From assembly GCF_010548145.1 (NCBI RefSeq), contig NZ_JAAGLN010000004.1, forward strand, positions 1-64,000: a DNA stretch of 64,000 nt. The letters run 5' to 3'. Positions within the stretch are counted from its first letter, which is position 1; each line of letters begins with the position of its first letter. Of this stretch, positions 1 to 64,000 are shown one piece after another. A program made the position numbers and the translations under genes. The notes beneath the pieces are model-generated. The model ran no database searches and was not told the origin of the DNA. It was given only the letters and a program-made list of their open reading frames with translations. The DNA comes from Streptomyces sp. SID10853. GTDB taxonomy: Bacteria; Actinomycetota; Actinomycetes; Streptomycetales; Streptomycetaceae.

Positions 1-42
1 AGGGAGCTGGCAGCCACCGTACGGAGCCGGCTGGCGTTCTGA
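1..42 (+). CDS. Possible C-terminal tail of a rightward gene cut by the window edge
   Basis: The first 42 bases can be read on the plus strand as thirteen codons (ending RSRLAF) and a TGA stop. In related Streptomyces chromosomes a helicase gene lies beside the tad genes and would end here, converging on tadE. Only a handful of codons are visible, so the call is weak and no function can be shown. Confidence 0.25.
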   Translation, partial: RELAATVRSRLAF

Positions 43-126
43 ACGCCGCAGGGCCGGTGCCGGAGTCCGGGCCCCCGCTGTCCTCGGAGAACACGGGACT
101 CCACACGGGCAGCACCCCGTCGCTGG

Positions 127-402
127 TCAGCACCCCCCGACGGCCACCACCGGTCGATGTTGAGCACCCCGTCTATCCCGACGCGCCGCCCGCGCACCGG
201 CCCGTGCCGCATCGACGCACTGGATCTGCGCGGCCGCCGCGGTGAGGGCCCAGACCAGTGTCATCGTGAACAGCACCAGCGCCGGAATCACCACCGCTGC
301 CTCGGCCGAGACCGAGCCCCGGTCCGCCGGCCCCCAACCGGACGGCCGACGCGAGACCGGTCCTCCACCGGCCGGCCGCCCTCCCTCGTCAGAACTTCGC
401 AT
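127..402 (-). CDS. TadE-like minor pilin, short version
   Basis: The 91-residue product starts in an ATG that overlaps the end of the DUF4244 gene upstream. It has a Gly/Pro-rich cytoplasmic leader, then a class III pilin-type segment (GSVSAEAAVVIPALV, residues about 30-45) that runs into one membrane helix. A CVDAARAGARAA stretch follows, as in actinobacterial TadE proteins. Such proteins insert in the membrane and help assemble tad/Flp pili. Family members usually continue for 30-50 residues after the AARAGARAA stretch; here the frame ends after about 20, so the 3' end may be truncated or frameshifted. It is the last gene of the leftward tad operon. Confidence 0.7.
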   Translation of the reverse strand: MRSSDEGGRPAGGGPVSRRPSGWGPADRGSVSAEAAVVIPALVLFTMTLVWALTAAAAQIQCVDAARAGARAARRDRRGAQHRPVVAVGGC

Positions 403-661
403 GGAGCGCCTTCTCGACCACGGACTGCAGCGCCGCCGCAACAGGCCCGCTGGTGACCACCTTGTAGAGCACCGCCGCAAAGGCGCATGCCGCGATCGTG
501 CCCATCGCGTACTCCGACGTGGACATCCCCGCGTCCCTGCCGGTCCCGCACCCCAGCCGATGCCACCGGGCCCGCAGCCACTTCCGCGCCGCTGAACCAC
601 CCGGCTCACCGGACTCCGCCGGTCCATCAGACCCGTTCGGCAGATTCAGTACATTCGTCAT
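389..661 (-). CDS. DUF4244 protein, probable Flp-type pilin
   Basis: This 90-residue protein belongs to the DUF4244 family found inside actinobacterial tad clusters. A basic N-terminal half (ARKWLRARWHRL) precedes a prepilin-like motif, GMSTSEYAMGTIAACAFAAVL at about residues 45-65. There a Glu at +5 of a cleavage-type site leads into a hydrophobic helix, as in Flp pilins processed by a TadV/CpaA peptidase. The C-terminus is short (VVEKALHAKF). The gene overlaps the start of tadE by 14 bases and lies about 150 bases downstream of tadC. It is the likely major subunit of the pilus built by the neighbouring genes. Confidence 0.75.
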   Translation of the reverse strand: MTNVLNLPNGSDGPAESGEPGGSAARKWLRARWHRLGCGTGRDAGMSTSEYAMGTIAACAFAAVLYKVVTSGPVAAALQSVVEKALHAKF

Positions 662-813
662 CTCAACCCCCGTGCTTTCCCGTGTTGTTCATGAGGCCGG
701 GCCGACCGCCCGGCTCACAGCGCCCTTGTGGCACCCTTCGCGCCGTTCCATCCATGGCCGAGCCGTCTCGGCGATTTGCCCCGCTTTCCGCTTTCCGCTT
801 TCCCTTGAGTTCA

Positions 814-1617
814 TCAACTCGCCTTCAGGAGGTGGCCCGCCAGGCCGACCACCACGGGCACGACACCCACCGCCAGGAATGCGGGCAGGAAGCAGAGGCC
901 AACCGGCCCGGTGATCAGAACGCCCGCCCTGCCTGCCCTGTCCCTGGCTGCTCTGGCCCGGTCGGCCCTGAGTCCGGCCGCGAGCCGGGCCACCGAGTCG
1001 GCGGCGGGGGCCCCGGTCGAGGCGGCCCGCTCCAGGCAGCGGGCCAAGGCGCCCGCCCCCGGTATCGAACCGACCCGGCCCCACGCCGCAGCGGGTTCAC
1101 TGCCGAGCCGCAGCTCAGCCGCCGCCCGGGCCAGCGCGTCGCCTACCGGTCCGCCCAGCGATTCCCCGACCGCCTCAGCCGCCTCCCGAGGGCCGGCACC
1201 GGCCGCGATACACGCCGCCAGCAGCTCTGCCGCGAGCGGCAGTTCACGTGGTCCCGACTTCGTCAGGGCCTCATCGGCTCCGGTCGCCGAGCGTCTGAGC
1301 TGCAGGCGCCGCACCCCGTATCCGGCGGCAAGGCCGAGCACGCATCCGGCCCATCCACCGACCAGGACGAAGCTGGTGGCCACCGCGGCCAGCGGAGGAC
1401 CCCACCGGACGGCCCACACCCCGTACTCGGGGCGCCGTGGCGCCCTCTCCGGTGCCACGGCCAGCAGTGCGGCGGCCCGCTTGCGTGACAGCCGTCCATG
1501 CCGCCGCCCGGTCCAGGCAAGCCCCAGTCGGGCCGCGACAGCGACAGCACACAGCGCCACCCCCAGGCTGTGGACAACCTCATTCGTCATGACCCCGCCC
1601 GATACGGACCCGCTCAT
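814..1617 (-). CDS. TadC-like type II/IV secretion F-family membrane protein
   Basis: The 267-residue protein starts in ATGA overlap with the stop of tadB. It has N-terminal and central hydrophobic segments, a cytoplasmic T2SS-F domain (PLAAELLAACIAAGAGPREA, then LARAAAELRLG and ARCLERAASTGAP) and a C-terminal hydrophobic helix pair ending GLAGHLLKAS. F-family proteins form the inner-membrane platform that couples the CpaF motor to pilus extrusion. Translational coupling to tadB fits a TadB/TadC pair. A later Met (MTNEVVH, eight residues in) is an alternative start. Confidence 0.85.
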   Translation of the reverse strand: MSGSVSGGVMTNEVVHSLGVALCAVAVAARLGLAWTGRRHGRLSRKRAAALLAVAPERAPRRPEYGVWAVRWGPPLAAVATSFVLVGGWAGCVLGLAAGYGVRRLQLRRSATGADEALTKSGPRELPLAAELLAACIAAGAGPREAAEAVGESLGGPVGDALARAAAELRLGSEPAAAWGRVGSIPGAGALARCLERAASTGAPAADSVARLAAGLRADRARAARDRAGRAGVLITGPVGLCFLPAFLAVGVVPVVVGLAGHLLKAS

Positions 1618-2459
1618 ACGTCCTCCCCGGCCCGGACGATCCGCCCCGCCCAGAAGAACCCGGCGCTCTCCAACACCCCGCCCGCCAGCAGGCAGCACAG
1701 CCCTGCCGGGGTGTGCAGCAAGGTCCACAGCGGATCGGCTCCGAGCGCACTGCCCAGCAGCAGGCCGCCCGCCGGAAGCAAGGCGAGGACCAGCACCGTC
1801 GACCGGGCACCGGCCAGTTCCGCCCGGAGACCGGCTCGTTGGTCGCGCTCGGCCCGCAGCGCGCCCTCCAGCCCTTCGAGTCCGGCCGCGAGACCGGCAC
1901 CTCCGTCCACCGACACCCGCCAGCAGGCGGCCGCACCCCGCAGACCAGCCGCTCCCGGCTCCCGTGCGGCCCGCCGCAGCGCCTCGGACACATCCCCGCC
2001 GAACCGCGCCGCTGCCAGTACCGCGGCCTCGGCAGCCCCCAGAGCACCCGAACCACGTCCGGCGGCCAGCAACGCCTCTCCGGGCTGTTTACCGGCCCGC
2101 AGTTCGGCGGCCACCGACCCGCACAGCGAGATCACCGCGTCGGTCCGCGCCAAGGCATCCCGCGCCGCTGCCACGGCCCGCAGCCGCCTCCCCAGCAGCG
2201 GCATCCCCGCCGCCCCCACCAGGAGCGGCAGCACCGAAGCACCCAGGAGTGACACAGCCGCTGCCACCACCAGACAGAGCCACTCCGGCCGCAGCCGGGC
2301 GGGCATCCGGCCGCGGAACCAATCGCTCCACGGCTGCGCACGGGCCGCCGGACCGTCCGCGAACAGCAGCCGCCCCCTGCGCAGTCCACGCTCCCGCACG
2401 GCCAGCATCCACAGGGCAGCGCCCGCGCAGAGCACCGCCAGAAAGACCAGAGCCGTCAC
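1614..2459 (-). CDS. TadB-like type II/IV secretion F-family membrane protein
   Basis: The GTG start overlaps the cpaF stop (GTGA), giving 281 residues. A first transmembrane helix (ALVFLAVLCAGAALW) is followed by a basic linker and two more helices near residues 65-95. The T2SS-F cytoplasmic domain comes next (SLCGSVAAELRAGKQPGEAL and ACWRVSVDGGAGLAAGLEGLE), then C-terminal helices. It pairs with the downstream TadC to form the membrane platform of the tad pilus machine. The gene is in an overlapping leftward operon with cpaE-like and cpaF. Confidence 0.85.
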   Translation of the reverse strand: MTALVFLAVLCAGAALWMLAVRERGLRRGRLLFADGPAARAQPWSDWFRGRMPARLRPEWLCLVVAAAVSLLGASVLPLLVGAAGMPLLGRRLRAVAAARDALARTDAVISLCGSVAAELRAGKQPGEALLAAGRGSGALGAAEAAVLAAARFGGDVSEALRRAAREPGAAGLRGAAACWRVSVDGGAGLAAGLEGLEGALRAERDQRAGLRAELAGARSTVLVLALLPAGGLLLGSALGADPLWTLLHTPAGLCCLLAGGVLESAGFFWAGRIVRAGEDV

Positions 2460-3646
2460 GACACGCCCCCGATCATGGCCCGCAGCCTGGGCCACCCCCG
2501 CCCCTCGGTGAAGCCGTCCACGCCCCAGCGCAGCGCCGGTACGGTCAGCACCAGCCCGGTCGTGTCCCGCTCCAGCACATGCACCTCGGCGACCCTGCGC
2601 CGGCCGCTCCGGTCCCGTACGAGATGCACCACGACCGCGAGCGCCGCCGCCAACTGGCTGTGCAGGGCTGCCCGGTCGAGGCCCGCCGCCGTCCCCAGCG
2701 CCTCCAGGCGGGCCGGGACGTCGGATGCGGCGTTCGCGTGCAAAGTCCCACAGCCTCCTTCATGGCCCGTGTTCAGCGCGGCCAGCAGCTCCGTGACCTC
2801 GGCCCCGCGCACCTCACCCACCACCAGGCGGTCCGGCCGCATCCGCAGGGCCTGGCGGACGAGATCCCGCAGGGTCACCCGGCCCGCGCCCTCCTGGTTC
2901 GGCGGTCGCGACTCCAGCCGCACCACGTGCGGATGCTCGGGGCGCAGTTCTGACGAGTCCTCCGCCAGCACGATCCGCTCGGCGGGCCCCACCAGGCCCA
3001 GCAGGGACGACAGAAGGGTGGTCTTGCCCGAGCCCGTACCGCCGCTGACCAGGAACGACAACCGGGCTTCGATCAACGCCCGCAGCACCTGGCCGCCGCC
3101 CGGCGGGACCGTGCCCGCCGCCACCAGCTCCTCCAGCGAGAAGGCTTTCGGCCGCACCACCCGCAGCGAGAGGCACGTCGATCCGACGGCCACCGGTTCG
3201 AGCACCGCATGCATCCGCGTCCCGTCCGGCAGCCTGGCGTCCACCCAGGGCCTGGCATCGTCGAGCCGCCGCCCGGCCACCGCCGCGAGCCGCTGTGCCA
3301 GCCGGCGCACAGCCGCGGCGTCGGGGAAGGCCACATCGGTCAGTTCGAGTCCGGCGCCGCGGTCGACCCACACCCGGTCCGGGGCGGCGACCAGCACATC
3401 GGTCACCGCTGGATCGGCCAGCAGGGCCTCCAGCCGTCCCGAGCCCACGAGTTCGGACCGCAGCTCCTCCGCGTGCCCCAGCACTTCGGCGTCCCCCAGG
3501 AGCCGCCCCTGGGCTCGGAGCGCCGCCGCCACGCGGGCAGGTGTGGGCTCGGCCCCGCTCTCGGCGAGCCGCTGCCGTACGGCGTCGAGCAGCGGCGACG
3601 TACCCACCGGGGACGCTGCCCCGCCGGGCGCTTGTGCCGTGCTCAT
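2456..3646 (-). CDS. CpaF/TadA family secretion ATPase
   Basis: This 396-residue protein is the cytoplasmic motor of the tad/Flp system. An N-terminal domain (residues 1-170) precedes a RecA-type domain with Walker A (SGGTGSGKTTLLSSL, about 201-215), a Walker B-like VLAEDSSEL box, the Asp/His-box region (RMRPDRLVVGEVRGAEV) and the conserved NTGHEGGCGTLHANAA segment typical of CpaF. The start overlaps the stop of the upstream cpaE-like gene (ATGA), and its stop overlaps tadB. ATP hydrolysis would drive pilin polymerisation through TadB/C. Confidence 0.92.
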   Translation of the reverse strand: MSTAQAPGGAASPVGTSPLLDAVRQRLAESGAEPTPARVAAALRAQGRLLGDAEVLGHAEELRSELVGSGRLEALLADPAVTDVLVAAPDRVWVDRGAGLELTDVAFPDAAAVRRLAQRLAAVAGRRLDDARPWVDARLPDGTRMHAVLEPVAVGSTCLSLRVVRPKAFSLEELVAAGTVPPGGGQVLRALIEARLSFLVSGGTGSGKTTLLSSLLGLVGPAERIVLAEDSSELRPEHPHVVRLESRPPNQEGAGRVTLRDLVRQALRMRPDRLVVGEVRGAEVTELLAALNTGHEGGCGTLHANAASDVPARLEALGTAAGLDRAALHSQLAAALAVVVHLVRDRSGRRRVAEVHVLERDTTGLVLTVPALRWGVDGFTEGRGWPRLRAMIGGVS

Positions 3647-4746
3647 GAGACACCTCGCCCCGACAGGGCCTGCGCCCAGAACGCCGTACAGAAACCGGCC
3701 AGTGGTCCCTTGGCCCGACCGCCCGGCGGAGCGCCGCCGCTCTGTGCCGCGAGGAGCCCTTCCTCGGAGGGCAGTTCACCCACGAGTGGCAGCTCCAGCG
3801 CCCGTGCGACCCACTCCTCGTCCAGCCCCGGCGCAAAGGGGCCGCGCACCACTGCGCGCAGGTCCTGGAGGACCATGCCGACCATGGAGGCCACCCTGGC
3901 CGAGGCAGCGACCGCCCGGAGCTCTCCCGGGACCACCAGGAGTCCGAGATCGAGCTGGGCGAGCGCTTCGGCGACGCCCTCGTCGACCCGCCGGGGCAGA
4001 TCCACCACCACTGCGCCACCGCCCCTGCGTGCGGCCGCCAGGACCGCCCGCATCGACTCCGGCGCGATCACCACGGCGTCCGTCCGGTCCCAGCTGAGGA
4101 CACGGAGCCCGTGCACTTCCGGCAGGGACTCCTCCAGCGCGCTCCCGGCGACCCGCCCCTTGGAACGGGCGAAATCCGGCCACCGTCTGCCCTGGGCGTG
4201 TTCGCCGCCGAGCAGCACATCGAGGCCACCGCCGAGCGGGTCCCCGTCGATGAGCACGGTGCGGCGGCCGCTCCGGGCCGCTGTGACCGCCAGCGCACAC
4301 GCCAGTGTGGAAGCCCCCGCACCGCCCCGGCCGCCGATCACTCCGACGGTGAGCGCCTGGTCCCCGGCCCCCTCGGCCACATCGGCGATCCGCTCGACGA
4401 GCCAGCTCTCGGCGTCCGGCAGCCGCAGCACGTACTCCGCCCCGATCTCGACGGCCCGCTGCCAGACATCGGGGTCGTCCTGGTCCCTGCCCACGAGATA
4501 CACCCCCGGTCTGCGGGTGCTCCCGCGCACCCGGGCAGCCGCGTCGTCCCCGACGAGGATCAGCGGTGCGCTCTCCCAGCCGCCCTTGTGCTCGGGCACC
4601 CCGTGATGCACTTCCGGCTCGGCGCCGGCCGCGGCGCACAGCCGCAGCAGGTCGTCGAGGAGCACCGCGTCCTCGGTGACGATCAGCGGCCCGTCCCGGC
4701 GCCTCTCGGCCGTCGGCAACCGATCAGGTGTGATGGATCCAGCCAC
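3643..4746 (-). CDS. CpaE/Ssd-like MinD-superfamily protein, first gene of the tad operon
   Basis: The protein has 367 residues. A response-regulator-like N-terminal half (to about residue 125) is followed by a MinD/ParA fold with a deviant P-loop (VIGGRGGAGASTLACAL, about 136-152) in which the usual GKT Lys is replaced by Ala, and by a LIDGDPLGGGLDVLLG switch region. CpaE-like proteins localise pilus assembly; the mycobacterial relative is called septum-site-determining protein Ssd. It overlaps cpaF by four bases and heads the leftward operon, so the promoter should lie in the gap to its right. Confidence 0.85.
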   Translation of the reverse strand: MAGSITPDRLPTAERRRDGPLIVTEDAVLLDDLLRLCAAAGAEPEVHHGVPEHKGGWESAPLILVGDDAAARVRGSTRRPGVYLVGRDQDDPDVWQRAVEIGAEYVLRLPDAESWLVERIADVAEGAGDQALTVGVIGGRGGAGASTLACALAVTAARSGRRTVLIDGDPLGGGLDVLLGGEHAQGRRWPDFARSKGRVAGSALEESLPEVHGLRVLSWDRTDAVVIAPESMRAVLAAARRGGGAVVVDLPRRVDEGVAEALAQLDLGLLVVPGELRAVAASARVASMVGMVLQDLRAVVRGPFAPGLDEEWVARALELPLVGELPSEEGLLAAQSGGAPPGGRAKGPLAGFCTAFWAQALSGRGVS

Positions 4747-5230
4747 GATTCCGCCCCCTCCGACAGTGATTCCTTCAGGCCGCGAAGCCGCAGCGAACAG
4801 CCGCTGACTTCGCGATGAGAATCACCGTGCAGGGATCCGGGAAATTAAGTGGATCTTGCTCGAAAACTGTGGACAACTCACCGGTTGTGAATATCTCCCC
4901 CACTCTTATCGGTGACTTCCGGAGAGGAGCGCAACGACTACGCAGCGTCACGCGTATCCAGTATTGAGACGCAGCACAGCCGACCGGAGAAGAGTGCCGC
5001 AGATGACCTCGGAGCCGTCACCGACACAGAGGGCACACCCGAAAACGTGTCCGGACATGCGACGACCCCAGCCGGGGGGGAGAGCTGGGGTCGTCCCCAC
5101 GTCCGACTCGGGGGGGGAGGAGCCGGACGGGGATAACACGGTCGCGAACGATCCGTGACTTCCATGGTGTACCCGAGAGCCTTCTCAGGCAAACCCACGC
5201 GCCGCCGCGTAAGCCGAATGGCGGGCACCT
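4747..5230. promoter_or_regulatory. Divergent regulatory gap between the tad operon and the HAD gene
   Basis: No convincing gene is seen. The left part (about 4800-4910) is relatively AT-rich and holds likely promoter DNA for the leftward tad operon. A hairpin with 11-bp arms (5062-5072 pairing with 5084-5094, acgaccccagc / gctggggtcgt) encloses a G-run. A second run of eight G lies at about 5111-5118. These structures are in the leader or upstream DNA of the HAD gene; function unknown. Confidence 0.5.
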
Positions 5231-6088
5231 ATGCTCAGACTCGTGGAAAACCACTCGTCGCCCCGCACCGCTGCCTTCTTTGACCTCGACAAGACAGTCA
5301 TCGCCAAGTCGTCGACGCTGACCTTCAGCAAGTCCTTCTATCAAGGCGGCCTGATCAACCGCAGGGCTGTACTGCGCACCGCGTACGCCCAGTTCGTATT
5401 CCTGGCAGGTGGCGCAGACCACGACCAGATGGAGCGGATGCGCGAGTATCTCTCCGCCCTCTGCAAGGGCTGGAACGTCCGGCAGGTCAAGCAGATCGTC
5501 GCCGAGACCCTGCACGATCTGATCGACCCGATCATTTACGACGAGGCCGCTTCCCTCATCGAGGAACACCACACCGCAGGGCGCGATGTGGTGATCGTCT
5601 CCACCTCCGGCGCCGAGGTGGTCGAGCCGATCGGTGAGCTCCTCGGTGCCGACCGGGTCGTCGCCACCCGCATGGTGGTGGGCGCCGACGGATGTTTCAC
5701 CGGCGAGGTCGAGTACTACGCCTACGGCCCCACCAAGGCCGAGGCCGTGAAGGAACTCGCCGCCTCCGAGGGATACGACCTGGCACGCTGTTACGCGTAC
5801 AGCGACTCGGCAACCGATGTCCCCATGCTCGAGTCGGTCGGGCACCCGCACGCGGTCAATCCGGACCGGGCACTGCGCCGCGAAGCGGGCGCCCGCGAAT
5901 GGCCGATTCTCGTCTTCAACCGGCCGGTCCGGCTCAAGCAGCGGCTTCCCGCCCTGCGGATGCCACCCCGGCCCGCCTTGGTCGCCGCCGCCGCGATCGG
6001 TGCCGCGGCAGCCACGGCCGGGCTCGTCTGGTACGTGAACCGGGGCGGCCGGAGCCCGGTCCGACGTGGACCTTTTGCCCGCATTTAA
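5231..6088 (+). CDS. HAD-superfamily IB hydrolase (SerB-like) with a C-terminal membrane helix
   Basis: The protein has 285 residues. HAD motif I is AAFFDLDKTVIA (D18 and D20), motif II VIVSTSGAEVV, the Lys motif is near PTKAEAVKEL and motif III is CYAYSDSATDVPML. A helical cap lies between motifs I and II. After a basic region a hydrophobic helix (ALVAAAAIGAAAATAGLVWYV) near the C-terminus suggests membrane anchoring with the catalytic domain in the cytoplasm. The HAD-IB family includes phosphoserine-phosphatase-like enzymes, but the substrate is unknown. Homologues next to the tad genes in Streptomyces have been linked by annotation to morphological differentiation. Confidence 0.88.
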   Translation: MLRLVENHSSPRTAAFFDLDKTVIAKSSTLTFSKSFYQGGLINRRAVLRTAYAQFVFLAGGADHDQMERMREYLSALCKGWNVRQVKQIVAETLHDLIDPIIYDEAASLIEEHHTAGRDVVIVSTSGAEVVEPIGELLGADRVVATRMVVGADGCFTGEVEYYAYGPTKAEAVKELAASEGYDLARCYAYSDSATDVPMLESVGHPHAVNPDRALRREAGAREWPILVFNRPVRLKQRLPALRMPPRPALVAAAAIGAAAATAGLVWYVNRGGRSPVRRGPFARI

Positions 6089-6099
6089 GAGTAAAAGTA

Positions 6100-6383
6100 A
6101 AGAAGCGGACCAAGGGCTTCCCCTCGCCCCGCGGTGAGGAGTACAAAGGAATCAACGGCCCGCGAGACCAAGGACATCCGAGAGGATCACCTGAAACCGC
6201 AGAAGGCCCCACGGACCGAGCACGAAAACTGAGTACCCACGCGACGTCGACCCGTCGATTACGGGCCAGCCGCACCAGGTAAACGGGCGAAGCTCCCGGC
6301 CTGATGGGCAAATTTTCGAGGACGCTTGGTAACCCGGTGGACGTGTCAGCGGCGGCACCTTCCGGTGCCGCCGCATTTTTGCG
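6100..6383 (+). ncRNA. Candidate 6S-like small RNA between the HAD gene and the Fic-like gene
   Basis: This gap between convergent genes is too long for a simple terminator and ends with a canonical intrinsic terminator and U-run on the plus strand, so a stable plus-strand RNA is likely. From memory, the 6S-like RNA of S. coelicolor (scr3559) lies in the intergenic region beside the same HAD and oxidoreductase genes, which fits the position and strand here. The 5' end cannot be placed from sequence. The identification rests on synteny and the terminator, not on a covariance model. Confidence 0.5.
6349..6380 (+). terminator. Intrinsic terminator with U-run
   Basis: Perfect 11-bp stem (6349-6359 with 6364-6374), TTCC tetraloop, then ATTTTT. 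It ends the RNA and the HAD transcript before the convergent gene. Confidence 0.9.
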
Positions 6384-6439
6384 CGACGAGCTTTGGCGCA
6401 ACAAGCGGGAGCGCCCACGGCCCGGCCCGGGCTGAGCCC

Positions 6440-7300
6440 CTAGGCCGCCCCGCGCTGCAGCGCCTCGCACACGGCCGTCGACTCCCGGACGCCCAGCTCC
6501 ACCGCGCGACCGCAGTGCACGATCCACGCCGCCATGCCCTCCGGGGTTCCCGACGCATAACCGTCCAGCGCCGCCACGTACGCCGCGCGCCCCAGCTCCG
6601 CGTGGCCGACCTCCGCAGGGCAGATGGACTTGGGGTCAAGGCCACTGTTGATCAGCACGACCCGTTCGGCGGCCCGCGCGACCAGGCCGTTGTACGACGT
6701 GAAGGGGCGCAGCGCGAGCAGCTCACCGTGCACCACGGCCGCTGTCACCAGGGCCGGAGCCGCGCTCCCGGCGATGACCAGCTGCGAAAGGCCCTCGAGC
6801 CGGGCGGACACCTCGTCGGCCCCGGGCAGAGGCAGTTCGATCAGCGGCTCGTCCGCCTTCTCGCCCGCCAGCCGCGGACGGCCGACCGCGTCACCGGAGT
6901 CCGCTGCCGCCACCAGATGCAGCCGGGCCAGCACGCGCAGCGGTGACTGCCGCCAGATGGACAGGAGTTGACCGGCCTCGGCGGAGAGCCGCAGCGCCGC
7001 ACCGACGGTGAGCGCCTCGGGATCACCGCCGAAATCAGTCCGCCGGCGCACCTCCTCCAGCGCCCAGTCCGCACCCGACAGCGCCGCCGACCCGCGCGAG
7101 GCGCGCAGCGCGGCCTCACCTGTGATCTCGGTGCTGCGCCGCCGCATGACGCGGTGGCCGTAGACCCGGTCGACGGCCTTGCGTACGGAGTCGACAGCGG
7201 CGCCGACACCCGGCAGCTGACCCAGGGCGGCAAGGGGATCTGAGTGATCTGGAGGAGTCACCGGGGCTCCGGCGGCCGCCTTCCGGGAGAACGCAGTCAT
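6440..7300 (-). CDS. Degenerate Fic-like protein (often annotated oxidoreductase)
   Basis: The protein has 286 residues from an ATG, is mostly helical, and resembles Fic/Doc folds. The region LALRPFTSYNGLVAR (about 195-209) aligns with the Fic signature HPFx(D/E)GNGRxxR, but the catalytic His is Arg198, the acidic residue is Ser, the first Gly is Tyr and the distal Arg is Leu. AMP transfer is therefore unlikely. Streptomyces homologues are conserved and carry the uninformative label oxidoreductase. The gene converges on the HAD/ncRNA unit and is divergent from the ATPase gene to its right. Its cellular role is unknown. Confidence 0.75.
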   Translation of the reverse strand: MTAFSRKAAAGAPVTPPDHSDPLAALGQLPGVGAAVDSVRKAVDRVYGHRVMRRRSTEITGEAALRASRGSAALSGADWALEEVRRRTDFGGDPEALTVGAALRLSAEAGQLLSIWRQSPLRVLARLHLVAAADSGDAVGRPRLAGEKADEPLIELPLPGADEVSARLEGLSQLVIAGSAAPALVTAAVVHGELLALRPFTSYNGLVARAAERVVLINSGLDPKSICPAEVGHAELGRAAYVAALDGYASGTPEGMAAWIVHCGRAVELGVRESTAVCEALQRGAA

Positions 7301-7402
7301 AGGAAGCGAGGCTACGCGCCCATAGCAGCAACCCCACCTTGGAGTGGTCTTCTTCACTCACGGTACCCACGCACCGCGTTCACCCGACTACCCTTTGTGA
7401 AC

Positions 7403-8392
7403 ATGAAGATCGCTTTCGTAGGGAAGGGCGGCAGCGGCAAGACCACGCTGTCCTCTCTCTTCATCCGCCACCTGACCGCCAACGAGGCGCCCGTCCTCGC
7501 TGTGGACGCCGACATCAACCAGCACCTCGGTGCCGCGCTCGGTCTCGACGACGCGGAATCCGCCGCGCTGCCCGCGATGGGCGCGCACCTTCCGCTGATC
7601 AAGGAATACCTGCGCGGCTCCAATCCGCGGATCGCCTCGGCCGAGACGATGATCAAAACGACTCCGCCGGGCGCCGGCTCCCGGCTGCTCCGGATCCGTG
7701 AGGACAATCCGGTCTACGACGCCTGCGCCCGCCCCGTCACGCTGGACGACGGCGAGATCAGGCTGATGGCGACGGGGCCGTTCACCGAGTCGGATCTCGG
7801 CGTCTCCTGCTACCACTCCAAGGTCGGCGCGGTCGAACTCTGCCTGAACCATCTCGTCGACGGCCCCGAGGAGTTCGTCGTCGTCGACATGACAGCCGGT
7901 TCGGACTCCTTCGCCTCCGGCATGTTCACCCGGTTCGACCTGACGTTCCTGGTGGCCGAGCCGACCCGCAAGGGCATCTCCGTCTACCGCCAGTACAAGG
8001 AGTACGCACGGGACTTCGGCGTCGCGCTGAAGGTCGTAGGCAACAAGGTGCGCGACGCGGACGACCTGGAGTTCCTGCGCTCCGAGGTCGGTGATGACCT
8101 GCTCATCACCGTCGGCCACTCCGACTGGGTCCGTGCGATGGAGAAGGGCCGCCCGCCGCGTTTCGAGATGCTGGAAGCGGAGAACCGCCTGGCGCTCCAG
8201 TCACTCCAGAACGCCGCCGAAGACAGCTACGCGCACCGCGACTGGGAGCGCTACACGCGCCAGATGGTGCACTTCCATCTGAAGAACGCGGAGAGCTGGG
8301 GGAACGAGAGGACGGGCGCCGATCTGGCGTCCCAGGTCGACCCGGCCTTTGTGCTCAGCGAGCGGTACGCCGAGGTCAGCGCCGCCTCTTGA
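7403..8392 (+). CDS. CooC/MinD-type P-loop ATPase
   Basis: The protein has 329 residues. The P-loop sits at the extreme N-terminus (MKIAFVGKGGSGKTTLSS), with a deviant Walker A signature Lys at residue 8, followed by LAVDADINQHLG and a VVVDMTAGSDSFASGMF switch II. This architecture is that of CooC-like metallocentre-insertion ATPases and other SIMIBI proteins, which act as nucleotide-driven dimers. A GTG two codons upstream is an alternative start. The partner protein is not in the neighbourhood, so the client is unknown. Confidence 0.8.
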   Translation: MKIAFVGKGGSGKTTLSSLFIRHLTANEAPVLAVDADINQHLGAALGLDDAESAALPAMGAHLPLIKEYLRGSNPRIASAETMIKTTPPGAGSRLLRIREDNPVYDACARPVTLDDGEIRLMATGPFTESDLGVSCYHSKVGAVELCLNHLVDGPEEFVVVDMTAGSDSFASGMFTRFDLTFLVAEPTRKGISVYRQYKEYARDFGVALKVVGNKVRDADDLEFLRSEVGDDLLITVGHSDWVRAMEKGRPPRFEMLEAENRLALQSLQNAAEDSYAHRDWERYTRQMVHFHLKNAESWGNERTGADLASQVDPAFVLSERYAEVSAAS

Positions 8393-8825
8393 CGCCCCGT
8401 CCGGGATGACCAGGAAGCGGCAGGACGGCCAGAGGACGCGGCCGGGAGGGGCCGGGGCGGGCGAACAGCTCGCCCCGGTCCCTCCCCCGTCCCGCACTTC
8501 ACCTTCCGCGCGCCGCACACCCAGGCCATAGCGCCGCACACCCCGGCCCGCACTCCACGCACGCAGGTCCGCACTCCGCACTCGGACCGCAAATATTTAC
8601 TCGAACTGGAGTGCGTTAGAGCCACCTCATCACCGGATCGAGTGAACAACTCGACCATTTGCCCCTAATGTCCATTCCCCGTCTTTACTCTGAATTACGA
8701 TCTATTTACCGAGAGTTGATGATCCCGCCGCTGCACGCCGTGACCCACAGCCGCGTACGGCCGCCCACATCCCCTTGTTCCGCGACGTGTTCCGCGACCG
8801 CGCTGCCCCGGAGGAGACGGAAACC
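8393..8825. promoter_or_regulatory. Upstream region of the SulP-carbonic anhydrase gene
   Basis: There is no gene that I can support. The first half is GC-rich and repetitive (cgcacac/cgcactc runs). The stretch from about 8590 to 8715 is markedly AT-richer than the surroundings and is the probable promoter region. A ribosome-binding site (ggaggag, just before 8826) serves the SulP gene. Confidence 0.45.
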
Positions 8826-11411
<2,586 letters not shown>

Positions 11412-11537
11412 CGCCGTCCGATTCGGGCTGAACTCCGGGGGTGACATGCGCCGGATCACCTCCCGGCCCAGCCCCGGCCGCCCCTCGGGGGTGCCTCCGG
11501 CGAGCCTCCCGAGCAGAGGTCTAAACCAATTGATCGG

Positions 11538-11564
11538 CGTGAGCCCTTGTCAGAGTGGCTCACG
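11538..11564 (+). promoter_or_regulatory. Hairpin in the acs leader
   Basis: Eight-bp arms cgtgagcc / ggctcacg with an 11-nt loop lie about 50 bases before the acs start. It may be a leader structure; there is no U-run. Confidence 0.35.
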
Positions 11565-11614
11565 GGCTGATGAGCTAGACCTGGGACACAAGGCTTTGTC
11601 GAAAGGGCGATCTC

Positions 11615-13570
11615 GTGAGCAACGAAAGCTTGGCCAACCTGCTCAAGGAGGAGCGGCGTTTTGCGCCGCCCACCGAGCTGGCCGCGAACGCCAACGTCAC
11701 AGCGGCGGCGTACGAGCAGGCGGCAGCGGACCGGCTGGGCTTCTGGGCCGAGCAGGCCCGGCGGCTGACGTGGGCCACCGAGCCCACCGAGACGCTCGAC
11801 TGGTCGAATCCACCGTTCGCGAAGTGGTTCGCCGACGGCGAGCTCAACGTCGCGTACAACTGCGTGGACCGGCACGTCGAGGCCGGCAACGGCGACCGCG
11901 TCGCCATCCACTTCGAAGGTGAGCCCGGCGACAGCCGGTCGATCACCTACGCACAGCTCAAGGACGAGGTGTCGCAGGCCGCGAACGCGCTCACCGAGCT
12001 GGGTGTCGCGAAGGGCGACCGGGTCGCCGTCTATCTGCCGATGATCGCCGAAGCGGTGGTGGCGATGCTCGCCTGCGCCCGCATCGGTGCCGCGCACTCG
12101 GTGGTGTTCGGCGGCTTCTCCGCGGACGCCGTCGCCTCCCGTATCCAGGACGCGGACGCCAAGCTGGTCATCACGGCCGACGGCGGTTACCGGCGCGGCA
12201 AGCCGTCCGCGCTCAAGCCGGCGATCGACGAGGCCGTGACGAAGTGCCCGGATGTCGAGCATGTGCTCGTCGTACGGCGCACGGGCCAGGACACGGCGTG
12301 GACCGAGGGCCGGGACGTCTGGTGGGACGAGTTCGTGGGGCGCCAGTCCACCGAGCACACCCCCGAGGCGTTCGACGCCGAACACCCGCTGTTCATCCTC
12401 TACACCTCGGGTACGACGGGGAAGCCGAAGGGCATCCTGCACACGTCAGGCGGCTACCTCACCCAGGCGGCGTACACGCACCACGCGGTCTTCGACCTCA
12501 AGCCGGAGACGGACGTCTACTGGTGCACGGCCGACATCGGCTGGGTGACCGGCCACTCGTACATCGTGTACGGGCCGCTGGCCAACGGTGCGACCCAGGT
12601 GATCTACGAGGGCACGCCGGACACCCCGCACCAGGGCCGGTTCTGGGAGATCGTCCAGAAGTACGGCGTCTCGATCCTCTACACGGCGCCGACCGCGATC
12701 CGTACGTTCATGAAGTGGGGGGACGACATCCCCGCCAAGTTCGATCTGTCGTCGCTGCGGGTCCTCGGCTCGGTCGGTGAGCCGATCAACCCCGAGGCAT
12801 GGATGTGGTACCGGAAGAACATCGGCGCCGACAAGTGCCCGATCGTGGACACCTGGTGGCAGACCGAGACCGGCGCGATGATGATCTCGCCGTTGCCCGG
12901 AGTGACGGAGACCAAGCCGGGTTCCGCCCAGCGTGCGCTGCCGGGCATCTCCGCGACGGTCGTCGACGACGAGGCACGCGAGGTGCCGGACGGTGGCGGC
13001 GGCTATCTGGTCCTCACCGAGCCGTGGCCCTCGATGCTCCGCACCGTCTGGGGCGACGACCAGCGCTTCATCGACACCTACTGGTCGCGGTTCGAGGGCA
13101 AGTACTTCGCGGGTGACGGCGCGAAGAAGGACACCGACGGCGACCTCTGGCTGCTGGGCCGGGTCGACGACGTGATGCTGGTGTCCGGGCACAACATCTC
13201 GACCACCGAGGTCGAGTCGGCGCTCGTCTCGCACCCGGCCGTCGCCGAGGCCGCGGTCGTCGGCGCCGCCGACGAGACGACCGGTCAGTCGATCGTGGCG
13301 TTCGTGATCCTGCGCGGCACGGCGGAGGAGTCGGCGGACCTCTCGGCGGAACTGCGCAATCACGTGGGCGCCGTGCTCGGGCCGATCGCCAAGCCGAAGC
13401 GGGTGCTGCCGGTGGCCGAGCTGCCCAAGACCCGGTCCGGGAAGATCATGCGGCGGCTGCTGCGCGACATCGCGGAGGACCGCGAGCTGGGCGACGTCTC
13501 CACGCTCACCGACTCCTCGGTGATGGGCCTGATCCAGACGAAGCTGCCCAGCGCCTCCAGCGAGGACTGA
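11615..13570 (+). CDS. acs: Acetyl-CoA synthetase (AMP-forming)
   Basis: The 651-residue length is typical of Acs. The adenylate-forming motif is [15 protein letters not shown] (about 264-278). [13 protein letters not shown] and the [20 protein letters not shown] hinge follow. The conserved C-terminal Lys that is reversibly acetylated is in [16 protein letters not shown]. The enzyme makes acetyl-AMP and then acetyl-CoA from acetate, ATP and CoA in the cytoplasm. The GTG start at 11615 is followed by [13 protein letters not shown], matching other Streptomyces Acs N-termini. It stands alone, with its own leader and a strong terminator downstream. Confidence 0.97.
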
Positions 13571-13632
13571 GCCGGCCGGGAAGCCGTACGGCGAGCCCGG
13601 GAGCAGCACAACTGAACAGCAGGGTGACGGCG

Positions 13633-13669
13633 GAACGCCGGACGGGGTCGATATGCCCGTCCGGCGTTC
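13633..13669 (+). terminator. Stem-loop downstream of acs
   Basis: Perfect 14-bp stem (13633-13646 with 13656-13669) and a 9-nt loop, without a U-run. This is common for Streptomyces terminators. Confidence 0.75.
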
Positions 13670-13842
13670 TGTCCGTAAGGTGACGAGAGAGACGATCACC
13701 GGATGCTCCCTGCCGCCCCGCGGCCCACCCCGCCTCGGCTACCGTAGGGGCAGAAGAAGCAGTGAAAAGTAGGTCAACAGGTGCGCCGGGAAGTCTGGTC
13801 GGCATGTGTTCTGTGCTGTCCACCTGACCGGAGGTCCCCCGC

Positions 13843-15351
13843 GTGCCCGCGCCCGCCCCGAAGCCCGATCCCCAGCCCAGGCCCGAGCCTGAGTCCCAGC
13901 CGGATTCACAGCAGCCTCACCAGCGCCGGCCGCCCCAGGATTCTGAGCAGTCCCAGAATTCACAGCAGCCTCGGCCCACGTCCTTCCTCGGGCGGCTGCC
14001 GTTCCCCGAACGGACCTATCTCGCTGAAGCCCTGCGCACCGAGACCGTCGGGGGCCTGCTCCTCCTCCTCGCGGCCATTGCCGCCCTCGTCTGGGCGAAC
14101 ACCCCACTGAGCAGCAGTTACGCCTCCGTCAGCCACTTCCATCTGGGCCCGGGCGCCGTCGGTCTGCACCTCTCGGTGCAGCACTGGGCGGCCGACGGCC
14201 TGATCGCGGTCTTCTTCTTCGTCGCCGGGATCGAGCTCAAACGCGAGATGGTCGCGGGCGAGCTGCGCGATCCGAAGGCCGCAGCGCTGCCGGTGATCGC
14301 CGCGGTGTGCGGGATGGCGGTACCGGCCCTGGTCTACACGCTGGTCAACGTCATCGGCGACGGCTCGCTGGGCGGCTGGGCGGTCCCGACCGCCACCGAC
14401 ATCGCCTTCGCTCTCGCCGTCCTGGCGGTCATCGGTACCTCGCTCCCCTCCGCGCTGCGCGCCTTCCTGCTCACGCTGGCCGTCGTCGACGACCTCTTCG
14501 CGATCCTGATCATCGCGGTGTTCTTCACCAGCGACATCAACTTCGCCGCGCTCGGCGGCGCGGCGGCCGGCCTGGCCGTCTTCTGGCTGCTGCTGCGCTT
14601 CGACGTACACGGCTGGTACATCTACGTCCCGCTCGGGCTGGTCATCTGGGGGCTGATGTACAACAGCGGCGTGCACGCCACCATCGCCGGTGTCGCCATG
14701 GGCCTGATGCTCCGGTGCCACCGCCACGAGGGTGAACGTCACTCCCCGGGGGAGCACATCGAGCACCTGGTCCGGCCGTTCTCCGCGGGCCTCGCCGTAC
14801 CACTGTTCGCGCTGTTCTCCGCCGGGGTGTCGGTGTCCGGGCGGGCGCTGGCCGACGTCTTCACCCGCCCCGAGACGCTCGGTGTCGTCCTGGGGCTGGT
14901 CGTCGGTAAAGCGGTCGGCATCTTCGGCGGTACGTGGCTGACCGCCCGCTTCACCAAGGCCGAGCTCAACAAGGACCTGGCCTGGGCCGATGTGTTCGCG
15001 GTGGCCTCACTCGCCGGGATCGGCTTCACCGTCTCGCTGCTCATCGGGGAGCTGGCCTTCGACGGGGACCCCACGACGACCGCCGAGGTCAAGGCGTCCG
15101 TGCTGCTGGGGTCCGTGATCGCCGCCGTGCTCTCCTCCGTCCTGCTCAAGATGCGCAACCGGCGTTACCGGGCCCTGTGCGACGAGGAGGAGCGCGACGA
15201 GGACCACGACGGCATCCCCGACATCTACGAGGAGGACGAAGCCGCGCACCATCTGCGCATGGCTGCGATCCTCGAGGGGAAGGCGGCCGAGCACCGCCGT
15301 CTCGCCGAACGGGCGGGGGCAGCAAGCGAGGACGAGGACCGTCCGGCATGA
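13843..15351 (+). CDS. nhaA: NhaA-type Na+/H+ antiporter
   Basis: The protein has 502 residues. After a Pro/Gln-rich cytoplasmic leader of about 55 residues come about eleven transmembrane helices with hallmark segments GIELKREMVAGELRDPKAA, AVPTATDIAFALAVLA and LTLAVVDDLFAILII; the twin Asp is the ion-binding site. The tail is highly charged (EEERDEDHDGIPDIYEEDEA) and then helical. NhaA exchanges internal Na+ or Li+ for external protons, supporting pH and sodium homeostasis. The GTG start was chosen because upstream in-frame codons do not look coding. The N-terminal extension is longer than in E. coli NhaA. Confidence 0.93.
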   Translation: MPAPAPKPDPQPRPEPESQPDSQQPHQRRPPQDSEQSQNSQQPRPTSFLGRLPFPERTYLAEALRTETVGGLLLLLAAIAALVWANTPLSSSYASVSHFHLGPGAVGLHLSVQHWAADGLIAVFFFVAGIELKREMVAGELRDPKAAALPVIAAVCGMAVPALVYTLVNVIGDGSLGGWAVPTATDIAFALAVLAVIGTSLPSALRAFLLTLAVVDDLFAILIIAVFFTSDINFAALGGAAAGLAVFWLLLRFDVHGWYIYVPLGLVIWGLMYNSGVHATIAGVAMGLMLRCHRHEGERHSPGEHIEHLVRPFSAGLAVPLFALFSAGVSVSGRALADVFTRPETLGVVLGLVVGKAVGIFGGTWLTARFTKAELNKDLAWADVFAVASLAGIGFTVSLLIGELAFDGDPTTTAEVKASVLLGSVIAAVLSSVLLKMRNRRYRALCDEEERDEDHDGIPDIYEEDEAAHHLRMAAILEGKAAEHRRLAERAGAASEDEDRPA

Positions 15352-15494
15352 TCTGAAGTCAGATCATCTCGAACAGACAGTTTGTGACGACGCCCAAGAT
15401 GATGCCCGCGCGGATGACCGCTCGTACAGACGGACGCTCGCACAGCGAACACCCGTACGGACGAACGCTCGCGCAAGAGAAGAGGGATTCAGCG

Positions 15495-16028
15495 ATGAGC
15501 CACCCCAGCAGCCCTGCCGGTACCGCAGACCGCAGCCTCGGTCAGCTGGTTGCCTCGGCGACCGCCGAGATGTCCGCACTGGTGCACGACGAGATCGCCC
15601 TGGCCAAGGCGGAACTCCGCCAGGACGTCAAGCGGGGCGCCGTCGGCAGCGCCGCGTTCTCGGCGGCCGGGATCGTGCTCCTCTTCTCGCTGCCGATGCT
15701 GAGCTTCGCCCTCGCCTACGGCATCCGGACCTGGAGCCACTGGAACATGGCGATCTGCTTCGTCCTGTCCTTCGCCGCGAATGTGCTGGTGGCCGCGGTC
15801 CTCGGGCTGATCGGGATGGTCTTCTTCAAGAAGGCCAAGAAGGGCAAGGGCCCGCAGAAGGTCGTCGCATCCGCCAAGGAGACGGCGGCTGTCATCCAGG
15901 GCGTCAAGCCGCACCCCCGCCCGGCCGTCGGCCGCCCGTCGCTCGACAAGGCGGCCACGCCGGTGCCCGCGGATGCCCCCCTCCCGGTCATCGGTGAGCC
16001 GTCAGCTGTGGGACGCTCGTCGGCATGA
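15495..16028 (+). CDS. Putative actinobacterial holin-X / DUF1469 membrane protein
   Basis: The 177-residue protein has an amphipathic N-terminal segment (SLGQLVASATAEMSALVHDEIALAKAEL), the signature of the Actinobacterial Holin-X (DUF1469) family. Two long hydrophobic helices follow (SAAFSAAGIVLLFSLPMLSF and MAICFVLSFAANVLVAAVLG), then a basic, Pro-rich tail. Its function is unknown; despite the name it is unlikely to be a phage lysis protein in this chromosomal setting. Its stop overlaps the next gene start (ATGA), implying co-translation with the hydrolase. Confidence 0.8.
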   Translation: MSHPSSPAGTADRSLGQLVASATAEMSALVHDEIALAKAELRQDVKRGAVGSAAFSAAGIVLLFSLPMLSFALAYGIRTWSHWNMAICFVLSFAANVLVAAVLGLIGMVFFKKAKKGKGPQKVVASAKETAAVIQGVKPHPRPAVGRPSLDKAATPVPADAPLPVIGEPSAVGRSSA

Positions 16029-16951
16029 CCGCTTCTGCCGAAATGGGCTCCGTCGTACGAATCGACGGGCCCTGGACCCACCGTGACGTCGCCGCCAACG
16101 GCGCGCGCTTCCACATCACGGAGGCGGGTGACGGACCACTGGTGCTGCTGCTGCACGGCTTTCCGCAGTTCTGGTGGACCTGGCGCCATCAGCTGACCGC
16201 GCTCGCCGACGCCGGGTTCCGGGCCGTCGCGATGGATCTCCGGGGCGTGGGCGGCAGCGACCGCACGCCCCGCGGGTACGACCCCGCCAACCTGGCCCTC
16301 GACGTCACCGGTGTGATCCGCTCGCTCGGGGAGCCGGACGCCGCGCTCGTCGGGCACGACCTGGGCGGGTATCTGGCGTGGACGGCGGCCGTGATGCGGC
16401 CCAAGCTGGTGCGCCGGCTCGCTGTCTCCTCGATGCCGCACCCGCGCCGCTGGCGCTCGGCGATGCTCTCCGACTTCTCGCAGTCCCGGGCCGGTTCGTA
16501 CGTCTGGGGCTTCCAGCGGCCGTGGCTGCCGGAGCGGCAGCTCGTCGCGGACGACGCGGCGCTGGTCGGTGAGCTCGTACGCGAATGGTCGGGGCCCGCC
16601 CGTCCCGAGGACGACGCCGTGGACATGTACCGGCGTGCCATGTCCATCCCGTCCACGGCGCACTGCTCCATCGAGCCGTACCGCTGGATGGTGCGGTCGC
16701 TGGCGCGGCCGGACGGCATCCAGTTCAACCGCCGGATGAAGCGTCCGGTGCGGGTGCCGACGCTGCATCTGCACGGTTCACTCGACCCGGTGATGCGTAC
16801 CCGCAGCGCGGCGGGGTCGGGGCAGTACGTCGAAGCGCCGTACCGCTGGCGGCTGTTCGACGGTCTCGGGCACTTCCCCCAGGAGGAGGACCCGGAGGCT
16901 TTCTCGGCCGAGCTCATCAACTGGCTGAAGGACCCCGAGCCCGACCGCTGA
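16025..16951 (+). CDS. Alpha/beta hydrolase, epoxide-hydrolase-like
   Basis: The 308-residue protein has an oxyanion motif LLLHGFPQFWWTWRHQ and a nucleophile elbow LVGHDLGGYLAW with Asp as nucleophile, as in epoxide hydrolases and haloalkane dehalogenases rather than esterases. An acid lies near LHLHGSLDPVM and the His is in FDGLGHFPQEEDPE. The cytoplasmic enzyme probably hydrolyses epoxides or a related electrophile; the substrate cannot be told. It is coupled to the holin-X gene by a 4-bp overlap. Confidence 0.85.
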   Translation: MTASAEMGSVVRIDGPWTHRDVAANGARFHITEAGDGPLVLLLHGFPQFWWTWRHQLTALADAGFRAVAMDLRGVGGSDRTPRGYDPANLALDVTGVIRSLGEPDAALVGHDLGGYLAWTAAVMRPKLVRRLAVSSMPHPRRWRSAMLSDFSQSRAGSYVWGFQRPWLPERQLVADDAALVGELVREWSGPARPEDDAVDMYRRAMSIPSTAHCSIEPYRWMVRSLARPDGIQFNRRMKRPVRVPTLHLHGSLDPVMRTRSAAGSGQYVEAPYRWRLFDGLGHFPQEEDPEAFSAELINWLKDPEPDR

Positions 16952-17080
16952 CCTCCGGGGGCCCCGGGCGGCGACCGGACGGGAACGCTTGTCCTACGAA
17001 CAGCCAAATGCCTGGCGCATAGGCCAATTGGCCCCGTGGGACGCGATTACCGACCATGGGGCACGGGCAAACACGGTGGT

Positions 17081-17263
17081 ATGGGCTGGACGCACGACTA
17101 CGGTGACGCAGCACGCAACCGCCGCTCGGCCACGGGCCTGAGTACGTACGAGAGGGGCGGGCCACACGACGTGGAGGACGACGATCCACCTCTCGGCATT
17201 CCGCGCATCATCCGCCGCCGGGCCCGCTGGGTGTCGGCACGGTTACGGCACTCCAGGCCGTGA
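17081..17263 (+). CDS. Possible small hypothetical protein
   Basis: A 60-residue frame begins at an ATG preceded by ggtgg (a GTG 15 codons upstream is possible). The product is charged, with an acidic centre (HDVEDDDPPLG) and a basic C-terminus (IPRIIRRRARWVSARLRH). I recognise no domain. It lies alone between a hydrolase and the convergent GH4 gene. Coding is plausible but unproven. Confidence 0.35.
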   Translation: MGWTHDYGDAARNRRSATGLSTYERGGPHDVEDDDPPLGIPRIIRRRARWVSARLRHSRP

Positions 17264-17372
17264 CCAGCCCCGGCGATGTCCCGGGACCGTCCCGTCCCGA
17301 GTGCTGCGCCCCAGTCCTGGGCCCGCGTCCCGGTGAGAGCTCAGCTCTTCGACCGGCCCGGCTCAGCTCAGC

Positions 17373-18797
17373 TCATGTCTTCGTGAGGTAGCCGAGGCCC
17401 GGATGCACGGCCCGGTACCCGTCGAGCAGCCTGCCCGCCACGTTCACGGAGTCGACCAGCGGGTGCAGGGCGAAAGCCCGGACCGCGGCCCGTGCCGATC
17501 CGCTCGCCGCCGCCTCCAGCACGGAGCGCTCCACCGCCTTCACCGCTGACACCAGGGCCGCCTCATGGCCCGTCAGCTGTGAAACCGGCAGCGGCCGGGG
17601 CCCGTTCGCGTCGATCCGGCACGGGACCTCGATGACGGCCGCCTCGTCGAGCACGGAGAGCGTACGGCCATCCGTACGGCTGTCCCGACCCTCATCCGTA
17701 CGGCCGTCCCCGCGCTCGACCGTACGGCCACCTGCCGAGGCGCTGCCGTTGGGCACGTTCAGGATCAGGGTGGCGCTCTCGTCCCGTGCGATGGCCCGCA
17801 TCAGGGCCAGCGCGACGTTCTCGTAGCCGCCCGACTCCAGGTCGTCCGCCTCACGTTCGCCCGCACCCGCGGCCTCGCGGTTCTCCGCCATGTACGTCGC
17901 CTCGCGCTCGGCACGGGTGCGGTCCCAGGCCGCGAGCGCGGGCGTCGACGGGTGCGCCATCTCGTCGTAGAAGCGGGCCTGCTGGTCGTGCAGGAAGGCG
18001 CCGCGGGTCTGTTCCGCCTGCTGGTAGACGGCGACCGTCTCGCGGTTGAAGTAGTAGTAGTGCAGATATTCGTTGGGGACCGAGCGGATCGAGCGCAGCC
18101 AGTCGGCTCCGAAGAGCCTGCCCTCCTCGAAGGAGGTCAGCAGCCGCTCGTCGTCGAACAGCCGGGGCAGCACGTCCCGCTCGCCCACATACAGCCCGCG
18201 CAGCCAGCCCAGGTGGTTCAGTCCCACGTAGTCGAGCCGCGCCGCGTCGGGGTCCGCGCCGAGGACCCGGGCGACCCGGCGGCCGAGGCCGACCGGTGAG
18301 TCGCAGATCCCGATGACCCGGCGGCCGAGGTGGGCGGCCATCGCCTCGGTGACGAGACCCGCCGGGTTGGTGAAGTTGATGACCCAGGCGTCCGGGGCGA
18401 GCCGGGCGACCCTGCGGGCGATGTCGACCGCGACCGGGACCGTCCTGAGGCCGTACGCGATACCGCCCGCGCCCACGGTCTCCTGGCCGAGGACGCCCTC
18501 GGCCAGTGCCACCCGCTCGTCGGCCGCACGGCCCGCGAGCCCGCCCACCCGGATCGCGGAGAAGACGAAGTCGGCGCCGCGCAGGGCGTCGTCGAGGTCG
18601 GTGGTGGTACGTACCTCCGGCGCGTCCGGTACGTCCACCGCCTGGTCGGCGAGGACCCGCGCCACGGCCGCCAGCCTGGCCGGGTCGAGATCGTGGAGCG
18701 TGAGGTGGGTGACCCGGCCCGCCGCGTGGTCGCGCAGCAGCGCCCCGTACACGAGCGGCACCCGGAATCCTCCGCCGCCGAGAATCGTGAGCCTCAC
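17373..18797 (-). CDS. GH4 family 6-phospho-beta-glucosidase-like enzyme
   Basis: The 474-residue protein begins at a GTG with the NAD-binding loop LTILGGGGFRVPLVYGALL. GH4 landmarks follow: FSAIRVGGLAGRAADE, a VINFTNPAGLVTEA box, GICDSP with the metal-binding Cys, and DYVGLNHLGWLRGL with the metal-binding His. GH4 enzymes cleave glycosidic bonds by an NAD+- and Mn2+-dependent redox-elimination mechanism, usually on 6-phosphosugars. An insert of about 30 residues (about 350-380), rich in Arg/Thr/Asp/Gly and encoded by repeated ccgtacggcc-type units, sits in a surface region. No sugar PTS genes adjoin it. Confidence 0.88.
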   Translation of the reverse strand: MRLTILGGGGFRVPLVYGALLRDHAAGRVTHLTLHDLDPARLAAVARVLADQAVDVPDAPEVRTTTDLDDALRGADFVFSAIRVGGLAGRAADERVALAEGVLGQETVGAGGIAYGLRTVPVAVDIARRVARLAPDAWVINFTNPAGLVTEAMAAHLGRRVIGICDSPVGLGRRVARVLGADPDAARLDYVGLNHLGWLRGLYVGERDVLPRLFDDERLLTSFEEGRLFGADWLRSIRSVPNEYLHYYYFNRETVAVYQQAEQTRGAFLHDQQARFYDEMAHPSTPALAAWDRTRAEREATYMAENREAAGAGEREADDLESGGYENVALALMRAIARDESATLILNVPNGSASAGGRTVERGDGRTDEGRDSRTDGRTLSVLDEAAVIEVPCRIDANGPRPLPVSQLTGHEAALVSAVKAVERSVLEAAASGSARAAVRAFALHPLVDSVNVAGRLLDGYRAVHPGLGYLTKT

Positions 18798-18821
18798 CGT
18801 GCGCCTCCCGCTGTCCTCACC

Positions 18822-18945
18822 GTGTACGCCTGACCCCGCTGTGTACGCCTGACCCCGCTGTGTACGCCACCTGCCGGCCCTGTGGCTGACCGCCGTGTAC
18901 ATCTGACCGTCTGGTGCGCCTGACCCGCTATGTGCGCCTGACCGC
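18822..18945. repeat. Tandem 19-bp repeat and degenerate copies upstream of the GH4 gene
   Basis: Two perfect 19-bp copies (18822-18840 and 18841-18859) plus nine bases of a third are followed by degenerate tgtgcgcctgacc-like units to about 18945. The array occupies the space between the GH4 start and the stop of the leftward protease gene. Confidence 0.8.
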
Positions 18946-18950
18946 CGTCG

Positions 18951-20156
18951 TCACAGTGCGCACCCCTGAGTGTCCACCTGCTGGTTCGCGGTGAGGCCCT
19001 TGGCGATGTCCGGGCGGACCTCGTCGGCCGAGAGCGCGTACCCGGTGTTGCTGTCGTCGAGCGACTTGGCGAAGACCACCCCGTACACCTTGCCCTGGGG
19101 GGTCAGCAGGGGTCCGCCCGAGTTGCCCTGCCGGACGGTCGTGAAGAGGGAGTAGACGTCGCGGGTGACCGTCCCGCGGTGGTAGATGTCCGGGCCGCTG
19201 GCGTTGATCCGGGCGCGGACACGGGCGGATCGGACGTCGTACCCGCCGTTCTCCGGGAAGCCGGCGACGATCGCGCTGTCGTTGGTGTGCGCGTCGTGGT
19301 TGGTGTCGGTGAACTTCAGCGCGCGCGCGTGCAGGTCCGGCACGTCCAGGACGGCGATGTCGCGCGACCAGTCGTAGAGCACGACCTTCGCGTCGTACAG
19401 CTTGCCCTCGCCGCCGATCTGCACGGTGGGCTCGCTGACGCCGCCGACCACATGGGCATTGGTCATCACCCGGTGGTTGCCGATGGCGAAACCGGAGCCC
19501 TCCAGGACCTTGCTGCACCCGGTCGCGGTGCCGACGACCTTGACGATGGACTTCTTGGCGCTCGACACGACCGGGCTGCTGGCCAGCGCCGGGTCGGGCG
19601 GCTTGACGTCGGTGATCGGCTCTCTGTCGAAGGGGCTGAAGACCTGGGGGAAGCCGTTCTGCGCCAGGACGGATGTGAAGTTCGTGAACCAGCTGCCGGC
19701 CTTGGCGGGCATCACCCGGGAGACCCCGATGAGCACCTTGGAGGCGCGGACCTCCTTGCCGAGGGTCGGCAGGGTCGTACCGGCAAGGGCCGATCCGATC
19801 AGCCAGGCGACCAGCAGCATGGCCACCACATTGACCAGCGCGCCGCCGGTGGCATCGAGGGCGCGCGCGGGTGACCAGGTGATGAAGCGGCGCAGTCTGT
19901 TGCCCAGGTGGGTGGTGAGGGCCTGGCCGACGGAGGCGCACACGATCACGATGACGACCGCGACGACCGTGGCCGTCGTGGAGACTTCGGACTTCTCCGT
20001 GAGCTGGTCCCAGATGATGGGCAGTACGTAGACGGCGATGACGCCGCCGCCGAGGAAGCCGATCACCGACAGGATGCCGACGACGAAACCCTGGCGGTAG
20101 CCGATGACCGCGAACCACACAGCGGCCAGCAGCAGCAGGATGTCCAGCACGTTCAC
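18951..20156 (-). CDS. MarP-like membrane serine protease (CvpA + trypsin-like)
   Basis: The 401-residue protein has a CvpA/colicin-V-production-type membrane domain of four helices in residues 1-140 (VLDILLLLAAVWFAVIGY, then a GFLGGGVIAVYVLP segment). A secreted trypsin-like domain follows, with catalytic His in VMTNAHVVGGV, Asp in SRDIAVLDV and Ser in RQGNSGGPLL. This matches mycobacterial MarP, a periplasmic protease needed for acid and oxidative-stress survival that processes a cell-wall hydrolase. It lies upstream of the GH4 gene on the same strand. Confidence 0.92.
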   Translation of the reverse strand: MNVLDILLLLAAVWFAVIGYRQGFVVGILSVIGFLGGGVIAVYVLPIIWDQLTEKSEVSTTATVVAVVIVIVCASVGQALTTHLGNRLRRFITWSPARALDATGGALVNVVAMLLVAWLIGSALAGTTLPTLGKEVRASKVLIGVSRVMPAKAGSWFTNFTSVLAQNGFPQVFSPFDREPITDVKPPDPALASSPVVSSAKKSIVKVVGTATGCSKVLEGSGFAIGNHRVMTNAHVVGGVSEPTVQIGGEGKLYDAKVVLYDWSRDIAVLDVPDLHARALKFTDTNHDAHTNDSAIVAGFPENGGYDVRSARVRARINASGPDIYHRGTVTRDVYSLFTTVRQGNSGGPLLTPQGKVYGVVFAKSLDDSNTGYALSADEVRPDIAKGLTANQQVDTQGCAL

Positions 20157-20273
20157 CGTCGGGAGCCTCGCTTTTCGTCGCCGGTCACGGTCAGCCGGCC
20201 GGTGGTGCGGCCCGTGGAAGAGCCGCAGTGGTTCGCAGCGTCGCCCGAGTGGCCCAGTACTTCGGCCACCCTG

Positions 20274-20984
20274 TCATGCGCGCCAGTCGAGCGGGACCTG
20301 TCTGGAGTGGTCCCAGGGCTTTTCCCAGCCCGCGAAGTGCAGAATCCGGTCGATCACCCCGGCGGTGAAACCCCAGACCAGGGCGGATTCGACCAGAAAT
20401 GCGGGGCCCTGGTGACCGCGTGGATGGACCGTCGTCACCCGGTTGGCGGGGTCCGTGAGATCCGCCACGGGAACCGTGAAGACCCGGGCCGTCTCGCCGC
20501 TGTCCACGGCCCGTACGGGGCTGGGCTCGCGCCACCAGCCGAGCACGGGCGTCACGACGAAGCCGCTCACCGGGATGTAGAGCCGGGGCAGCACGCCGAA
20601 GATCTGCACACCCGCGGGGTCGAGGCCGGTCTCCTCCTGGGCCTCGCGCAGCGCCGCCCGCAGCGGTCCTGTGGTCTGCGGATCGCCGTCGCCCGGGTCG
20701 AGGGAGCCGCCGGGGAAGGACGGCTGCCCCGCGTGGGAGCGCAGGCTGGAGGCCCGCTCCATCAGCAGCAGCTCCGGGCCGGCCGCGCCCTCGCCGAAGA
20801 GGACCAGCACGGCGGACTGCCGCCCGCCGCCGCTCTCGGGCGGCAGGAACCGGCTGAGCTGCTCGGGGCGCACCGTGCTCGCCGCGTGCGCCACGGGTGT
20901 CAGCCATCCGGGCAGCCCGGACTGCGTCACGGCGAGCGGGCTCTCCTGAGTCCGGCCCGAGTGTCTCTCTCCAGCGCGCGTCAT
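20274..20984 (-). CDS. Nudix hydrolase, CoA-pyrophosphatase type
   Basis: The 236-residue protein carries the UPF0035-type sequence MERASSLRSHAGQPSFPGG directly before the Nudix box (GGSLDPGD...AALREAQEETGL, about 95-120), as in NudL/NUDT7-type CoA diphosphatases. These cleave CoA to phosphopantetheine and 3',5'-ADP with Mg2+ or Mn2+. The start was taken at MTRAGERHS; ten more in-frame codons upstream are possible. It is between the MarP-like protease and nth on the same strand. Confidence 0.85.
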   Translation of the reverse strand: MTRAGERHSGRTQESPLAVTQSGLPGWLTPVAHAASTVRPEQLSRFLPPESGGGRQSAVLVLFGEGAAGPELLLMERASSLRSHAGQPSFPGGSLDPGDGDPQTTGPLRAALREAQEETGLDPAGVQIFGVLPRLYIPVSGFVVTPVLGWWREPSPVRAVDSGETARVFTVPVADLTDPANRVTTVHPRGHQGPAFLVESALVWGFTAGVIDRILHFAGWEKPWDHSRQVPLDWRA

Positions 20985-21156
20985 CGGCACCCCCGACCCT
21001 TCCGAACCTTCCAACGCCTGTGGCGGGCCTGATCGTTCCGCACGGACGGGTGGTTCCGCACGGCGGGGTGGTCGCGATCCGCGGGGGCGTTCCGCACGGT
21101 GGGGCCATGGCGCACGGCGCGGAGGTCCCGGTCCGGCCGGCCGGTGCGGGCCGCCG

Positions 21157-22347
21157 TCACCCGGCCGCCATCGGCGGGGCCGGCTGTCCCGGATAGTCCG
21201 CGGGAGGCTTCAGCCGCTGGCCGGGCTGTCCGCCCTTCTCGTACTTCAGCAGCTTCCGCGCCTTCTCCGGGTCTGTCTCGCCCTCGCCGTACGCAGGGCA
21301 GAGCGGGGCGATCGGGCAGGCGCCGCAGGCCGGTTTACGGGCGTGGCAGATCCGGCGGCCGTGGAAGACGACCCGGTGCGAGAGCATCGTCCAGTCGCTC
21401 TTGGGGAAGAGCGCGCAGACCTCCGCCTCGACCTTCTCGGGGTCGGTCTGCTCGGTCCACTTCCAGCGGCGCACCAGCCGCCCGAAATGAGTGTCGACGG
21501 TGATTCCCGGCACTCCGAACGCATTACCGAGAACGACATTGGCCGTTTTCCGCCCCACTCCGGGCAGTGACACCAGATCTTCGAGCCGGCCCGGTACCTC
21601 GCCGCCGAAGTTGTCCCTGATGGCGGTGGACAGGCCGAGGACCGACCTCGCCTTCGCCCGGAAGAACCCGGTCGGCCGCAGGATCTGCTCCAGCTCCTCG
21701 GGGTCGGCGGCCGCCATGTCCTCCGGCGTCGGGAACTTCGCGAAGAGCCCGGGCGTCGTCTGATTGACCCGGAGGTCGGTGGTCTGGGCGGAGAGGACCG
21801 TGGCGACCAGCAGCTCGAAGGGGTTCTCGAAGTCGAGCTCGGGATGGGCGTACGGATAGACCTCGGCCAGCTCACTGTTGATCCGGCGCGCCCGGCGGAC
21901 CAGGGCGGCATGGGACTCCGACCTGGGAATCCTGACAGCCTCCACGGCGGGCGCGGCCGCCTTCTGCGCCGCCGCGGCGGCCTTCTTCGAGGATGCAGCC
22001 GCTTTCTTGGCGGGCGCAGCCGCCTTCCCCGCTGCCGCTGCCGCTGCCGTCTTCTTCGAGGATGCCGCCGCCTTCTTGGCAGGCACAGCCGCCTTCCCCG
22101 CTGCCGCCGCCTTCTTGGCAGGCACAGCCTTCTTGGCCTTCTCGGGTGCGGCCTTGACCGGAGCGGCCTTTCTGGCAGGAGCCGCCTTCTTCGCGGGAGC
22201 GGCCCTCTTGGCGGGCGCTGCTTTCCCGGCGGGCGCAGCCTTCTTCGCGGGCGCAGCCTTCTTGGCGGGCGCAGCCTTCTTACCGGCCGGAGCCTTGCCT
22301 GCCGCCTCCGCCCCCGCTACCGCTGCCGCCTCTGTCGGCTCTGCCAT
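21157..22347 (-). CDS. nth: Endonuclease III with a histone-H1-like Lys/Ala/Pro-rich N-terminal extension
   Basis: The 396-residue product is far longer than the usual 210-250. Residues about 10-140 are tandem AAPAKK / AAASSKK repeats. The glycosylase starts near residue 155 ([18 protein letters not shown]) and has the helix-hairpin-helix [14 protein letters not shown] with the catalytic Lys, the catalytic Asp in [12 protein letters not shown], and a 4Fe-4S ligand set CX6CX2CX5C ([17 protein letters not shown]). It excises oxidised pyrimidines and nicks abasic sites. The tail should add nonspecific DNA binding. It is divergent from crp. Confidence 0.95.
21930..22290 (-). repeat. Repeat array encoding the Lys/Ala-rich tail
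   Basis: Degenerate 15-18 bp units (ttcttggcgggcgcagcc-type on the plus strand) encode AAPAKK-like motifs. They are prone to in-frame expansion and contraction. Confidence 0.8.
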
Positions 22348-22678
22348 CTCGGTCCCCTTCACCGGTTCACCGGTTTCGTCACGTTTGCGGCCTTTTTCGC
22401 CCGGGTGGGCGACTGTTCGCCCACAGCAGAATCACAGCGCGGGTGACACCCGTTCAGCCCCCTGACTCTCTGCTCTCACCGGCCTTTTGGACACTCGGCC
22501 AGCCTAGAGGCAGGCACCGACATCCACCCCGGTCACAGCCAATTCCCAACCCAATCGGCCCCCTCCCGCACAAGCCGCAGCAGCAGTGCGTCAAACTTGT
22601 GACTGATCACACTGATTGACCCGTCCGGCATGATGGGAACCAGCCGGTTCCCTGAGCAGGTCGACAAGGAGAGAACTC
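22348..22678. promoter_or_regulatory. Divergent promoter region of nth and crp
   Basis: No gene is seen. A partial dyad tgtga-N4-tcaca at 22598-22611, about 70 bases before the crp start, resembles a CRP-family site (GTG-N6-CAC), although its spacing differs from the E. coli N6 consensus. It is a candidate site for autoregulation. Confidence 0.45.
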
Positions 22679-23353
22679 GTGGACGACGTTCTGCGGCGCG
22701 CCCCGCTCTTCGCGGCGCTCGATGACGAGCAGGCCGCTGAGCTGCGCGCCTCGATGAGTGAGGTGACGCTCGCCCGCGGCGACGCCCTCTTCCACGAGGG
22801 CGACCCCGGCGACCGCCTCTATGTGGTCACCGAGGGCAAGGTAAAGCTGCACCGCACTTCCCCCGACGGCCGCGAGAACATGCTGGCCGTCCTCGGCCCC
22901 GGCGAGCTGATCGGTGAACTGTCCCTCTTCGACCCGGGCCCGCGTACCGCCACGGCGTCGGCGCTGACCGAGGTCAAGCTGCTCGGTCTGGGCCACGGCG
23001 ACCTCCAGCCCTGGCTGAATGTCCGCCCCGAGGTGGCCACGGCGCTGCTGCGCGCGGTCGCCCGCCGGCTGCGCAAGACCAACGACCAGATGTCCGACCT
23101 GGTCTTCTCGGACGTCCCCGGCCGGGTCGCCCGTGCGCTCCTCGACCTCTCGCGCCGCTTCGGTGTGCAGTCGGAGGAGGGCATCCACGTGGTCCACGAC
23201 CTCACCCAGGAGGAGCTGGCCCAGCTGGTCGGCGCCTCCCGCGAGACGGTCAACAAGGCCCTCGCGGACTTCGCCGGACGAGGCTGGCTGCGGCTGGAGG
23301 CCCGTGCGGTCATCCTGCTGGACGTGGAGCGCCTCGCGAAGCGGTCCCGCTAG
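22679..23353 (+). CDS. crp: Crp: cAMP receptor protein family transcription regulator
   Basis: The 224-residue protein has a cyclic-nucleotide-binding domain (1-120) with GDRLYVVTEGKVKLH and the phosphate-binding cassette-like GELIGELSLFDPGPRTATA, a dimerisation helix (WLNVRPEVATALLRAVARRL) and a C-terminal winged HTH with recognition helix SRETVNKALADFAGRGW. It matches Streptomyces Crp, a global regulator of germination, development and secondary metabolism that binds cAMP. The GTG start follows an aaggagag ribosome-binding site. It is monocistronic, ended by a long hairpin shared with the convergent gene. Confidence 0.95.
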   Translation: MDDVLRRAPLFAALDDEQAAELRASMSEVTLARGDALFHEGDPGDRLYVVTEGKVKLHRTSPDGRENMLAVLGPGELIGELSLFDPGPRTATASALTEVKLLGLGHGDLQPWLNVRPEVATALLRAVARRLRKTNDQMSDLVFSDVPGRVARALLDLSRRFGVQSEEGIHVVHDLTQEELAQLVGASRETVNKALADFAGRGWLRLEARAVILLDVERLAKRSR

Positions 23354-23372
23354 CGGCCGCACCTGCCGTGTA

Positions 23373-23423
23373 CGTACGTGAAGGGGCGCCCCACTGCGAG
23401 AGCGGGGCGCCCCTTCACGTACG
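23373..23423. terminator. Bidirectional terminator between crp and the MBL gene
   Basis: Perfect 20-bp stem (23373-23392 with 23404-23423) and an 11-nt loop, placed between two convergent stop codons. Confidence 0.88.
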
Positions 23424-23451
23424 CACACGGCAGGCAGCACGGCTCAGCTGC

Positions 23452-24282
23452 TCAGATCAGCCCGTGCTCCCGCAGATACTCCAGCTGCGCCCGTACCGAC
23501 AGCTCGGCCGCGGGCCAGAGTGAGCGGTCGACGTCCGCGTACACCTGCGCGACGACCTCCGATGCCGTCGTGAAGCCCTTCTCGGCCGCCGTCTCCACCT
23601 GGGCGAGGCGGTTCGCCCGGTGCGCGAGGTAGAAGTCGACGGCCCCCTGGGCGTCCTCCAGTACGGGCCCGTGCCCCGGGAGCACCGTGTGCACCCCGTC
23701 GTCCACCGTCAGCGAGCGCAGCCGTCGCAGCGAGTCCAGGTAGTCGCCGAGCCGGCCGTCCGGATGGGCGACCACCGTCGTCCCGCGGCCCAGCACCGTG
23801 TCGCCCGTCAGCACCGCCCGGTCGGCCGGGAGGTGGAAGCAGAGCGAGTCGGCGGTGTGGCCCGGCGTCGGTACGACCCGCAGCTCCAGGCCGCCGGTGG
23901 TGATGACGTCCCCGGCGCCGAGCCCCTCGTCGCCGAGGCGCAGCGCGGGGTCCAGAGCCCGTACGTGTGTACGCGTCAGCTCCGCGAACCGCGCCGCGCC
24001 CTCCGCGTGATCCGGGTGGCCGTGCGTCAGAAGGGTCAGCGCGACGCGTTTGCCCGCGCCCTCCGCCGCCGCGACCACGGCCTGCAGATGGGTCTCGTCG
24101 AGCGGTCCAGGGTCGATGACGACGGCCAGGTCGGAGTCCGGCTCGGCGACGATCCAGGTGTTGGTGCCGTCGAGCGTCATCGCGGAGGCGTTCGGGGCCA
24201 GGACGTTGAACGCCCGTGAGGTGGCGGGCCCGGACAGGACCCCGCCCCTGGGCTGGCCGGGGAGTGCTGCGGCGTCACTCAC
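23452..24282 (-). CDS. Metallo-beta-lactamase-fold hydrolase (LACTB2-like)
   Basis: The 276-residue protein begins at a GTG. The zinc motif is LLTHGHPDHAEGA, with further ligands in VPTPGHTADS, VLTGDTVLG and VLPGHGPVLED. A helical C-terminal extension (AHRANRLAQVETAAEKG) is typical of glyoxalase-II/LACTB2-type hydrolases, where it contributes to the active-site cover. LACTB2 relatives are single-strand-specific ribonucleases, but bacterial members vary, so the substrate stays open. It is third in a leftward group with Nudix, RidA and DUF4177 genes. Confidence 0.88.
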   Translation of the reverse strand: MSDAAALPGQPRGGVLSGPATSRAFNVLAPNASAMTLDGTNTWIVAEPDSDLAVVIDPGPLDETHLQAVVAAAEGAGKRVALTLLTHGHPDHAEGAARFAELTRTHVRALDPALRLGDEGLGAGDVITTGGLELRVVPTPGHTADSLCFHLPADRAVLTGDTVLGRGTTVVAHPDGRLGDYLDSLRRLRSLTVDDGVHTVLPGHGPVLEDAQGAVDFYLAHRANRLAQVETAAEKGFTTASEVVAQVYADVDRSLWPAAELSVRAQLEYLREHGLI

Positions 24283-24328
24283 GCGGGGGCTCCTGTCGTC
24301 CTGGCGGTCGCCTCGGGCACGCGGCCGG

Positions 24329-25198
24329 TCATTCCCCGTCTCCCGTCGCCGGCAGCCGCCGGGTGAACTCATCATGACCCGGCCAGCTCAGCACCAGCTC
24401 ACCGCCCTCCAGCCGGGCCCGTGCCAGCACCGGAGTGAGCTCCTGCGCGGCCGCTCCCGCCAGGGCGTCGGCCACGGTCGCGTACGGCTGGAGCGAGCGG
24501 AGCGTCGAGATCGTCGGCGGCATCATCAGCAGCTCGCCCTTGTCGTACGCGCCTGCTGCCTCCTCCGGCCGTACCCAGACCGTGCGGTCCGCCTCGGTGG
24601 AGGCGTTCCGGGTCCGCTGCCCGTCCGGCAGCGCCGCCGCGAAGAACCAGGTGTCGTACCGCTTCGGCTCGAACTCCGGGGTGATCCAGCGGGCCCACGC
24701 GCCCAGCAGATCGGAGCGGAGGACGAGACCACGCCGGTCCAGGAAGTCGGCGAAGGACAGATCGCGGTCGACGAGCGCGGCGCGGTCCGCCTCCCAGTCG
24801 TCACCCGAGAGGTCACTGACGACGGTGGACGCGGTCTCACCGGCGAGGAGCACACCGGCCTCCTCGTACGTCTCCCGTACGGCGGCGCAGACGATGGCCT
24901 GCGCGGACGCGGCGTCGACGCCGAGCCGCGCGGCCCACACCTCGCGCGGCGGCCCGGCCCAGCCCACGAGGCGGTCGTCGTCACGGGGGTCGACGCCGCC
25001 GCCCGGATACGCGTACGCGCCCCCGGCGAAGGCCATGGAGGCGCGTCTGCGCAGCATGTGGACGGCGGGACCGGCCGCCGTGTCGCGCAGCAGCATGACG
25101 GTCGCGGCCCTGCGCGGTACGACGGCGGTGAGCTCACCGGCCGCCAGGGCTCGGATACGGTCGGGCCATTCCGGCGGGTACCACTGACCTTGGGGCAT
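24329..25198 (-). CDS. Nudix hydrolase, NUDT7/NUDT19-like
   Basis: The 289-residue protein has RRRASMAFAGGAYAYPGGGVDP followed by an elongated Nudix box whose catalytic helix reads AAVRETYEEAGVLL. Around 50 residues lie between the GG and REXXEE parts, as in the NUDT19/acyl-CoA-type subgroup. It probably hydrolyses CoA derivatives or another nucleoside-diphosphate-linked compound with Mg2+. It lies 46 bases upstream of the MBL hydrolase, in the same direction. Confidence 0.82.
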   Translation of the reverse strand: MPQGQWYPPEWPDRIRALAAGELTAVVPRRAATVMLLRDTAAGPAVHMLRRRASMAFAGGAYAYPGGGVDPRDDDRLVGWAGPPREVWAARLGVDAASAQAIVCAAVRETYEEAGVLLAGETASTVVSDLSGDDWEADRAALVDRDLSFADFLDRRGLVLRSDLLGAWARWITPEFEPKRYDTWFFAAALPDGQRTRNASTEADRTVWVRPEEAAGAYDKGELLMMPPTISTLRSLQPYATVADALAGAAAQELTPVLARARLEGGELVLSWPGHDEFTRRLPATGDGE

Positions 25199-25319
25199 GG
25201 CCGGAGGCTAACCGCTCTCGCGCCGATGTTCGAGAGGCGGGCGGGGCGCCGCTCCGGAGCCCCGGCACCCTCAAGCCTCCAGCTGCGCCCTCAAGCCCCA
25301 GCTCGACCTGGCGGCACCC

Positions 25320-25787
25320 TCAAGCCTTCAGCTCGACCTGGATCTCCACCTCGACCGGTGCGTCCAGCGGCAGCACCGCGACGCCCACCGCGCTGCGCGC
25401 GTGCACACCGCGGTCGCCCAGGGCCGCACCCAGCAGCTCGCTGGCGCCGTTGAGCACGCCCGGCTGGCCCGTGAAGTCCGGGGCCGAGGCCACGAATCCC
25501 ACGACCTTCACGACGCGCTCGATCCGGTCCAGGTCACCGACGAGCGACTTCACGGCCGCCAGCGCGTTCAGCGCACACGTACGCGCCAGGTCCTTGGCGT
25601 CCTCGGCGGTGACCTCGGCGCCGACCTTCCCGACCAGCGGGAGCTTGCCGTCCACCATCGGCAGCTGGCCCGCCGTGTACACGTACACACCGGACTGCAC
25701 GGCCGGCTGGTACGCGGCCAGCGGCGGTACGACGTCCGGAAGCGTCAGCCCCAGCTCGGTCAGCCGCGCTTCGACGGTGCCGCTCAT
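25320..25787 (-). CDS. RidA family enamine/imine deaminase-like protein
   Basis: The 155-residue protein belongs to the RidA/YjgF/UK114 family (GVYVYTAGQLPMVDGKLPLVGKVG, CALNALAAVKSLVGDLDRIERVVKVVGFV, and the final VEVEIQVEL). Family members hydrolyse reactive enamine/imine intermediates of PLP enzymes. The strict catalytic Arg near the C-terminus of archetypal RidA (ARxAVGV) appears as HARSAVGVAVLPLDAPVEVE, so Arg is present. The start overlaps the stop of the small DUF4177 gene (ATGA). Confidence 0.85.
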   Translation of the reverse strand: MSGTVEARLTELGLTLPDVVPPLAAYQPAVQSGVYVYTAGQLPMVDGKLPLVGKVGAEVTAEDAKDLARTCALNALAAVKSLVGDLDRIERVVKVVGFVASAPDFTGQPGVLNGASELLGAALGDRGVHARSAVGVAVLPLDAPVEVEIQVELKA

Positions 25788-25945
25788 GCGGACTTCTCGC
25801 GCTTGAGGTACGCCACGAGCTGCTCGGGGTTGTTCGGTCCTGGCACGACCTGGACGAGCTCCCAGCCGTCCTCGCCCCAGGTGTCCAGAATCTGCTTCGT
25901 CGCGTGCACCAGCAGCGGCACAGTCGCGTATTCCCATTTGGCCAT
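25784..25945 (-). CDS. Small DUF4177 protein
   Basis: This 53-residue gene begins at an ATG (MAKWEYATVPLLVHAT) and ends KREKSA with a stop overlapping the RidA start. The WEYATVPL and GWELVQVVPG segments are typical of DUF4177, a small beta-rich family of unknown function. Coupling with ridA is conserved in my memory of Streptomyces genomes. It may assist or regulate the deaminase, but nothing here shows that. Confidence 0.75.
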   Translation of the reverse strand: MAKWEYATVPLLVHATKQILDTWGEDGWELVQVVPGPNNPEQLVAYLKREKSA

Positions 25946-26016
25946 ACCGCGACTGTAGCCGCTGTCACTGACAGCCTCGGGCGTACCACCGTGCCCGACT
26001 GGTTAGGCTCGAATAC

Positions 26017-26976
26017 GTGAGCAGGCTTCAGGTCGTGAGTGGCAAGGGCGGGACCGGAAAGACCACGGTCGCCGCCGCGCTGGCGCTTGCCCTCGCGACG
26101 GAGGGCAAGCGCACTCTGCTGGTGGAGGTGGAGGGCCGGCAGGGCATCGCCCAGCTCTTCGAGACCGAGGCGTTCCCGTACGAGGAGCGGAAGATCGCCG
26201 TGGCACCCGGCGGCGGGGAGGTGTACGCCCTGGCGATCGACGCCGAACGCGCCCTGCTCGACTACCTCCAGATGTTCTACAAGCTGGGCAGCGCGGGCCG
26301 GGCCCTGAAGAAGCTCGGCGCGATCGACTTCGCCACCACCATCGCGCCCGGTGTGCGGGACGTGCTCCTCACCGGCAAGGCGTGCGAGGCCGTCCGCCGC
26401 AAGACCAAGCAGGGTCGTTTCGCCTACGACCACATCATCATGGACGCGCCGCCGACGGGCCGCATCACCCGCTTCCTGAACGTCAACGACGAGGTGGCGG
26501 GGCTGGCGAAGATCGGGCCGATACACAACCAGGCCCAGGCCGTGATGCGGGTCCTCAAGTCCCCCGAGACCGCGGTGCACCTGGTGACGCTGCTGGAGGA
26601 GATGCCGGTGCAGGAGACCGCGGACGGCATCGCCGAACTGCGCGCGGCCGACCTCCCGGTGGGGAACGTCATCGTGAACATGGTCCGCCCCGCGCTCCTG
26701 GACGAGCAGACCGTACGGACCGTGTCGGGCGACCGCCGCAAGGAGGTGGCCAAGGCGCTGACCCGCGCCGGTGTCAGCGGCGCCGCGAAGCTGGTGACCC
26801 CGCTGCTCGCCGAGGCCGTGGACCACGCGGAGCGGGTGGAGCTGGAGCGCGAACAGCGTGCCGTACTGGCCGAATTGGAGCTCCCCACCTACGAACTCCC
26901 GCTGCTCGGCGACGGAATGGACCTCGCCGGGCTCTACCAGCTGGCGACGGAACTGCGGAGGCACACCACGTCATGA
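26017..26976 (+). CDS. ArsA/GET3-like ATPase, first of a pair
   Basis: The 319-residue protein begins at a GTG. The P-loop with a signature Lys is VVSGKGGTGKTTVAAALA (residues 7-24), and a switch II-like IIMDAPPTGRITRFL follows. The fold is the anion-pumping-ATPase/GET3 type, but the metal and TRC40 features of true ArsA are not evident. In Streptomyces and mycobacteria two such ATPases are encoded together next to a WhiB gene and are thought to form a heterodimer. The stop overlaps the start of the partner (ATGA). Confidence 0.88.
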   Translation: MSRLQVVSGKGGTGKTTVAAALALALATEGKRTLLVEVEGRQGIAQLFETEAFPYEERKIAVAPGGGEVYALAIDAERALLDYLQMFYKLGSAGRALKKLGAIDFATTIAPGVRDVLLTGKACEAVRRKTKQGRFAYDHIIMDAPPTGRITRFLNVNDEVAGLAKIGPIHNQAQAVMRVLKSPETAVHLVTLLEEMPVQETADGIAELRAADLPVGNVIVNMVRPALLDEQTVRTVSGDRRKEVAKALTRAGVSGAAKLVTPLLAEAVDHAERVELEREQRAVLAELELPTYELPLLGDGMDLAGLYQLATELRRHTTS

Positions 26977-28403
26977 CCCTGGACAGCGTGCCCCTCCTCG
27001 ACATCGACCCGCTGATCGACGACCCGGCCACCCGCATCATCGTGTGCTGCGGCTCCGGCGGAGTCGGCAAGACCACGACGGCGGCCGCGCTGGGGGTGCG
27101 GGCGGCCGAGCGCGGGCGCAGGGCCGTCGTGCTGACCATCGATCCGGCCCGCAGGCTCGCCCAGTCCATGGGCATCGACTCGCTCGACAACATCCCGCGC
27201 CGCGTCGCGGGCATCAAGGCCACCGGCGACGGTGAACTGCACGCCATGATGCTGGACATGAAGCGGACCTTCGACGAGATCGTCGAGGCGCACGCGGACA
27301 GCGAGCGGGCCGGCGCGATCCTGAACAACCCCTTCTACCAGTCGCTCTCCGCCGGCTTCGCCGGTACGCAGGAGTACATGGCGATGGAGAAGCTGGGCCA
27401 GCTGCGGGCACGCGACGAGTGGGACCTGATCGTCGTGGACACCCCGCCGTCGCGGTCGGCGCTCGACTTCCTGGACGCGCCGAAGCGGCTCGGGTCGTTC
27501 CTGGACGGCAAGTTCATCCGGCTGCTGATGGCCCCGGCGAAGGTCGGCGGCCGGGCCGGGATGAAGTTCCTCAATGTCGGCATGTCGATGATGACCGGCA
27601 CGCTCGGCAAGCTGCTCGGGGGCCAGTTCCTGCGCGATGTGCAGACGTTCGTCACGGCGATGGACACGATGTTCGGCGGCTTCCGCACCCGCGCCGACGC
27701 CACGTACCGGCTGCTCCAGGCGCCCGGCACGGCCTTCCTGGTGGTCGCGGCGCCGGAGCGGGACGCGCTGCGGGAGGCCGCGTACTTCGTGGAGCGGCTG
27801 GCGGCCGACGGGATGCCGCTGGCCGGGCTGGTGCTCAACAGGGTGCACGGGAGTGGGGCCGCGCGGCTCACGGCGGAGCGCGCACTGGCCGCCGCGGAAA
27901 ATCTTGACGACACCGGCATTGTGGATCAGGAGGCCGGGAATGAAGCAGTTCGTGACTCCACGGGCCCCTCTCCCGAGCCCGGAAACACGGAGCACGGAGA
28001 GCTTTCCGAGACCCCTGAGCCCCCCGAGACCCCTGGGACTTCCCCAGTGACAGCCGAGACTTCCGCCGTGACGCCACCGGAGGCCGACACATCAGATCCG
28101 TCAGATCCGTCAGATACACCAGAGCCGTCAGTTACGTCGGACACGTCAGCAGCCGAAGCCACCCCCGAACCGGCTGGAGCCATGCCGGAGCCGACAGTCG
28201 ACGCACTGACCGCCGGCCTGCTCCGACTGCACGCCGAACGCATGCAGGTGCTCGCCCGCGAGCAGCGCACCCGCGACCGCTTCACCGCGCTCCACCCCGA
28301 GGTGGCCGTGGCCGAGGTGGCCGCGCTGCCCGGTGATGTCCATGACCTGGCAGGGCTCCGGGCCATCGGTGACCGCCTCGCGACCGGTCGTTCCCCGGCC
28401 TGA
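26973..28403 (+). CDS. ArsA/GET3-like ATPase, second of a pair, with a disordered insert
   Basis: The 476-residue protein has a P-loop IIVCCGSGGVGKTTTAAALG (about 22-41) and a LIVVDTPPSRSALDFLDAP switch II. About 90 residues (about 325-415) rich in Pro, Glu, Ser and Thr, including three DPSDPSD-like units, separate the ATPase core from a conserved helical C-terminus (LHAERMQVLAREQRTRDRF). The insert is probably an unstructured linker. Translationally coupled to the first ATPase, it likely forms a heterodimer with it; the client is unknown. Confidence 0.88.
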   Translation: MTLDSVPLLDIDPLIDDPATRIIVCCGSGGVGKTTTAAALGVRAAERGRRAVVLTIDPARRLAQSMGIDSLDNIPRRVAGIKATGDGELHAMMLDMKRTFDEIVEAHADSERAGAILNNPFYQSLSAGFAGTQEYMAMEKLGQLRARDEWDLIVVDTPPSRSALDFLDAPKRLGSFLDGKFIRLLMAPAKVGGRAGMKFLNVGMSMMTGTLGKLLGGQFLRDVQTFVTAMDTMFGGFRTRADATYRLLQAPGTAFLVVAAPERDALREAAYFVERLAADGMPLAGLVLNRVHGSGAARLTAERALAAAENLDDTGIVDQEAGNEAVRDSTGPSPEPGNTEHGELSETPEPPETPGTSPVTAETSAVTPPEADTSDPSDPSDTPEPSVTSDTSAAEATPEPAGAMPEPTVDALTAGLLRLHAERMQVLAREQRTRDRFTALHPEVAVAEVAALPGDVHDLAGLRAIGDRLATGRSPA

Positions 28404-28462
28404 GTCGGTAGTCAGCCCCGCTCACTCGCCCTGCGACGACGCGGGTCTCCCCACGGCGGCGG

Positions 28463-28810
28463 CTACCCCACGGCGGCGTACGTCTCCTCGAACGCTTCGT
28501 CATCCGCGACGATCGCGGGCAGGATGCCCGTGCTGCGCTCGTACTCGGTGCGCGCGGTCTCCAGCAGTCGACGCCACGAGGTGACGGTGGGACGCCTGCG
28601 CAACAGCGCACGCCGCTCCCGCTCGGTCATGCCACCCCACACGCCGAATTCGACGCGGTTGTCGAGCGCGTCGGCCAGGCACTCCGTACGCACCGGGCAT
28701 CCGGTGCACACCGCCTTGGCCCTGTTCTGCGCTGCCCCTTGTACAAACAGTTCGTCCGGATCGGTAGTGCGGCAGGCTGCCTGCGCACTCCAGTCAGTTA
28801 CCCAGCCCAT
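28463..28810 (-). CDS. wblA: WblA: WhiB-like iron-sulfur developmental regulator
   Basis: The 115-residue protein has four Cys ligands for a 4Fe-4S cluster (C13, C35, C38, C44 in AACRTT and AVCTGCPVRTEC), the VWGGMTERERRALLRRR turn plus basic DNA-binding segment, and a C-terminal extension. The N-terminus MGWVTDWSAQAACRTTDPDE and the genomic position beside the ArsA pair and the PBP identify WblA. In Streptomyces it is a pleiotropic regulator of sporulation that represses antibiotic production. It is convergent with the ATPase pair and has a long upstream region. Confidence 0.95.
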   Translation of the reverse strand: MGWVTDWSAQAACRTTDPDELFVQGAAQNRAKAVCTGCPVRTECLADALDNRVEFGVWGGMTERERRALLRRRPTVTSWRRLLETARTEYERSTGILPAIVADDEAFEETYAAVG

Positions 28811-29221
28811 CCCGGCGCCGTCCTCTCCCGAATTCGAGGCTCCCCCACGGCGGCAGCGGCATATTCACCGCTGCCAGTTGAGGACGTTACGGAAGGTGGG
28901 CACAGCGCAACACCCCCTTCGGGCCCAATCTTGAATGGTCCGAACGGACTATGCGTACGCGGCAGATCACCCAACGGAGTGAGCGCAGGACATTCTTCAC
29001 AACCCCGGCAAAACGGGGCAGTTCATCCATGCCACATCGGACGCCGGGCTACACATGGGGCATATTCGGCGCACATTCGCCCTATTCGGGGAGAGCGATA
29101 TCGCGCCAGGGGGCTTGATACGGGAGGGCACTGCTGTGACAGTTAGGTGCAGCTTAGGCCAAGGCATGTCCGCGTGTCCGGCGAATGAAGCTGCTCCTTC
29201 TCCACCACGTAGGCTGCCCTC
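28811..29221. promoter_or_regulatory. Divergent region between wblA and the PBP gene
   Basis: No supported gene. It is less GC-rich in the middle (about 28860-29110) than the flanking genes and must hold the wblA promoter and a long leader on the minus strand and the PBP promoter on the plus strand. I see no strong hairpin. Confidence 0.45.
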
Positions 29222-31495
29222 ATGCCAAAGAAGCGCTCCGGCGGGGGTCTCACCAAGACCCAGCAGGCCGCCAAATTCATCGGTGTCGCCGCGCTCTCCG
29301 GAGCTGTACTGGCGGGCATCGCGCTGCCGGCAGCCGGAGCGCTGGGGCTCGCGGCCAAGGGCACCGTCAAGGGATTCGACGACATCCCCGCCAGCCTCAA
29401 GACGCCGCCGCTCAGCCAGCGGACCACGATTCTGGATGCGAACAACAACCAGATCGCGTCGGTCTACGAGCGGGACCGCACGGTGGTGAAGCTCCAGGAC
29501 ATCTCGCCGTACATGCAGAAGGCCCTCGTCGCGATCGAGGACGCGCGCTTCTACCAGCACGGTGCGATCGACCTCAAGGGCGTGGCGCGCGCGGTCAACC
29601 GCAACGCGCAGGAGGGCGGCGCGGCCCAGGGCGCGTCGACCCTGACCCAGCAGTACGTCAAGAACGTCTTCGTCGAGGAGGCGGGCGACGACCCGACCAA
29701 GGTCGCCGAGGCCCAGCAGAAGAGCCTGGGCCGCAAGGTCCGCGAGCTCAAGTACGCGATCCAGGTCGAGAAGTCGCTCGGCAAGAAGAAGATCCTGGAG
29801 AACTACCTCAACATCACCTTCTTCGGTGAGCAGGCGTACGGAGTCGAGGCGGCGGCCCAGCGGTACTTCTCCACATCCGCGAAGGACCTGACGATCAGCC
29901 AGTCCGCGTTGCTGGCCGGTCTCGTCCAGTCGCCGAGCCGCTACGACCCGATCAATGACATGGAAGAGGCCACCAAGCGGCGCAACACCGTGCTGCAGCG
30001 CATGGCCGATGTCCACTCCATCTCGCAGCCGCAGGCCGACAAGGCGATGGCCGAGCCGATCAAGCTCAAGGTGACCAAGCCCAAGAGCGGCTGCATCACC
30101 GCGGTCAAGGGCTCGGGCTTCTTCTGCGACTACGTACGCAAGGTGTTCCTCACGGACCCGGCCTTCGGCAAGACCAAGGAGGAGCGCCAGAAGCTCTGGG
30201 CGGTCGGCGGCCTGACCGTCAAGACCACCCTGGACCCCAAGGCGCAGGCGTCGTCGAATGTCGCGGCCACCTCGCGGGTCAACAAGGACGACAAGATCGC
30301 GGACGCGGTGGTGCAGGTCCAGCCGGGCACCGGCAAGATCCTCGCGATGGCCCAGTCCCGCCCGTACGGCCTGGACCCGTCGAAGCACGAGACGGTGCTG
30401 AACCTCTCGGTCGACAACAAGATGGGCGGTACGTACGCGGGCTTCCAGGTCGGCTCGACGTTCAAGCCGATCACCGCGGCCGCCGCACTGGAGAAGGGCA
30501 TCAGCCCGTCGCAGAGCTTCACGACGGGCTCGAAGATCTCCCTGCCGGGTACGAGCTTCCAGAACTGCCAGAACCAGCCGGCCGACTCCAGCCCCTGGTC
30601 CGTGCAGAACGAGCTCACGTCGGAGAAGGGCACCTTCGACATGACCAGCGCGCTGGGCAAGTCGATCAACACGTACTTCGCGAAGCTGGAGCAGAAGGCC
30701 GGCCTCTGCGAGACGATCACCATGGCCGACAAGGTCGGCTACATCCGGGGCAACAACAAGCCGCTCCAGGCGGTGCCCTCCACCACCCTCGGCGGCCAGG
30801 AGTCGACCCCGCTGGCGATGGCCTCGGTGTACGCCACCTTCGCCAACCGCGGGACGTACTGCTCCCCGATCGCCATCGAGTCGGTGACGGCGCCGGGCGG
30901 CAAGCAGATCCCGGTGCCGAAGTCGTCCTGCTCGTCGGCGATGAGCGAGCACACGGCCGACACGATCAACCAGATGCTGAAGGGCGTGGTCGCGGACGGT
31001 ACCGGCAAGCAGGCCGGGCTCAGCGACCGCGACAACGCGGGCAAGACGGGTACCACCGACGAGCGCAAGAACGCGTGGTTCGTCGGCTACACACCCAACC
31101 TGGCCACGGCAGTCTGGGTCGGCAGCGACGGCTCGCAGCAGATCCCGATGACCAACATCAACATCGGCGGCCACTACTACGACGAGGTCTGCGGTGGCTG
31201 TCTCCCCGGCCCCATCTGGAAGACGGCGATGACGGGGGCGCTGTCGCCCTCCGAGACGCCGTCGTTCAACAAGGTCAGTGTTCCGCGCGGCCACTCCAGC
31301 GGCGACAAGAGCCACGACAAGCAGGGTGGCGACCAGGCCGGTGACCAGGGCAACGGAACGGACGGCGGAACCGGCGGCGACGCGACCGACGGCGGCGACC
31401 AGGGCAACGGCGGCGGCCAGCCGGGGACCGGCGGGATCTCGTTCCCGCCGGGCTTCTTCGGCGGCAACAACGGCGGCGGCCACCACCGGAGATAA
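29222..31495 (+). CDS. Class A penicillin-binding protein (GT51 + transpeptidase)
   Basis: The 757-residue protein has a basic N-terminus and one signal-anchor helix (FIGVAALSGAVLAGIALPAA). The GT51 glycosyltransferase domain has the catalytic Glu in VAIEDARFYQHGAIDLKG and the QGASTLTQQYVKN motif. The transpeptidase domain has SxxK in GSTFKPITAA, SxN in SINTYF and KTG in GKTGTTDERKNAWFVG. A Gly/Asp/Gln-rich low-complexity tail (about 690-757) ends it. It polymerises and cross-links peptidoglycan outside the membrane. The position next to wblA is conserved. Confidence 0.94.
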   Translation: MPKKRSGGGLTKTQQAAKFIGVAALSGAVLAGIALPAAGALGLAAKGTVKGFDDIPASLKTPPLSQRTTILDANNNQIASVYERDRTVVKLQDISPYMQKALVAIEDARFYQHGAIDLKGVARAVNRNAQEGGAAQGASTLTQQYVKNVFVEEAGDDPTKVAEAQQKSLGRKVRELKYAIQVEKSLGKKKILENYLNITFFGEQAYGVEAAAQRYFSTSAKDLTISQSALLAGLVQSPSRYDPINDMEEATKRRNTVLQRMADVHSISQPQADKAMAEPIKLKVTKPKSGCITAVKGSGFFCDYVRKVFLTDPAFGKTKEERQKLWAVGGLTVKTTLDPKAQASSNVAATSRVNKDDKIADAVVQVQPGTGKILAMAQSRPYGLDPSKHETVLNLSVDNKMGGTYAGFQVGSTFKPITAAAALEKGISPSQSFTTGSKISLPGTSFQNCQNQPADSSPWSVQNELTSEKGTFDMTSALGKSINTYFAKLEQKAGLCETITMADKVGYIRGNNKPLQAVPSTTLGGQESTPLAMASVYATFANRGTYCSPIAIESVTAPGGKQIPVPKSSCSSAMSEHTADTINQMLKGVVADGTGKQAGLSDRDNAGKTGTTDERKNAWFVGYTPNLATAVWVGSDGSQQIPMTNINIGGHYYDEVCGGCLPGPIWKTAMTGALSPSETPSFNKVSVPRGHSSGDKSHDKQGGDQAGDQGNGTDGGTGGDATDGGDQGNGGGQPGTGGISFPPGFFGGNNGGGHHRR

Positions 31496-31576
31496 CGGAC
31501 CGCCGGACGCACGACGGCCGGCCGGCCGGTAACGGCAGGCACCCGGACGTCCGAACAGACGTCAGGCGCGGTACGC

Positions 31577-31617
31577 GAGGAGGGGCGCCCGGTGACATTC
31601 ACCGGGCGCCCCTCCTC
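31577..31617 (+). terminator. Terminator after the PBP gene
   Basis: Perfect 18-bp stem (31577-31594 with 31600-31617), a 5-nt loop, then TTT. Confidence 0.88.
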
Positions 31618-31735
31618 TTTGGCGAGTGAGCAGCAGTCGGGGCGGGGCGGGAGGGGACGGGTGGGGCGGGACGAGCGGGGCGGGACGGGCGGGGGCACGG
31701 AACACGGAGTACGGAGCACGGAGTACGGGCAGGCG

Positions 31736-32005
31736 CCGCCTCGACCGCGAGCCGACTCAGCCGGAAGCCGGAGCCACCTCAACCGCGAGTCGCCGGCCGA
31801 GGGCCGGCTCAGCCGGCGAACCGGCCCGGCCGGAGCCACCTCATCCACGAGCCGACTCAGCCACAGCATCTCAACCACGAACCGGCCCAACCGCAGGGCG
31901 GCTCAGCCGGCGAACCGGCCCGGCCGGAGCCACCTCATCCACGAGCCCACTCAGCCGGAGCCACCTCGACCGCGAACCGGCCCGGCCCGGCCCGGCCGAG
32001 GGCCG
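31736..32005. repeat. Degenerate GC-rich direct-repeat array between the PBP terminator and yqeY
   Basis: Units built from ccgactcagcc, cggagccacctc and gaaccggcccgg motifs recur across about 270 bases. A 48-base block at 31806-31853 is repeated exactly at 31900-31947, a period of 94. No gene is seen here; apparent reading frames are by-products of the repeats. The stretch 31621-31735 holds only the post-terminator spacer. Confidence 0.85.
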
Positions 32006-32007
32006 GC

Positions 32008-32472
32008 TCAGCTCGCGAGCCGCTTCTTCACCTCGGCTGCCACCCGGCCGCCCTCGGCGAGCCCGGCCACCTTGGGGTTCACGATCTTCATGACGGCGCC
32101 CATGGCACGCGGTCCTTCGGCGCCCGCGGCCTTCGCCTCGCTGACGGCCTGCTCGACGATCGCGCCCAGCTCGTCGTCGCTCAGCTGCTTCGGCAGATAC
32201 GTGGCGAGCAGCTCGCCCTCCGCCTTCTCCCGCGCGGCGCTCTCGGTACGGCCACCCTGCTCGAAGGCTTCCGCCGCCTCACGGCGCTTCTTCGCCTCCT
32301 TGGCGATCACCTTCAGCACCTCGTCATCGGTCAGCTCGCGCGCCGATTTACCCGAGACCTCTTCGTTGGTGATCGCGGAGAGGGTCAGCCGGAGCGTCGA
32401 GGAGCGCAGCTCGTCGCGCGCCCTGATGGCTTCGGTGAGTTCTGCGTGCAGCTTGGACTTGAGCGTGGTCAT
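32008..32472 (-). CDS. GatB/YqeY domain protein
   Basis: The 154-residue protein begins MTTLKSKLHAELTEAIRARDELRSSTLRLTL and ends with the GRVAAEVKKRLAS segment of YqeY proteins. These resemble the C-terminal helical tRNA-binding part of GatB/aspartyl-tRNA amidotransferase. Free-standing YqeY has no established reaction. The start shares a short intergenic region with the divergent metallophosphoesterase gene. Confidence 0.88.
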   Translation of the reverse strand: MTTLKSKLHAELTEAIRARDELRSSTLRLTLSAITNEEVSGKSARELTDDEVLKVIAKEAKKRREAAEAFEQGGRTESAAREKAEGELLATYLPKQLSDDELGAIVEQAVSEAKAAGAEGPRAMGAVMKIVNPKVAGLAEGGRVAAEVKKRLAS

Positions 32473-32549
32473 AGGGCCAAGTGTCGCAGGTACGGTCCCG
32501 GCGGCGCCCGCAGATTTTGCGGTGACCCGCTGTCTGCGACGATGGAGGT

Positions 32550-33488
32550 ATGCGCGCACGCTATGGGATCCCCCTCAAAGTCACCGCAGGAATCACGGCC
32601 GTTGGCGCGGCAGGCATCGCCTATGCCGCCGGATTCGAGGCGCGCTCGTTCCGCCTCCGGCGGGTGACGGTGCCGGTCCTGCCGCCGGGCGCCAGGCCCG
32701 TACGCGTACTCCAGGTCGCGGACATCCACATGGTCAGCGGCCAGCGCAAGAAACAGCGCTGGCTCCAGTCCCTGGCGGGGCTGCGGCCCGACTTCGTGGT
32801 CAACACCGGCGACAACCTCTCGGACCCGGAAGCCGTACCCGAGGTCCTGGACGCGCTGGGCCCGCTGCTCGAATTCCCGGGTGTGTACGTGTTCGGGTCG
32901 AACGACTACTACGGCCCGAAGTTCCGCAACCCGGCCCGCTACCTCTTCGAGAAGGCACAGGGCAAGCACGGCCTGAACGGCAAGGCTCCGGCGGTGGGCG
33001 TGGTGCACAACCCGTGGGAGGGCCTGCGGGACGGCTTCGACGCGGCGGGCTGGGTGAACCTCACCAACACCCGCGGGCGGCTCAAGGTGGACGGCCTGGA
33101 GATCGCCTTCACCGGCCTGGACGACCCGCACATCAAACGGGACAGGTACGCGGAGGTGGCAGGCGGCCCCGAGCCGGGCGCCGACCTCTCGATCGGGGTG
33201 GTGCACGCCCCGTACCTGCGCGCGCTGGACGCGTTCACGACGGACGGCTACCCCTTGGTCCTCGCGGGGCACACCCACGGCGGCCAGCTGTGCATCCCGT
33301 TCTACGGAGCGCTGGTCACCAACTGCGACCTGGACACCGACCGGGTCAAGGGCCTCTCCGCCCACGAGTCCGGCGGCAACCGCTCCTACCTGCACGTATC
33401 AGCGGGCTGCGGCACGAACCGCTACACCCCGGTGCGCTTCGCATGCGCTCCGGAGTCGACGCTGCTGACACTCACCCCCCGGCGGTAG
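32550..33488 (+). CDS. Membrane-anchored calcineurin-like metallophosphoesterase
   Basis: The 312-residue protein has an N-terminal hydrophobic helix (VTAGITAVGAAGIAYAAGF). Metallophosphoesterase motifs follow: VLQVADIHM (Asp/His), VNTGDNLSD, VFGSNDYYGPKF, VVHAPYLRALD and LAGHTHGGQLCIPF. The di-metal centre should face the cell exterior or the membrane surface. YkuE/LpxH-like substrates are possible but unproven. The gene ends the conserved core segment just before tRNA-Pro. Confidence 0.92.
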   Translation: MRARYGIPLKVTAGITAVGAAGIAYAAGFEARSFRLRRVTVPVLPPGARPVRVLQVADIHMVSGQRKKQRWLQSLAGLRPDFVVNTGDNLSDPEAVPEVLDALGPLLEFPGVYVFGSNDYYGPKFRNPARYLFEKAQGKHGLNGKAPAVGVVHNPWEGLRDGFDAAGWVNLTNTRGRLKVDGLEIAFTGLDDPHIKRDRYAEVAGGPEPGADLSIGVVHAPYLRALDAFTTDGYPLVLAGHTHGGQLCIPFYGALVTNCDLDTDRVKGLSAHESGGNRSYLHVSAGCGTNRYTPVRFACAPESTLLTLTPRR

Positions 33489-33600
33489 GCCCGACACCGG
33501 GGCGGAATCCGGCTCCACCCGCCCGCCGGGGAAAACCGGATTTCGCCTCAGGCCACAGGTCCGCTAAAGTAATCGATGTCGCCGCCACGCGAGCGACAAT

Positions 33601-33674
33601 CGGGGTGTAGCGCAGCTTGGCAGCGCGCTTCGTTCGGGACGAAGAGGTCGTGGGTTCAAATCCCGCCACCCCGA
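33601..33674 (+). tRNA. tRNA-Pro(CGG), insertion site of the mobile element
   Basis: A cloverleaf of 74 bases without encoded CCA: acceptor cggggtg/caccccg, D-arm gcgc-agcttggca-gcgc, anticodon arm cttcg-ttcggga-cgaag with anticodon CGG at 33635-33637, T-arm gtggg-ttcaaat-cccgc. Accessory DNA with an integrase begins right after its 3' end, so the 3' part is probably the attL core. Confidence 0.95.
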
Positions 33675-33690
33675 CAGCTGAAACACCAGG

Positions 33691-33727
33691 TCAGGGGCCT
33701 GATCCACTCAGTGGATCAGGCCCCTGA
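33691..33727. terminator. Strong hairpin just after tRNA-Pro
   Basis: Perfect 17-bp stem (33691-33707 with 33711-33727) with a 3-nt loop, 17 bases after the tRNA. It likely ends the tRNA transcript. Confidence 0.8.
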
Positions 33728-33927
33728 GTGGTTTCCGGGGGCGTCTTGGGAGCCGTTTGGGAGCCAAGTACGGGAAGGCTGCTCCGCAGGCCCCGGCGCT
33801 GGAAGGGGCAGCCACCGCGCAGCAAGACGTTCAGACTCCCTTATCTCGAAGGGGTCGCACTGAGCGGGCCCTCGACAGAGAATGCAGTACGGTCGCGCTC
33901 ATACGGGTGGCACAGAGAGGAGGGTTC

Positions 33928-34602
33928 ATGTCGTACGAACCGAAGCTCGCAGCGGCGCTGTCGGGCGCGACGATGGCCCAGCTCTCTCACTGGCGTCACG
34001 CCTCAGGCGCAGGAGGCGCAGTCCTCGTCCCAGAGATCTCGGCTACACGGCCCATCCTGTACTCCTTCCGAGATGTCGTTGCACTGCGAACCTGCGTGCG
34101 CCTCCGGCAGGAGACCTCGCTGCAGCGTATCCGTCGCGCAGTGGACTCCCTCAGGGACGATTTGGGCGAGCGAGAGCACCTCTCGGCCTACCAGCTCGTC
34201 ACCGACGGGGGCACGGTGTATCTGGCCGATCCTGACCATGCCGTCGACCTGATCGGCCGCAAGGGTGGCAAAAGCAACCTCGTCATCCACCAGCTCGTCG
34301 ATGTCCTAGCCCCGTTCTACCGGAACGGTCGGCACATTCCCGACCTGCTGTCCCCCCGCCCAGATGTCGCCGTGGATCCATCCGTACGCGGCGGTGAGCC
34401 GGTAATCCGTGGCACTCGCGTCCCCGCAGCCGAGGTCGCGGCCCTAATCCGAGATGGAATTCCTCCGGAGCAGATCGCCGACTTCTTCCCCGGGGTCAGT
34501 GCCGGAGCAGCACTTGAAGCAACCGACTTCACCGATTACGTCGACAGCTACACCGGAACGCCAACCGGTGCAGGCGCGGGTGCGAGCCGAGGCGCCGCTT
34601 GA
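33928..34602 (+). CDS. DUF433-domain protein, antitoxin-like, with N-terminal MerR-like helix-turn-helix
   Basis: The 224-residue protein starts from ATG 33928, chosen for the strong ribosome-binding site gagaggaggg; the longer frame upstream has none. The N-terminal AALSGATMAQLSHWRHAS resembles a MerR-type HTH. The C-terminal segment, VAVDPSVRGGEPVIRGTRVP then AALIRDGIPPEQIADFFPG, is the DUF433 domain (VapB-like antitoxin clan). The TTG start of the next gene overlaps its stop. Together they resemble the DUF433/DUF5615 toxin-antitoxin-like pairs found on mobile DNA; it probably represses its own promoter. Confidence 0.8.
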   Translation: MSYEPKLAAALSGATMAQLSHWRHASGAGGAVLVPEISATRPILYSFRDVVALRTCVRLRQETSLQRIRRAVDSLRDDLGEREHLSAYQLVTDGGTVYLADPDHAVDLIGRKGGKSNLVIHQLVDVLAPFYRNGRHIPDLLSPRPDVAVDPSVRGGEPVIRGTRVPAAEVAALIRDGIPPEQIADFFPGVSAGAALEATDFTDYVDSYTGTPTGAGAGASRGAA

Positions 34603-35051
34603 AGCTGCTGCTCGACGAGAACGTGCCGCGTCCTATGGCCGACATCGTCCGCATCCTCCTCAAGGCTCATGACGTCCTGCACGTGCATGATCTGCCCCGA
34701 TGGGCTGGCACCAAAGACATCGAGCTGTTCGAGAAGGCCCGCGCTGAAGGCTTCGACGCGGTCCTCACCAACGACACCAAACAGATGAGCCGGCACCTTG
34801 AAGTCGCGGCGATCGCCGCATCCGGGCTCCATCGGATCGAGTACCGCCAGAACAACAAGCACGGCGGGCTGGTCGGCCTCGGCTCGGCCATCGCCACGGT
34901 TTGCGCGGGTCTCCCCCACGCTCTGGCCGAGCTATCGGTCGCAGACGGCCAACGTCTGGTCTCCCTCACCTCTGTCGACCCAACTCGCGCCACCCGTGTC
35001 CGCACCGTCGATCCTCAGGTGGCCGCACCCAAATTCTGGCCCACGGGCTGA
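34599..35051 (+). CDS. DUF5615 PIN-like protein, putative toxin
   Basis: The 150-residue protein reads KLLLDENVPRPMADIVRILLKAHDV, then DIELFEKARAEGFDAVLTNDTK, the acidic residues of DUF5615 (PIN-like/Mut7-C clan, Asp in LLDEN and Asp in TNDTK). PIN-fold toxins cleave RNA with a Mg2+-binding acidic cluster. The TTG start overlaps the antitoxin stop (TTGA), so production depends on antitoxin translation. It is on the tRNA side of the integrase, inside the presumed element. Toxicity is inferred, not shown. Confidence 0.75.
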   Translation: MKLLLDENVPRPMADIVRILLKAHDVLHVHDLPRWAGTKDIELFEKARAEGFDAVLTNDTKQMSRHLEVAAIAASGLHRIEYRQNNKHGGLVGLGSAIATVCAGLPHALAELSVADGQRLVSLTSVDPTRATRVRTVDPQVAAPKFWPTG

Positions 35052-35105
35052 CCCGCAACGGCTGTTCCAGCCGCAGGGCCAACGCCTGTGCTCCTTCAAT
35101 CTTGC

Positions 35106-36629
35106 TCAGCGAGGCCCGGGGGCGACCGCGCGTGCGTGTAGGAGGTCGTTGAGCACGCGTACCGGCGAGGTAGGGCACATCGCCAGGCGGGCAGCGAGTG
35201 CTGCCTCCCACTGCTCGGTCAGGCCGAGCATGAGGCGCTTGCGCATGCCAGGGGTGACATGGGCATAGCGCGCCGAGACGGAGCCGTCGATGTGTCCCAT
35301 GCGCTGGTCCATGAGGACCTTCTCGGTGCCGAGGTCCTCCATCACGGTCCTATGGGCGTGGCGCAGTCCGTGAGGCGTGAGGCCCTTGGCGATCGGGAGC
35401 CAGCAGGCGTCAGCTCGTTGGCCGGCGCCCCGCCCTCGCGCGGGGACTCCTGGCCACGGCTCGCCGAGTAGCGGCACGGGTCGTGCCTCCTGCGGGGCCT
35501 TCTTCGGATACCAGCCCGATACCGCCGGGGTGAACAGCCACGTCGCGAAACCGTTCCTGCGCCAGTGGACCGCAGGCTCCACCACCGCGCCGCCTCGTAC
35601 GAACCCGAGGTCCGTGATGGCCTCCTCCACCCGCATTCGCGTCGCCTCAGCGACGCGATCGGGGTGGTTGAGGACGTTGGACACCGTCCCCGTGGAGACT
35701 TCGGCACGGCGTGCGACGTCGACGAGTTTCGCACCGTGGTGGCCGCCCGTACGAGCCGTGCCCTGCCCGCGGAAGATGTAGGTCCTACCGTGGCAGGGGC
35801 AGGGCGTCGGCTTCGTGCGGGCGATGTGATTGGCGACCAGGGCGGACAGCCAGTCCATCGAGTCGAGGGTGCGATAGCTGTCGTCCTTGGGCGGGCAGCG
35901 CACCATTTCGCCCGAGTCCAGTTCGTACAGCTGCCATTCGACACGGACGGAGCCCGGTCGAGCGAACTCGGTCTCCAGGCCGACTATTTCGCCCCAGCGC
36001 ATGCCGGTGTATCCCTTGAGGACGACTGCGACGAACTCGTCATCTCGGCCGGACAGCAGTGCTGCTCGTTCGGCGATCAACAGGATGCCGAGCGGATCGG
36101 TGACGACCTTCTCCGGGCCTCGGTCACGGGAGCGGCCCGCGCGCTTGCCCCGCCCACGCCGCCTGGTCGCGGGGTTCGACGTGATCAGTCCTTCGTCGAT
36201 CGCGTCCTCGTAGATCAGGTGGAACGTCGAGCGCCAGGTCTTGACGCTGGAAGCCGCGTACAGGGCCCTTTCCTTCTTTTCCCACCGGTCGACGTCCGAG
36301 CGCAGGATGCCGGCGAGGGCTTGGTCCCCGAAGTCGGGAAGCAGGTGCTCCTCGATGTGGCGCTTGTAGTTCTGCATCGTCGATGCGGCCAGGTCCTGGG
36401 CCTCGTACCAGCGGCTCGCGTACTCGCCGAAGGTCTCCTGGCCGAGTGCCGGGTCACGCCAGTCGCCGCGCCGGTACTTGTTCTCGGCCTCGCTCGCGGC
36501 GCGCTGGGCCTCGCCCTTGGTGGCGAACTTGATCGCCTTGCCCTGCTCGTCGACGACCGTGAGGTGCTTCCCAGGTACGGTCTTGTACCGGCCACGCCAG
36601 TAGTTCGCGCGCTTCTCCGCGAAACCCAC
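35106..36629 (-). CDS. int: Tyrosine-type integrase with an inserted LacI-type HTH
   Basis: The 507-residue protein begins at a GTG with ribosome-binding site gggagaggaggag. The SAM-like core-binding domain (about 65-150) contains TFGEYASRWYEAQDL. Catalytic residues are R211 in TGMRWGE, H420 and R423 in LTPHGLRHAH, H446 in RMGHIDG and Y455 in SARYAHVTP. Between the first Arg and the HxxR box, residues about 301-345 (KLVDVARRAEVSTGTVSNVL...) match the LacI-family DNA-binding domain with its hinge. It catalyses site-specific recombination at tRNA-Pro. The insert may add DNA binding or self-regulation. Confidence 0.92.
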   Translation of the reverse strand: MGFAEKRANYWRGRYKTVPGKHLTVVDEQGKAIKFATKGEAQRAASEAENKYRRGDWRDPALGQETFGEYASRWYEAQDLAASTMQNYKRHIEEHLLPDFGDQALAGILRSDVDRWEKKERALYAASSVKTWRSTFHLIYEDAIDEGLITSNPATRRRGRGKRAGRSRDRGPEKVVTDPLGILLIAERAALLSGRDDEFVAVVLKGYTGMRWGEIVGLETEFARPGSVRVEWQLYELDSGEMVRCPPKDDSYRTLDSMDWLSALVANHIARTKPTPCPCHGRTYIFRGQGTARTGGHHGAKLVDVARRAEVSTGTVSNVLNHPDRVAEATRMRVEEAITDLGFVRGGAVVEPAVHWRRNGFATWLFTPAVSGWYPKKAPQEARPVPLLGEPWPGVPARGRGAGQRADACWLPIAKGLTPHGLRHAHRTVMEDLGTEKVLMDQRMGHIDGSVSARYAHVTPGMRKRLMLGLTEQWEAALAARLAMCPTSPVRVLNDLLHARAVAPGPR

Positions 36630-36659
36630 GCTCCTCCTCTCCCTTGGTACGCGGTCGTG

Positions 36660-37010
36660 TCACGCGACGGTGCTGAACTGGCGCTGCCTGGCGCGGACCG
36701 GAGGCCGCGCCCGCAGACGGGTTGTGGGCGCGGCACGCTGGGGCGCGTCCGCCTGCTGGGCGTCGGCCTTGGCGACGGTCCGAGCTGTGACGGGCTGGTG
36801 CGCCCGTGCGGGCCGTTCCTCGTGGAGGCGGATGATCTCTGCGAGGTGTTCTGCGGTGAAGCGGTACGCGCGGCCGACCCGGGTGAAGGGGATCAGCCGC
36901 CGGCGGGCCCTGTCCTTGACCCACCAGGCAGAGCAGCCGAGAACAGCAGCGATGTCCTCGGGACGGTAGAGGCGGGGCGGCGCTACGCCGGTGCCTGACT
37001 GCTCAGCCAT
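36660..37010 (-). CDS. xis: Excisionase-like MerR/HTH_17 protein
   Basis: The 116-residue protein begins MAEQSGTGVAPP. The winged HTH reads RLYRPEDIAAVLGCSAWWVKDRARRRLIPFTRVGRAYRF, the HTH_17/excisionase form common beside actinobacterial integrases. A Gln/Ala/Pro-rich tail follows. It lies 30 bases upstream of int in the same direction and is presumably co-transcribed. It should bend DNA at the att site and bias recombination to excision. Confidence 0.82.
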   Translation of the reverse strand: MAEQSGTGVAPPRLYRPEDIAAVLGCSAWWVKDRARRRLIPFTRVGRAYRFTAEHLAEIIRLHEERPARAHQPVTARTVAKADAQQADAPQRAAPTTRLRARPPVRARQRQFSTVA

Positions 37011-37213
37011 GCGAGATCGCCTCCTTCGCGGTACGGAGGCGGAACGACAACGGGGCAGGGGGAATGGCCTCTCGCGGCAAGGAGGTTCCTTCTCTGGCGC
37101 GGCCGTGCGGAGACGGGTACGCCGGTCTTGGTGGTTCAGGTACGGGCGGGGTGGTGCGCGTAGCGGCTGCCGGGTGTTGGCCCACCCGGGGAGCGCTGTT
37201 GGGGCTCGTTCGG

Positions 37214-37465
37214 CTAACTCGTCTCGGCGAGCAGGGCGAGCGGGGAGAGGCCGAGAGCGGCTGCGATGGCGACGAGGTCGTCGACATCGCAGCGGCGCTG
37301 TCTTCATTCGATGCGGGACAGCATCGTGATGGTCATGGGCCGGCCGAGCGCGGTGACACGTTCGGCCAGCTGGCGCTGGGCGAATCCGCGCGCTGTGCGG
37401 GCACGGGTAATGGCGCGGGCGGTCAGCACGCCGGCCGGACCAATTCCCAAAGGGCTCTCAGGCAT
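37214..37465 (-). pseudogene. Xre-type repressor interrupted by an in-frame TGA
   Basis: Reading from ATG 37465 gives MPESPLGIGPAGVLTARAI, then RTARGFAQRQLAERV and TMLSRIE, a classic Xre HTH. A TGA at 37306-37304 (codon 54) follows. The same frame then continues RQRRCDVDDLVAIAAALGLS and PLALLAETS to a TAG, completing the HTH domain. One C-to-T change in a CGA Arg codon would explain it. It stands where the regulator of an integrative element is expected, beside xis/int, so loss would affect control of excision and replication. A sequencing error or readthrough is possible. Confidence 0.8.
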
Positions 37466-38078
37466 GGGTCAGTTGTAGCTCTGCATTGCCGGTTTGGGTA
37501 ACCGGCAATGTGCTGCTATGTTTCGCATCTTTTTTGTCAGATCTGGTCCCCAGGGTCCTTGCGAGCGGCGCAACATAGACCGGAATTGGCGGATGACCAA
37601 ATCACCTGCTGCCCTCATGCTGGTAGCACCTACGTGGTCTCGACGTGGGCATCTTGCATCGCGCGCTCACCAGCGCCGCCCACGGATTCGCTTGCCAACT
37701 GCCCGCTTTATGCAACTTCTTGGCCAACCGGCGATTCGGGTTTACCGTTTTAAGGAAGCCGCGCACGACACGTTCGCCGAGAGCTGTTTGCTTTCCCGGC
37801 GGAATGCTGGACTTGTGCGGGGAAGATGTGGCTGTCTTGGCCATGCGCCCGGAAACCCCTGCGGTTCCGAGCACATGAAGAAGCCCCCGGCGGGCCAACG
37901 CCGGGGGCCAAGAAGTCCCTACCGATATCGCCCGTACCTGAACGATCAAGACGGTGGCGGTCATAACGCCACCGGGTGAGGAACTGTGCATGCCCCAACA
38001 AGCTACTGCCTTCGTGGCCGTAGTCGCATCCCCGTCGCCGAACTCGCCTGCTCGGCCCACGAAGGCGGGGCGATAGAC
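37466..38078. promoter_or_regulatory. Regulatory gap between the int/xis/repressor and replication modules
   Basis: I support no gene here. It starts with a palindrome (next entry) and is AT-richer than its surroundings at about 37500-37860. A second copy of the half-site ccaaccggcgattc lies at about 37725-37738. A hairpin with 10-bp arms (37883-37892 with 37899-37908) precedes the replication genes. Confidence 0.5.
37482..37511. promoter_or_regulatory. Operator-like palindrome, copy 1
   Basis: cattgccggtt-tgggt-aaccggcaatg, an 11-bp dyad with 5-bp spacer starting about 20 bases upstream of the repressor pseudogene start. It shares its gccggtt-N5-aaccggc core with the palindrome at 43585-43610. 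Confidence 0.7.
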
Positions 38079-38516
38079 ATGGCGCGGATACGCACCATCA
38101 AGCCGGAAGCCTTCATCTCCGAGTCGCTGGCCGCAGTGAGCGTCCATGCCGAGCGGACCTTCTTCGGCCTGCTTACGCAGGCGGACGACCACGGCCGCTT
38201 CCGCGACCAAGCTGCTGTCATCACCGGCGCCCTGTGGTCCCTGCGCCCCGAGCACGGCCCGCTGGAGGTCGAGGACGACCTCACGCAGCTCGACAGTGCG
38301 GGACTAATCTGCCGGTACGAAGGCGACGACGGCAAGCGGTACCTGCACATCGTCACCTGGGCCCGTCACCAGAAGATCAACCGGCCCAGCGGCACCCGCT
38401 GCCCGGCCTGCCCGCGCCACCAGGGCAGCCGGTCGGACGAGGCGGCCTCGCCTGTTCACGGAGCCCTCCATGAACAGGCCGTGAGCCCTCACCACAACGC
38501 TGGGAGACTGCGGTGA
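38079..38516 (+). CDS. Phage-replisome-organiser-like protein
   Basis: The 145-residue protein begins MARIRTIKPEAFISESLAA, then ERTFFGLLTQADDHGRFRDQAAVITGALW, the N-terminal winged-helix segment seen in actinophage and integrative-element replication proteins (DnaD/replisome organiser-like). The C-terminus carries CPACPRHQ, a possible metal site. It heads an overlapping three-gene set that ends with a DnaC-like loader, so the set likely starts replication of the excised element. The start was chosen at MARIRT, which has a ribosome-binding site (aaggcgggg). Confidence 0.7.
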   Translation: MARIRTIKPEAFISESLAAVSVHAERTFFGLLTQADDHGRFRDQAAVITGALWSLRPEHGPLEVEDDLTQLDSAGLICRYEGDDGKRYLHIVTWARHQKINRPSGTRCPACPRHQGSRSDEAASPVHGALHEQAVSPHHNAGRLR

Positions 38517-38896
38517 GGACTCAGCGTCCGGATCTAGGACCTAGGATCCTGGATCTAGGATCACCTCCGGTGGGGAGCGCAAGCGCCCCCACGCCGGGTT
38601 CGGTCTCGGCCAAGGACCTGGTCGCCGAGCACGTCGCCGCATGCCAACACCGCCCGCCCAGCGACGTCCTCGGCCGCCTCGGCAAGGTGGTCAGCAAACT
38701 GCTCGGCGAGGGGTTGTCCCCCGACCACATCAGGGCCGGGATGGACCGCATGCGTACCAAGGGGCTGTCCGCTGGGCTGCTGCCGAGCCTGGTCGACGAG
38801 GCCATGAACGCTCCACGGGCAGCTGCCGCCCCGCACCGAGCATGGACCAACCCGGCGCCCGCTGACGTCGAGGCGGCCTACGGAGGGCAGCTGTGA
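38513..38896 (+). CDS. Small replication-module protein
   Basis: The 127-residue product begins at a GTG overlapping the upstream stop (GTGA) and ends overlapping the next GTG. A helical central part (KDLVAEHVAACQHRPPSDVLGRLGKVVSKLL) and the repeat-coded N-terminus (PDLGPRILDLGSPP) are visible. No domain is recognised. It probably works with the flanking organiser and helicase-loader proteins. Its 5' end contains iteron-like repeats (38530-38562). Confidence 0.65.
   Translation: MRTQRPDLGPRILDLGSPPVGSASAPTPGSVSAKDLVAEHVAACQHRPPSDVLGRLGKVVSKLLGEGLSPDHIRAGMDRMRTKGLSAGLLPSLVDEAMNAPRAAAAPHRAWTNPAPADVEAAYGGQL
38530..38562. repeat. Iteron-like direct and inverted repeats in the replication module
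   Basis: ggatctagga occurs at 38530-38539 and 38551-38560 (period 21), with cctaggatcc between them. This lies inside the gene after the organiser, as in lambdoid origins. Confidence 0.6.
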
Positions 38897-39591
38897 CCAC
38901 AGCCACCACCAGCCGGGAGCCGCAGCGCATGAACACCCTCGCCGCCCGCCTCGGCACGATCCTCGCCGAACGGGGCATCGATCCAACTACGTCACCTGCC
39001 GAGGCTCCTTCGGAACGGGTGACCGCGCTGGAACTGGCCGCGGCCCGCATCCCACCCCGCTACCGCCACGCCCTCGCCAGCCACCAGCAGGTTGCCGCCT
39101 GGGTCGACGAGGTGGCCCTCGCCGCACGGCCCGGCCCGAGCGGCACCCGGGGCATCGCACTCGGACCGTCCCTGCTGATCGCCGGGCCCACCGGCACCGG
39201 CAAGACACACCAGGCGTACGGCGCGGTGCGCTCGCTGCTGACCGCCGGGGTACGGCTGCGGTGGGAGGCAGCCACCACAGCCGACCTGTACGCCCGCTTG
39301 CGCCCACGCCCCGGCCACGACGCCGAGCGCGACCTCGCCACCCTCAGCACCTGCCCGCTGCTGATCCTGGACGACCTCGGCGCAGCCAAGCAGTCGGAGT
39401 GGACCGAGGAGATCACGTACCGGCTGATCAACCGCCGCTACACCGACCTGCTCCCCACCCTCCTCACGACCAATCTGCCGACCGCCGCGCTCCGCGACGC
39501 CGTCGGCGACCGCGTCGCCTCCCGTCTCGCCGAGATGACCAGCACCGTCGTCCTCACCGGCGTCGACCGCCGACGCCAGCTCTCCGCCTGA
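38893..39591 (+). CDS. DnaC/IstB-like AAA+ helicase-loader ATPase
   Basis: The 232-residue protein has Walker A LLIAGPTGTGKTHQAYG (about 94-110), Walker B PLLILDDLGAAK, a sensor I-like LLTTNLP and an Arg-rich C-terminus RVASRLAEMTSTVVLTG. This is the DnaC/IstB AAA+ arrangement. It probably loads the host replicative helicase at the element origin. The GTG start overlaps the preceding stop. Confidence 0.82.
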   Translation: MTTATTSREPQRMNTLAARLGTILAERGIDPTTSPAEAPSERVTALELAAARIPPRYRHALASHQQVAAWVDEVALAARPGPSGTRGIALGPSLLIAGPTGTGKTHQAYGAVRSLLTAGVRLRWEAATTADLYARLRPRPGHDAERDLATLSTCPLLILDDLGAAKQSEWTEEITYRLINRRYTDLLPTLLTTNLPTAALRDAVGDRVASRLAEMTSTVVLTGVDRRRQLSA

Positions 39592-39689
39592 CCGCACGGC
39601 GCCGCCCCGCACCAGCTCACCTTCACCACACCGCCCGTCCGCGCCCACGCCTGCCCACACGGCGCGGCGGGTCCTTTGGAGACCCCTGC

Positions 39690-40982
39690 ATGACGGAACT
39701 TGCCATGCCCGCACTCGGGCACTGGAACGCGATACCTGTCGCGCTCGCCGCCCTCCTGGCCACCTGCACAGTGCTGCTGGTCAGCTGGCTGATCCACCGA
39801 CGCGCTCCCCGAAACCACGCCAAGCGACAGCCCGGAACGCCCGCGGTCAGGGTCGCCGCGCTGGCCGCGGTCGGATGTACCGCCTACAGCGCCGACACCA
39901 GTTGGCGGTTCGCCGCCGACTACCTCGGCATGAGCGGCACCACCGAGCGCGCCGCAATGTTCGCCGCCGCGGAACTCGCCCTCTTCGCCACGGCCCTGCT
40001 GGCGCGGCAGAACCTGCACGGCCCCAATCAAGCACCCGGCCTGCCCGGCGTCCTGACCTGGGTGATCACCGCTGTACAGGTGATCCCCGCGTACGCCGAG
40101 TCAGGTGTGGTCGGCGGCACGGTGCGGGCCTTCGTGGGACCGGTCATGGCCGCACTGCTGTGGCATCAGGCCATGGGCATCGAACTACGCATCCGCACGC
40201 CCGAGGCTGCCTCCCACAGCCTCCTCGCCCGGATAGGTCGCGAAGTACGCGAACGCGGCCTCTCGCGCCTTGGGCTCGCCGAACACGATCGTGACGCCGC
40301 GCAGATCAGCCGCGACCGTGCCACCCGCAGGGCCGTCGCCCTGGCCGCGCACCTTGCGGAGCGAACCCCGAAGCAGCGCGCCGGCTGGCGAGGCCGGCGA
40401 ACCGCGCGACGGCTTTCCCGCGCCGTCGCCCTAGCGTCTGTGGGAATCGACCAGCGCCAGCGCGACGTGCTGCTGCACCAGCTTGCCGTCCGCCGTCACG
40501 CGACAGCGCTGGCCACGATCGAACTGCCATCGCCTTGGAACGCCTTCACTCCGAACGAAGGCGCCATGCGCCACGTCGAGACGACTCCGCGGCGCAGCCG
40601 ATCGGGTGCAGGTTTCGACTTGACGAGCGAGGAAGCCGGGGAGCACGCCGACTCCAACCTTCGTCTTGAGTCCCTGCCTCCCCGATCCGTGCAGAACCAA
40701 CTTCCCCTGCACGATTCGGTCCCCACCCGCGAGACCACCGAGCCGTCCCACGAGGACGACGTCCCTGCGGCGCAACGCTACGGACGTCCTCCCGGTGCCG
40801 AGATGGACGAACTCCTCGCAATCGGCCGCGCGGCCATCGCCATGCACGGAACAGCCACCCGCGCCGTGCTACGGAACGCCATCCGCGAGGCCGACCTCCC
40901 CATCTCCGAGGACCGGCTCACCGAACTCAAGGCCCTCTTGGCGGCAGAGCAGGGTTGCGAGACCGCCGTCCCCACGGGGTGA
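39690..40982 (+). CDS. Membrane protein of actinobacterial mobile elements
   Basis: The 430-residue protein has four to five hydrophobic helices in the first 160 residues (PVALAALLATCTVLLVSWLI, VRVAALAAVGCTAYSADTSW, AAMFAAAELALFATALLARQ, GVLTWVITAVQVIPAYAE, FVGPVMAALLWHQAMGIELR). A long cytoplasmic, Arg/Ala-rich part follows with an HTH-like end (LLAIGRAAIAMHGTATRAVLRNAIREADLPISEDRL). Similar proteins, related to the spread/DUF2637 type, occur in Streptomyces integrative elements between replication and mobilisation genes. The role is unknown; membrane support of DNA transfer is plausible. Confidence 0.65.
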   Translation: MTELAMPALGHWNAIPVALAALLATCTVLLVSWLIHRRAPRNHAKRQPGTPAVRVAALAAVGCTAYSADTSWRFAADYLGMSGTTERAAMFAAAELALFATALLARQNLHGPNQAPGLPGVLTWVITAVQVIPAYAESGVVGGTVRAFVGPVMAALLWHQAMGIELRIRTPEAASHSLLARIGREVRERGLSRLGLAEHDRDAAQISRDRATRRAVALAAHLAERTPKQRAGWRGRRTARRLSRAVALASVGIDQRQRDVLLHQLAVRRHATALATIELPSPWNAFTPNEGAMRHVETTPRRSRSGAGFDLTSEEAGEHADSNLRLESLPPRSVQNQLPLHDSVPTRETTEPSHEDDVPAAQRYGRPPGAEMDELLAIGRAAIAMHGTATRAVLRNAIREADLPISEDRLTELKALLAAEQGCETAVPTG

Positions 40983-41001
40983 CCGGATATCCGGTCACCC
41001 C
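40976..41001. terminator. 26-bp perfect palindrome overlapping the membrane-protein stop codon
   Basis: ggggtgaccggat / atccggtcacccc (40976-40988 with 40989-41001). It may be a terminator or protein-binding site at the module boundary. Confidence 0.65.
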
Positions 41002-41014
41002 TGAACGCCGAACG

Positions 41015-41054
41015 GGGGCCGTGGGACCAGCAACCCGTCTGGTCCCACGGCCCC
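41015..41054. terminator. Stem-loop before mobC
   Basis: Perfect 16-bp stem (41015-41030 with 41039-41054) and an 8-nt loop. It separates the membrane-protein gene from the mobilisation genes. Confidence 0.75.
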
Positions 41055-41123
41055 GCCCCATTCGCGCCGCTTGACCAGGCACTCACGGACCTCCCTCGCG
41101 ACTCACCGCTCGAACCAGCGGGC

Positions 41124-41816
41124 GTGGGGGACGCTGCCCGTACGTCGACCTGGTCCGCTGCCCTCTCCCCTCAACCAGGAGCTGGACTCCATGCAGGATT
41201 CGTGCACCCACAGCCCCGAGCATCAGAACGCGCCCCAAGCCACGCCAGCCCAAAGCGGAGCAAGTTGGAGGTTCGGACACTCCCCGCAGGGGGAGCGTCC
41301 GAACCCGACCCCGCCCCAGGGGTGGCGGGGCCCGACCAGCGCCAGGGGGCGCCGGACGGGAGGGCTGCGACCGAGGGCGGTTCGCAGCCAAGTAAGGCCG
41401 GTCACACGCGCCTGACCAAGGGGAAACCCCGCCCGCGCGACAAGAAGCAGCGCCCCGCCCACAGCGTCCGACTCAACGAACGCGAACGCACCCTCATCCA
41501 GGCCAGCGCCGATGCCGTCGGCATGAGTATCGCCGGATTCCTCGCCCACTCCGCGCTCGCCGCCGCCCGCGACCAGACCCGCACCGCCGCCACCATCGCC
41601 GCCGACCAAGACGTCCTCACCGAGCTCTTCGCCACCAGCCGCAAGCTCGGCTGGGCCGGCAGCAACCTCAACCAGATGACCAAGACCCTCAACTCGGGCG
41701 GCGACATCGACAGCGCCCGCATCAAGGAAACCCTCACTTACGTCCGCCGCGCGGCCACCGCCACCGAGGCAGCCGTCGAGCGGATCAACAACCAGCAGAC
41801 AGACGAGACCACTTGA
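41124..41816 (+). CDS. mobC: MobC-like mobilisation accessory protein
   Basis: The frame is 230 residues from GTG 41124, but the start is uncertain (GTG 41203 and TTG 41262 are in frame). Only the part from about residue 90 looks conserved: HSVRLNERERTLIQASADAVGMSIAGFLAHSALAA (ribbon-helix-helix-like), then LFATSRKLGWAGSNLNQMTKTLNSGGDI, the signature of MobC. MobC helps the relaxase open the transfer origin. The stop overlaps the relaxase start (TTGA). The 5' part of the frame covers the candidate oriT hairpin. Confidence 0.8.
   Translation: MGDAARTSTWSAALSPQPGAGLHAGFVHPQPRASERAPSHASPKRSKLEVRTLPAGGASEPDPAPGVAGPDQRQGAPDGRAATEGGSQPSKAGHTRLTKGKPRPRDKKQRPAHSVRLNERERTLIQASADAVGMSIAGFLAHSALAAARDQTRTAATIAADQDVLTELFATSRKLGWAGSNLNQMTKTLNSGGDIDSARIKETLTYVRRAATATEAAVERINNQQTDETT
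41271..41304. other. Candidate oriT hairpin
   Basis: gttcggac-a-ctcccc-gcag-ggggag-c-gtccgaac: an 8-bp plus 6-bp stem with one mismatch. A second small dyad (ccccgcc/ggcgggg) follows within 30 bases. The site lies directly upstream of the conserved part of mobC and the relaxase, as oriT sites usually do. Confidence 0.5.
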
Positions 41817-43555
41817 TTCCCAGCATCCACAAGCAAGGCCGCAGCACCCGCGGCCTGCTCAACTACCTCTACGGCAAGGGCACCCGCGAAGAGCACGTCG
41901 ACCCGCGCCTTGTCGCCTCCTTCGACTACATGGCGCCTGACCCCGGCCGCGACCCCTCCGCGACGAAGGAAGACCTCCAGCGGCTTCTCGACCAGCCACT
42001 GCACCTCCTCGACGAAGGCCAGCGACCCGACCAGCACGTGTGGCACTGCTCCGTCCGCGCGGCACGCACCGACCGCATCCTGAGCGACGAGGAGTGGGGC
42101 GCCATCGCCCGCCGCATCGTGGCCGCCACCGGCATCGACTCCGGTGGCGTAGACGACGCCGGGTGCCGGTGGGCCGCCGTCCGTCACGCCGACGACCACA
42201 TCCACATCATCGCCACCCTCGTACGCGAGGACGGCCGCCGCCCCAATCACCACCGCTCCGGCCAGCGCGCCCAAGCCGAAGCCCGTCTCATCGAAGCCGA
42301 CTACGACCTGCACCGCGTTACCCCCGGCGACGGCACCACAGCCAAACGCCCCACCAGCGCCGAGCGCCACAAAGCCGAACGCCAAGGGCGAGAGCGCACG
42401 GTGCGGGAGGAGCTGCGCGAGACCGTGCGCGGCGCGTCGGCCGGGGCCGCCTCCACAGATGAGTTCTTCGACCGTCTGGCCGCCGACGGCCTTCTGATCC
42501 GCAAGCGGATCGCACCCTCGGGCGACCTGCTCGGCTACAAGGTCGCACTGCCTGGTGACCTCAACAAGGACGACGAGCCGGTCTTCTATGCCGGCTCCAC
42601 CCTCGCACCCGACCTTTCCCTGCCCCGTATCCGCGAACGCTGGTCCCTCCAAGCAGAGGCGGTCTCCGAGGGCGGTTCCGAGCCGGTGCAGCCCGCCCTG
42701 CCGCAGGTGACCCATCCCGCGTTCGCTCGGCGCCGGGCTGCGGCTGCCAGCTGGCAGGCCCTACTGATCATCGACCACGGCGACGACGGCATGGCGGCAG
42801 CACAGATCGCCGCAGCGAGTGAGGTCCTGGACGCGCTCGCCAAGACCTCTGCCGCGCACACCCGTGCGGAACTGCGGGAGGCGGCCAACGCGTTCGAGCG
42901 GGCCGGCCGCTCCCATGTCCGCGCCGTACGCGGGCATGACCACGCTCTGCGGCAGGCCGCACACGATCTCGTCCACAGTGGCCCCGCACTCGGCCGCGGC
43001 GAAGACGGAGCCACCACGGCGATGGTCATCGACATGGCCATCTTCCTCGCCATCGCCGCAGCGAACTGGCACGCCAAAAGGCACCACAGCCAGCAGGCAG
43101 CCGCAGCCCAGCAAGCCGCCGAACACCTACGCACCGCCTACCAGGCTGCTGCGGCCCACCCCATCGCCGCCCTCCGCCAGCGAGGCCAGCGGATGGCACC
43201 GCGTATTCGAGAGCGGCAAGCCGATCTCCTGCACCAGGCACTGCCAGAGTTCGCCGAACGGATCCAGGCCGAGCCCGGCTGGCCCGCCCTGGCCGTCACC
43301 CTCACCGACGCCCGCCAAGCGGGCCACGACCCCGGCGCACTGCTCGCCGACGCCGCCCGGCGACGCGAGCTCGCCAGCGCCGACTCCATCAGCGATGTCC
43401 TCGTCTGGCGCCTACGCCGCAGCGCCCACCTGCCCTCAGCGGCACCCGAAAGCCTCCAGACCGCAGGCGCCCGAGACGGCCGGCACATCCCGACACCGGC
43501 CTCCGCCACACCGCCCGCGGCTCAGGCGTCGAACCACTCCAGCCGCAGGCACTGA
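41813..43555 (+). CDS. Relaxase/mobilisation nuclease (TraI/MobA-like)
   Basis: The 580-residue protein begins at a TTG overlapping the mobC stop. Its N-terminal relaxase domain has Tyr candidates Y18 and Y20 in GLLNYLYGKG and the three-His metal motif RHADDHIHIIATLVREDGRR (H125, H129, H131), followed by an ERHKAERQG helix. The C-terminal half is Ala/Arg-rich and helical (AATSWQ-like coiled segments). The enzyme nicks oriT and stays bound to the 5' end for transfer. No translocase gene is present in this element, so transfer would use another element or plasmid's machinery. Confidence 0.88.
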   Translation: MIPSIHKQGRSTRGLLNYLYGKGTREEHVDPRLVASFDYMAPDPGRDPSATKEDLQRLLDQPLHLLDEGQRPDQHVWHCSVRAARTDRILSDEEWGAIARRIVAATGIDSGGVDDAGCRWAAVRHADDHIHIIATLVREDGRRPNHHRSGQRAQAEARLIEADYDLHRVTPGDGTTAKRPTSAERHKAERQGRERTVREELRETVRGASAGAASTDEFFDRLAADGLLIRKRIAPSGDLLGYKVALPGDLNKDDEPVFYAGSTLAPDLSLPRIRERWSLQAEAVSEGGSEPVQPALPQVTHPAFARRRAAAASWQALLIIDHGDDGMAAAQIAAASEVLDALAKTSAAHTRAELREAANAFERAGRSHVRAVRGHDHALRQAAHDLVHSGPALGRGEDGATTAMVIDMAIFLAIAAANWHAKRHHSQQAAAAQQAAEHLRTAYQAAAAHPIAALRQRGQRMAPRIRERQADLLHQALPEFAERIQAEPGWPALAVTLTDARQAGHDPGALLADAARRRELASADSISDVLVWRLRRSAHLPSAAPESLQTAGARDGRHIPTPASATPPAAQASNHSSRRH

Positions 43556-43584
43556 CCCGGGGAAACGGGCGCAACATAGCCGAC

Positions 43585-43610
43585 GATCGCCGGTTAGCCC
43601 AACCGGCGAT
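43585..43610. promoter_or_regulatory. Operator-like palindrome, copy 2
   Basis: atcgccggtt-agccc-aaccggcgat, with the same gccggtt-N5-aaccggc core as 37482-37511. It precedes the small gene at 43664. Confidence 0.7.
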
Positions 43611-43663
43611 TCTCCAGACGATTGATGCTCCCCACCCAATCCCACAAGGAGCGTCACACCCGT

Positions 43664-44044
43664 ATGACCGCAACCTCATCCCGACCCGACATCATCGCCC
43701 TCCTCGCCGACGCGGACTTCAAGTACCGAGCCGACACCAACACGTGGAGCCATCGCGATGGACGGCCGTTCAGCAAGGAGGAACAGGATCATGTCCTCAC
43801 AGCGACTCGCAGCGAGTTCCTCGATTTTGACGCGCAGTTCAAGCGCTTCGTGAAGCACCGGCAGGCATGGGCTGACGCCTCGGAAGCACTGCAGCGCTTC
43901 CTCGCCCCGTTCATGCAGCAGCTCACCGTGAAGAACCTCGGCAACGCCCACGAGCTCATGAGCGAAGAGGACCGGACGGAGTTCAACCGCCTGCTCGGCC
44001 TCGTAGCCACACCCCCGCGCCCCTTCACCGCCAACACCTACTGA
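43664..44044 (+). CDS. Hypothetical protein of the mobile element
   Basis: The 126-residue product starts at ATG 43664 with a ribosome-binding site (acaaggagcg). It is charged and mainly helical (EEQDHVLTATRSEFLDFDAQFKRFVKHRQAWADA) and has no recognised domain. The shared palindrome upstream suggests it is under the same control as the repressor region. Confidence 0.6.
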   Translation: MTATSSRPDIIALLADADFKYRADTNTWSHRDGRPFSKEEQDHVLTATRSEFLDFDAQFKRFVKHRQAWADASEALQRFLAPFMQQLTVKNLGNAHELMSEEDRTEFNRLLGLVATPPRPFTANTY

Positions 44045-44248
44045 CGAAGGGCCGCGTCGTTGTTCGACCAGGGCGAGGAATCGGCCTGGCCGGCGTGTCT
44101 GCCAGCCTCAGCGATCGGAGCGACGAGAGATCAGATAGGCACCGTCGCTCAGCGGTGCCAACAAGTTGGGTGTAGCCCCCAGTGCTGACACGGTTCCGCC
44201 CCAGCAACCACGGGGTCCGCTACACACAAGACCTGCTAGAGCACCACA

Positions 44249-44280
44249 AAGCCGGGCCTCCCAGACGGGAGGCCCGGCTT
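44249..44280. terminator. Terminator at the end of the mobilisation segment
   Basis: Perfect 14-bp stem (44249-44262 with 44267-44280) and a 4-nt loop, adjacent to the stop of the leftward DUF317 gene. Confidence 0.8.
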
Positions 44281-44303
44281 CGTTACGCGGAGTGGGGCGC
44301 TTC

Positions 44304-45422
44304 TCAGTTGGCGGGGGCACACAGGAGCTGGTCCCGCGTACTTTCCGGCAGCACCCGGCGCAGTACCGGTGCCGTGGAGCTGAGCGAGGAGGCGAACGCG
44401 GCGACCAAACGGTGCGGCACGCTCGCGCTGAATGAGGCGGCCCACAGGTACGGAGCCCCCATTGCAGGCTCAGCCCACGCCTGCCAGCCGATCGCCACCT
44501 GCCCGTCTCCCTCGGCGGTCAGGACGCTGGGGTCGGCATCCTGAATGAGGGGCGGCACCTCGCCGAGGCTGAGGCGGGCGGTGAAGGTGGGGTGCATCGC
44601 CGCCGCGTGGGGCTGGTCGGCGTCCCGGAGCCAACCGTTCCCGGCGGCCGTAGCGAGCACCAGTTCGGGACCGTCGTACAAGGTGGTGGGCTGACTGCAT
44701 TGGTCGAGCGCCAGGAGAAACTCGGTTATGACCTCTCCCGGTACGCCTGGGGTGAAGTAGGCGGACCAGTCCGCGAGCGAACTGGTGGTGTCCGAGCGGG
44801 CCGAGACCTGCCACGCGACCGGCAGGCCACCAAGGTGGAACGGCTCGTCCGCCAGCACCCACTGTGCCCATCGAAGAGCGTCGGGACTGATGTGCAGGAC
44901 GGTGCTGCGCACCACCTGGTGATCTCCCAGCTCATCGAAGTCTCGCCGTCCTCGCACGGCTGTCAGACTCGTCCAGCCCAGACCTGCGAGGCTGTCCGCG
45001 ACGACATCGCAGAGACGACCGTCATCGTCGGCCAGGTGTCGGGGGCTGACCCAGTACGCGGGAAGAGCGCCAGCCGCGAAAGAGGGATCGAACGGGTAGC
45101 GCGGATTCAGGAGTGCCTCCAAGAGCCGGGTTCGGGTGTACTGGGCGCCGGCAACGTGGCGCGGCAGCGCCTGGACGGGAGCCTGCCGGTTCATAGCGAC
45201 GGCGACCTCGGGCGGCAGGCGCCCGAGCCCGCTGTCGGCGTCGCGCCGCCAGCTAGGTAGACGAGTGAAGAAGCTGCGGCCAGAGGGAGCCGCAGGCGCA
45301 CCGATCAGCGCTCTGACCTGGGGTTCTGGCGGGTCGTCTACGTTGACATCTCTGTGCCCTCGCTGGCCAGTCTTTCGCGGCTCTTTCCTGTCTGCCCCCG
45401 GCGAACTGGTGTCCTTCGTCAT
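44304..45422 (-). CDS. DUF317-domain protein
   Basis: The 372-residue protein starts at MTKDTSSPG; 105 further in-frame codons run antisense into the next gene and are not coding-like. Two DUF317-type units are visible: PAYWVSPRHLADDDGRLCDVVADSL with LADWSAYFTPGVPGEVITEFLLALD, and the second half ending PYLWAASFSASVPHRLVAAFASSLSS. DUF317 proteins are common on Streptomyces plasmids and integrative elements and are of unknown function. It is divergent from the caspase-like gene, with about 70 bases between the starts, so the two may be co-regulated. Confidence 0.75.
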   Translation of the reverse strand: MTKDTSSPGADRKEPRKTGQRGHRDVNVDDPPEPQVRALIGAPAAPSGRSFFTRLPSWRRDADSGLGRLPPEVAVAMNRQAPVQALPRHVAGAQYTRTRLLEALLNPRYPFDPSFAAGALPAYWVSPRHLADDDGRLCDVVADSLAGLGWTSLTAVRGRRDFDELGDHQVVRSTVLHISPDALRWAQWVLADEPFHLGGLPVAWQVSARSDTTSSLADWSAYFTPGVPGEVITEFLLALDQCSQPTTLYDGPELVLATAAGNGWLRDADQPHAAAMHPTFTARLSLGEVPPLIQDADPSVLTAEGDGQVAIGWQAWAEPAMGAPYLWAASFSASVPHRLVAAFASSLSSTAPVLRRVLPESTRDQLLCAPAN

Positions 45423-45489
45423 CCAATCGAGTCGTTTGATAGCAAATGCAGTCGTCTGGGCTTTCTGACAGTGAATCTCGTCGTGAGGG

Positions 45490-48400
45490 GTGACCAGCCT
45501 CGATCCCGATAGCCTGGAGACCGACGCGTACGGGCACGGGGGGATGATGGTTCGAGCACTTTTGCTCGGGGTTGGGACCTTTGAGAGCGTGGTCAACGGC
45601 GAGTGGAACCCCATGTCGGAGGGGTTCCGTCCGCTGCCGTCGGTTGAACCGCAGGTGCGTGAACTCGCCGCGGTGCTTTCGCGCTTCGACGGGCTGAACG
45701 TCGGTGAACCGGTGATCAACGCGGATCGGGTCAGCACTGAGGAGAGCTGGCGGCAACTACGGCACGATTCGGCGAGTCGGCCGCGTATCGTTCACTTTGC
45801 TGGTCACGGGGCTCTTCGCCGCCGGGTCTTGTACTTGCCCGTGCACGACAGCCGTCCGACCGACCTCCCGGAGTCGGCGATCGATGTAGGTCGATGGCTG
45901 AACGAGGTCGAGCACGGATCCAACCAGTCTCCTGTCCTGTTCCTGCTCGATGTTTGTGGTGCAGGGGCCGCGACGGACTATCAGCTGTTCCAGGACGTCC
46001 CCGAGGGCGATCGTAGGACCTGGGTGATCGCGGCCTGCACGGCGGACGAGAGCGCCTTTGACGCACGGTTCACCAAGGCCACGGCCCAAGCGTTTGAGCG
46101 GCTCCGTTTGGGACACTGGGACATTTCTCCGACTTTGTCCCACGTGCCGGTGGAGGCTGTCGCCGACGAGATCGCACGGGAGCTGGTCCGCCTCGGTGAG
46201 GGATATCCGCAGACCGTGGTGCACTCGCCGCGCCGAGCCGCCTCGTTGCCAGTACCGGAGTTCTTCGCCAATCCGGCGTTCAGTACAGACGGCTGGCAAC
46301 GTCTTCGGAGCCGACTGCGATTTGCAGTCCGGGAACTAGCGACGGAGTTCGACCCCGGTCTGGACCCGGTCCACTTCCTCACCCGGGCGTCCGGCCGCCT
46401 GGACGATGCGGCTGCGATCATGGCCTGCCTATTCACTGGGCGAACCCGTGAGCTGGCCCAGATTCGCTCCTGGCTGGCGAGCGACGAAACCCTGTTGCTG
46501 GTCACCGGAAGCCCTGGGGTCGGAAAGTCGGCACTGCTGGGGGTAACGGTCTTCCTGTCGCACAACCAGCTCGCCGAGCTGAGCGCCGGGCTGGTTGGCC
46601 GCATTCCTGCTCAGTTCCGCCCGGAGCGTCGTTACCCGACTCTTGTCGCGGTCCATGCCCGGCACCGGAGCATGGCCGAGGTGCTTGCTTCGATCATGGC
46701 CCAACTGACTCCCGAGGACACGGAGCCGGCCGCCGCTAGCTGTGAGCCAGTTCTCGACCAGCTCAAACGCATCGCCCAGGACCTACCAGAACCGGTAATA
46801 CTCATCCTCGATGCCGTTGACGAAGCCCTGGAGAGCGACCGCATCACCCGCGATCTGCTACCCGAGCTCCTGTGCACGCTCCGCCCCGACGGTCGCCCCG
46901 CCTTCCGAGCACTCGTAGGAATGCGCCCGCCGCAGACGGACAGCCAGCGGTTCTGGCGAGCGCCTGGCCCCCGCGGGGTGGTGCTTAACCTGGACACCTC
47001 TTCCAGCATCGAGACCCTTGCGAACGACCTCACAACCTACATCGCCGACATCCTGTACAGCGCACCCGGCTACAGCGACCAGGCCCTCCGCGAGTCCGTA
47101 GCCCGTGCGGTTGCCACTCCGATTGCTCATAGCCGCGGGCGCAGCACCTTCCTCATCGCAGCACTCTTCGCCGACTTCCTGCGGGCCGGTGCACCCCTGG
47201 AACCTGCCGAGGCGGTCGCCCGGCTGCCGCAGACGCTGCCGCACCTACTCGAACTGCACTTGCGGACCACGCTGGACGGTGACCCGTGGATGCGGCACGT
47301 AATGGTGGGGCTGGCACAAGCGCGGGGTCAGGGTATGCCACTGGAGCTTGTGGCGGCAGCGGCCACCGCTGCCGCCATGGCCGCAGGTCAAGGGCTTCGC
47401 CCCCTGACACCGGGTGAGGCCCGCGAGAAGCTGGCCACCGCCCGTTTCTATCTACGGACGAACATCGACTCGGACGGGCGTCAGCTCTACCGGTTCTTCC
47501 ACGAGACGATCACCGAACACTTCCGTGACGCCGGGGCCGAACTCGACGGGCTCACCGACAAGCTCTTCCACGAGCTACTGTCGGCTGTCCCCGGATGGTG
47601 GGGTGCGGAGGGGCCTCGGTGGGACCTCGGTGCACCCTATCTGCTACGACACCTTATGGATCATGCCGCCGCTGTGCCGGGCGGTTCCGCAGTCGACCAG
47701 ATGTTCCTGCACCCGGAGTACCTAGTCCGCGCCGACCGCAACAGCATCTGGGGAGCCGTTCACAGGACGCAAGCGCCCACGGCGCGGCGAGCCGGAGCCG
47801 CTTACCACAAGGCATTCGGTCGTGGCAGCCTCTTTGGAGAGGACGGATTGCTGGAGACACGGCGTGCGAGGCTTCAGCAGAGCCTTGTGACCTACCGGGC
47901 GGCCGGACTGGCGCGCCATCTTCAAGACGAACAGGCAGTGCTCTGCACGCGCTGGAGTACGGGCTTGCCTGAGGAGTCCCTGCTGCACGTCATCACCAAG
48001 GACGAGTTGGGCACCACGGTGTCGGCCCTGGCCCTGGGAGCTGCCCATCGACGGCTCTTCGCTGTGTTCGGCGGCACCGACGGCTCCCTCCAAGCGTGGG
48101 ACATCGCACCGCGCCGAACCGGCGCCGTCCTCCGGTATTCCTCGACGCACTGGAAAGACAGACATGCCATCACTCACATGGTGATCATGGATCTGGAGGA
48201 GCGGGCGGTCATTGCCATGGTGACTGACCAGAACGTACTGCGACTGCACGATCTCGCCACGGGTGCGCTCGTTGCCGACGCGTACCTCGACGGCGCCGGG
48301 ATCTCTGCCTTGGCGGTCGCCGACACTGGGGACGAAACCGTCCTTGTAGTTGGTCGGGTCAATGGTGACATCAGCCAGATCGGCCTGCTGGATGAGTCGT

Positions 48401-50070
48401 TCGGCAAGACCCTGGACACCGTCAACGCCGGGAACACCGCCATCTCCTCGATACTCGCAGTGGAGGCTGCGGACGGTTCCCTCGCGATCCACTATGTTTG
48501 CGCCGCACCTCAAGATGACGGGCCGAGGGTGCTGCGCAAACTGGACGGGCGGCCCGTCTGCCTCACATCGGCCGGCGAGCTCCAAGCAGTGCGGATCCAG
48601 CGCACCAACGAGCCGGCCCCGCTGTTCTCCCTCGTCGCCTACACCGCCAGCATGTACGCGGTCCGGGCGAACGGTGACACCGTCCAGGTCGTCACGCGCC
48701 CAGAGGACAGAAGGCTGGCGCTAGGGGATATCCGCCGCATCGACCGCTTTCAGCTCGCGCTGACCGCCCATCGCGACGGCAACATGCGAGTGTGGGACCT
48801 TGACGTTTGCCCACGCTTCGGTCACGGCCAAAACCATTGGCACCCCGCCACAATGCTGGGCACCATCCGGATCGGCGGCTCGGAGATCGCACTCAGCGCC
48901 GAACTCGAGTCCGGCACGATCAAGGCTTGGGACCTGAACACCGGCTCCGAGGATCGAGAATTGACCGACCTGGGCAGGCTCAGACATGCCGCCACCGTGA
49001 CGGCCAGCGACGCGTCCTACATCGTCACGGTGACCGCGGAGAATGAGCTCGACACCTGGAATGTCCGTGAGGATGCACTGGAATCGACGGTCTGCCTCCC
49101 CGCCCCGGCCACCGCGTTGGCCGCTGTGGCGCACGGCGATTCGGTGTGGGCCGTGGTCGGCGGTGCCGACGGCAGTATCCATGTCTGGGACACGATCAAG
49201 GGATCGCCTTCCCATCTCCTCGCCAACGTGGAAGGGCCGGTCACAGAGCTGGTCGCAGGCGCCGTTGGCGGCGAGTCGCTCCTGATCAGCGTCCACAATG
49301 AACACAGAGTTCATCTCTGGTCGATGGCTGACAGCACCCTGCGGCAAGCGATCACGCTGGACCGGATCGGAGCGGTCGCAATGCAGGGCGAGCGCCTTTT
49401 CGCTGCTGAGCAATCGTCGGACGACGATCAGGTGCGGGTCTGGGACCTTGTGACTGCCTCGCTCGTGGGTTCCGTCCCGGTGGCCGACCCGCGGGTGATG
49501 GCTGTCAGCCAAGTGAACGGCAGGCCGGTACTCGTGGCCGCTGTCAGCGAGGCGGAGGTACAGGCGTGGGATGTCGAATCCGGCGATCCCCTTGGACCGC
49601 CGGCCCCAGTCCCGGATCGAGTACACACGATCGCCCCCTACGAGAACGGCGTGCTGGTAGGCAGCAAGGCCGGCCATGTCACGGCCCTCGGCTGGACCTG
49701 CTCCGCAACGGCGCCGGGGCTCCGTCCGACGCGGCCGACCGTCCGCGTCACCCACGTCCTGGCATGGTTGCCGGGCGAACTGCTATGTGGCGATGCCCGC
49801 GCAGACGGATGGGAGTTGCACACCGTCGACGAATGGGAGAGAGGACTGCCGCCTTCGTCCGGCCTGGTCTGCAACCGCTCCATCGCTGCGACGACTGCCC
49901 AACTCTACGATGCTCTCGTCGACGTACTGACGCCCGATGGATTTGAGGTCGTTCGACTGGAGGCACACATGTACGAGATCAGCAAGGTCGACGGCGTGAC
50001 CGCCGGCGGTCCGTGGCGATTTCCGGCGTACTCCGTTCACTGTTACTCGGAGGAAGGATCAGAGCAGTGA
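45490..50070 (+). CDS. Caspase-like / NACHT-type ATPase / WD40 protein
   Basis: The 1526-residue protein has an N-terminal caspase-like (peptidase C14/CHAT) fold: RALLLGVGTFES, catalytic His H106 in IVHFAGHG and Cys C156 in FLLDVCGAG. A STAND/NACHT-type ATPase follows (TGRTRELAQIRSWLA; Walker A LLVTGSPGVGKSALLG, K346; Walker B PVILILDAVDEAL), then a helical region to about residue 800. About 700 residues of WD40-like beta-propeller repeats end many blades with VWD or AWD (SLQAWDIA, MRVWDLD, IKAWDLN, IHVWDT, VRVWDL). This is an NLR-like sensor-protease layout. It overlaps the lipase-like gene. An alternative start is the double ATG near 45547. Confidence 0.88.
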   Translation: MTSLDPDSLETDAYGHGGMMVRALLLGVGTFESVVNGEWNPMSEGFRPLPSVEPQVRELAAVLSRFDGLNVGEPVINADRVSTEESWRQLRHDSASRPRIVHFAGHGALRRRVLYLPVHDSRPTDLPESAIDVGRWLNEVEHGSNQSPVLFLLDVCGAGAATDYQLFQDVPEGDRRTWVIAACTADESAFDARFTKATAQAFERLRLGHWDISPTLSHVPVEAVADEIARELVRLGEGYPQTVVHSPRRAASLPVPEFFANPAFSTDGWQRLRSRLRFAVRELATEFDPGLDPVHFLTRASGRLDDAAAIMACLFTGRTRELAQIRSWLASDETLLLVTGSPGVGKSALLGVTVFLSHNQLAELSAGLVGRIPAQFRPERRYPTLVAVHARHRSMAEVLASIMAQLTPEDTEPAAASCEPVLDQLKRIAQDLPEPVILILDAVDEALESDRITRDLLPELLCTLRPDGRPAFRALVGMRPPQTDSQRFWRAPGPRGVVLNLDTSSSIETLANDLTTYIADILYSAPGYSDQALRESVARAVATPIAHSRGRSTFLIAALFADFLRAGAPLEPAEAVARLPQTLPHLLELHLRTTLDGDPWMRHVMVGLAQARGQGMPLELVAAAATAAAMAAGQGLRPLTPGEAREKLATARFYLRTNIDSDGRQLYRFFHETITEHFRDAGAELDGLTDKLFHELLSAVPGWWGAEGPRWDLGAPYLLRHLMDHAAAVPGGSAVDQMFLHPEYLVRADRNSIWGAVHRTQAPTARRAGAAYHKAFGRGSLFGEDGLLETRRARLQQSLVTYRAAGLARHLQDEQAVLCTRWSTGLPEESLLHVITKDELGTTVSALALGAAHRRLFAVFGGTDGSLQAWDIAPRRTGAVLRYSSTHWKDRHAITHMVIMDLEERAVIAMVTDQNVLRLHDLATGALVADAYLDGAGISALAVADTGDETVLVVGRVNGDISQIGLLDESFGKTLDTVNAGNTAISSILAVEAADGSLAIHYVCAAPQDDGPRVLRKLDGRPVCLTSAGELQAVRIQRTNEPAPLFSLVAYTASMYAVRANGDTVQVVTRPEDRRLALGDIRRIDRFQLALTAHRDGNMRVWDLDVCPRFGHGQNHWHPATMLGTIRIGGSEIALSAELESGTIKAWDLNTGSEDRELTDLGRLRHAATVTASDASYIVTVTAENELDTWNVREDALESTVCLPAPATALAAVAHGDSVWAVVGGADGSIHVWDTIKGSPSHLLANVEGPVTELVAGAVGGESLLISVHNEHRVHLWSMADSTLRQAITLDRIGAVAMQGERLFAAEQSSDDDQVRVWDLVTASLVGSVPVADPRVMAVSQVNGRPVLVAAVSEAEVQAWDVESGDPLGPPAPVPDRVHTIAPYENGVLVGSKAGHVTALGWTCSATAPGLRPTRPTVRVTHVLAWLPGELLCGDARADGWELHTVDEWERGLPPSSGLVCNRSIAATTAQLYDALVDVLTPDGFEVVRLEAHMYEISKVDGVTAGGPWRFPAYSVHCYSEEGSEQ

Positions 50071-50933
50071 CGATCGTCGCAGTGCACGGTATTGGCAACC
50101 ACCTGAACGGACGCTCGCCGGAACAGGCAGCCACCGAACTAGCAGGGCAGTGGCGGCCCAAACTTCAGCATGGCTTCACGGCCGCCGGACTGGGCGCCTC
50201 CCAACTCCCCGCCCTCCACGTCGCGTACTACGCTCATCACACCCACGGCGGGGAGCGGCAGGCTGTCGTGCCGGATGTGCTTGCCATCGATGAACGAGAA
50301 CAGTCCGTGGTCATCGCCTGGGCGCTGGCTTTGGGTTCGCCCACCCTCCAGGAACGGCAGGGACTGATTACTGCACCGCTGCGGCAGGTCCTGTCCTGGG
50401 TTTCCCGACGCCGCAACATCCCCATCGGGACGGTCATCCGGCTCGCCGTCCAGCTGGCCGGCGAGGTCCGCCGCTACCTCCACGTTCCGCAGGTACGGGA
50501 TGCCGCCCGATCCGCCGTAGCCGAGTCGATCCGACGGGTGCGCCCCCGCGTGGTGCTGGCGCACTCCCTCGGCTCCGTCGTCGCGTACGAGGCCCTCCAT
50601 GCACACCCCGAACTGACCGTGGACTGCTTCGTAACCCTGGGCTCTCCCCTGGGCCTGCCAGGCGGGATCTTTGATCACCTGGTGCCCGCACCCATCGCCG
50701 ATCGGGGCGCCCGACCTGCCGGGGTCGGATACTGGGTGAACCTCGCCGACACAGGTGACCTTGTGGCGATTCCCCGCCGGCTCGGCGACCGATTCCCCGT
50801 TGACCAGCACGCCGACACCCCGATTGGCCGTATCGACTTCCACACCCTCGGAGCGTACTTGTCCTCCCCGCTCACCGCTGCAGCGATTACTCCCTTCGTC
50901 CTCAACTCGACAACATCGGACCAGATCGTGTGA
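50067..50933 (+). CDS. Lipase-like alpha/beta hydrolase coupled to the caspase-NACHT-WD40 gene
   Basis: The 288-residue protein begins at GTG 50067, overlapping the upstream stop by four bases; a longer frame upstream is not supported. It begins TIVAVHGIGNH, with a nucleophile elbow VVLAHSLGSVVAYEAL (Ser) and CFVTLGSPLGLP. Asp and His candidates are in NLADTGDLVA and RIDFHTLGAYL. It has no signal peptide. Similar serine hydrolases act as phospholipase-like effectors in immune systems, and tight coupling to the sensor gene suggests such a role. Confidence 0.82.
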   Translation: MTIVAVHGIGNHLNGRSPEQAATELAGQWRPKLQHGFTAAGLGASQLPALHVAYYAHHTHGGERQAVVPDVLAIDEREQSVVIAWALALGSPTLQERQGLITAPLRQVLSWVSRRRNIPIGTVIRLAVQLAGEVRRYLHVPQVRDAARSAVAESIRRVRPRVVLAHSLGSVVAYEALHAHPELTVDCFVTLGSPLGLPGGIFDHLVPAPIADRGARPAGVGYWVNLADTGDLVAIPRRLGDRFPVDQHADTPIGRIDFHTLGAYLSSPLTAAAITPFVLNSTTSDQIV

Positions 50934-51312
50934 GACTCTCGTCGGTCTGCGTCTTCAACGATGTAGCGTCGCGGGCAACGCTCCTGCATGCAGGAGCGTG
51001 CTCACCTCGCACGACTGGGTTCGCTGTCAAACGACTACATTCCATGTCAGAGGACAACTGGGACGCAGGCGACGCTCGTACGTCGCCGGAGGCGCCGCAT
51101 AGGGGCCATCAACCCCATCCCGCGTCAATGTCAGCGCAGACGGAGGCCAAGGCCACAACCCGAGGCCATTCGCCGACTTCTCGCCCCCAGGCACGTGTCC
51201 GCTGGCCTGGAGACATGCCAGAAGGAGCAGCAGTCGGTCCCTGGGGACAGCCCTGCCGTATCCCCATAGAAACCCGGTGCGCACGACAGACAGAGTGCTG
51301 AATAGTTGCTGC
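50934..51312. other. Non-coding gap with a 22-bp perfect palindrome
   Basis: No supported gene. acgctcctgca/tgcaggagcgt at 50978-50999 is a perfect dyad just downstream of the hydrolase stop; it may be a terminator or a binding site. The rest shows nothing clear. Confidence 0.5.
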
Positions 51313-52025
51313 ATGGATGCGATCGACGCCGCACGTGCCGCTATCAAGGAGCACCACCCTGATGCCCGGGCCGCCTTCCTCGGAGGCAGCGTCGTGACGG
51401 ACCGCCGCACGGCGATGTCGGACCTCGACATCGTGGTGCTGCTTCATGGACCCCCAGCCCCGTACCGGGCAAGCGTCCAGCACGGTGAGTGGCCCGTGGA
51501 GATGTTCGTGCACACCGAGGCAACGTGGCACGCATTCGTCGAACGGGAAGTACGAAAGCGCAGATCACCGCTGCTCTGGATGTGCGCCGACGGAATCCTG
51601 CTCTTCGACCACGACGGGGTCGGCGCCTACGTCGCCGCTGAGGCCCGGAAGCTGACCGCGGCGGGACCGCCCACGGTGTCGGCAGAAGAGATCGATGATC
51701 GCCGCTATGCGATCACTGACCTTCTCGACGACCTTGCGGGGAGCGAAGATCAGAGCGAACGGTTGTTCATTGCCACCGAATTGGTGCGACGCACCAGCGA
51801 GTTGGCGAGTTGGCGCTGACCGTCGGCGGATCTTGGAACGGAGGCGGGAAGTGGCTGGCGCGCCGTCTTGAGACCACGGCGCCGGGACTCAGCATGCGCC
51901 TTCACGACGGCCTCCGTGACGTACTGGCGAGGCGGATTGAGCCACTCGTGGAAGTCGTGGACGAAGTGCTGGAGCAGGCCGGCGGTCGGCTGTGGGTCGG
52001 CTATAAGCGCGGTGGCACTCCGTGA
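51313..52025 (+). pseudogene. Nucleotidyltransferase gene broken by an 8-bp tandem duplication
   Basis: From ATG 51313 the frame encodes a polymerase-beta-type nucleotidyltransferase (AAFLGGSVVTDRRTAMSDLDIVVLL, GS and DxD). The frame stops at 51819. A second frame, 51810-52025 (LALTVGGSWNGGGKWLARRLE to VGYKRGGTP), reads as its natural C-terminal half. At the join, gagttggc is present twice in tandem (51799-51806 and 51807-51814). Removing one copy fuses the frames into one protein of about 234 residues. The first part alone keeps the catalytic motif, so a truncated protein may still be made. Confidence 0.75.
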
Positions 52026-52200
52026 ACGAAGTCGCCGTGGAGGGGGCCACCTTGCGGCCAACCTTGAGGTACAGCTCGACTCTGTCGAGCGCGCCTGCCG
52101 CACCAACCACTTTACCGAGCGCCTGCTGGACGGAAACCTCCGTGAGCTGAGTACTGCTCTCCGTCTGGCAGCCGTAGACCCCGAGTCAGTTCAGAGCAAG
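52022..52200 (+). pseudogene. Degraded small gene downstream of the nucleotidyltransferase
   Basis: GTG 52022 overlaps the preceding stop (GTGA) and reads VNEVAVEGAT, then the frame runs into nonsense. Shifting frame near 52050 gives LAANLEVQLDSVERACRTNH followed by FTERLLDGNLRELSTALRLA, a plausible helical protein. A missing base would explain it. The original 3' end is unclear because the oppositely directed oxidase ends at 52186. I recognise no family. Confidence 0.4.
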
Positions 52201-53139
52201 CAAATCCCGAACCTCCTCGGCGCACCCCCACGACAGAGTGACACCGGCACCCCCGTGACCGTAGTTGTGCACGACCAGCGCACCGCCCTCCCCTCGCTCC
52301 GCCTCCACGCAGACCGTGGCACGGGTGGGCCTAGCGCCGATCCGGTGCTCCAGAACACGGGCGCGGGCGAGGCGGGGTTCGACCTTGGCGCATCGAGCCA
52401 GAATGCCGGCCGCCGCCTTGTCGTCTGGGGTGAGGCTGCCTTCGCCGTCGATAGCTGTGCCGCCCAGGACGACGGTCTCTCCATGCGGGTAGAAGCACAG
52501 CAGATCCGGTGACGTACCGGTGTCCTCGGAAAAGAATTCGGTGAGCCCCGGGTTGGTGACCACTACGTGCTGGCCGCGGATCGGCCGCAGTTCTGGATCC
52601 AGGACTAGGCCGCGGGCCCCCATGCCCGCGCAGTTGACGATCACGGTGGCCGGACCGACATCCGCGAACGAGGCCAGACGTCGCTGCTCAACCGTGCTGC
52701 CCGCTGCATGCAGCCGGCGCAGGAGGTAGTCGAGATATGCGGGCATGTCGATCAGCGGCACTGTGAACCGGTACCCGGCGGTGAACCCGGTCGGAAGTTC
52801 GGTCGGCTCGCACGGCCGGAACCCCGGCAGGGTGGTAGCCCAGTCCGGTGGAGACTCGGCCATACGCGATGCCTCGATGCCGCTGGTGAGCCGGACACCT
52901 GTGGCCTCGTCCTCGGCCAGCTCCCGGAATACCTCCAGGGACCTCTGCCCCCATCGGTCGACCTTGTCCTTCGGCTCCACCAGGTACGGGCCCCACATCG
53001 CCCCGGCGGCCAGCGAGGTGGCACCGGGCACCTGCTCGGCGATCACTCGCACCAATGCCCCGGCCTCGGCGAGAACGACGGCGGAGGTCAGTCCTGCCAC
53101 CCCAGCCCCGACAACGACAACGCGCTCCCCTGCGTTCAT
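52186..53139 (-). CDS. FAD-dependent D-amino-acid oxidase family protein
   Basis: The 317-residue protein begins MNAGERVVVVGAGVAGLTSA, a Rossmann dinucleotide motif. DAO features follow: VPGATSLAAGAMWGPYL, TVIVNCAGMGARGLVLDPEL with PIRGQHVVV, and a C-terminal ALVVHNYGHGGAGVTLSWG FAD loop. The enzyme probably oxidises a D-amino acid, or glycine or sarcosine, to the imino acid with H2O2. It is downstream of the regulator gene in the same direction and might share its transcript. Confidence 0.88.
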   Translation of the reverse strand: MNAGERVVVVGAGVAGLTSAVVLAEAGALVRVIAEQVPGATSLAAGAMWGPYLVEPKDKVDRWGQRSLEVFRELAEDEATGVRLTSGIEASRMAESPPDWATTLPGFRPCEPTELPTGFTAGYRFTVPLIDMPAYLDYLLRRLHAAGSTVEQRRLASFADVGPATVIVNCAGMGARGLVLDPELRPIRGQHVVVTNPGLTEFFSEDTGTSPDLLCFYPHGETVVLGGTAIDGEGSLTPDDKAAAGILARCAKVEPRLARARVLEHRIGARPTRATVCVEAERGEGGALVVHNYGHGGAGVTLSWGCAEEVRDLLALN

Positions 53140-53149
53140 GATCTCGACA

Positions 53150-54646
53150 TTAACGGCCGGGTGGCGGCGATGGAGCATGTCGGGCGAGTGCGTCTTCGAG
53201 GACCGGGAGGAAGCTGCGGACGTGTGGGTTGCGCTGGCGGCGGCGGAGGTCCGCGGCAAGCTGGTGCAGTAGGGCGGCGCTCCTCGGTGAACGCACGACG
53301 TCAAGGCGATCAGCCGCGATCTGTCCGATCTCGCAGGCCGCCTCCAGGTCTCCGTGAGCGCTGTGCCCCAAGGCCAGCCAGGCACCCTCGAACATGGCCC
53401 TACGTTGGCTGGGATCGCCACGCGAAACGTCGTATGCCCCGGACCGGAGCATCTCGGTCCCCTGCGCGATGAATCGTCGGGCCTTCGTGCCGCCATCCGC
53501 CTTCTGCCGCGCGCGCCCCATCTGGATGAAGCCGTAGCCGGCCTGGCAGTCCAGGTGGTTGTCGGTCAGGAAGTACATCCAACGGGGCTCCTCCTGGCTG
53601 CCGTCACGACTTGCGATCAGTTCTCGGGCAGAGCCACGGGTATGCGCGAAGTCGTTGTCACGGCCGGCGGCAGCATACGCGTAGGCGAGCCGGGAAAGGA
53701 CGGATGCCCGGGCGGCGGGCGGAGCGGCTTCGCTGGCACGGCGGGCAGCCTCGCCGAGGGCAATTGCGTCCGCTGGGTGTCCTCGGCTCGCTGCCTGGAA
53801 GGAGAGGTCGCCCAGGATGTGGGCGCACAGGGGCAGGTCGTTGGCCTGATGCGCGGCTCTCAGCGCCGTGGCGAAGTAGCGCTGCGCTAGGCCGTGATCG
53901 GCGGCGTCGAAGGCCATCCAGCCGGCCAGCTGGCCGATCTCCGCGAGCGCGCGGATAAGCCTGCTCGTCACGACGGGCGAGTGACCACCATCGTGGATGA
54001 GTAGCCCCACCGCACGGAACTGTGCACCTACGTATGGGAGATGTCGCGCTCCTCCGTGCTCGTCGTCAAGCAACTGGAGCATGGACAGGTGCTGCTCGAC
54101 CTGGTCGACAAGTGGATCGACGCCGTTCGACGGAGCTATCCGGGGCGCGTACTGGCCTCGCCCGGCCGTTCCGTCAAGGTACTGGGCGACGATCGCGAGG
54201 AGTCCCGCGCCTGAAATCGCGAGGAATCGGCGCCGGTCGACGAGCCCTCCCATCACCCAGTCCTCCACGATCGCCTCCATGCCCTGCACGGTCCAGGGCC
54301 GTGCGAGATCCGTGTCCGCAGGGACGAGAGCCGAGGAGTCGCCCGCGCGGCCTTGCCACAGTTCGGCCACCGAGATGGCTCTGCCCAACTCCTGGGAAAG
54401 CACGTAGGCAGCCATCATCGGTAACGGCGAACGCGGAAGGGAACCGCCGTCCCTCCAGTGGTACGGCGCCGACTCGGCGACGGTGCCCGCTCCGAACACC
54501 CTGTTGAGCTTGCGAGCAAGCGCCTTGGGGCTCCATCCGAGTTCGTCGAGGCAGCCCGACAGCACTGCGTTCGGTCCCCCTGCCTGCTGTGCCACGTGCG
54601 ACCACCTCGCGTCCCAGGGGCTCGTCGACCGCTTCGCGCTCCCCAT
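53150..54646 (-). CDS. Xre/TPR-type regulator, NsdA-like
   Basis: The 498-residue protein has an N-terminal HTH-like domain (LSGCLDELGWSPKALARKLNRVFG ... SAPYHWRDGGSLPRSPLP), a middle segment, and from about residue 180 a helical TPR-like region (AQRYFATALRAAHQANDLPLCAHILGDLSFQAASRGHP). The layout matches Streptomyces NsdA-type and similar regulators that often lie next to secondary-metabolite genes. It is divergent from the operon starting at 54798 and is its natural control candidate. Confidence 0.75.
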   Translation of the reverse strand: MGSAKRSTSPWDARWSHVAQQAGGPNAVLSGCLDELGWSPKALARKLNRVFGAGTVAESAPYHWRDGGSLPRSPLPMMAAYVLSQELGRAISVAELWQGRAGDSSALVPADTDLARPWTVQGMEAIVEDWVMGGLVDRRRFLAISGAGLLAIVAQYLDGTAGRGQYAPRIAPSNGVDPLVDQVEQHLSMLQLLDDEHGGARHLPYVGAQFRAVGLLIHDGGHSPVVTSRLIRALAEIGQLAGWMAFDAADHGLAQRYFATALRAAHQANDLPLCAHILGDLSFQAASRGHPADAIALGEAARRASEAAPPAARASVLSRLAYAYAAAGRDNDFAHTRGSARELIASRDGSQEEPRWMYFLTDNHLDCQAGYGFIQMGRARQKADGGTKARRFIAQGTEMLRSGAYDVSRGDPSQRRAMFEGAWLALGHSAHGDLEAACEIGQIAADRLDVVRSPRSAALLHQLAADLRRRQRNPHVRSFLPVLEDALARHAPSPPPGR

Positions 54647-54687
54647 GGTGGGGCAGGCAGCTGCCGAATCTCTTGCCTATCAAGGAA

Positions 54688-54705
54688 GTTGACCGAGTTG
54701 ACCGA
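54688..54705. promoter_or_regulatory. Tandem 9-bp repeat in the divergent promoter
   Basis: gttgaccga occurs twice head to tail (54688-54696, 54697-54705), about 40 bases from the regulator start and about 90 bases before the operon. It is a candidate binding site for the regulator. Confidence 0.55.
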
Positions 54706-54797
54706 CTGATCGGGTGCTGCGCGACCAGCCTCCTCCGGTGTTCTTGAGTCACGGCGGAAGGCGCCGCCTTCGACGCCGGCGGAGAAAGAGGTGGGCT

Positions 54798-55325
54798 TTG
54801 AGAAACCACACGAGCACCTCCCGAGACCGGCCGGGCAGTGTGCTGGAGCACGCCACCAGGCGACCGGTCTCCGCGCCCTCACACGGGTACGCCGATGGCG
54901 GCGATACGACCACGCTGATCACGGACCTGCCATACGGGCCGAGGGCGGCCGCGGTCGCTCGGGAAGCCGTCGCTGTGGCGCTCCTCGGCACCGAGGCGGA
55001 CCTGCTCGACGACGCCCGACTGATCGGGTCGGAACTCGCAACGAATGCGTTCGCCTCAGGAAACCCGCCTCTGGTCCTGTGCGTGGACCGCAGGAGCCCG
55101 GTCGTCGGTGGCCTGGAGGTCGAGATCACCGTGACCGACGGTGGCTGCCTTCGACCCGCGCCTACCTCTCACCCAGCGCCCGAGGAGCAGGCCGAATCGG
55201 GGCGGGGCCTGGTCCTCGTCGAGGCACTGGCCGACGCCTGGTCCCTGACGACCGGCGCCGACGGCACCCGCGCCTGGTGCCGTCTGACGCGCGCGCCCAG
55301 CTCTTCGCCTGCGAGAACGCTCTGA
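54798..55325 (+). CDS. HATPase-type ATP-binding protein (anti-sigma-like)
   Basis: A protein of about 175 residues from TTG 54798, preceded by ggagaaagagg. The GHKL/HATPase_c_2 fold is recognisable: N-box DDARLIGSELATNAF, a VEITVTDGG box and a G-box-like EQAESGRGLVLVEALADAW. Streptomyces has many such orphan kinase-like proteins, frequently paired with Xre regulators near biosynthetic clusters. Kinase or ATP-binding activity on a partner anti-anti-sigma-like protein is possible. The next frame starts inside its stop codon. Confidence 0.75.
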   Translation: MRNHTSTSRDRPGSVLEHATRRPVSAPSHGYADGGDTTTLITDLPYGPRAAAVAREAVAVALLGTEADLLDDARLIGSELATNAFASGNPPLVLCVDRRSPVVGGLEVEITVTDGGCLRPAPTSHPAPEEQAESGRGLVLVEALADAWSLTTGADGTRAWCRLTRAPSSSPARTL

Positions 55326-55369
55326 TGCCCGCGCCTGCAAGATCCTGTCTTCGAAGGAGGCACCAAACG

Positions 55370-56680
55370 GTGCGCATCGACCATGCGACCCCACCGTCCC
55401 CGTCCGCTGAAGCGCCGACGGCCGTTCGCCATCCGCGCGTAGTCGTCGCCCTTCACGAGGGCCTGTACGGCGCCGAGTCGGGCACCGGCTTCAGTAACCG
55501 TGCCTTCCTCACGGCGCTCACCCGCCTCCTGCCGACGGGCCGCCTCTCCGTGATCTCCCCACCCATCTCTGAAACAGCGGTCGCGCACGATTTGCGGTGG
55601 AGCCGCGAGGTCCAGCTGATGCTGGACGAGGCGGAGGCCGAGGTGATCACGATTCCCGAGGTCCAGATGCCCCCGGATTCGGTCCGCGGCTCCACGCACC
55701 TGTGCGCCCTGGCGGGGAAGGCTGCCGCACGCGTCGCCGATCGCACGAGCCGCTGTCTGCTCGTCGGCCTCGACGTTCCCTTCCTCGGCCTCGCGGCTTA
55801 CACGCCACCGACCACAGACCTGCTGGTCATCCCCCGCTCCGCAGCGGCCCTGACGCGGCCTGGAGACCTGTCCCGAATCCGCTGGGAACGTGAGGCCCTG
55901 CGGGCGGCGACCGCCCAGCGCGGTCGTATCGGGGCCATCTCCACCCACATGCGAAACCACCTCGTCACGAACTGTGCCATCCCGCAGGCGCACATCGTGA
56001 ACATCCCGAACGGGCTGATCCGAGAGGAGATGGCCAGGCCGACGCATGTTCGGCCCCTGCCCTTCAAGGCCCGAGCCGGCTTCCTGCTTGCGCTGGGGCG
56101 CGCGGTGCCCAGCAAGGGGTTCGAAGACCTCCTGGAGGCGCTGCACGTTCTGAAGGAACGAGGGGTCCGCCTGCCACACCTACTCCTGGCGGCCGTCACG
56201 TCAGGTGAACACGAGCACCTGAGCTCGTACCAGAGGCACCTGGCAGCAGGTATCCGCACCTACGGCTTGGACGCGACGCTGATCACCCGCTTCACCCCCT
56301 CCATCCGCTCCTGGCTGCACAGCCCCGCGCTGCACGCGGTCGTCGTTCCCTCGCGCGAGGAGCCCTTCGGACGGATACCTCTGGAGGCGTTTGCGGCGGG
56401 GGCGGGGCCGGTCGTCGCGACCAGCGCCGGCGGACTGGCCCAGACCGTCATCGAAGGCGAGACCGGATTCACCGCCGCACCCAGGGACTCCCAGTCTCTG
56501 GCGTCCGCCCTGCACCGAGCCCTGACCGCCCTGCCCCGAGAACGCGAGCGGCTCCGGAACGCCGGTGCGGCTCTGGTGCGTTCACGCCACGACTACGAGG
56601 CCAACATCGGCTCCGCCATCGGCCGCATCGCCCCCTGGGCTCTGGCTCCGTCGCCCACCGGGGAAAGCAGGGGCCGGTGA
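55370..56680 (+). CDS. GT4-family glycosyltransferase
   Basis: The 436-residue protein starts at GTG 55370, chosen for the gaaggagg ribosome-binding site; an ATG at 55325 overlaps the upstream stop. The N-terminal part has GLYGAESGTGFSNRAFL. The C-terminal Rossmann domain has ALGRAVPSKGFEDLLEAL, then PSREEPFGRIPLEAFAAGAGP, the E-x7-E nucleotide-sugar-binding motif of retaining GT-B GT4 enzymes. It lacks membrane segments. The stop overlaps the next start (GTGA). The acceptor is unknown. Confidence 0.85.
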   Translation: MRIDHATPPSPSAEAPTAVRHPRVVVALHEGLYGAESGTGFSNRAFLTALTRLLPTGRLSVISPPISETAVAHDLRWSREVQLMLDEAEAEVITIPEVQMPPDSVRGSTHLCALAGKAAARVADRTSRCLLVGLDVPFLGLAAYTPPTTDLLVIPRSAAALTRPGDLSRIRWEREALRAATAQRGRIGAISTHMRNHLVTNCAIPQAHIVNIPNGLIREEMARPTHVRPLPFKARAGFLLALGRAVPSKGFEDLLEALHVLKERGVRLPHLLLAAVTSGEHEHLSSYQRHLAAGIRTYGLDATLITRFTPSIRSWLHSPALHAVVVPSREEPFGRIPLEAFAAGAGPVVATSAGGLAQTVIEGETGFTAAPRDSQSLASALHRALTALPRERERLRNAGAALVRSRHDYEANIGSAIGRIAPWALAPSPTGESRGR

Positions 56681-57675
56681 CCCGGCCGGTGGTGCTCATC
56701 AACCTGGAATCCCCGCACTCGTTCTGGCGGTTGTCCGCCGAGCACAAGCGTTCCCTTCGTGCTTCTTTCCCGGGCGTGGATTTCCGTACGGCCGCCGAGG
56801 AGGACGTGCCGTACCGGCTGGCGGAAACCAGCATCTACTTCGGCTGGCGGTTCGAACCCTCCTGGCTGGCCGGCGCACCGCATCTGAACTGGATCGCATC
56901 CCCGGCCGCCGGCACCGACCATCTGCCCGTCACCGAGGCGCACTCCGCCGGGGTGGCCCTGACCCGCTCGTACGGGTTCCACGGCCGTCCCATGGCCGAG
57001 CACGCCATGGGGCTGATCCTGGGCTTCTCTCGCGGGTTGTTCACGAGCCAGCGCGTTCAGCGAAACCGGAGCTGGTGGAAGGACGACCTCGCCGAGGAGT
57101 TCTTCGACCTGGCCGGGTCGACGATGACCATCGTCGGCTGCGGCAGCATCGGAGGCCACCTCGCCCGCACCGCCCGCGCCTTCGGTATGGACGTGATCGG
57201 AGTACGCCGGACGCCGCCTGTGGCAGCGAGGGACGGGATCACCTGGATGCACGCCTCGGCGGTGCACCAGGCCGTCGCCATCGCCGACGTGGTGGTCGAC
57301 CTGCTGCCGACCACCCGGGCCACGAACCATCTCTTCGACCACGCCCTCTTCACGGCCTGCAAGCCGGGAGCCATCTTCCTCAACCTCGGCCGTGCGACAA
57401 CCGTCGACCAGTCGGCCCTCCTGGCCGCCCTCCATACCGGCCACCTGCGGGGCGCCGCGCTGGACGTATCCGACCCGAGACCCCTGCCCGCTCGCCATCC
57501 GCTGCGGCTCCACCCCCGGGTCGTCCTCACGCCGAAGAGCTCGACGCTCTGCCACACGTACATGAACGAGGCGGTCGCGTTCTTCGCCGAGAACCTGCGC
57601 CGATTCCTTGCTGGCCAGCCGCTCAACGGCCTGGCCGAAATACCCGACGCCCATTCCCCCCTCGCAGGAGGCTGA
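56677..57675 (+). CDS. D-2-hydroxyacid-dehydrogenase-like protein with altered active site
   Basis: The 332-residue protein has a D-isomer-specific dehydrogenase fold with NAD-binding motif TIVGCGSIGGHLAR (G154-x-G156-x-x-G159). R239 in FLNLGRATTVDQ matches the substrate Arg. The usual Glu in DVFxxEPLP is Arg268 in DVSDPRPLP, and the usual His in TPH is Lys287 in LTPKSST. The classical Glu-His acid/base pair is therefore absent, so it may bind NAD(P) and act differently or be noncatalytic. The GTG start overlaps the glycosyltransferase stop. Confidence 0.85.
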   Translation: MTRPVVLINLESPHSFWRLSAEHKRSLRASFPGVDFRTAAEEDVPYRLAETSIYFGWRFEPSWLAGAPHLNWIASPAAGTDHLPVTEAHSAGVALTRSYGFHGRPMAEHAMGLILGFSRGLFTSQRVQRNRSWWKDDLAEEFFDLAGSTMTIVGCGSIGGHLARTARAFGMDVIGVRRTPPVAARDGITWMHASAVHQAVAIADVVVDLLPTTRATNHLFDHALFTACKPGAIFLNLGRATTVDQSALLAALHTGHLRGAALDVSDPRPLPARHPLRLHPRVVLTPKSSTLCHTYMNEAVAFFAENLRRFLAGQPLNGLAEIPDAHSPLAGG

Positions 57676-57678
57676 CCC

Positions 57679-58791
57679 ATGCCCACCACCCGCCACCGTG
57701 ACCTGACCGCAGCCTTCGCGGCCACCGGCCGCAACCACCCCTACCTGGCCTTCACCCTGAACTCGTTGTGCAACCTGGACTGCGTGTTCTGCAAGCCCCG
57801 CTGCATGCCGGACTACGGGCACAAAGACCGCCCCCTGACCACCGCCGACTACGCGGCCATCGCCGCCGAGGCCGGGATTTGGAACATCCGGAAGGCGCAC
57901 TGCTCCGGCGGCGAACCGACCCTGCGGGCGGACATCCTCGACGTGATCGAGGGCCTCGCCGACGGCCTCGGCCCCGACGCCGCGATCGGCATGACGAGCC
58001 ACGGCAACCTACGCCGCGGCCTGAGCGTGGAGAAGCTGCACCGCGCCGGACTGACGTACCTCAACCTCAGCCTCCACAGCCTCGACCCGAAGCGATCCGC
58101 CACGATCATGGGCGGCGGCGACCCGCGCACGACTATGCGCACCCTCGACAACGCCCTCTCCCTCGGAATGCGGGTGAAGATCAACTGCGTCCTCCAGCGC
58201 ACCTACCTCGACGACGCCTTCGCCGTGGCCGAGCTGGCCCGCGACCTACCTGTCGCCGTCCGTCTGATCGAACTCCAGAACATCGGGCCCGCACAGGCGC
58301 TGTTCGACACCGAGTTCATCAACGAGGCGGACGTCCGCAATCGTCTCCACGAATGGTTCGCGGGTGCGGGGGAGGTCTCTCGTGAACAGCTCGGGGTCCG
58401 TAGCCCCGGGCAGTACCTCCGTCCCGACGGCTGGGCAGGCTCGATCGGCTTCATCTCCAACTCCAGCTGTGCCACATGCTCCGACGCCAATCGCATCAAG
58501 ATCACGCCCACTGGTGTGGCCCGCCCCTGCATCCTCCACAACCGTGACATCCCCCTGAAGCCCCACCTCGCCGACAGCACCCTCGGAGATGCCTTCGCCC
58601 ATCTCTTCCAGGCCATGCTCGACCGCAACACGAACGACGCCTGGCAGGGCTTCCATTACGTCGACTACGACCTTCGCTGGGACCGGATGGAGCGTCCCGA
58701 GGGCACCCCGGTCCTGCTGCCTCTCCTCCCCGTCCTCCCCTCGGACGCGGCCCAGCCGTCGTGCACCCGATCCTCCACCGGGGAGCGGTGA
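57679..58791 (+). CDS. MoaA-like radical SAM enzyme
   Basis: The 370-residue protein has a radical SAM cluster motif NSLCNLDCVFCKP (C31, C35, C38), the GGEP motif in HCSGGEPTL, and LTYLNLSLHSLDP. A C-terminal set SSCATCSDANRIKITPTG ... ARPCI (C264, C267, C284) resembles the second 4Fe-4S cluster of MoaA, with spacing CX2CX16C instead of CX2CX13C. The C-terminal Gly-Gly tail of true MoaA is absent. No other molybdopterin genes are nearby, so it likely modifies a nucleotide or sugar in a different pathway. It follows the dehydrogenase after 3 bases. Confidence 0.85.
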   Translation: MPTTRHRDLTAAFAATGRNHPYLAFTLNSLCNLDCVFCKPRCMPDYGHKDRPLTTADYAAIAAEAGIWNIRKAHCSGGEPTLRADILDVIEGLADGLGPDAAIGMTSHGNLRRGLSVEKLHRAGLTYLNLSLHSLDPKRSATIMGGGDPRTTMRTLDNALSLGMRVKINCVLQRTYLDDAFAVAELARDLPVAVRLIELQNIGPAQALFDTEFINEADVRNRLHEWFAGAGEVSREQLGVRSPGQYLRPDGWAGSIGFISNSSCATCSDANRIKITPTGVARPCILHNRDIPLKPHLADSTLGDAFAHLFQAMLDRNTNDAWQGFHYVDYDLRWDRMERPEGTPVLLPLLPVLPSDAAQPSCTRSSTGER

Positions 58792-59909
58792 TGGTCGCGG
58801 CCGAAGCACCGCCTCTCTACCCGGGTCTCGGAACGCTGTACGAACACGAGCTGGACGCCCACGGGGTCGGGGCCGTGATGCTCACGCACAAGTGGCAGCC
58901 GGCCGATCTGCTGGCTCCCCACTCCGACATCGACGTGCGTGTCCTCCTTCCCGAGGCACCCGCGAACTGGGAGGAGTGGAATCACCGTCTGGCCGCCGCG
59001 CACAAGTCCGCGGTCCGCCGGGAGGTCTCCCACGGGCGGCTTCTGGAGCATCCTCCCGGGTTCGCATTCACCGTGCCCGAAGCGGACGGACGGCTCGTCT
59101 GCGCACCTGAGCTCGCGACCTGGTCGCTGATCAGCGGTAGCGCCCGGGACTTCCAACGCTGGAGGTCCCGGGCCCAGATGGCCCCCTGGTGCGAGATCGA
59201 CGAACGCTTCTACCGGGCAATTCTCCAGTCGCGGCTCGGAGGCCGGTACCAGCTCGCGGCGGACAGTACGGACAACGTGGTCGAGGACATCACTGCGTAC
59301 CGGCGTCACTGCGTGGCCTGGCACTACCTCGCCCCCTGCTGGTTCGCCGCCGCCGCACTCGCGACACGGACGCGCTGTCCCGGCAAGACCGCCGCGCTCA
59401 CCCAGTGGCGCCCGGACGGGCTGGACGCGTACGCCGAGCTGTTTCTCCGGCACTCCGAAGACGGACCCAACGGGCGACTCCGCAGCCCGCGCCACCTGCT
59501 CCGCGCGGCACACGTCTCCCTGGAAGCGGCCATGCGCCGCATTCCGCAGGCAAGCCACCCTCCTGACCAGGGCAAGGATTCCGCTGCAACCGACTGGGCA
59601 ATGACCGCCGGAATGCTCCGCGTACGTGTCGCCCGCTGGCTGTACTACCTCGATCCGCCGCCCGGTGTCGCGACCGAGTACCTGATACGGCGGGAGGCAA
59701 AGGAACTTCGTTCCGCCGCACAGACCCTGAACGCGCTCGCGGAGGACGGGGCAACTCCCGCCCAACGCCTGGCCGCCCGAATGGCCGGGCTGATCCCCGC
59801 CGGACCGACGACTCCCGACACCCTGCGCACCACCCTCGCGCTCTGGCACCGGCAGAAGTCCACGGTGCAGGAATTCCTGAGCCTCCCGCCCAGTGCCATC
59901 CACCCCTGA
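58791..59909 (+). CDS. Nucleotidyltransferase-like protein
   Basis: The 372-residue protein starts in TGATG overlap with the preceding gene. The N-terminal segment VMLTHKWQPADLLAPHSDIDVRVLL carries the hG-(x)-S/DxD-type pattern of the polymerase-beta nucleotidyltransferase superfamily. The remainder is helical (VEDITAYRRHCVAWHYLAPCWFAAAALA). It has no close family match that I recognise; aminoglycoside nucleotidyltransferase-like or uncharacterised members are possible. Expressed with two radical SAM enzymes, it could activate or tag an intermediate. Confidence 0.65.
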   Translation: MVAAEAPPLYPGLGTLYEHELDAHGVGAVMLTHKWQPADLLAPHSDIDVRVLLPEAPANWEEWNHRLAAAHKSAVRREVSHGRLLEHPPGFAFTVPEADGRLVCAPELATWSLISGSARDFQRWRSRAQMAPWCEIDERFYRAILQSRLGGRYQLAADSTDNVVEDITAYRRHCVAWHYLAPCWFAAAALATRTRCPGKTAALTQWRPDGLDAYAELFLRHSEDGPNGRLRSPRHLLRAAHVSLEAAMRRIPQASHPPDQGKDSAATDWAMTAGMLRVRVARWLYYLDPPPGVATEYLIRREAKELRSAAQTLNALAEDGATPAQRLAARMAGLIPAGPTTPDTLRTTLALWHRQKSTVQEFLSLPPSAIHP

Positions 59910-59925
59910 CACAAGGAGCCCCGCC

Positions 59926-60723
59926 ATGCCCGCGCGTGCGTCCCAGCCCCGCGCCCTGAAGACGGCGAAGATCAAGATCACGACGAAATGCAACCGTTCC
60001 TGCGACTTCTGTATCTTCGCCGACGGCGCCCAAGGCGAGAACATGGCCCCAGAGCTGTTCTCCACCATCCTGACCCGGCTGGAGACCATCCCTTTCCAGC
60101 AGTTGCACATCAACGGCGGCGAACCCACCGTGCACCGGGACTTCCCCGCTCTCAGCGAAGCCGCCCGGACACGCCTGCCGGACAAGGTCATGGTTCTGGG
60201 CACGAACGCCATCACGCTGGCCCGCAACCAGCGGATCATGGAGGCCACGCTCCGCTCGTACGACCAGATCCTCATCGGCTGCGACGACGAGCACGAGAAC
60301 TACGCCGAAGTGCACGCCGTCGTGCCCCGTCTCCGCGAAGCCGGCAAGACCGTGGTCGTCAACAGCGTGCTGGAAGGCATCAGTTCCTCCCGTCTCGTGG
60401 AGCTCGCGAGGCTGTGCGACACGTACGGCGCAATCCACGTCACCAACCACGTGCACCACGTCGACGTCGGCCAGCCGGCGAACGAGCTGCGCGGCATCTG
60501 CGACCGCTATCTCGACCAGCACCTGATGATCGAGATGGACGGCTCCTGCTACCGCTGCTTCAACGCCATGGCGAAGGACGACAGCGAGTTCAGCATCTGG
60601 GACGAGGACCTCGCGGCCAAGGTGTTCGCCCCCCGAGGCCATCACTTCCGGTTCTGCCTTCGCTGCCACGAGTACACCGACTCGGGCGCCGCTCTCCTGC
60701 CTGCCCGCATTCCGACCGCATGA
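59926..60723 (+). CDS. Radical SAM enzyme with C-terminal Cys cluster
   Basis: The 265-residue protein begins with KIKITTKCNRSCDFCIF (C22, C26, C29), and QQLHINGGEPTVHRDFP carries the GGEP motif. Near the end DGSCYRCFNA and FRFCLRCHEY give extra Cys pairs, suggesting a SPASM/Twitch-like auxiliary cluster. It is smaller than typical SPASM proteins. The substrate is unknown. The ribosome-binding site is aaggagc before ATG 59926. Confidence 0.85.
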   Translation: MPARASQPRALKTAKIKITTKCNRSCDFCIFADGAQGENMAPELFSTILTRLETIPFQQLHINGGEPTVHRDFPALSEAARTRLPDKVMVLGTNAITLARNQRIMEATLRSYDQILIGCDDEHENYAEVHAVVPRLREAGKTVVVNSVLEGISSSRLVELARLCDTYGAIHVTNHVHHVDVGQPANELRGICDRYLDQHLMIEMDGSCYRCFNAMAKDDSEFSIWDEDLAAKVFAPRGHHFRFCLRCHEYTDSGAALLPARIPTA

Positions 60724-60746
60724 CTCCAGACCGGAGGTACACGACC

Positions 60747-62471
60747 ATGCCCGCAGTCCTCGGGCTGAACTTCCACCACGACACCGCCGCCGCCTTGATC
60801 GTCGACGGCCGCCTCTACGCGGCAGAAGAGGAACGCTGGAGCGGCGTCAAGCACAACCACCCCACCCGCAAGGGCACGCTCGCCGCACCGGTCCGTGCCC
60901 TTCAGTGGTGCCTGGAGGCCGCCGGCATCGAACCGCAAGACGTCGACGCCGTCTGGGCCGCCTCCATGCGCCCCAACCCCGCAGCCGGCTGGTGGCTCAC
61001 CGAGGAGCGGGACGAACTCGCCGCTCTCTTACCTGCCCCGCTCGGTAACCATCTCCGCCTTCTCTCCCACCACACCGCCCATGTGCTCTCCGGGTACCTG
61101 CTCTCCGGACACGACCACGCGGCGGGCCTCGTCATTGACGCCGGCGGCTCCTCCCTCGGCTCCGACTTCGGTCCGGGGCGGGAACGCATCACCGGCTACG
61201 ACCTGCGGCCGGATCGCATCGACCGCGTCCACCAGAGCATGCCGACCGTGGTTCCCGGCCCTGTCGGACCTCGGCGCGTTCACTCCTCCCTCGGGCACTT
61301 CTACCGAAACCTGGCCCGCCGAGTGATCCCGCCGGGCGACGAACCCGAGGGCAGCATGATGGCGCTTGCCGCGTTCGGCGACCCCCAGCGTTACGGTTCG
61401 CAGATCCGCGAGCTCGTACGGCTCGGCGACGACGGCGAGGTCCGGATCGGCCATCCCTGGGGCTCGGCGGACAGCAGCACACCGCTGCTGCTCCGTGGCC
61501 GCGTCTGGACCGCTGACAACGTCGCAGAGCAAACCGACGCGGAACGGGCCGACCTGGCCGCCGCAGTTCAGGATGTCTTCTCCGAGTCGGTCATCCACAT
61601 CGCACGCCATCTGCAACGGCTCACGAGAGCCTCGGCGCTGGTGTTCTCGGGTGGGTGCGCCCTGAACTCCCACCTCAACTGCCGGCTGGCCGATGACAGC
61701 GGCTTCGACACCCTCTTCGTGGCACCGGCACCACACGACGCGGGGACCGCTGTGGGCGCCGCCTTGTACGCCTGGCACTACCAGCTCGGGCAGGAATGTC
61801 TCCAGGTGCCGACCGACGCGGCCTGGGGCCCTAACCCGGGCACTCTCAAAGCGGGTGCGATGCCATCCGGGTACCGCGCTCTGACCGGCCTGGGGGCGGA
61901 CCTGGCACCGGCGGCGGCAGCGCTGCTCGCTCAGCACCGCATTGTCGGCTGGGTGCAGGGAGCGCTCGAATTCGGGCCCAGGGCCCTCGGGCACCGCTCG
62001 GTCCTCGCCCACCCGGGCCACGCCGCCACGCGGGATCGACTCAACGCGATCAAGCAACGAGCTACGTACCGCCCGTTCGCCCCGGCCGTCCTCGCCGAGC
62101 ACGCCACGGAGTGGTTCATGTCGACGGGCGACCCCTTCATGAACCGCGTCGCCCACGTCCGCCGGTGCCGAGCCGACCGCATAGCCGCGGTCACCCACCA
62201 CGACGGCACCGCGCGCGTCCAATCCGTGGCCACAGACCACCAGGGCCTGCACGAACTCCTCCAGCGGTTCCACGAGCACACCGGCCTGCCGCTGCTGTTG
62301 AACACCTCCTTCAACCTCAAAGGCACGCCGATCCTGCGATCCGCCGAGCAGGCCGTACAGGCGGCAGCCGGCCTCGGGCTCGACGCCCTCGCCGTCGGAG
62401 ACACCCTCCTGATCGCCGACCACGTCCTCGACCCCCGGGCTCTACCCCAGCCATCCTTACGAGAGGGGTGA
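60747..62471 (+). CDS. Carbamoyltransferase (NodU/CmcH family) with two TTA codons
   Basis: The 574-residue protein begins AVLGLNFHHDTAAALIVDGRL, then HHTAHVLSGYLLSG, GLVIDAGGSSLGS and LVFSGGCALNSHLN (Kae1-like adenylation part). A C-terminal YrdC-like/carbamoyl-binding segment reads GALEFGPRALGHRSVLAHP and LNTSFNLKGTPI. NodU/CmcH/TobZ enzymes carbamoylate a hydroxyl on a sugar or antibiotic using carbamoyl phosphate and ATP. Codons 95 (61029-61031) and 571 (62457-62459) are TTA, which in Streptomyces need the bldA tRNA, so production should be developmentally timed. Confidence 0.92.
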   Translation: MPAVLGLNFHHDTAAALIVDGRLYAAEEERWSGVKHNHPTRKGTLAAPVRALQWCLEAAGIEPQDVDAVWAASMRPNPAAGWWLTEERDELAALLPAPLGNHLRLLSHHTAHVLSGYLLSGHDHAAGLVIDAGGSSLGSDFGPGRERITGYDLRPDRIDRVHQSMPTVVPGPVGPRRVHSSLGHFYRNLARRVIPPGDEPEGSMMALAAFGDPQRYGSQIRELVRLGDDGEVRIGHPWGSADSSTPLLLRGRVWTADNVAEQTDAERADLAAAVQDVFSESVIHIARHLQRLTRASALVFSGGCALNSHLNCRLADDSGFDTLFVAPAPHDAGTAVGAALYAWHYQLGQECLQVPTDAAWGPNPGTLKAGAMPSGYRALTGLGADLAPAAAALLAQHRIVGWVQGALEFGPRALGHRSVLAHPGHAATRDRLNAIKQRATYRPFAPAVLAEHATEWFMSTGDPFMNRVAHVRRCRADRIAAVTHHDGTARVQSVATDHQGLHELLQRFHEHTGLPLLLNTSFNLKGTPILRSAEQAVQAAAGLGLDALAVGDTLLIADHVLDPRALPQPSLREG

Positions 62472-62476
62472 CGGAA

Positions 62477-63091
62477 ATGGCCGTTGCCAATCTGCCTCAC
62501 ATCCTGACCACACTCGCCACCAGCACATGGGCCGTCGGGGACCGTTCCCGCGCCCGTGTGGCTGCCGGTCTGGCCCTCGCGATCTACGCCGGGCACACCC
62601 GAGATCAGGGCACCCCGTACGTCCAGCATCCGCTCGCCGTCGTCACGGTTCTGCGGTCCGAGCTCGGCGTCACACAGCCCGAAACCCTCCTCCTCGGCCT
62701 TTTGCACGACGCCCTGGAGGTCGATCCGGGCTCAGAGGCTCTCGTCACCCACCAGCTGGGGGCACCCTTCGCTGAACGCCTACGCGCGATGACGCCCGAC
62801 CATCGGCTCGAACGCCGGCCCAAGGTTCCAGGCGACGAGAACCGATGGCGCGTGAAGACAGGGGCCCTCCCCGCGGAGGAGCTCCTGGTACGGCTGGCCG
62901 ACCGTATCCACAACCTGCGCGACCTGGCCGCCTCGCCGAACCACGAACGCCGGCGGAAGTTCGTACGGAACCTCACGGACTTCCACCTCCCCCTGGCCGC
63001 CGCCGCACGCCGCCTCAACCCTCACCTGGAAGCCGCGCACACGCTGCTCAACGCCGAGTACATCCACCACCAACAGGAGATACGCCCGTGA
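62477..63091 (+). CDS. RelA/SpoT-type HD-domain protein (MESH1-like)
   Basis: The 204-residue protein has HD-superfamily motifs matching the (p)ppGpp hydrolase domain: TPYVQHPLAVVTVL (His), LLLGLLHDALEVD (His-Asp) and RLADRIHNLRDL (Asp). No synthetase or regulatory domain is present, as in the small MESH1-type hydrolases. In this operon it may remove a 3'-phosphate or diphosphate from a nucleotide intermediate. GTG 62468, overlapping the upstream stop, is an alternative start; ATG 62477 has better spacing from gagaggg. Confidence 0.82.
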   Translation: MAVANLPHILTTLATSTWAVGDRSRARVAAGLALAIYAGHTRDQGTPYVQHPLAVVTVLRSELGVTQPETLLLGLLHDALEVDPGSEALVTHQLGAPFAERLRAMTPDHRLERRPKVPGDENRWRVKTGALPAEELLVRLADRIHNLRDLAASPNHERRRKFVRNLTDFHLPLAAAARRLNPHLEAAHTLLNAEYIHHQQEIRP

Positions 63092-64000
63092 GACGGATCG
63101 TGTACTCGATGGAGCCGGTCGGTCGGACCGGCGGCCGGGTCTACCTCCGGATGCTTCACAAGGCGACCGCCGACGATGTCGAGTGGCGGACGGTTCCGGA
63201 CCACAAGCGCACGTACCGCGTCCGTCGCTGGCGGAAAATCCGCCACCTCGCCCGACTGGTCCCGACCGTCCGGGCGCTGAGTTCCGCCGCCACCGGCACC
63301 TTCGTGTGGGACGACCTCAGCCTGCTGCTCTTCACACCGGAGATGCGGGCCCGCACGGTGTTCCTCCTGCACCACTACGAGCCGTTGCAGCACGACTCCA
63401 CTCCCGTGGAGGCCATGCTCTGGGAACGGCTGTTCCGGGTGCTGCCCCAGTGTGCGGCCGTGGTGTGCGTATCCCCGTACTGGGCTGACTTCCTCCGGTC
63501 CCGCGGTGTCCACAACGTACGGGTGATCTACAACGCCTTCGACATGACCGAGATCGAACGGGCACGCGACCTCGACCGGGCCGAGTGCCGCGCCGAATTC
63601 GACCTGGCCGCGGACACGATCGGCGTGTACGCGGGCAAGGCCGTCCACTGGAAGGGCACCGCGGAGGTCGCGGAGGCCCTGGCCGGCGCACCCGGGCTTC
63701 AAGTGATCACCAGCGGCAGCAACACCATCGGCTTCGGCGGTACGCACTACGACGTGGAGCGCGAGCGATACCTGCGGCTGCTTCGGGCATGCGACGTCGG
63801 CGTCTTCCTGCCCCGGATGCGGGAGGGCTGGAGCCGCTGCGCAGCCGAGGCACTGCTGCTCGGCCTGCCCTGCCTGATCCGACCGGTCGCGGGCCTCGGC
63901 GATCTCGCGGCCCTGACGGGCCAGCCGGCGCCAGACCTCGACCGTCTGTCGACGCAGGTCCGGGAACACGCTACGGCGCGCCGAACCGAAGCCAAGGCCG
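63088..64000 (+). CDS. GT4-like glycosyltransferase, 3' end beyond the window
   Basis: GTG 63088 overlaps the HD gene stop (GTGA), and at least 304 codons stay open to the window edge. It begins RRIVYSMEPVGRTGGRVYLR. VFLLHHYEPLQHDS, then VVCVSPYWADFLRSRGV and VRVIYNAFDM mark the N-terminal GT-B domain. GVYAGKAVHWKGTAEVAEAL is the start of the C-terminal domain, and REGWSRCAAEALLLGLPCLI carries the Glu of the nucleotide-sugar-binding region. It is a second sugar transferase of the operon. Confidence 0.85.
   Translation, partial: MRRIVYSMEPVGRTGGRVYLRMLHKATADDVEWRTVPDHKRTYRVRRWRKIRHLARLVPTVRALSSAATGTFVWDDLSLLLFTPEMRARTVFLLHHYEPLQHDSTPVEAMLWERLFRVLPQCAAVVCVSPYWADFLRSRGVHNVRVIYNAFDMTEIERARDLDRAECRAEFDLAADTIGVYAGKAVHWKGTAEVAEALAGAPGLQVITSGSNTIGFGGTHYDVERERYLRLLRACDVGVFLPRMREGWSRCAAEALLLGLPCLIRPVAGLGDLAALTGQPAPDLDRLSTQVREHATARRTEAKA

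Follow-up and report, generated by a model that had tools for sequence, protein, structure and literature searches.

A dehydrogenase homologue with lysine and a second basic residue at the catalytic histidine and glutamate positions, in an uncharacterised Streptomyces operon with a companion glutamyl-tRNA synthetase gene

We propose that the dehydrogenase homologue (DH) encoded in the window, the whole 64,000-nucleotide stretch of DNA analysed here, would be an active, NADPH-preferring 2-oxoacid reductase (or hydroxyacid dehydrogenase) of a small-molecule operon, in which Lys287 would act as the acid/base; we put the probability of this reading, the best explanation overall, at roughly 0.6. 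The exchange of the catalytic residues is real, conserved and under selection. The most interesting part, and a larger find than the residue swap, is the uncharacterised operon together with its companion synthetase gene, gltX2.

Results

Active-site positions of the dehydrogenase

The gene and the three codons of interest are as follows.

56677..57675, plus strand: DH, D-2-hydroxyacid dehydrogenase homologue of 332 amino acids with a GTG start and an open frame, carrying R239, R268 and K287
57391..57393, plus strand: Arg239 codon, the substrate-carboxylate Arg, kept and invariant in the orthologue alignment
57478..57480, plus strand: Arg268 codon, at the catalytic-Glu position
57535..57537, plus strand: Lys287 codon, at the catalytic-His position

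The protein matches PF02826 (1.6e-44, 151.8 bits) and PF00389 (2.1e-8, 34.4 bits), both over the cut-off in the Pfam search, and its predicted NAD-binding and catalytic domains assign it to the D-2-hydroxyacid dehydrogenase superfamily. The motif NLGR ends at R239, DVSDPR at R268 and LTPK at K287. The closest solved-structure sequences found by phmmer, 3hg7, 8hpg and 3evt, align with DH gap-free between R239 and K287; in the columns of 268 and 287 they carry E and H, the DVxxxEPLP and TPH of all three reading DVSDPRPLP and TPK in DH. Among the superfamily features the substrate Arg is present, and the catalytic Glu and catalytic His are absent. The first-pass annotation, which had reported a retained NAD motif and substrate Arg with Glu replaced by Arg268 and His by Lys287, is borne out by these alignments and by GCGSIG at 154-159, the GxGxxG motif.

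Another His or Glu aligned to the catalytic positions was looked for and none was found. A one-residue gap separates the motifs in three of seven canonical rows compared (L005, L006 and L114), the other four being gap-free; a misalignment hiding such a residue is excluded by the absence of gaps against 3hg7, 8hpg and 3evt and by the list of invariant columns. No invariant acidic residue occurs at positions 264-287 in the alignment of 19 orthologue sequences, the window's included, and D266 was rejected as a stand-in acid, being non-acidic in the clade of 54-56% identity. H102 is invariant in the same alignment but is located in another loop, and as a replacement His it was discarded, since it is also present in 8hpg and 3evt, which have both E and H. 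Also invariant in the 19 rows are G79, the three motif glycines G154, G156 and G159, and G175-V176-R177-R178; a 27-row alignment gives the same residues except R178, which is nearly so. W134-K135 is invariant in both alignments and aligned with a WKR stretch of presumed SerA rows. The AlphaFold model of DH is poor (mean pLDDT 57).

Conservation in orthologues and control family members

Orthologues were taken from a genus sample (19 of 392 genomes at E <= 1e-40, own genome included), a family sample (3 of 200 genomes, two already in the genus sample and one new, G396) and named genome contigs (28 loci, 27 from Streptomyces and one from Planomonospora, partly overlapping the other samples), and by identity to the window protein they form two groups, at 68-95% and at 54-56%. 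The 46 loci yield 40 distinct sequences, the window's own excluded, and 39 of these are readable at all three positions, one of them (L044) carrying a run of N elsewhere. Every one of the 39 has R239 and K287, and position 268 is K in 33 and R in 6, so alignment with homologues from similar clusters finds the basic residues conserved. The fortieth, from Streptomyces sp. WAC08241, is frameshifted in the assembly and its second fragment reads K and K. Purifying selection is evident in dN/dS values of 0.22-0.30 in all six orthologue pairs, and decay to a pseudogene is ruled out by these values, the open frame and the strict conservation.

The control set comprised 79 family members: seven from the window's own genome, two from distant relatives (G690 and G834), and 70 from a PF02826 search of 21 genomes, for which 30 rows were returned directly and 40 were hand-picked from the list. 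Of the 79, 77 came from those 21 genomes and two from the distant relatives; nearly all represent related genomes. After removal of seven without a tblastn hit and one duplicate, 71 distinct rows remained, with R-E-H in 70 and R-D-H in one. In the phylum sample four of 396 genomes match DH at E <= 1e-60, namely our own, G067, already among the orthologue genomes, and the two relatives, which share 41-42% identity with DH and have E and H; the operon was not seen around these two, where only short contigs were available.

Position of the dehydrogenase in its family

A maximum-likelihood tree of 79 rows, containing nine operon DHs as representatives and no type IIIK sequence, unites these DHs in a clade (100/100) whose stem is long, at 1.01 changes per column. 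Its companions in a wider group (100/96) are canonical R-E-H relatives, and a long-ORF branch, to which we gave the label SerA on length and motif, stands separate from them; the program warned of long branches and of letter make-up for some rows, three DH rows among them. The best NCBIfam profile is NF041369, haloarchaeal D2HDH (2.5e-54; 184.6 bits, below the cut-off of 400), and the score against the PGDH model is 99 bits (cut-off 454). The nearest known enzymes by profile and structure-sequence matches are accordingly DDH-like (NF041369, 3hg7 and the phenylpyruvate reductase 8hpg), although 3hg7 and 8hpg keep the E and H that DH has replaced. The nucleotide loop of DH reads GVRR, where the presumed SerA rows carry Asp, and from this loop we infer a preference for NADPH.

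Lysine in place of histidine: precedent and proposed catalysis

Passages of a survey of the family (PMC6303947) describe the catalytic triad as conserved in almost all members, with two exceptions, SERA type IIIK and X4. The type IIIK enzyme of E. histolytica (PDB 4njo), as described in sections of PMC6303947 and PMC6300728, has Lys for His and no Glu and is reported to be active with Lys as acid/base, and a passage of PMC6300728 likewise reports Lys in some type 3 enzymes. The catalytic Glu, whose place is taken by Gln or Asn in formate dehydrogenases, is not strictly defining for the superfamily, since the survey passages record type IIIK and part of X4 as lacking it; exceptions are on record there for the His as well. 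Since a type IIIK enzyme with Lys is reported active, the missing Glu and His imply neither inactivity nor a new reaction. The first-pass annotation had concluded that the replacements suggest a new reaction or a binding role; the replacements stand, and the conclusion does not follow from the loss alone.

DH and the E. histolytica type IIIK PGDH belong to one superfamily and share the kept Arg, the absent Glu and the change of His to Lys. They differ in that DH lies outside the presumed Streptomyces SerA branch (in a tree that contained no type IIIK sequence), that its cofactor loop has GVR(R) in place of the conserved Asp given as a SERA feature in the survey passages (PMC6303947), and that a basic residue occupies the Glu position in all 39 readable DH orthologues. 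Because DH appears to lie in another branch, its switch to a lysine type looks independent. About half of the X4 subfamily (PDB 1qp8) has also lost both Glu and His according to the same passages, but X4 carries Trp and Val where DH carries Lys and Lys/Arg (PMC6303947). What appears to be new is the lysine solution in another branch, combined with a second basic residue at the Glu site in all readable orthologues. If the switch is independent, then the acid/base part of this large, much-used family is open to repeated rebuilding, and the DH clade offers a clean system for testing how this machinery gets rebuilt.

In the mechanism that we propose, Arg239 and the backbone of Gly79, in the presumed substrate loop, would hold the carboxylate of the substrate, and NADPH would bind at the GCGSIG/GVRR site. 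Lys287 would act as proton donor and acceptor in place of His. At position 268, where Glu would stabilise the protonated His, the Lys or Arg would lower the pKa of Lys287 and permit its action near neutral pH; alternatively this residue would bind a further acidic group on the substrate. The invariant Arg239, Gly79, GxGxxG motif and GVR(R) site argue for an active enzyme of this kind. The long stem of the clade counts against an ordinary reductase and fits a changed reaction too.

A new reaction is possible, since a second basic residue lies at the Glu position in an enzyme from an uncharacterised operon. The residue pair at 268 and 287 might work on a substrate with more negative charge, such as a phosphorylated or tricarboxylic intermediate, or else a Schiff base might form between Lys287 and a ketone, the chemistry in either case not being a 2-oxoacid/2-hydroxyacid exchange. 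Such chemistry would suit the replacement of Glu and His by two basic residues in 39/39 readable orthologues, the long stem and the invariant W134-K135 aligned with the WKR of the presumed SerA rows; a passage of PMC6300728 describes a residue of the neighbouring subunit that binds substrate phosphate in PGDH, and at a guess it is the counterpart of the W134-K135 stretch. We consider different chemistry rather unlikely, as DH retains Arg239, Gly79 and the nucleotide site and the type IIIK enzymes with Lys are reported, in the passages of PMC6303947 and PMC6300728, to carry out the normal reaction. More improbable still is a pseudoenzyme, DH serving as a non-catalytic NADP(H)-binding subunit or sensor by which another operon enzyme is held. 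The standard triad has indeed lost both of its acid/base residues in DH, and the survey passages record catalytic residues as missing from the CtBP homologue of plants and from part of X4 (PMC6303947), but strict retention of Arg239 together with one particular new residue, Lys287, in all 39 readable orthologues, and of Gly79 in every row of the 19- and 27-row alignments, is not what one would expect of a pseudoenzyme. An active lysine-type reductase remains our preferred reading.

The operon and its conserved gene order

The genes around DH are listed below; those of the operon are close or overlapping and for this reason are presumed to be co-transcribed.

54714..55325, plus strand: upstream HATPase_c_2 protein with an uncertain start; 28 of 37 loci have a match
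55322..56680, plus strand: GT4 glycosyltransferase A (GT4A), start placed to within a few codons; 36 of 37 loci have a match
57679..58791, plus strand: MoaA-like radical SAM enzyme 1 (rSAM1), with CNLDCVFC, Cys 264, 267 and 284, and a Mob_synth_C match
58761..59909, plus strand: orphan protein without a family match, with one DID motif
59893..60723, plus strand: short radical SAM enzyme 2 (rSAM2), with CNRSCDFC and C-terminal Cys pairs 219/222 and 255/258
60720..62471, plus strand: O-carbamoyltransferase of the NodU/TobZ/GdmN type, by profile matches
62477..63091, plus strand: HD-domain protein (HD_4, RelA/SpoT-like) by profile matches, start inferred
63088..64000, continuing to 64077 past the window, plus strand: GT4 glycosyltransferase B (GT4B)
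64088-65593 of the contig, beyond the window, minus strand: gltX2, divergent glutamyl-tRNA synthetase gene, directly after GT4B

The first-pass description of an operon of unusual enzymes is apt: two radical SAM enzymes, an orphan, an O-carbamoyltransferase, an HD protein and usually two glycosyltransferases. rSAM1 is not assigned as MoaA, falling under all three MoaA cut-offs (best 167.4 against 284.05 bits), and an antiphage system was rejected, PADLOC giving only low-scoring pVip matches to both radical SAM proteins (28.9-34.2 bits). The orphan has no solved-structure match at E <= 10. Against Pfam at E <= 10, Polbeta matches one of 16 members (0.18), and unrelated families do slightly better, HemY_N with three members (0.058) and Phage_zn_bind_4 with two (0.046); that the orphan may be a nucleotidyltransferase is a guess from its one DID motif and this one weak match. 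Its AlphaFold model is poor (pLDDT 47), and its profile matches two of the 396 phylum genomes, our own and G067, both operon carriers.

Gene order was examined in 37 loci, consisting of the 28 named-contig loci, eight of the second (54-56%) group and G396. The order DH-rSAM1-orphan-rSAM2-carbamoyltransferase-HD is the same in all 37, and the full order from GT4A before DH to GT4B after HD is present in 36. The remaining locus, from Planomonospora (L054), has the six genes from DH to HD, and neither GT4A nor GT4B is matched there at E 1e-5, so glycosylation of the product is not universal. Beyond gltX2 in this locus, two short ORFs at 18082-18795 resemble, on visual inspection, fragments of a GT4 glycosyltransferase and are possibly a relic of GT4A/B.

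The companion glutamyl-tRNA synthetase gene

At all 37 loci gltX2 lies within 5 kb of the gene set; a match falls within the stretch around the operon in 36, and in S. corallincola the gene is found farther along the operon's contig, some 4.5 kb beyond GT4B. The gene is broken in two of the 37 assemblies, as two pieces in L034/G006 and as a fragment in L055/G375. The window's copy retains HVGG and KLSKR and scores 419.7 bits against TIGR00464 (cut-off 289.95). The gltX2 type was found in 19/19 operon genomes tested, our own included, versus none of 12 chosen controls without the operon, two of which gave weak partial second matches. Another gltX, 50-55% identical to gltX2, is also present in all 19 operon genomes, and the presence of another gltX was checked in two more genomes too. 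At >= 69% identity the type occurs in 30 of the 392 genus-sample genomes, comprising all 19 with DH versus 11 of 373 without it. The searches scored only a few first-look candidates per genome and may have missed some, and for G375, which is 55% complete, the gltX2 fragment was the only candidate listed. gltX2 probably came from another actinomycete lineage, because it is closer to the other gltX of Planomonospora (68-69% identity) than to other Streptomyces gltX (50-55%).

Among the 11 genomes that have gltX2 and no DH, two keep a C-terminal scrap of GT4B next to it. In one, G359, the equivalent of contig positions 55199-63802 (8.6 kb) is deleted and gltX2 is retained; the flanks align at 82 and 88% and are joined within two bases, around 6703-6706 of L103, where gltX2 with roughly the final 90 codons of GT4B abuts the upstream ATPase gene. 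In the gltX tree the partner of this gltX2 is an operon-linked copy (98/86). The other nine genomes have no operon piece beside gltX2 at E 1e-5, which weighs against our overall reading in that gltX2 also has an independent existence. Ten of the 11 copies without DH are stop-free over the aligned stretch, that of G296 being broken near its start. Operon-linked and solo copies are intermingled in the gltX tree, which forces at least five changes with bootstrap support not fully settled; such a mixture would result if either was lost or transferred repeatedly. Near the solo gltX2 of G371, one of the nine genomes lacking any operon piece, a different NodU-type carbamoyltransferase (33% identity) is encoded at 1608-3380 of L105.

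Discussion

The gene set probably makes a carbamoylated, usually glycosylated metabolite, and the context hints at an antibiotic. A second copy of an essential gene is linked to biosynthetic genes in 37/37 loci, as in a target-duplicate self-resistance cluster. The divergent gltX beside the operon is probably a self-resistance gene, and glutamyl-tRNA synthetase (GluRS) would therefore be the likely target of the product. That gltX2 persists where the biosynthetic genes have been lost is more readily explained if it confers immunity than if it serves the pathway as an enzyme, although this is not proof.

The alternative, that gltX2 provides the pathway with glutamyl-tRNA (or activated Glu), draws on its constant proximity to the set and on its HVGG and KLSKR motifs and score above the TIGR00464 cut-off. 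We regard it as unlikely, though it deserves some weight, given that gltX2 is retained in 11 genomes without DH and stop-free over the aligned stretch in ten, that it outlived the operon deletion in G359, and that the Pfam matches of the operon proteins include no tRNA-dependent ligase or LanB-type domain.

Returning to self-resistance, a tentative joint reading, to which we give less than even odds, would have the operon make a carbamoylated, usually glycosylated GluRS inhibitor, with gltX2 as the immunity copy and DH as an independently evolved lysine-type enzyme making a building block. If the guess that the orphan is a nucleotidyltransferase is right, the product is perhaps a nucleotide-like mimic of glutamyl-adenylate. 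We know of no natural GluRS inhibitor. Searches of open-licence PMC papers found neither such an inhibitor nor literature on the gene cluster, and what they returned on GluRS self-resistance described no such case. Duplicate aminoacyl-tRNA synthetases that give resistance, for example mupirocin-resistant IleRS2 (PMC9437257), likewise add a further synthetase gene to the housekeeping copy; unlike the gltX2 case, the table passage of that paper has no auxiliary GluRS and gives Glu-Q-RS as its only GluRS paralogue. The operon and companion gltX point to an uncharacterised pathway in 19 of 392 sampled genus genomes, our own included, and its likely target is directly testable.

Elsewhere in the window, a very large protein (45490-50070, plus strand) has AAA/STAND-type NTPase and WD40 matches and, by eye, a caspase/CHAT-like N-terminus, and is a possible conflict or defence protein. 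A small protein (51277-51819, plus strand) has an NTP_transf_2 match just below the cut-off (20.6 against 21 bits).
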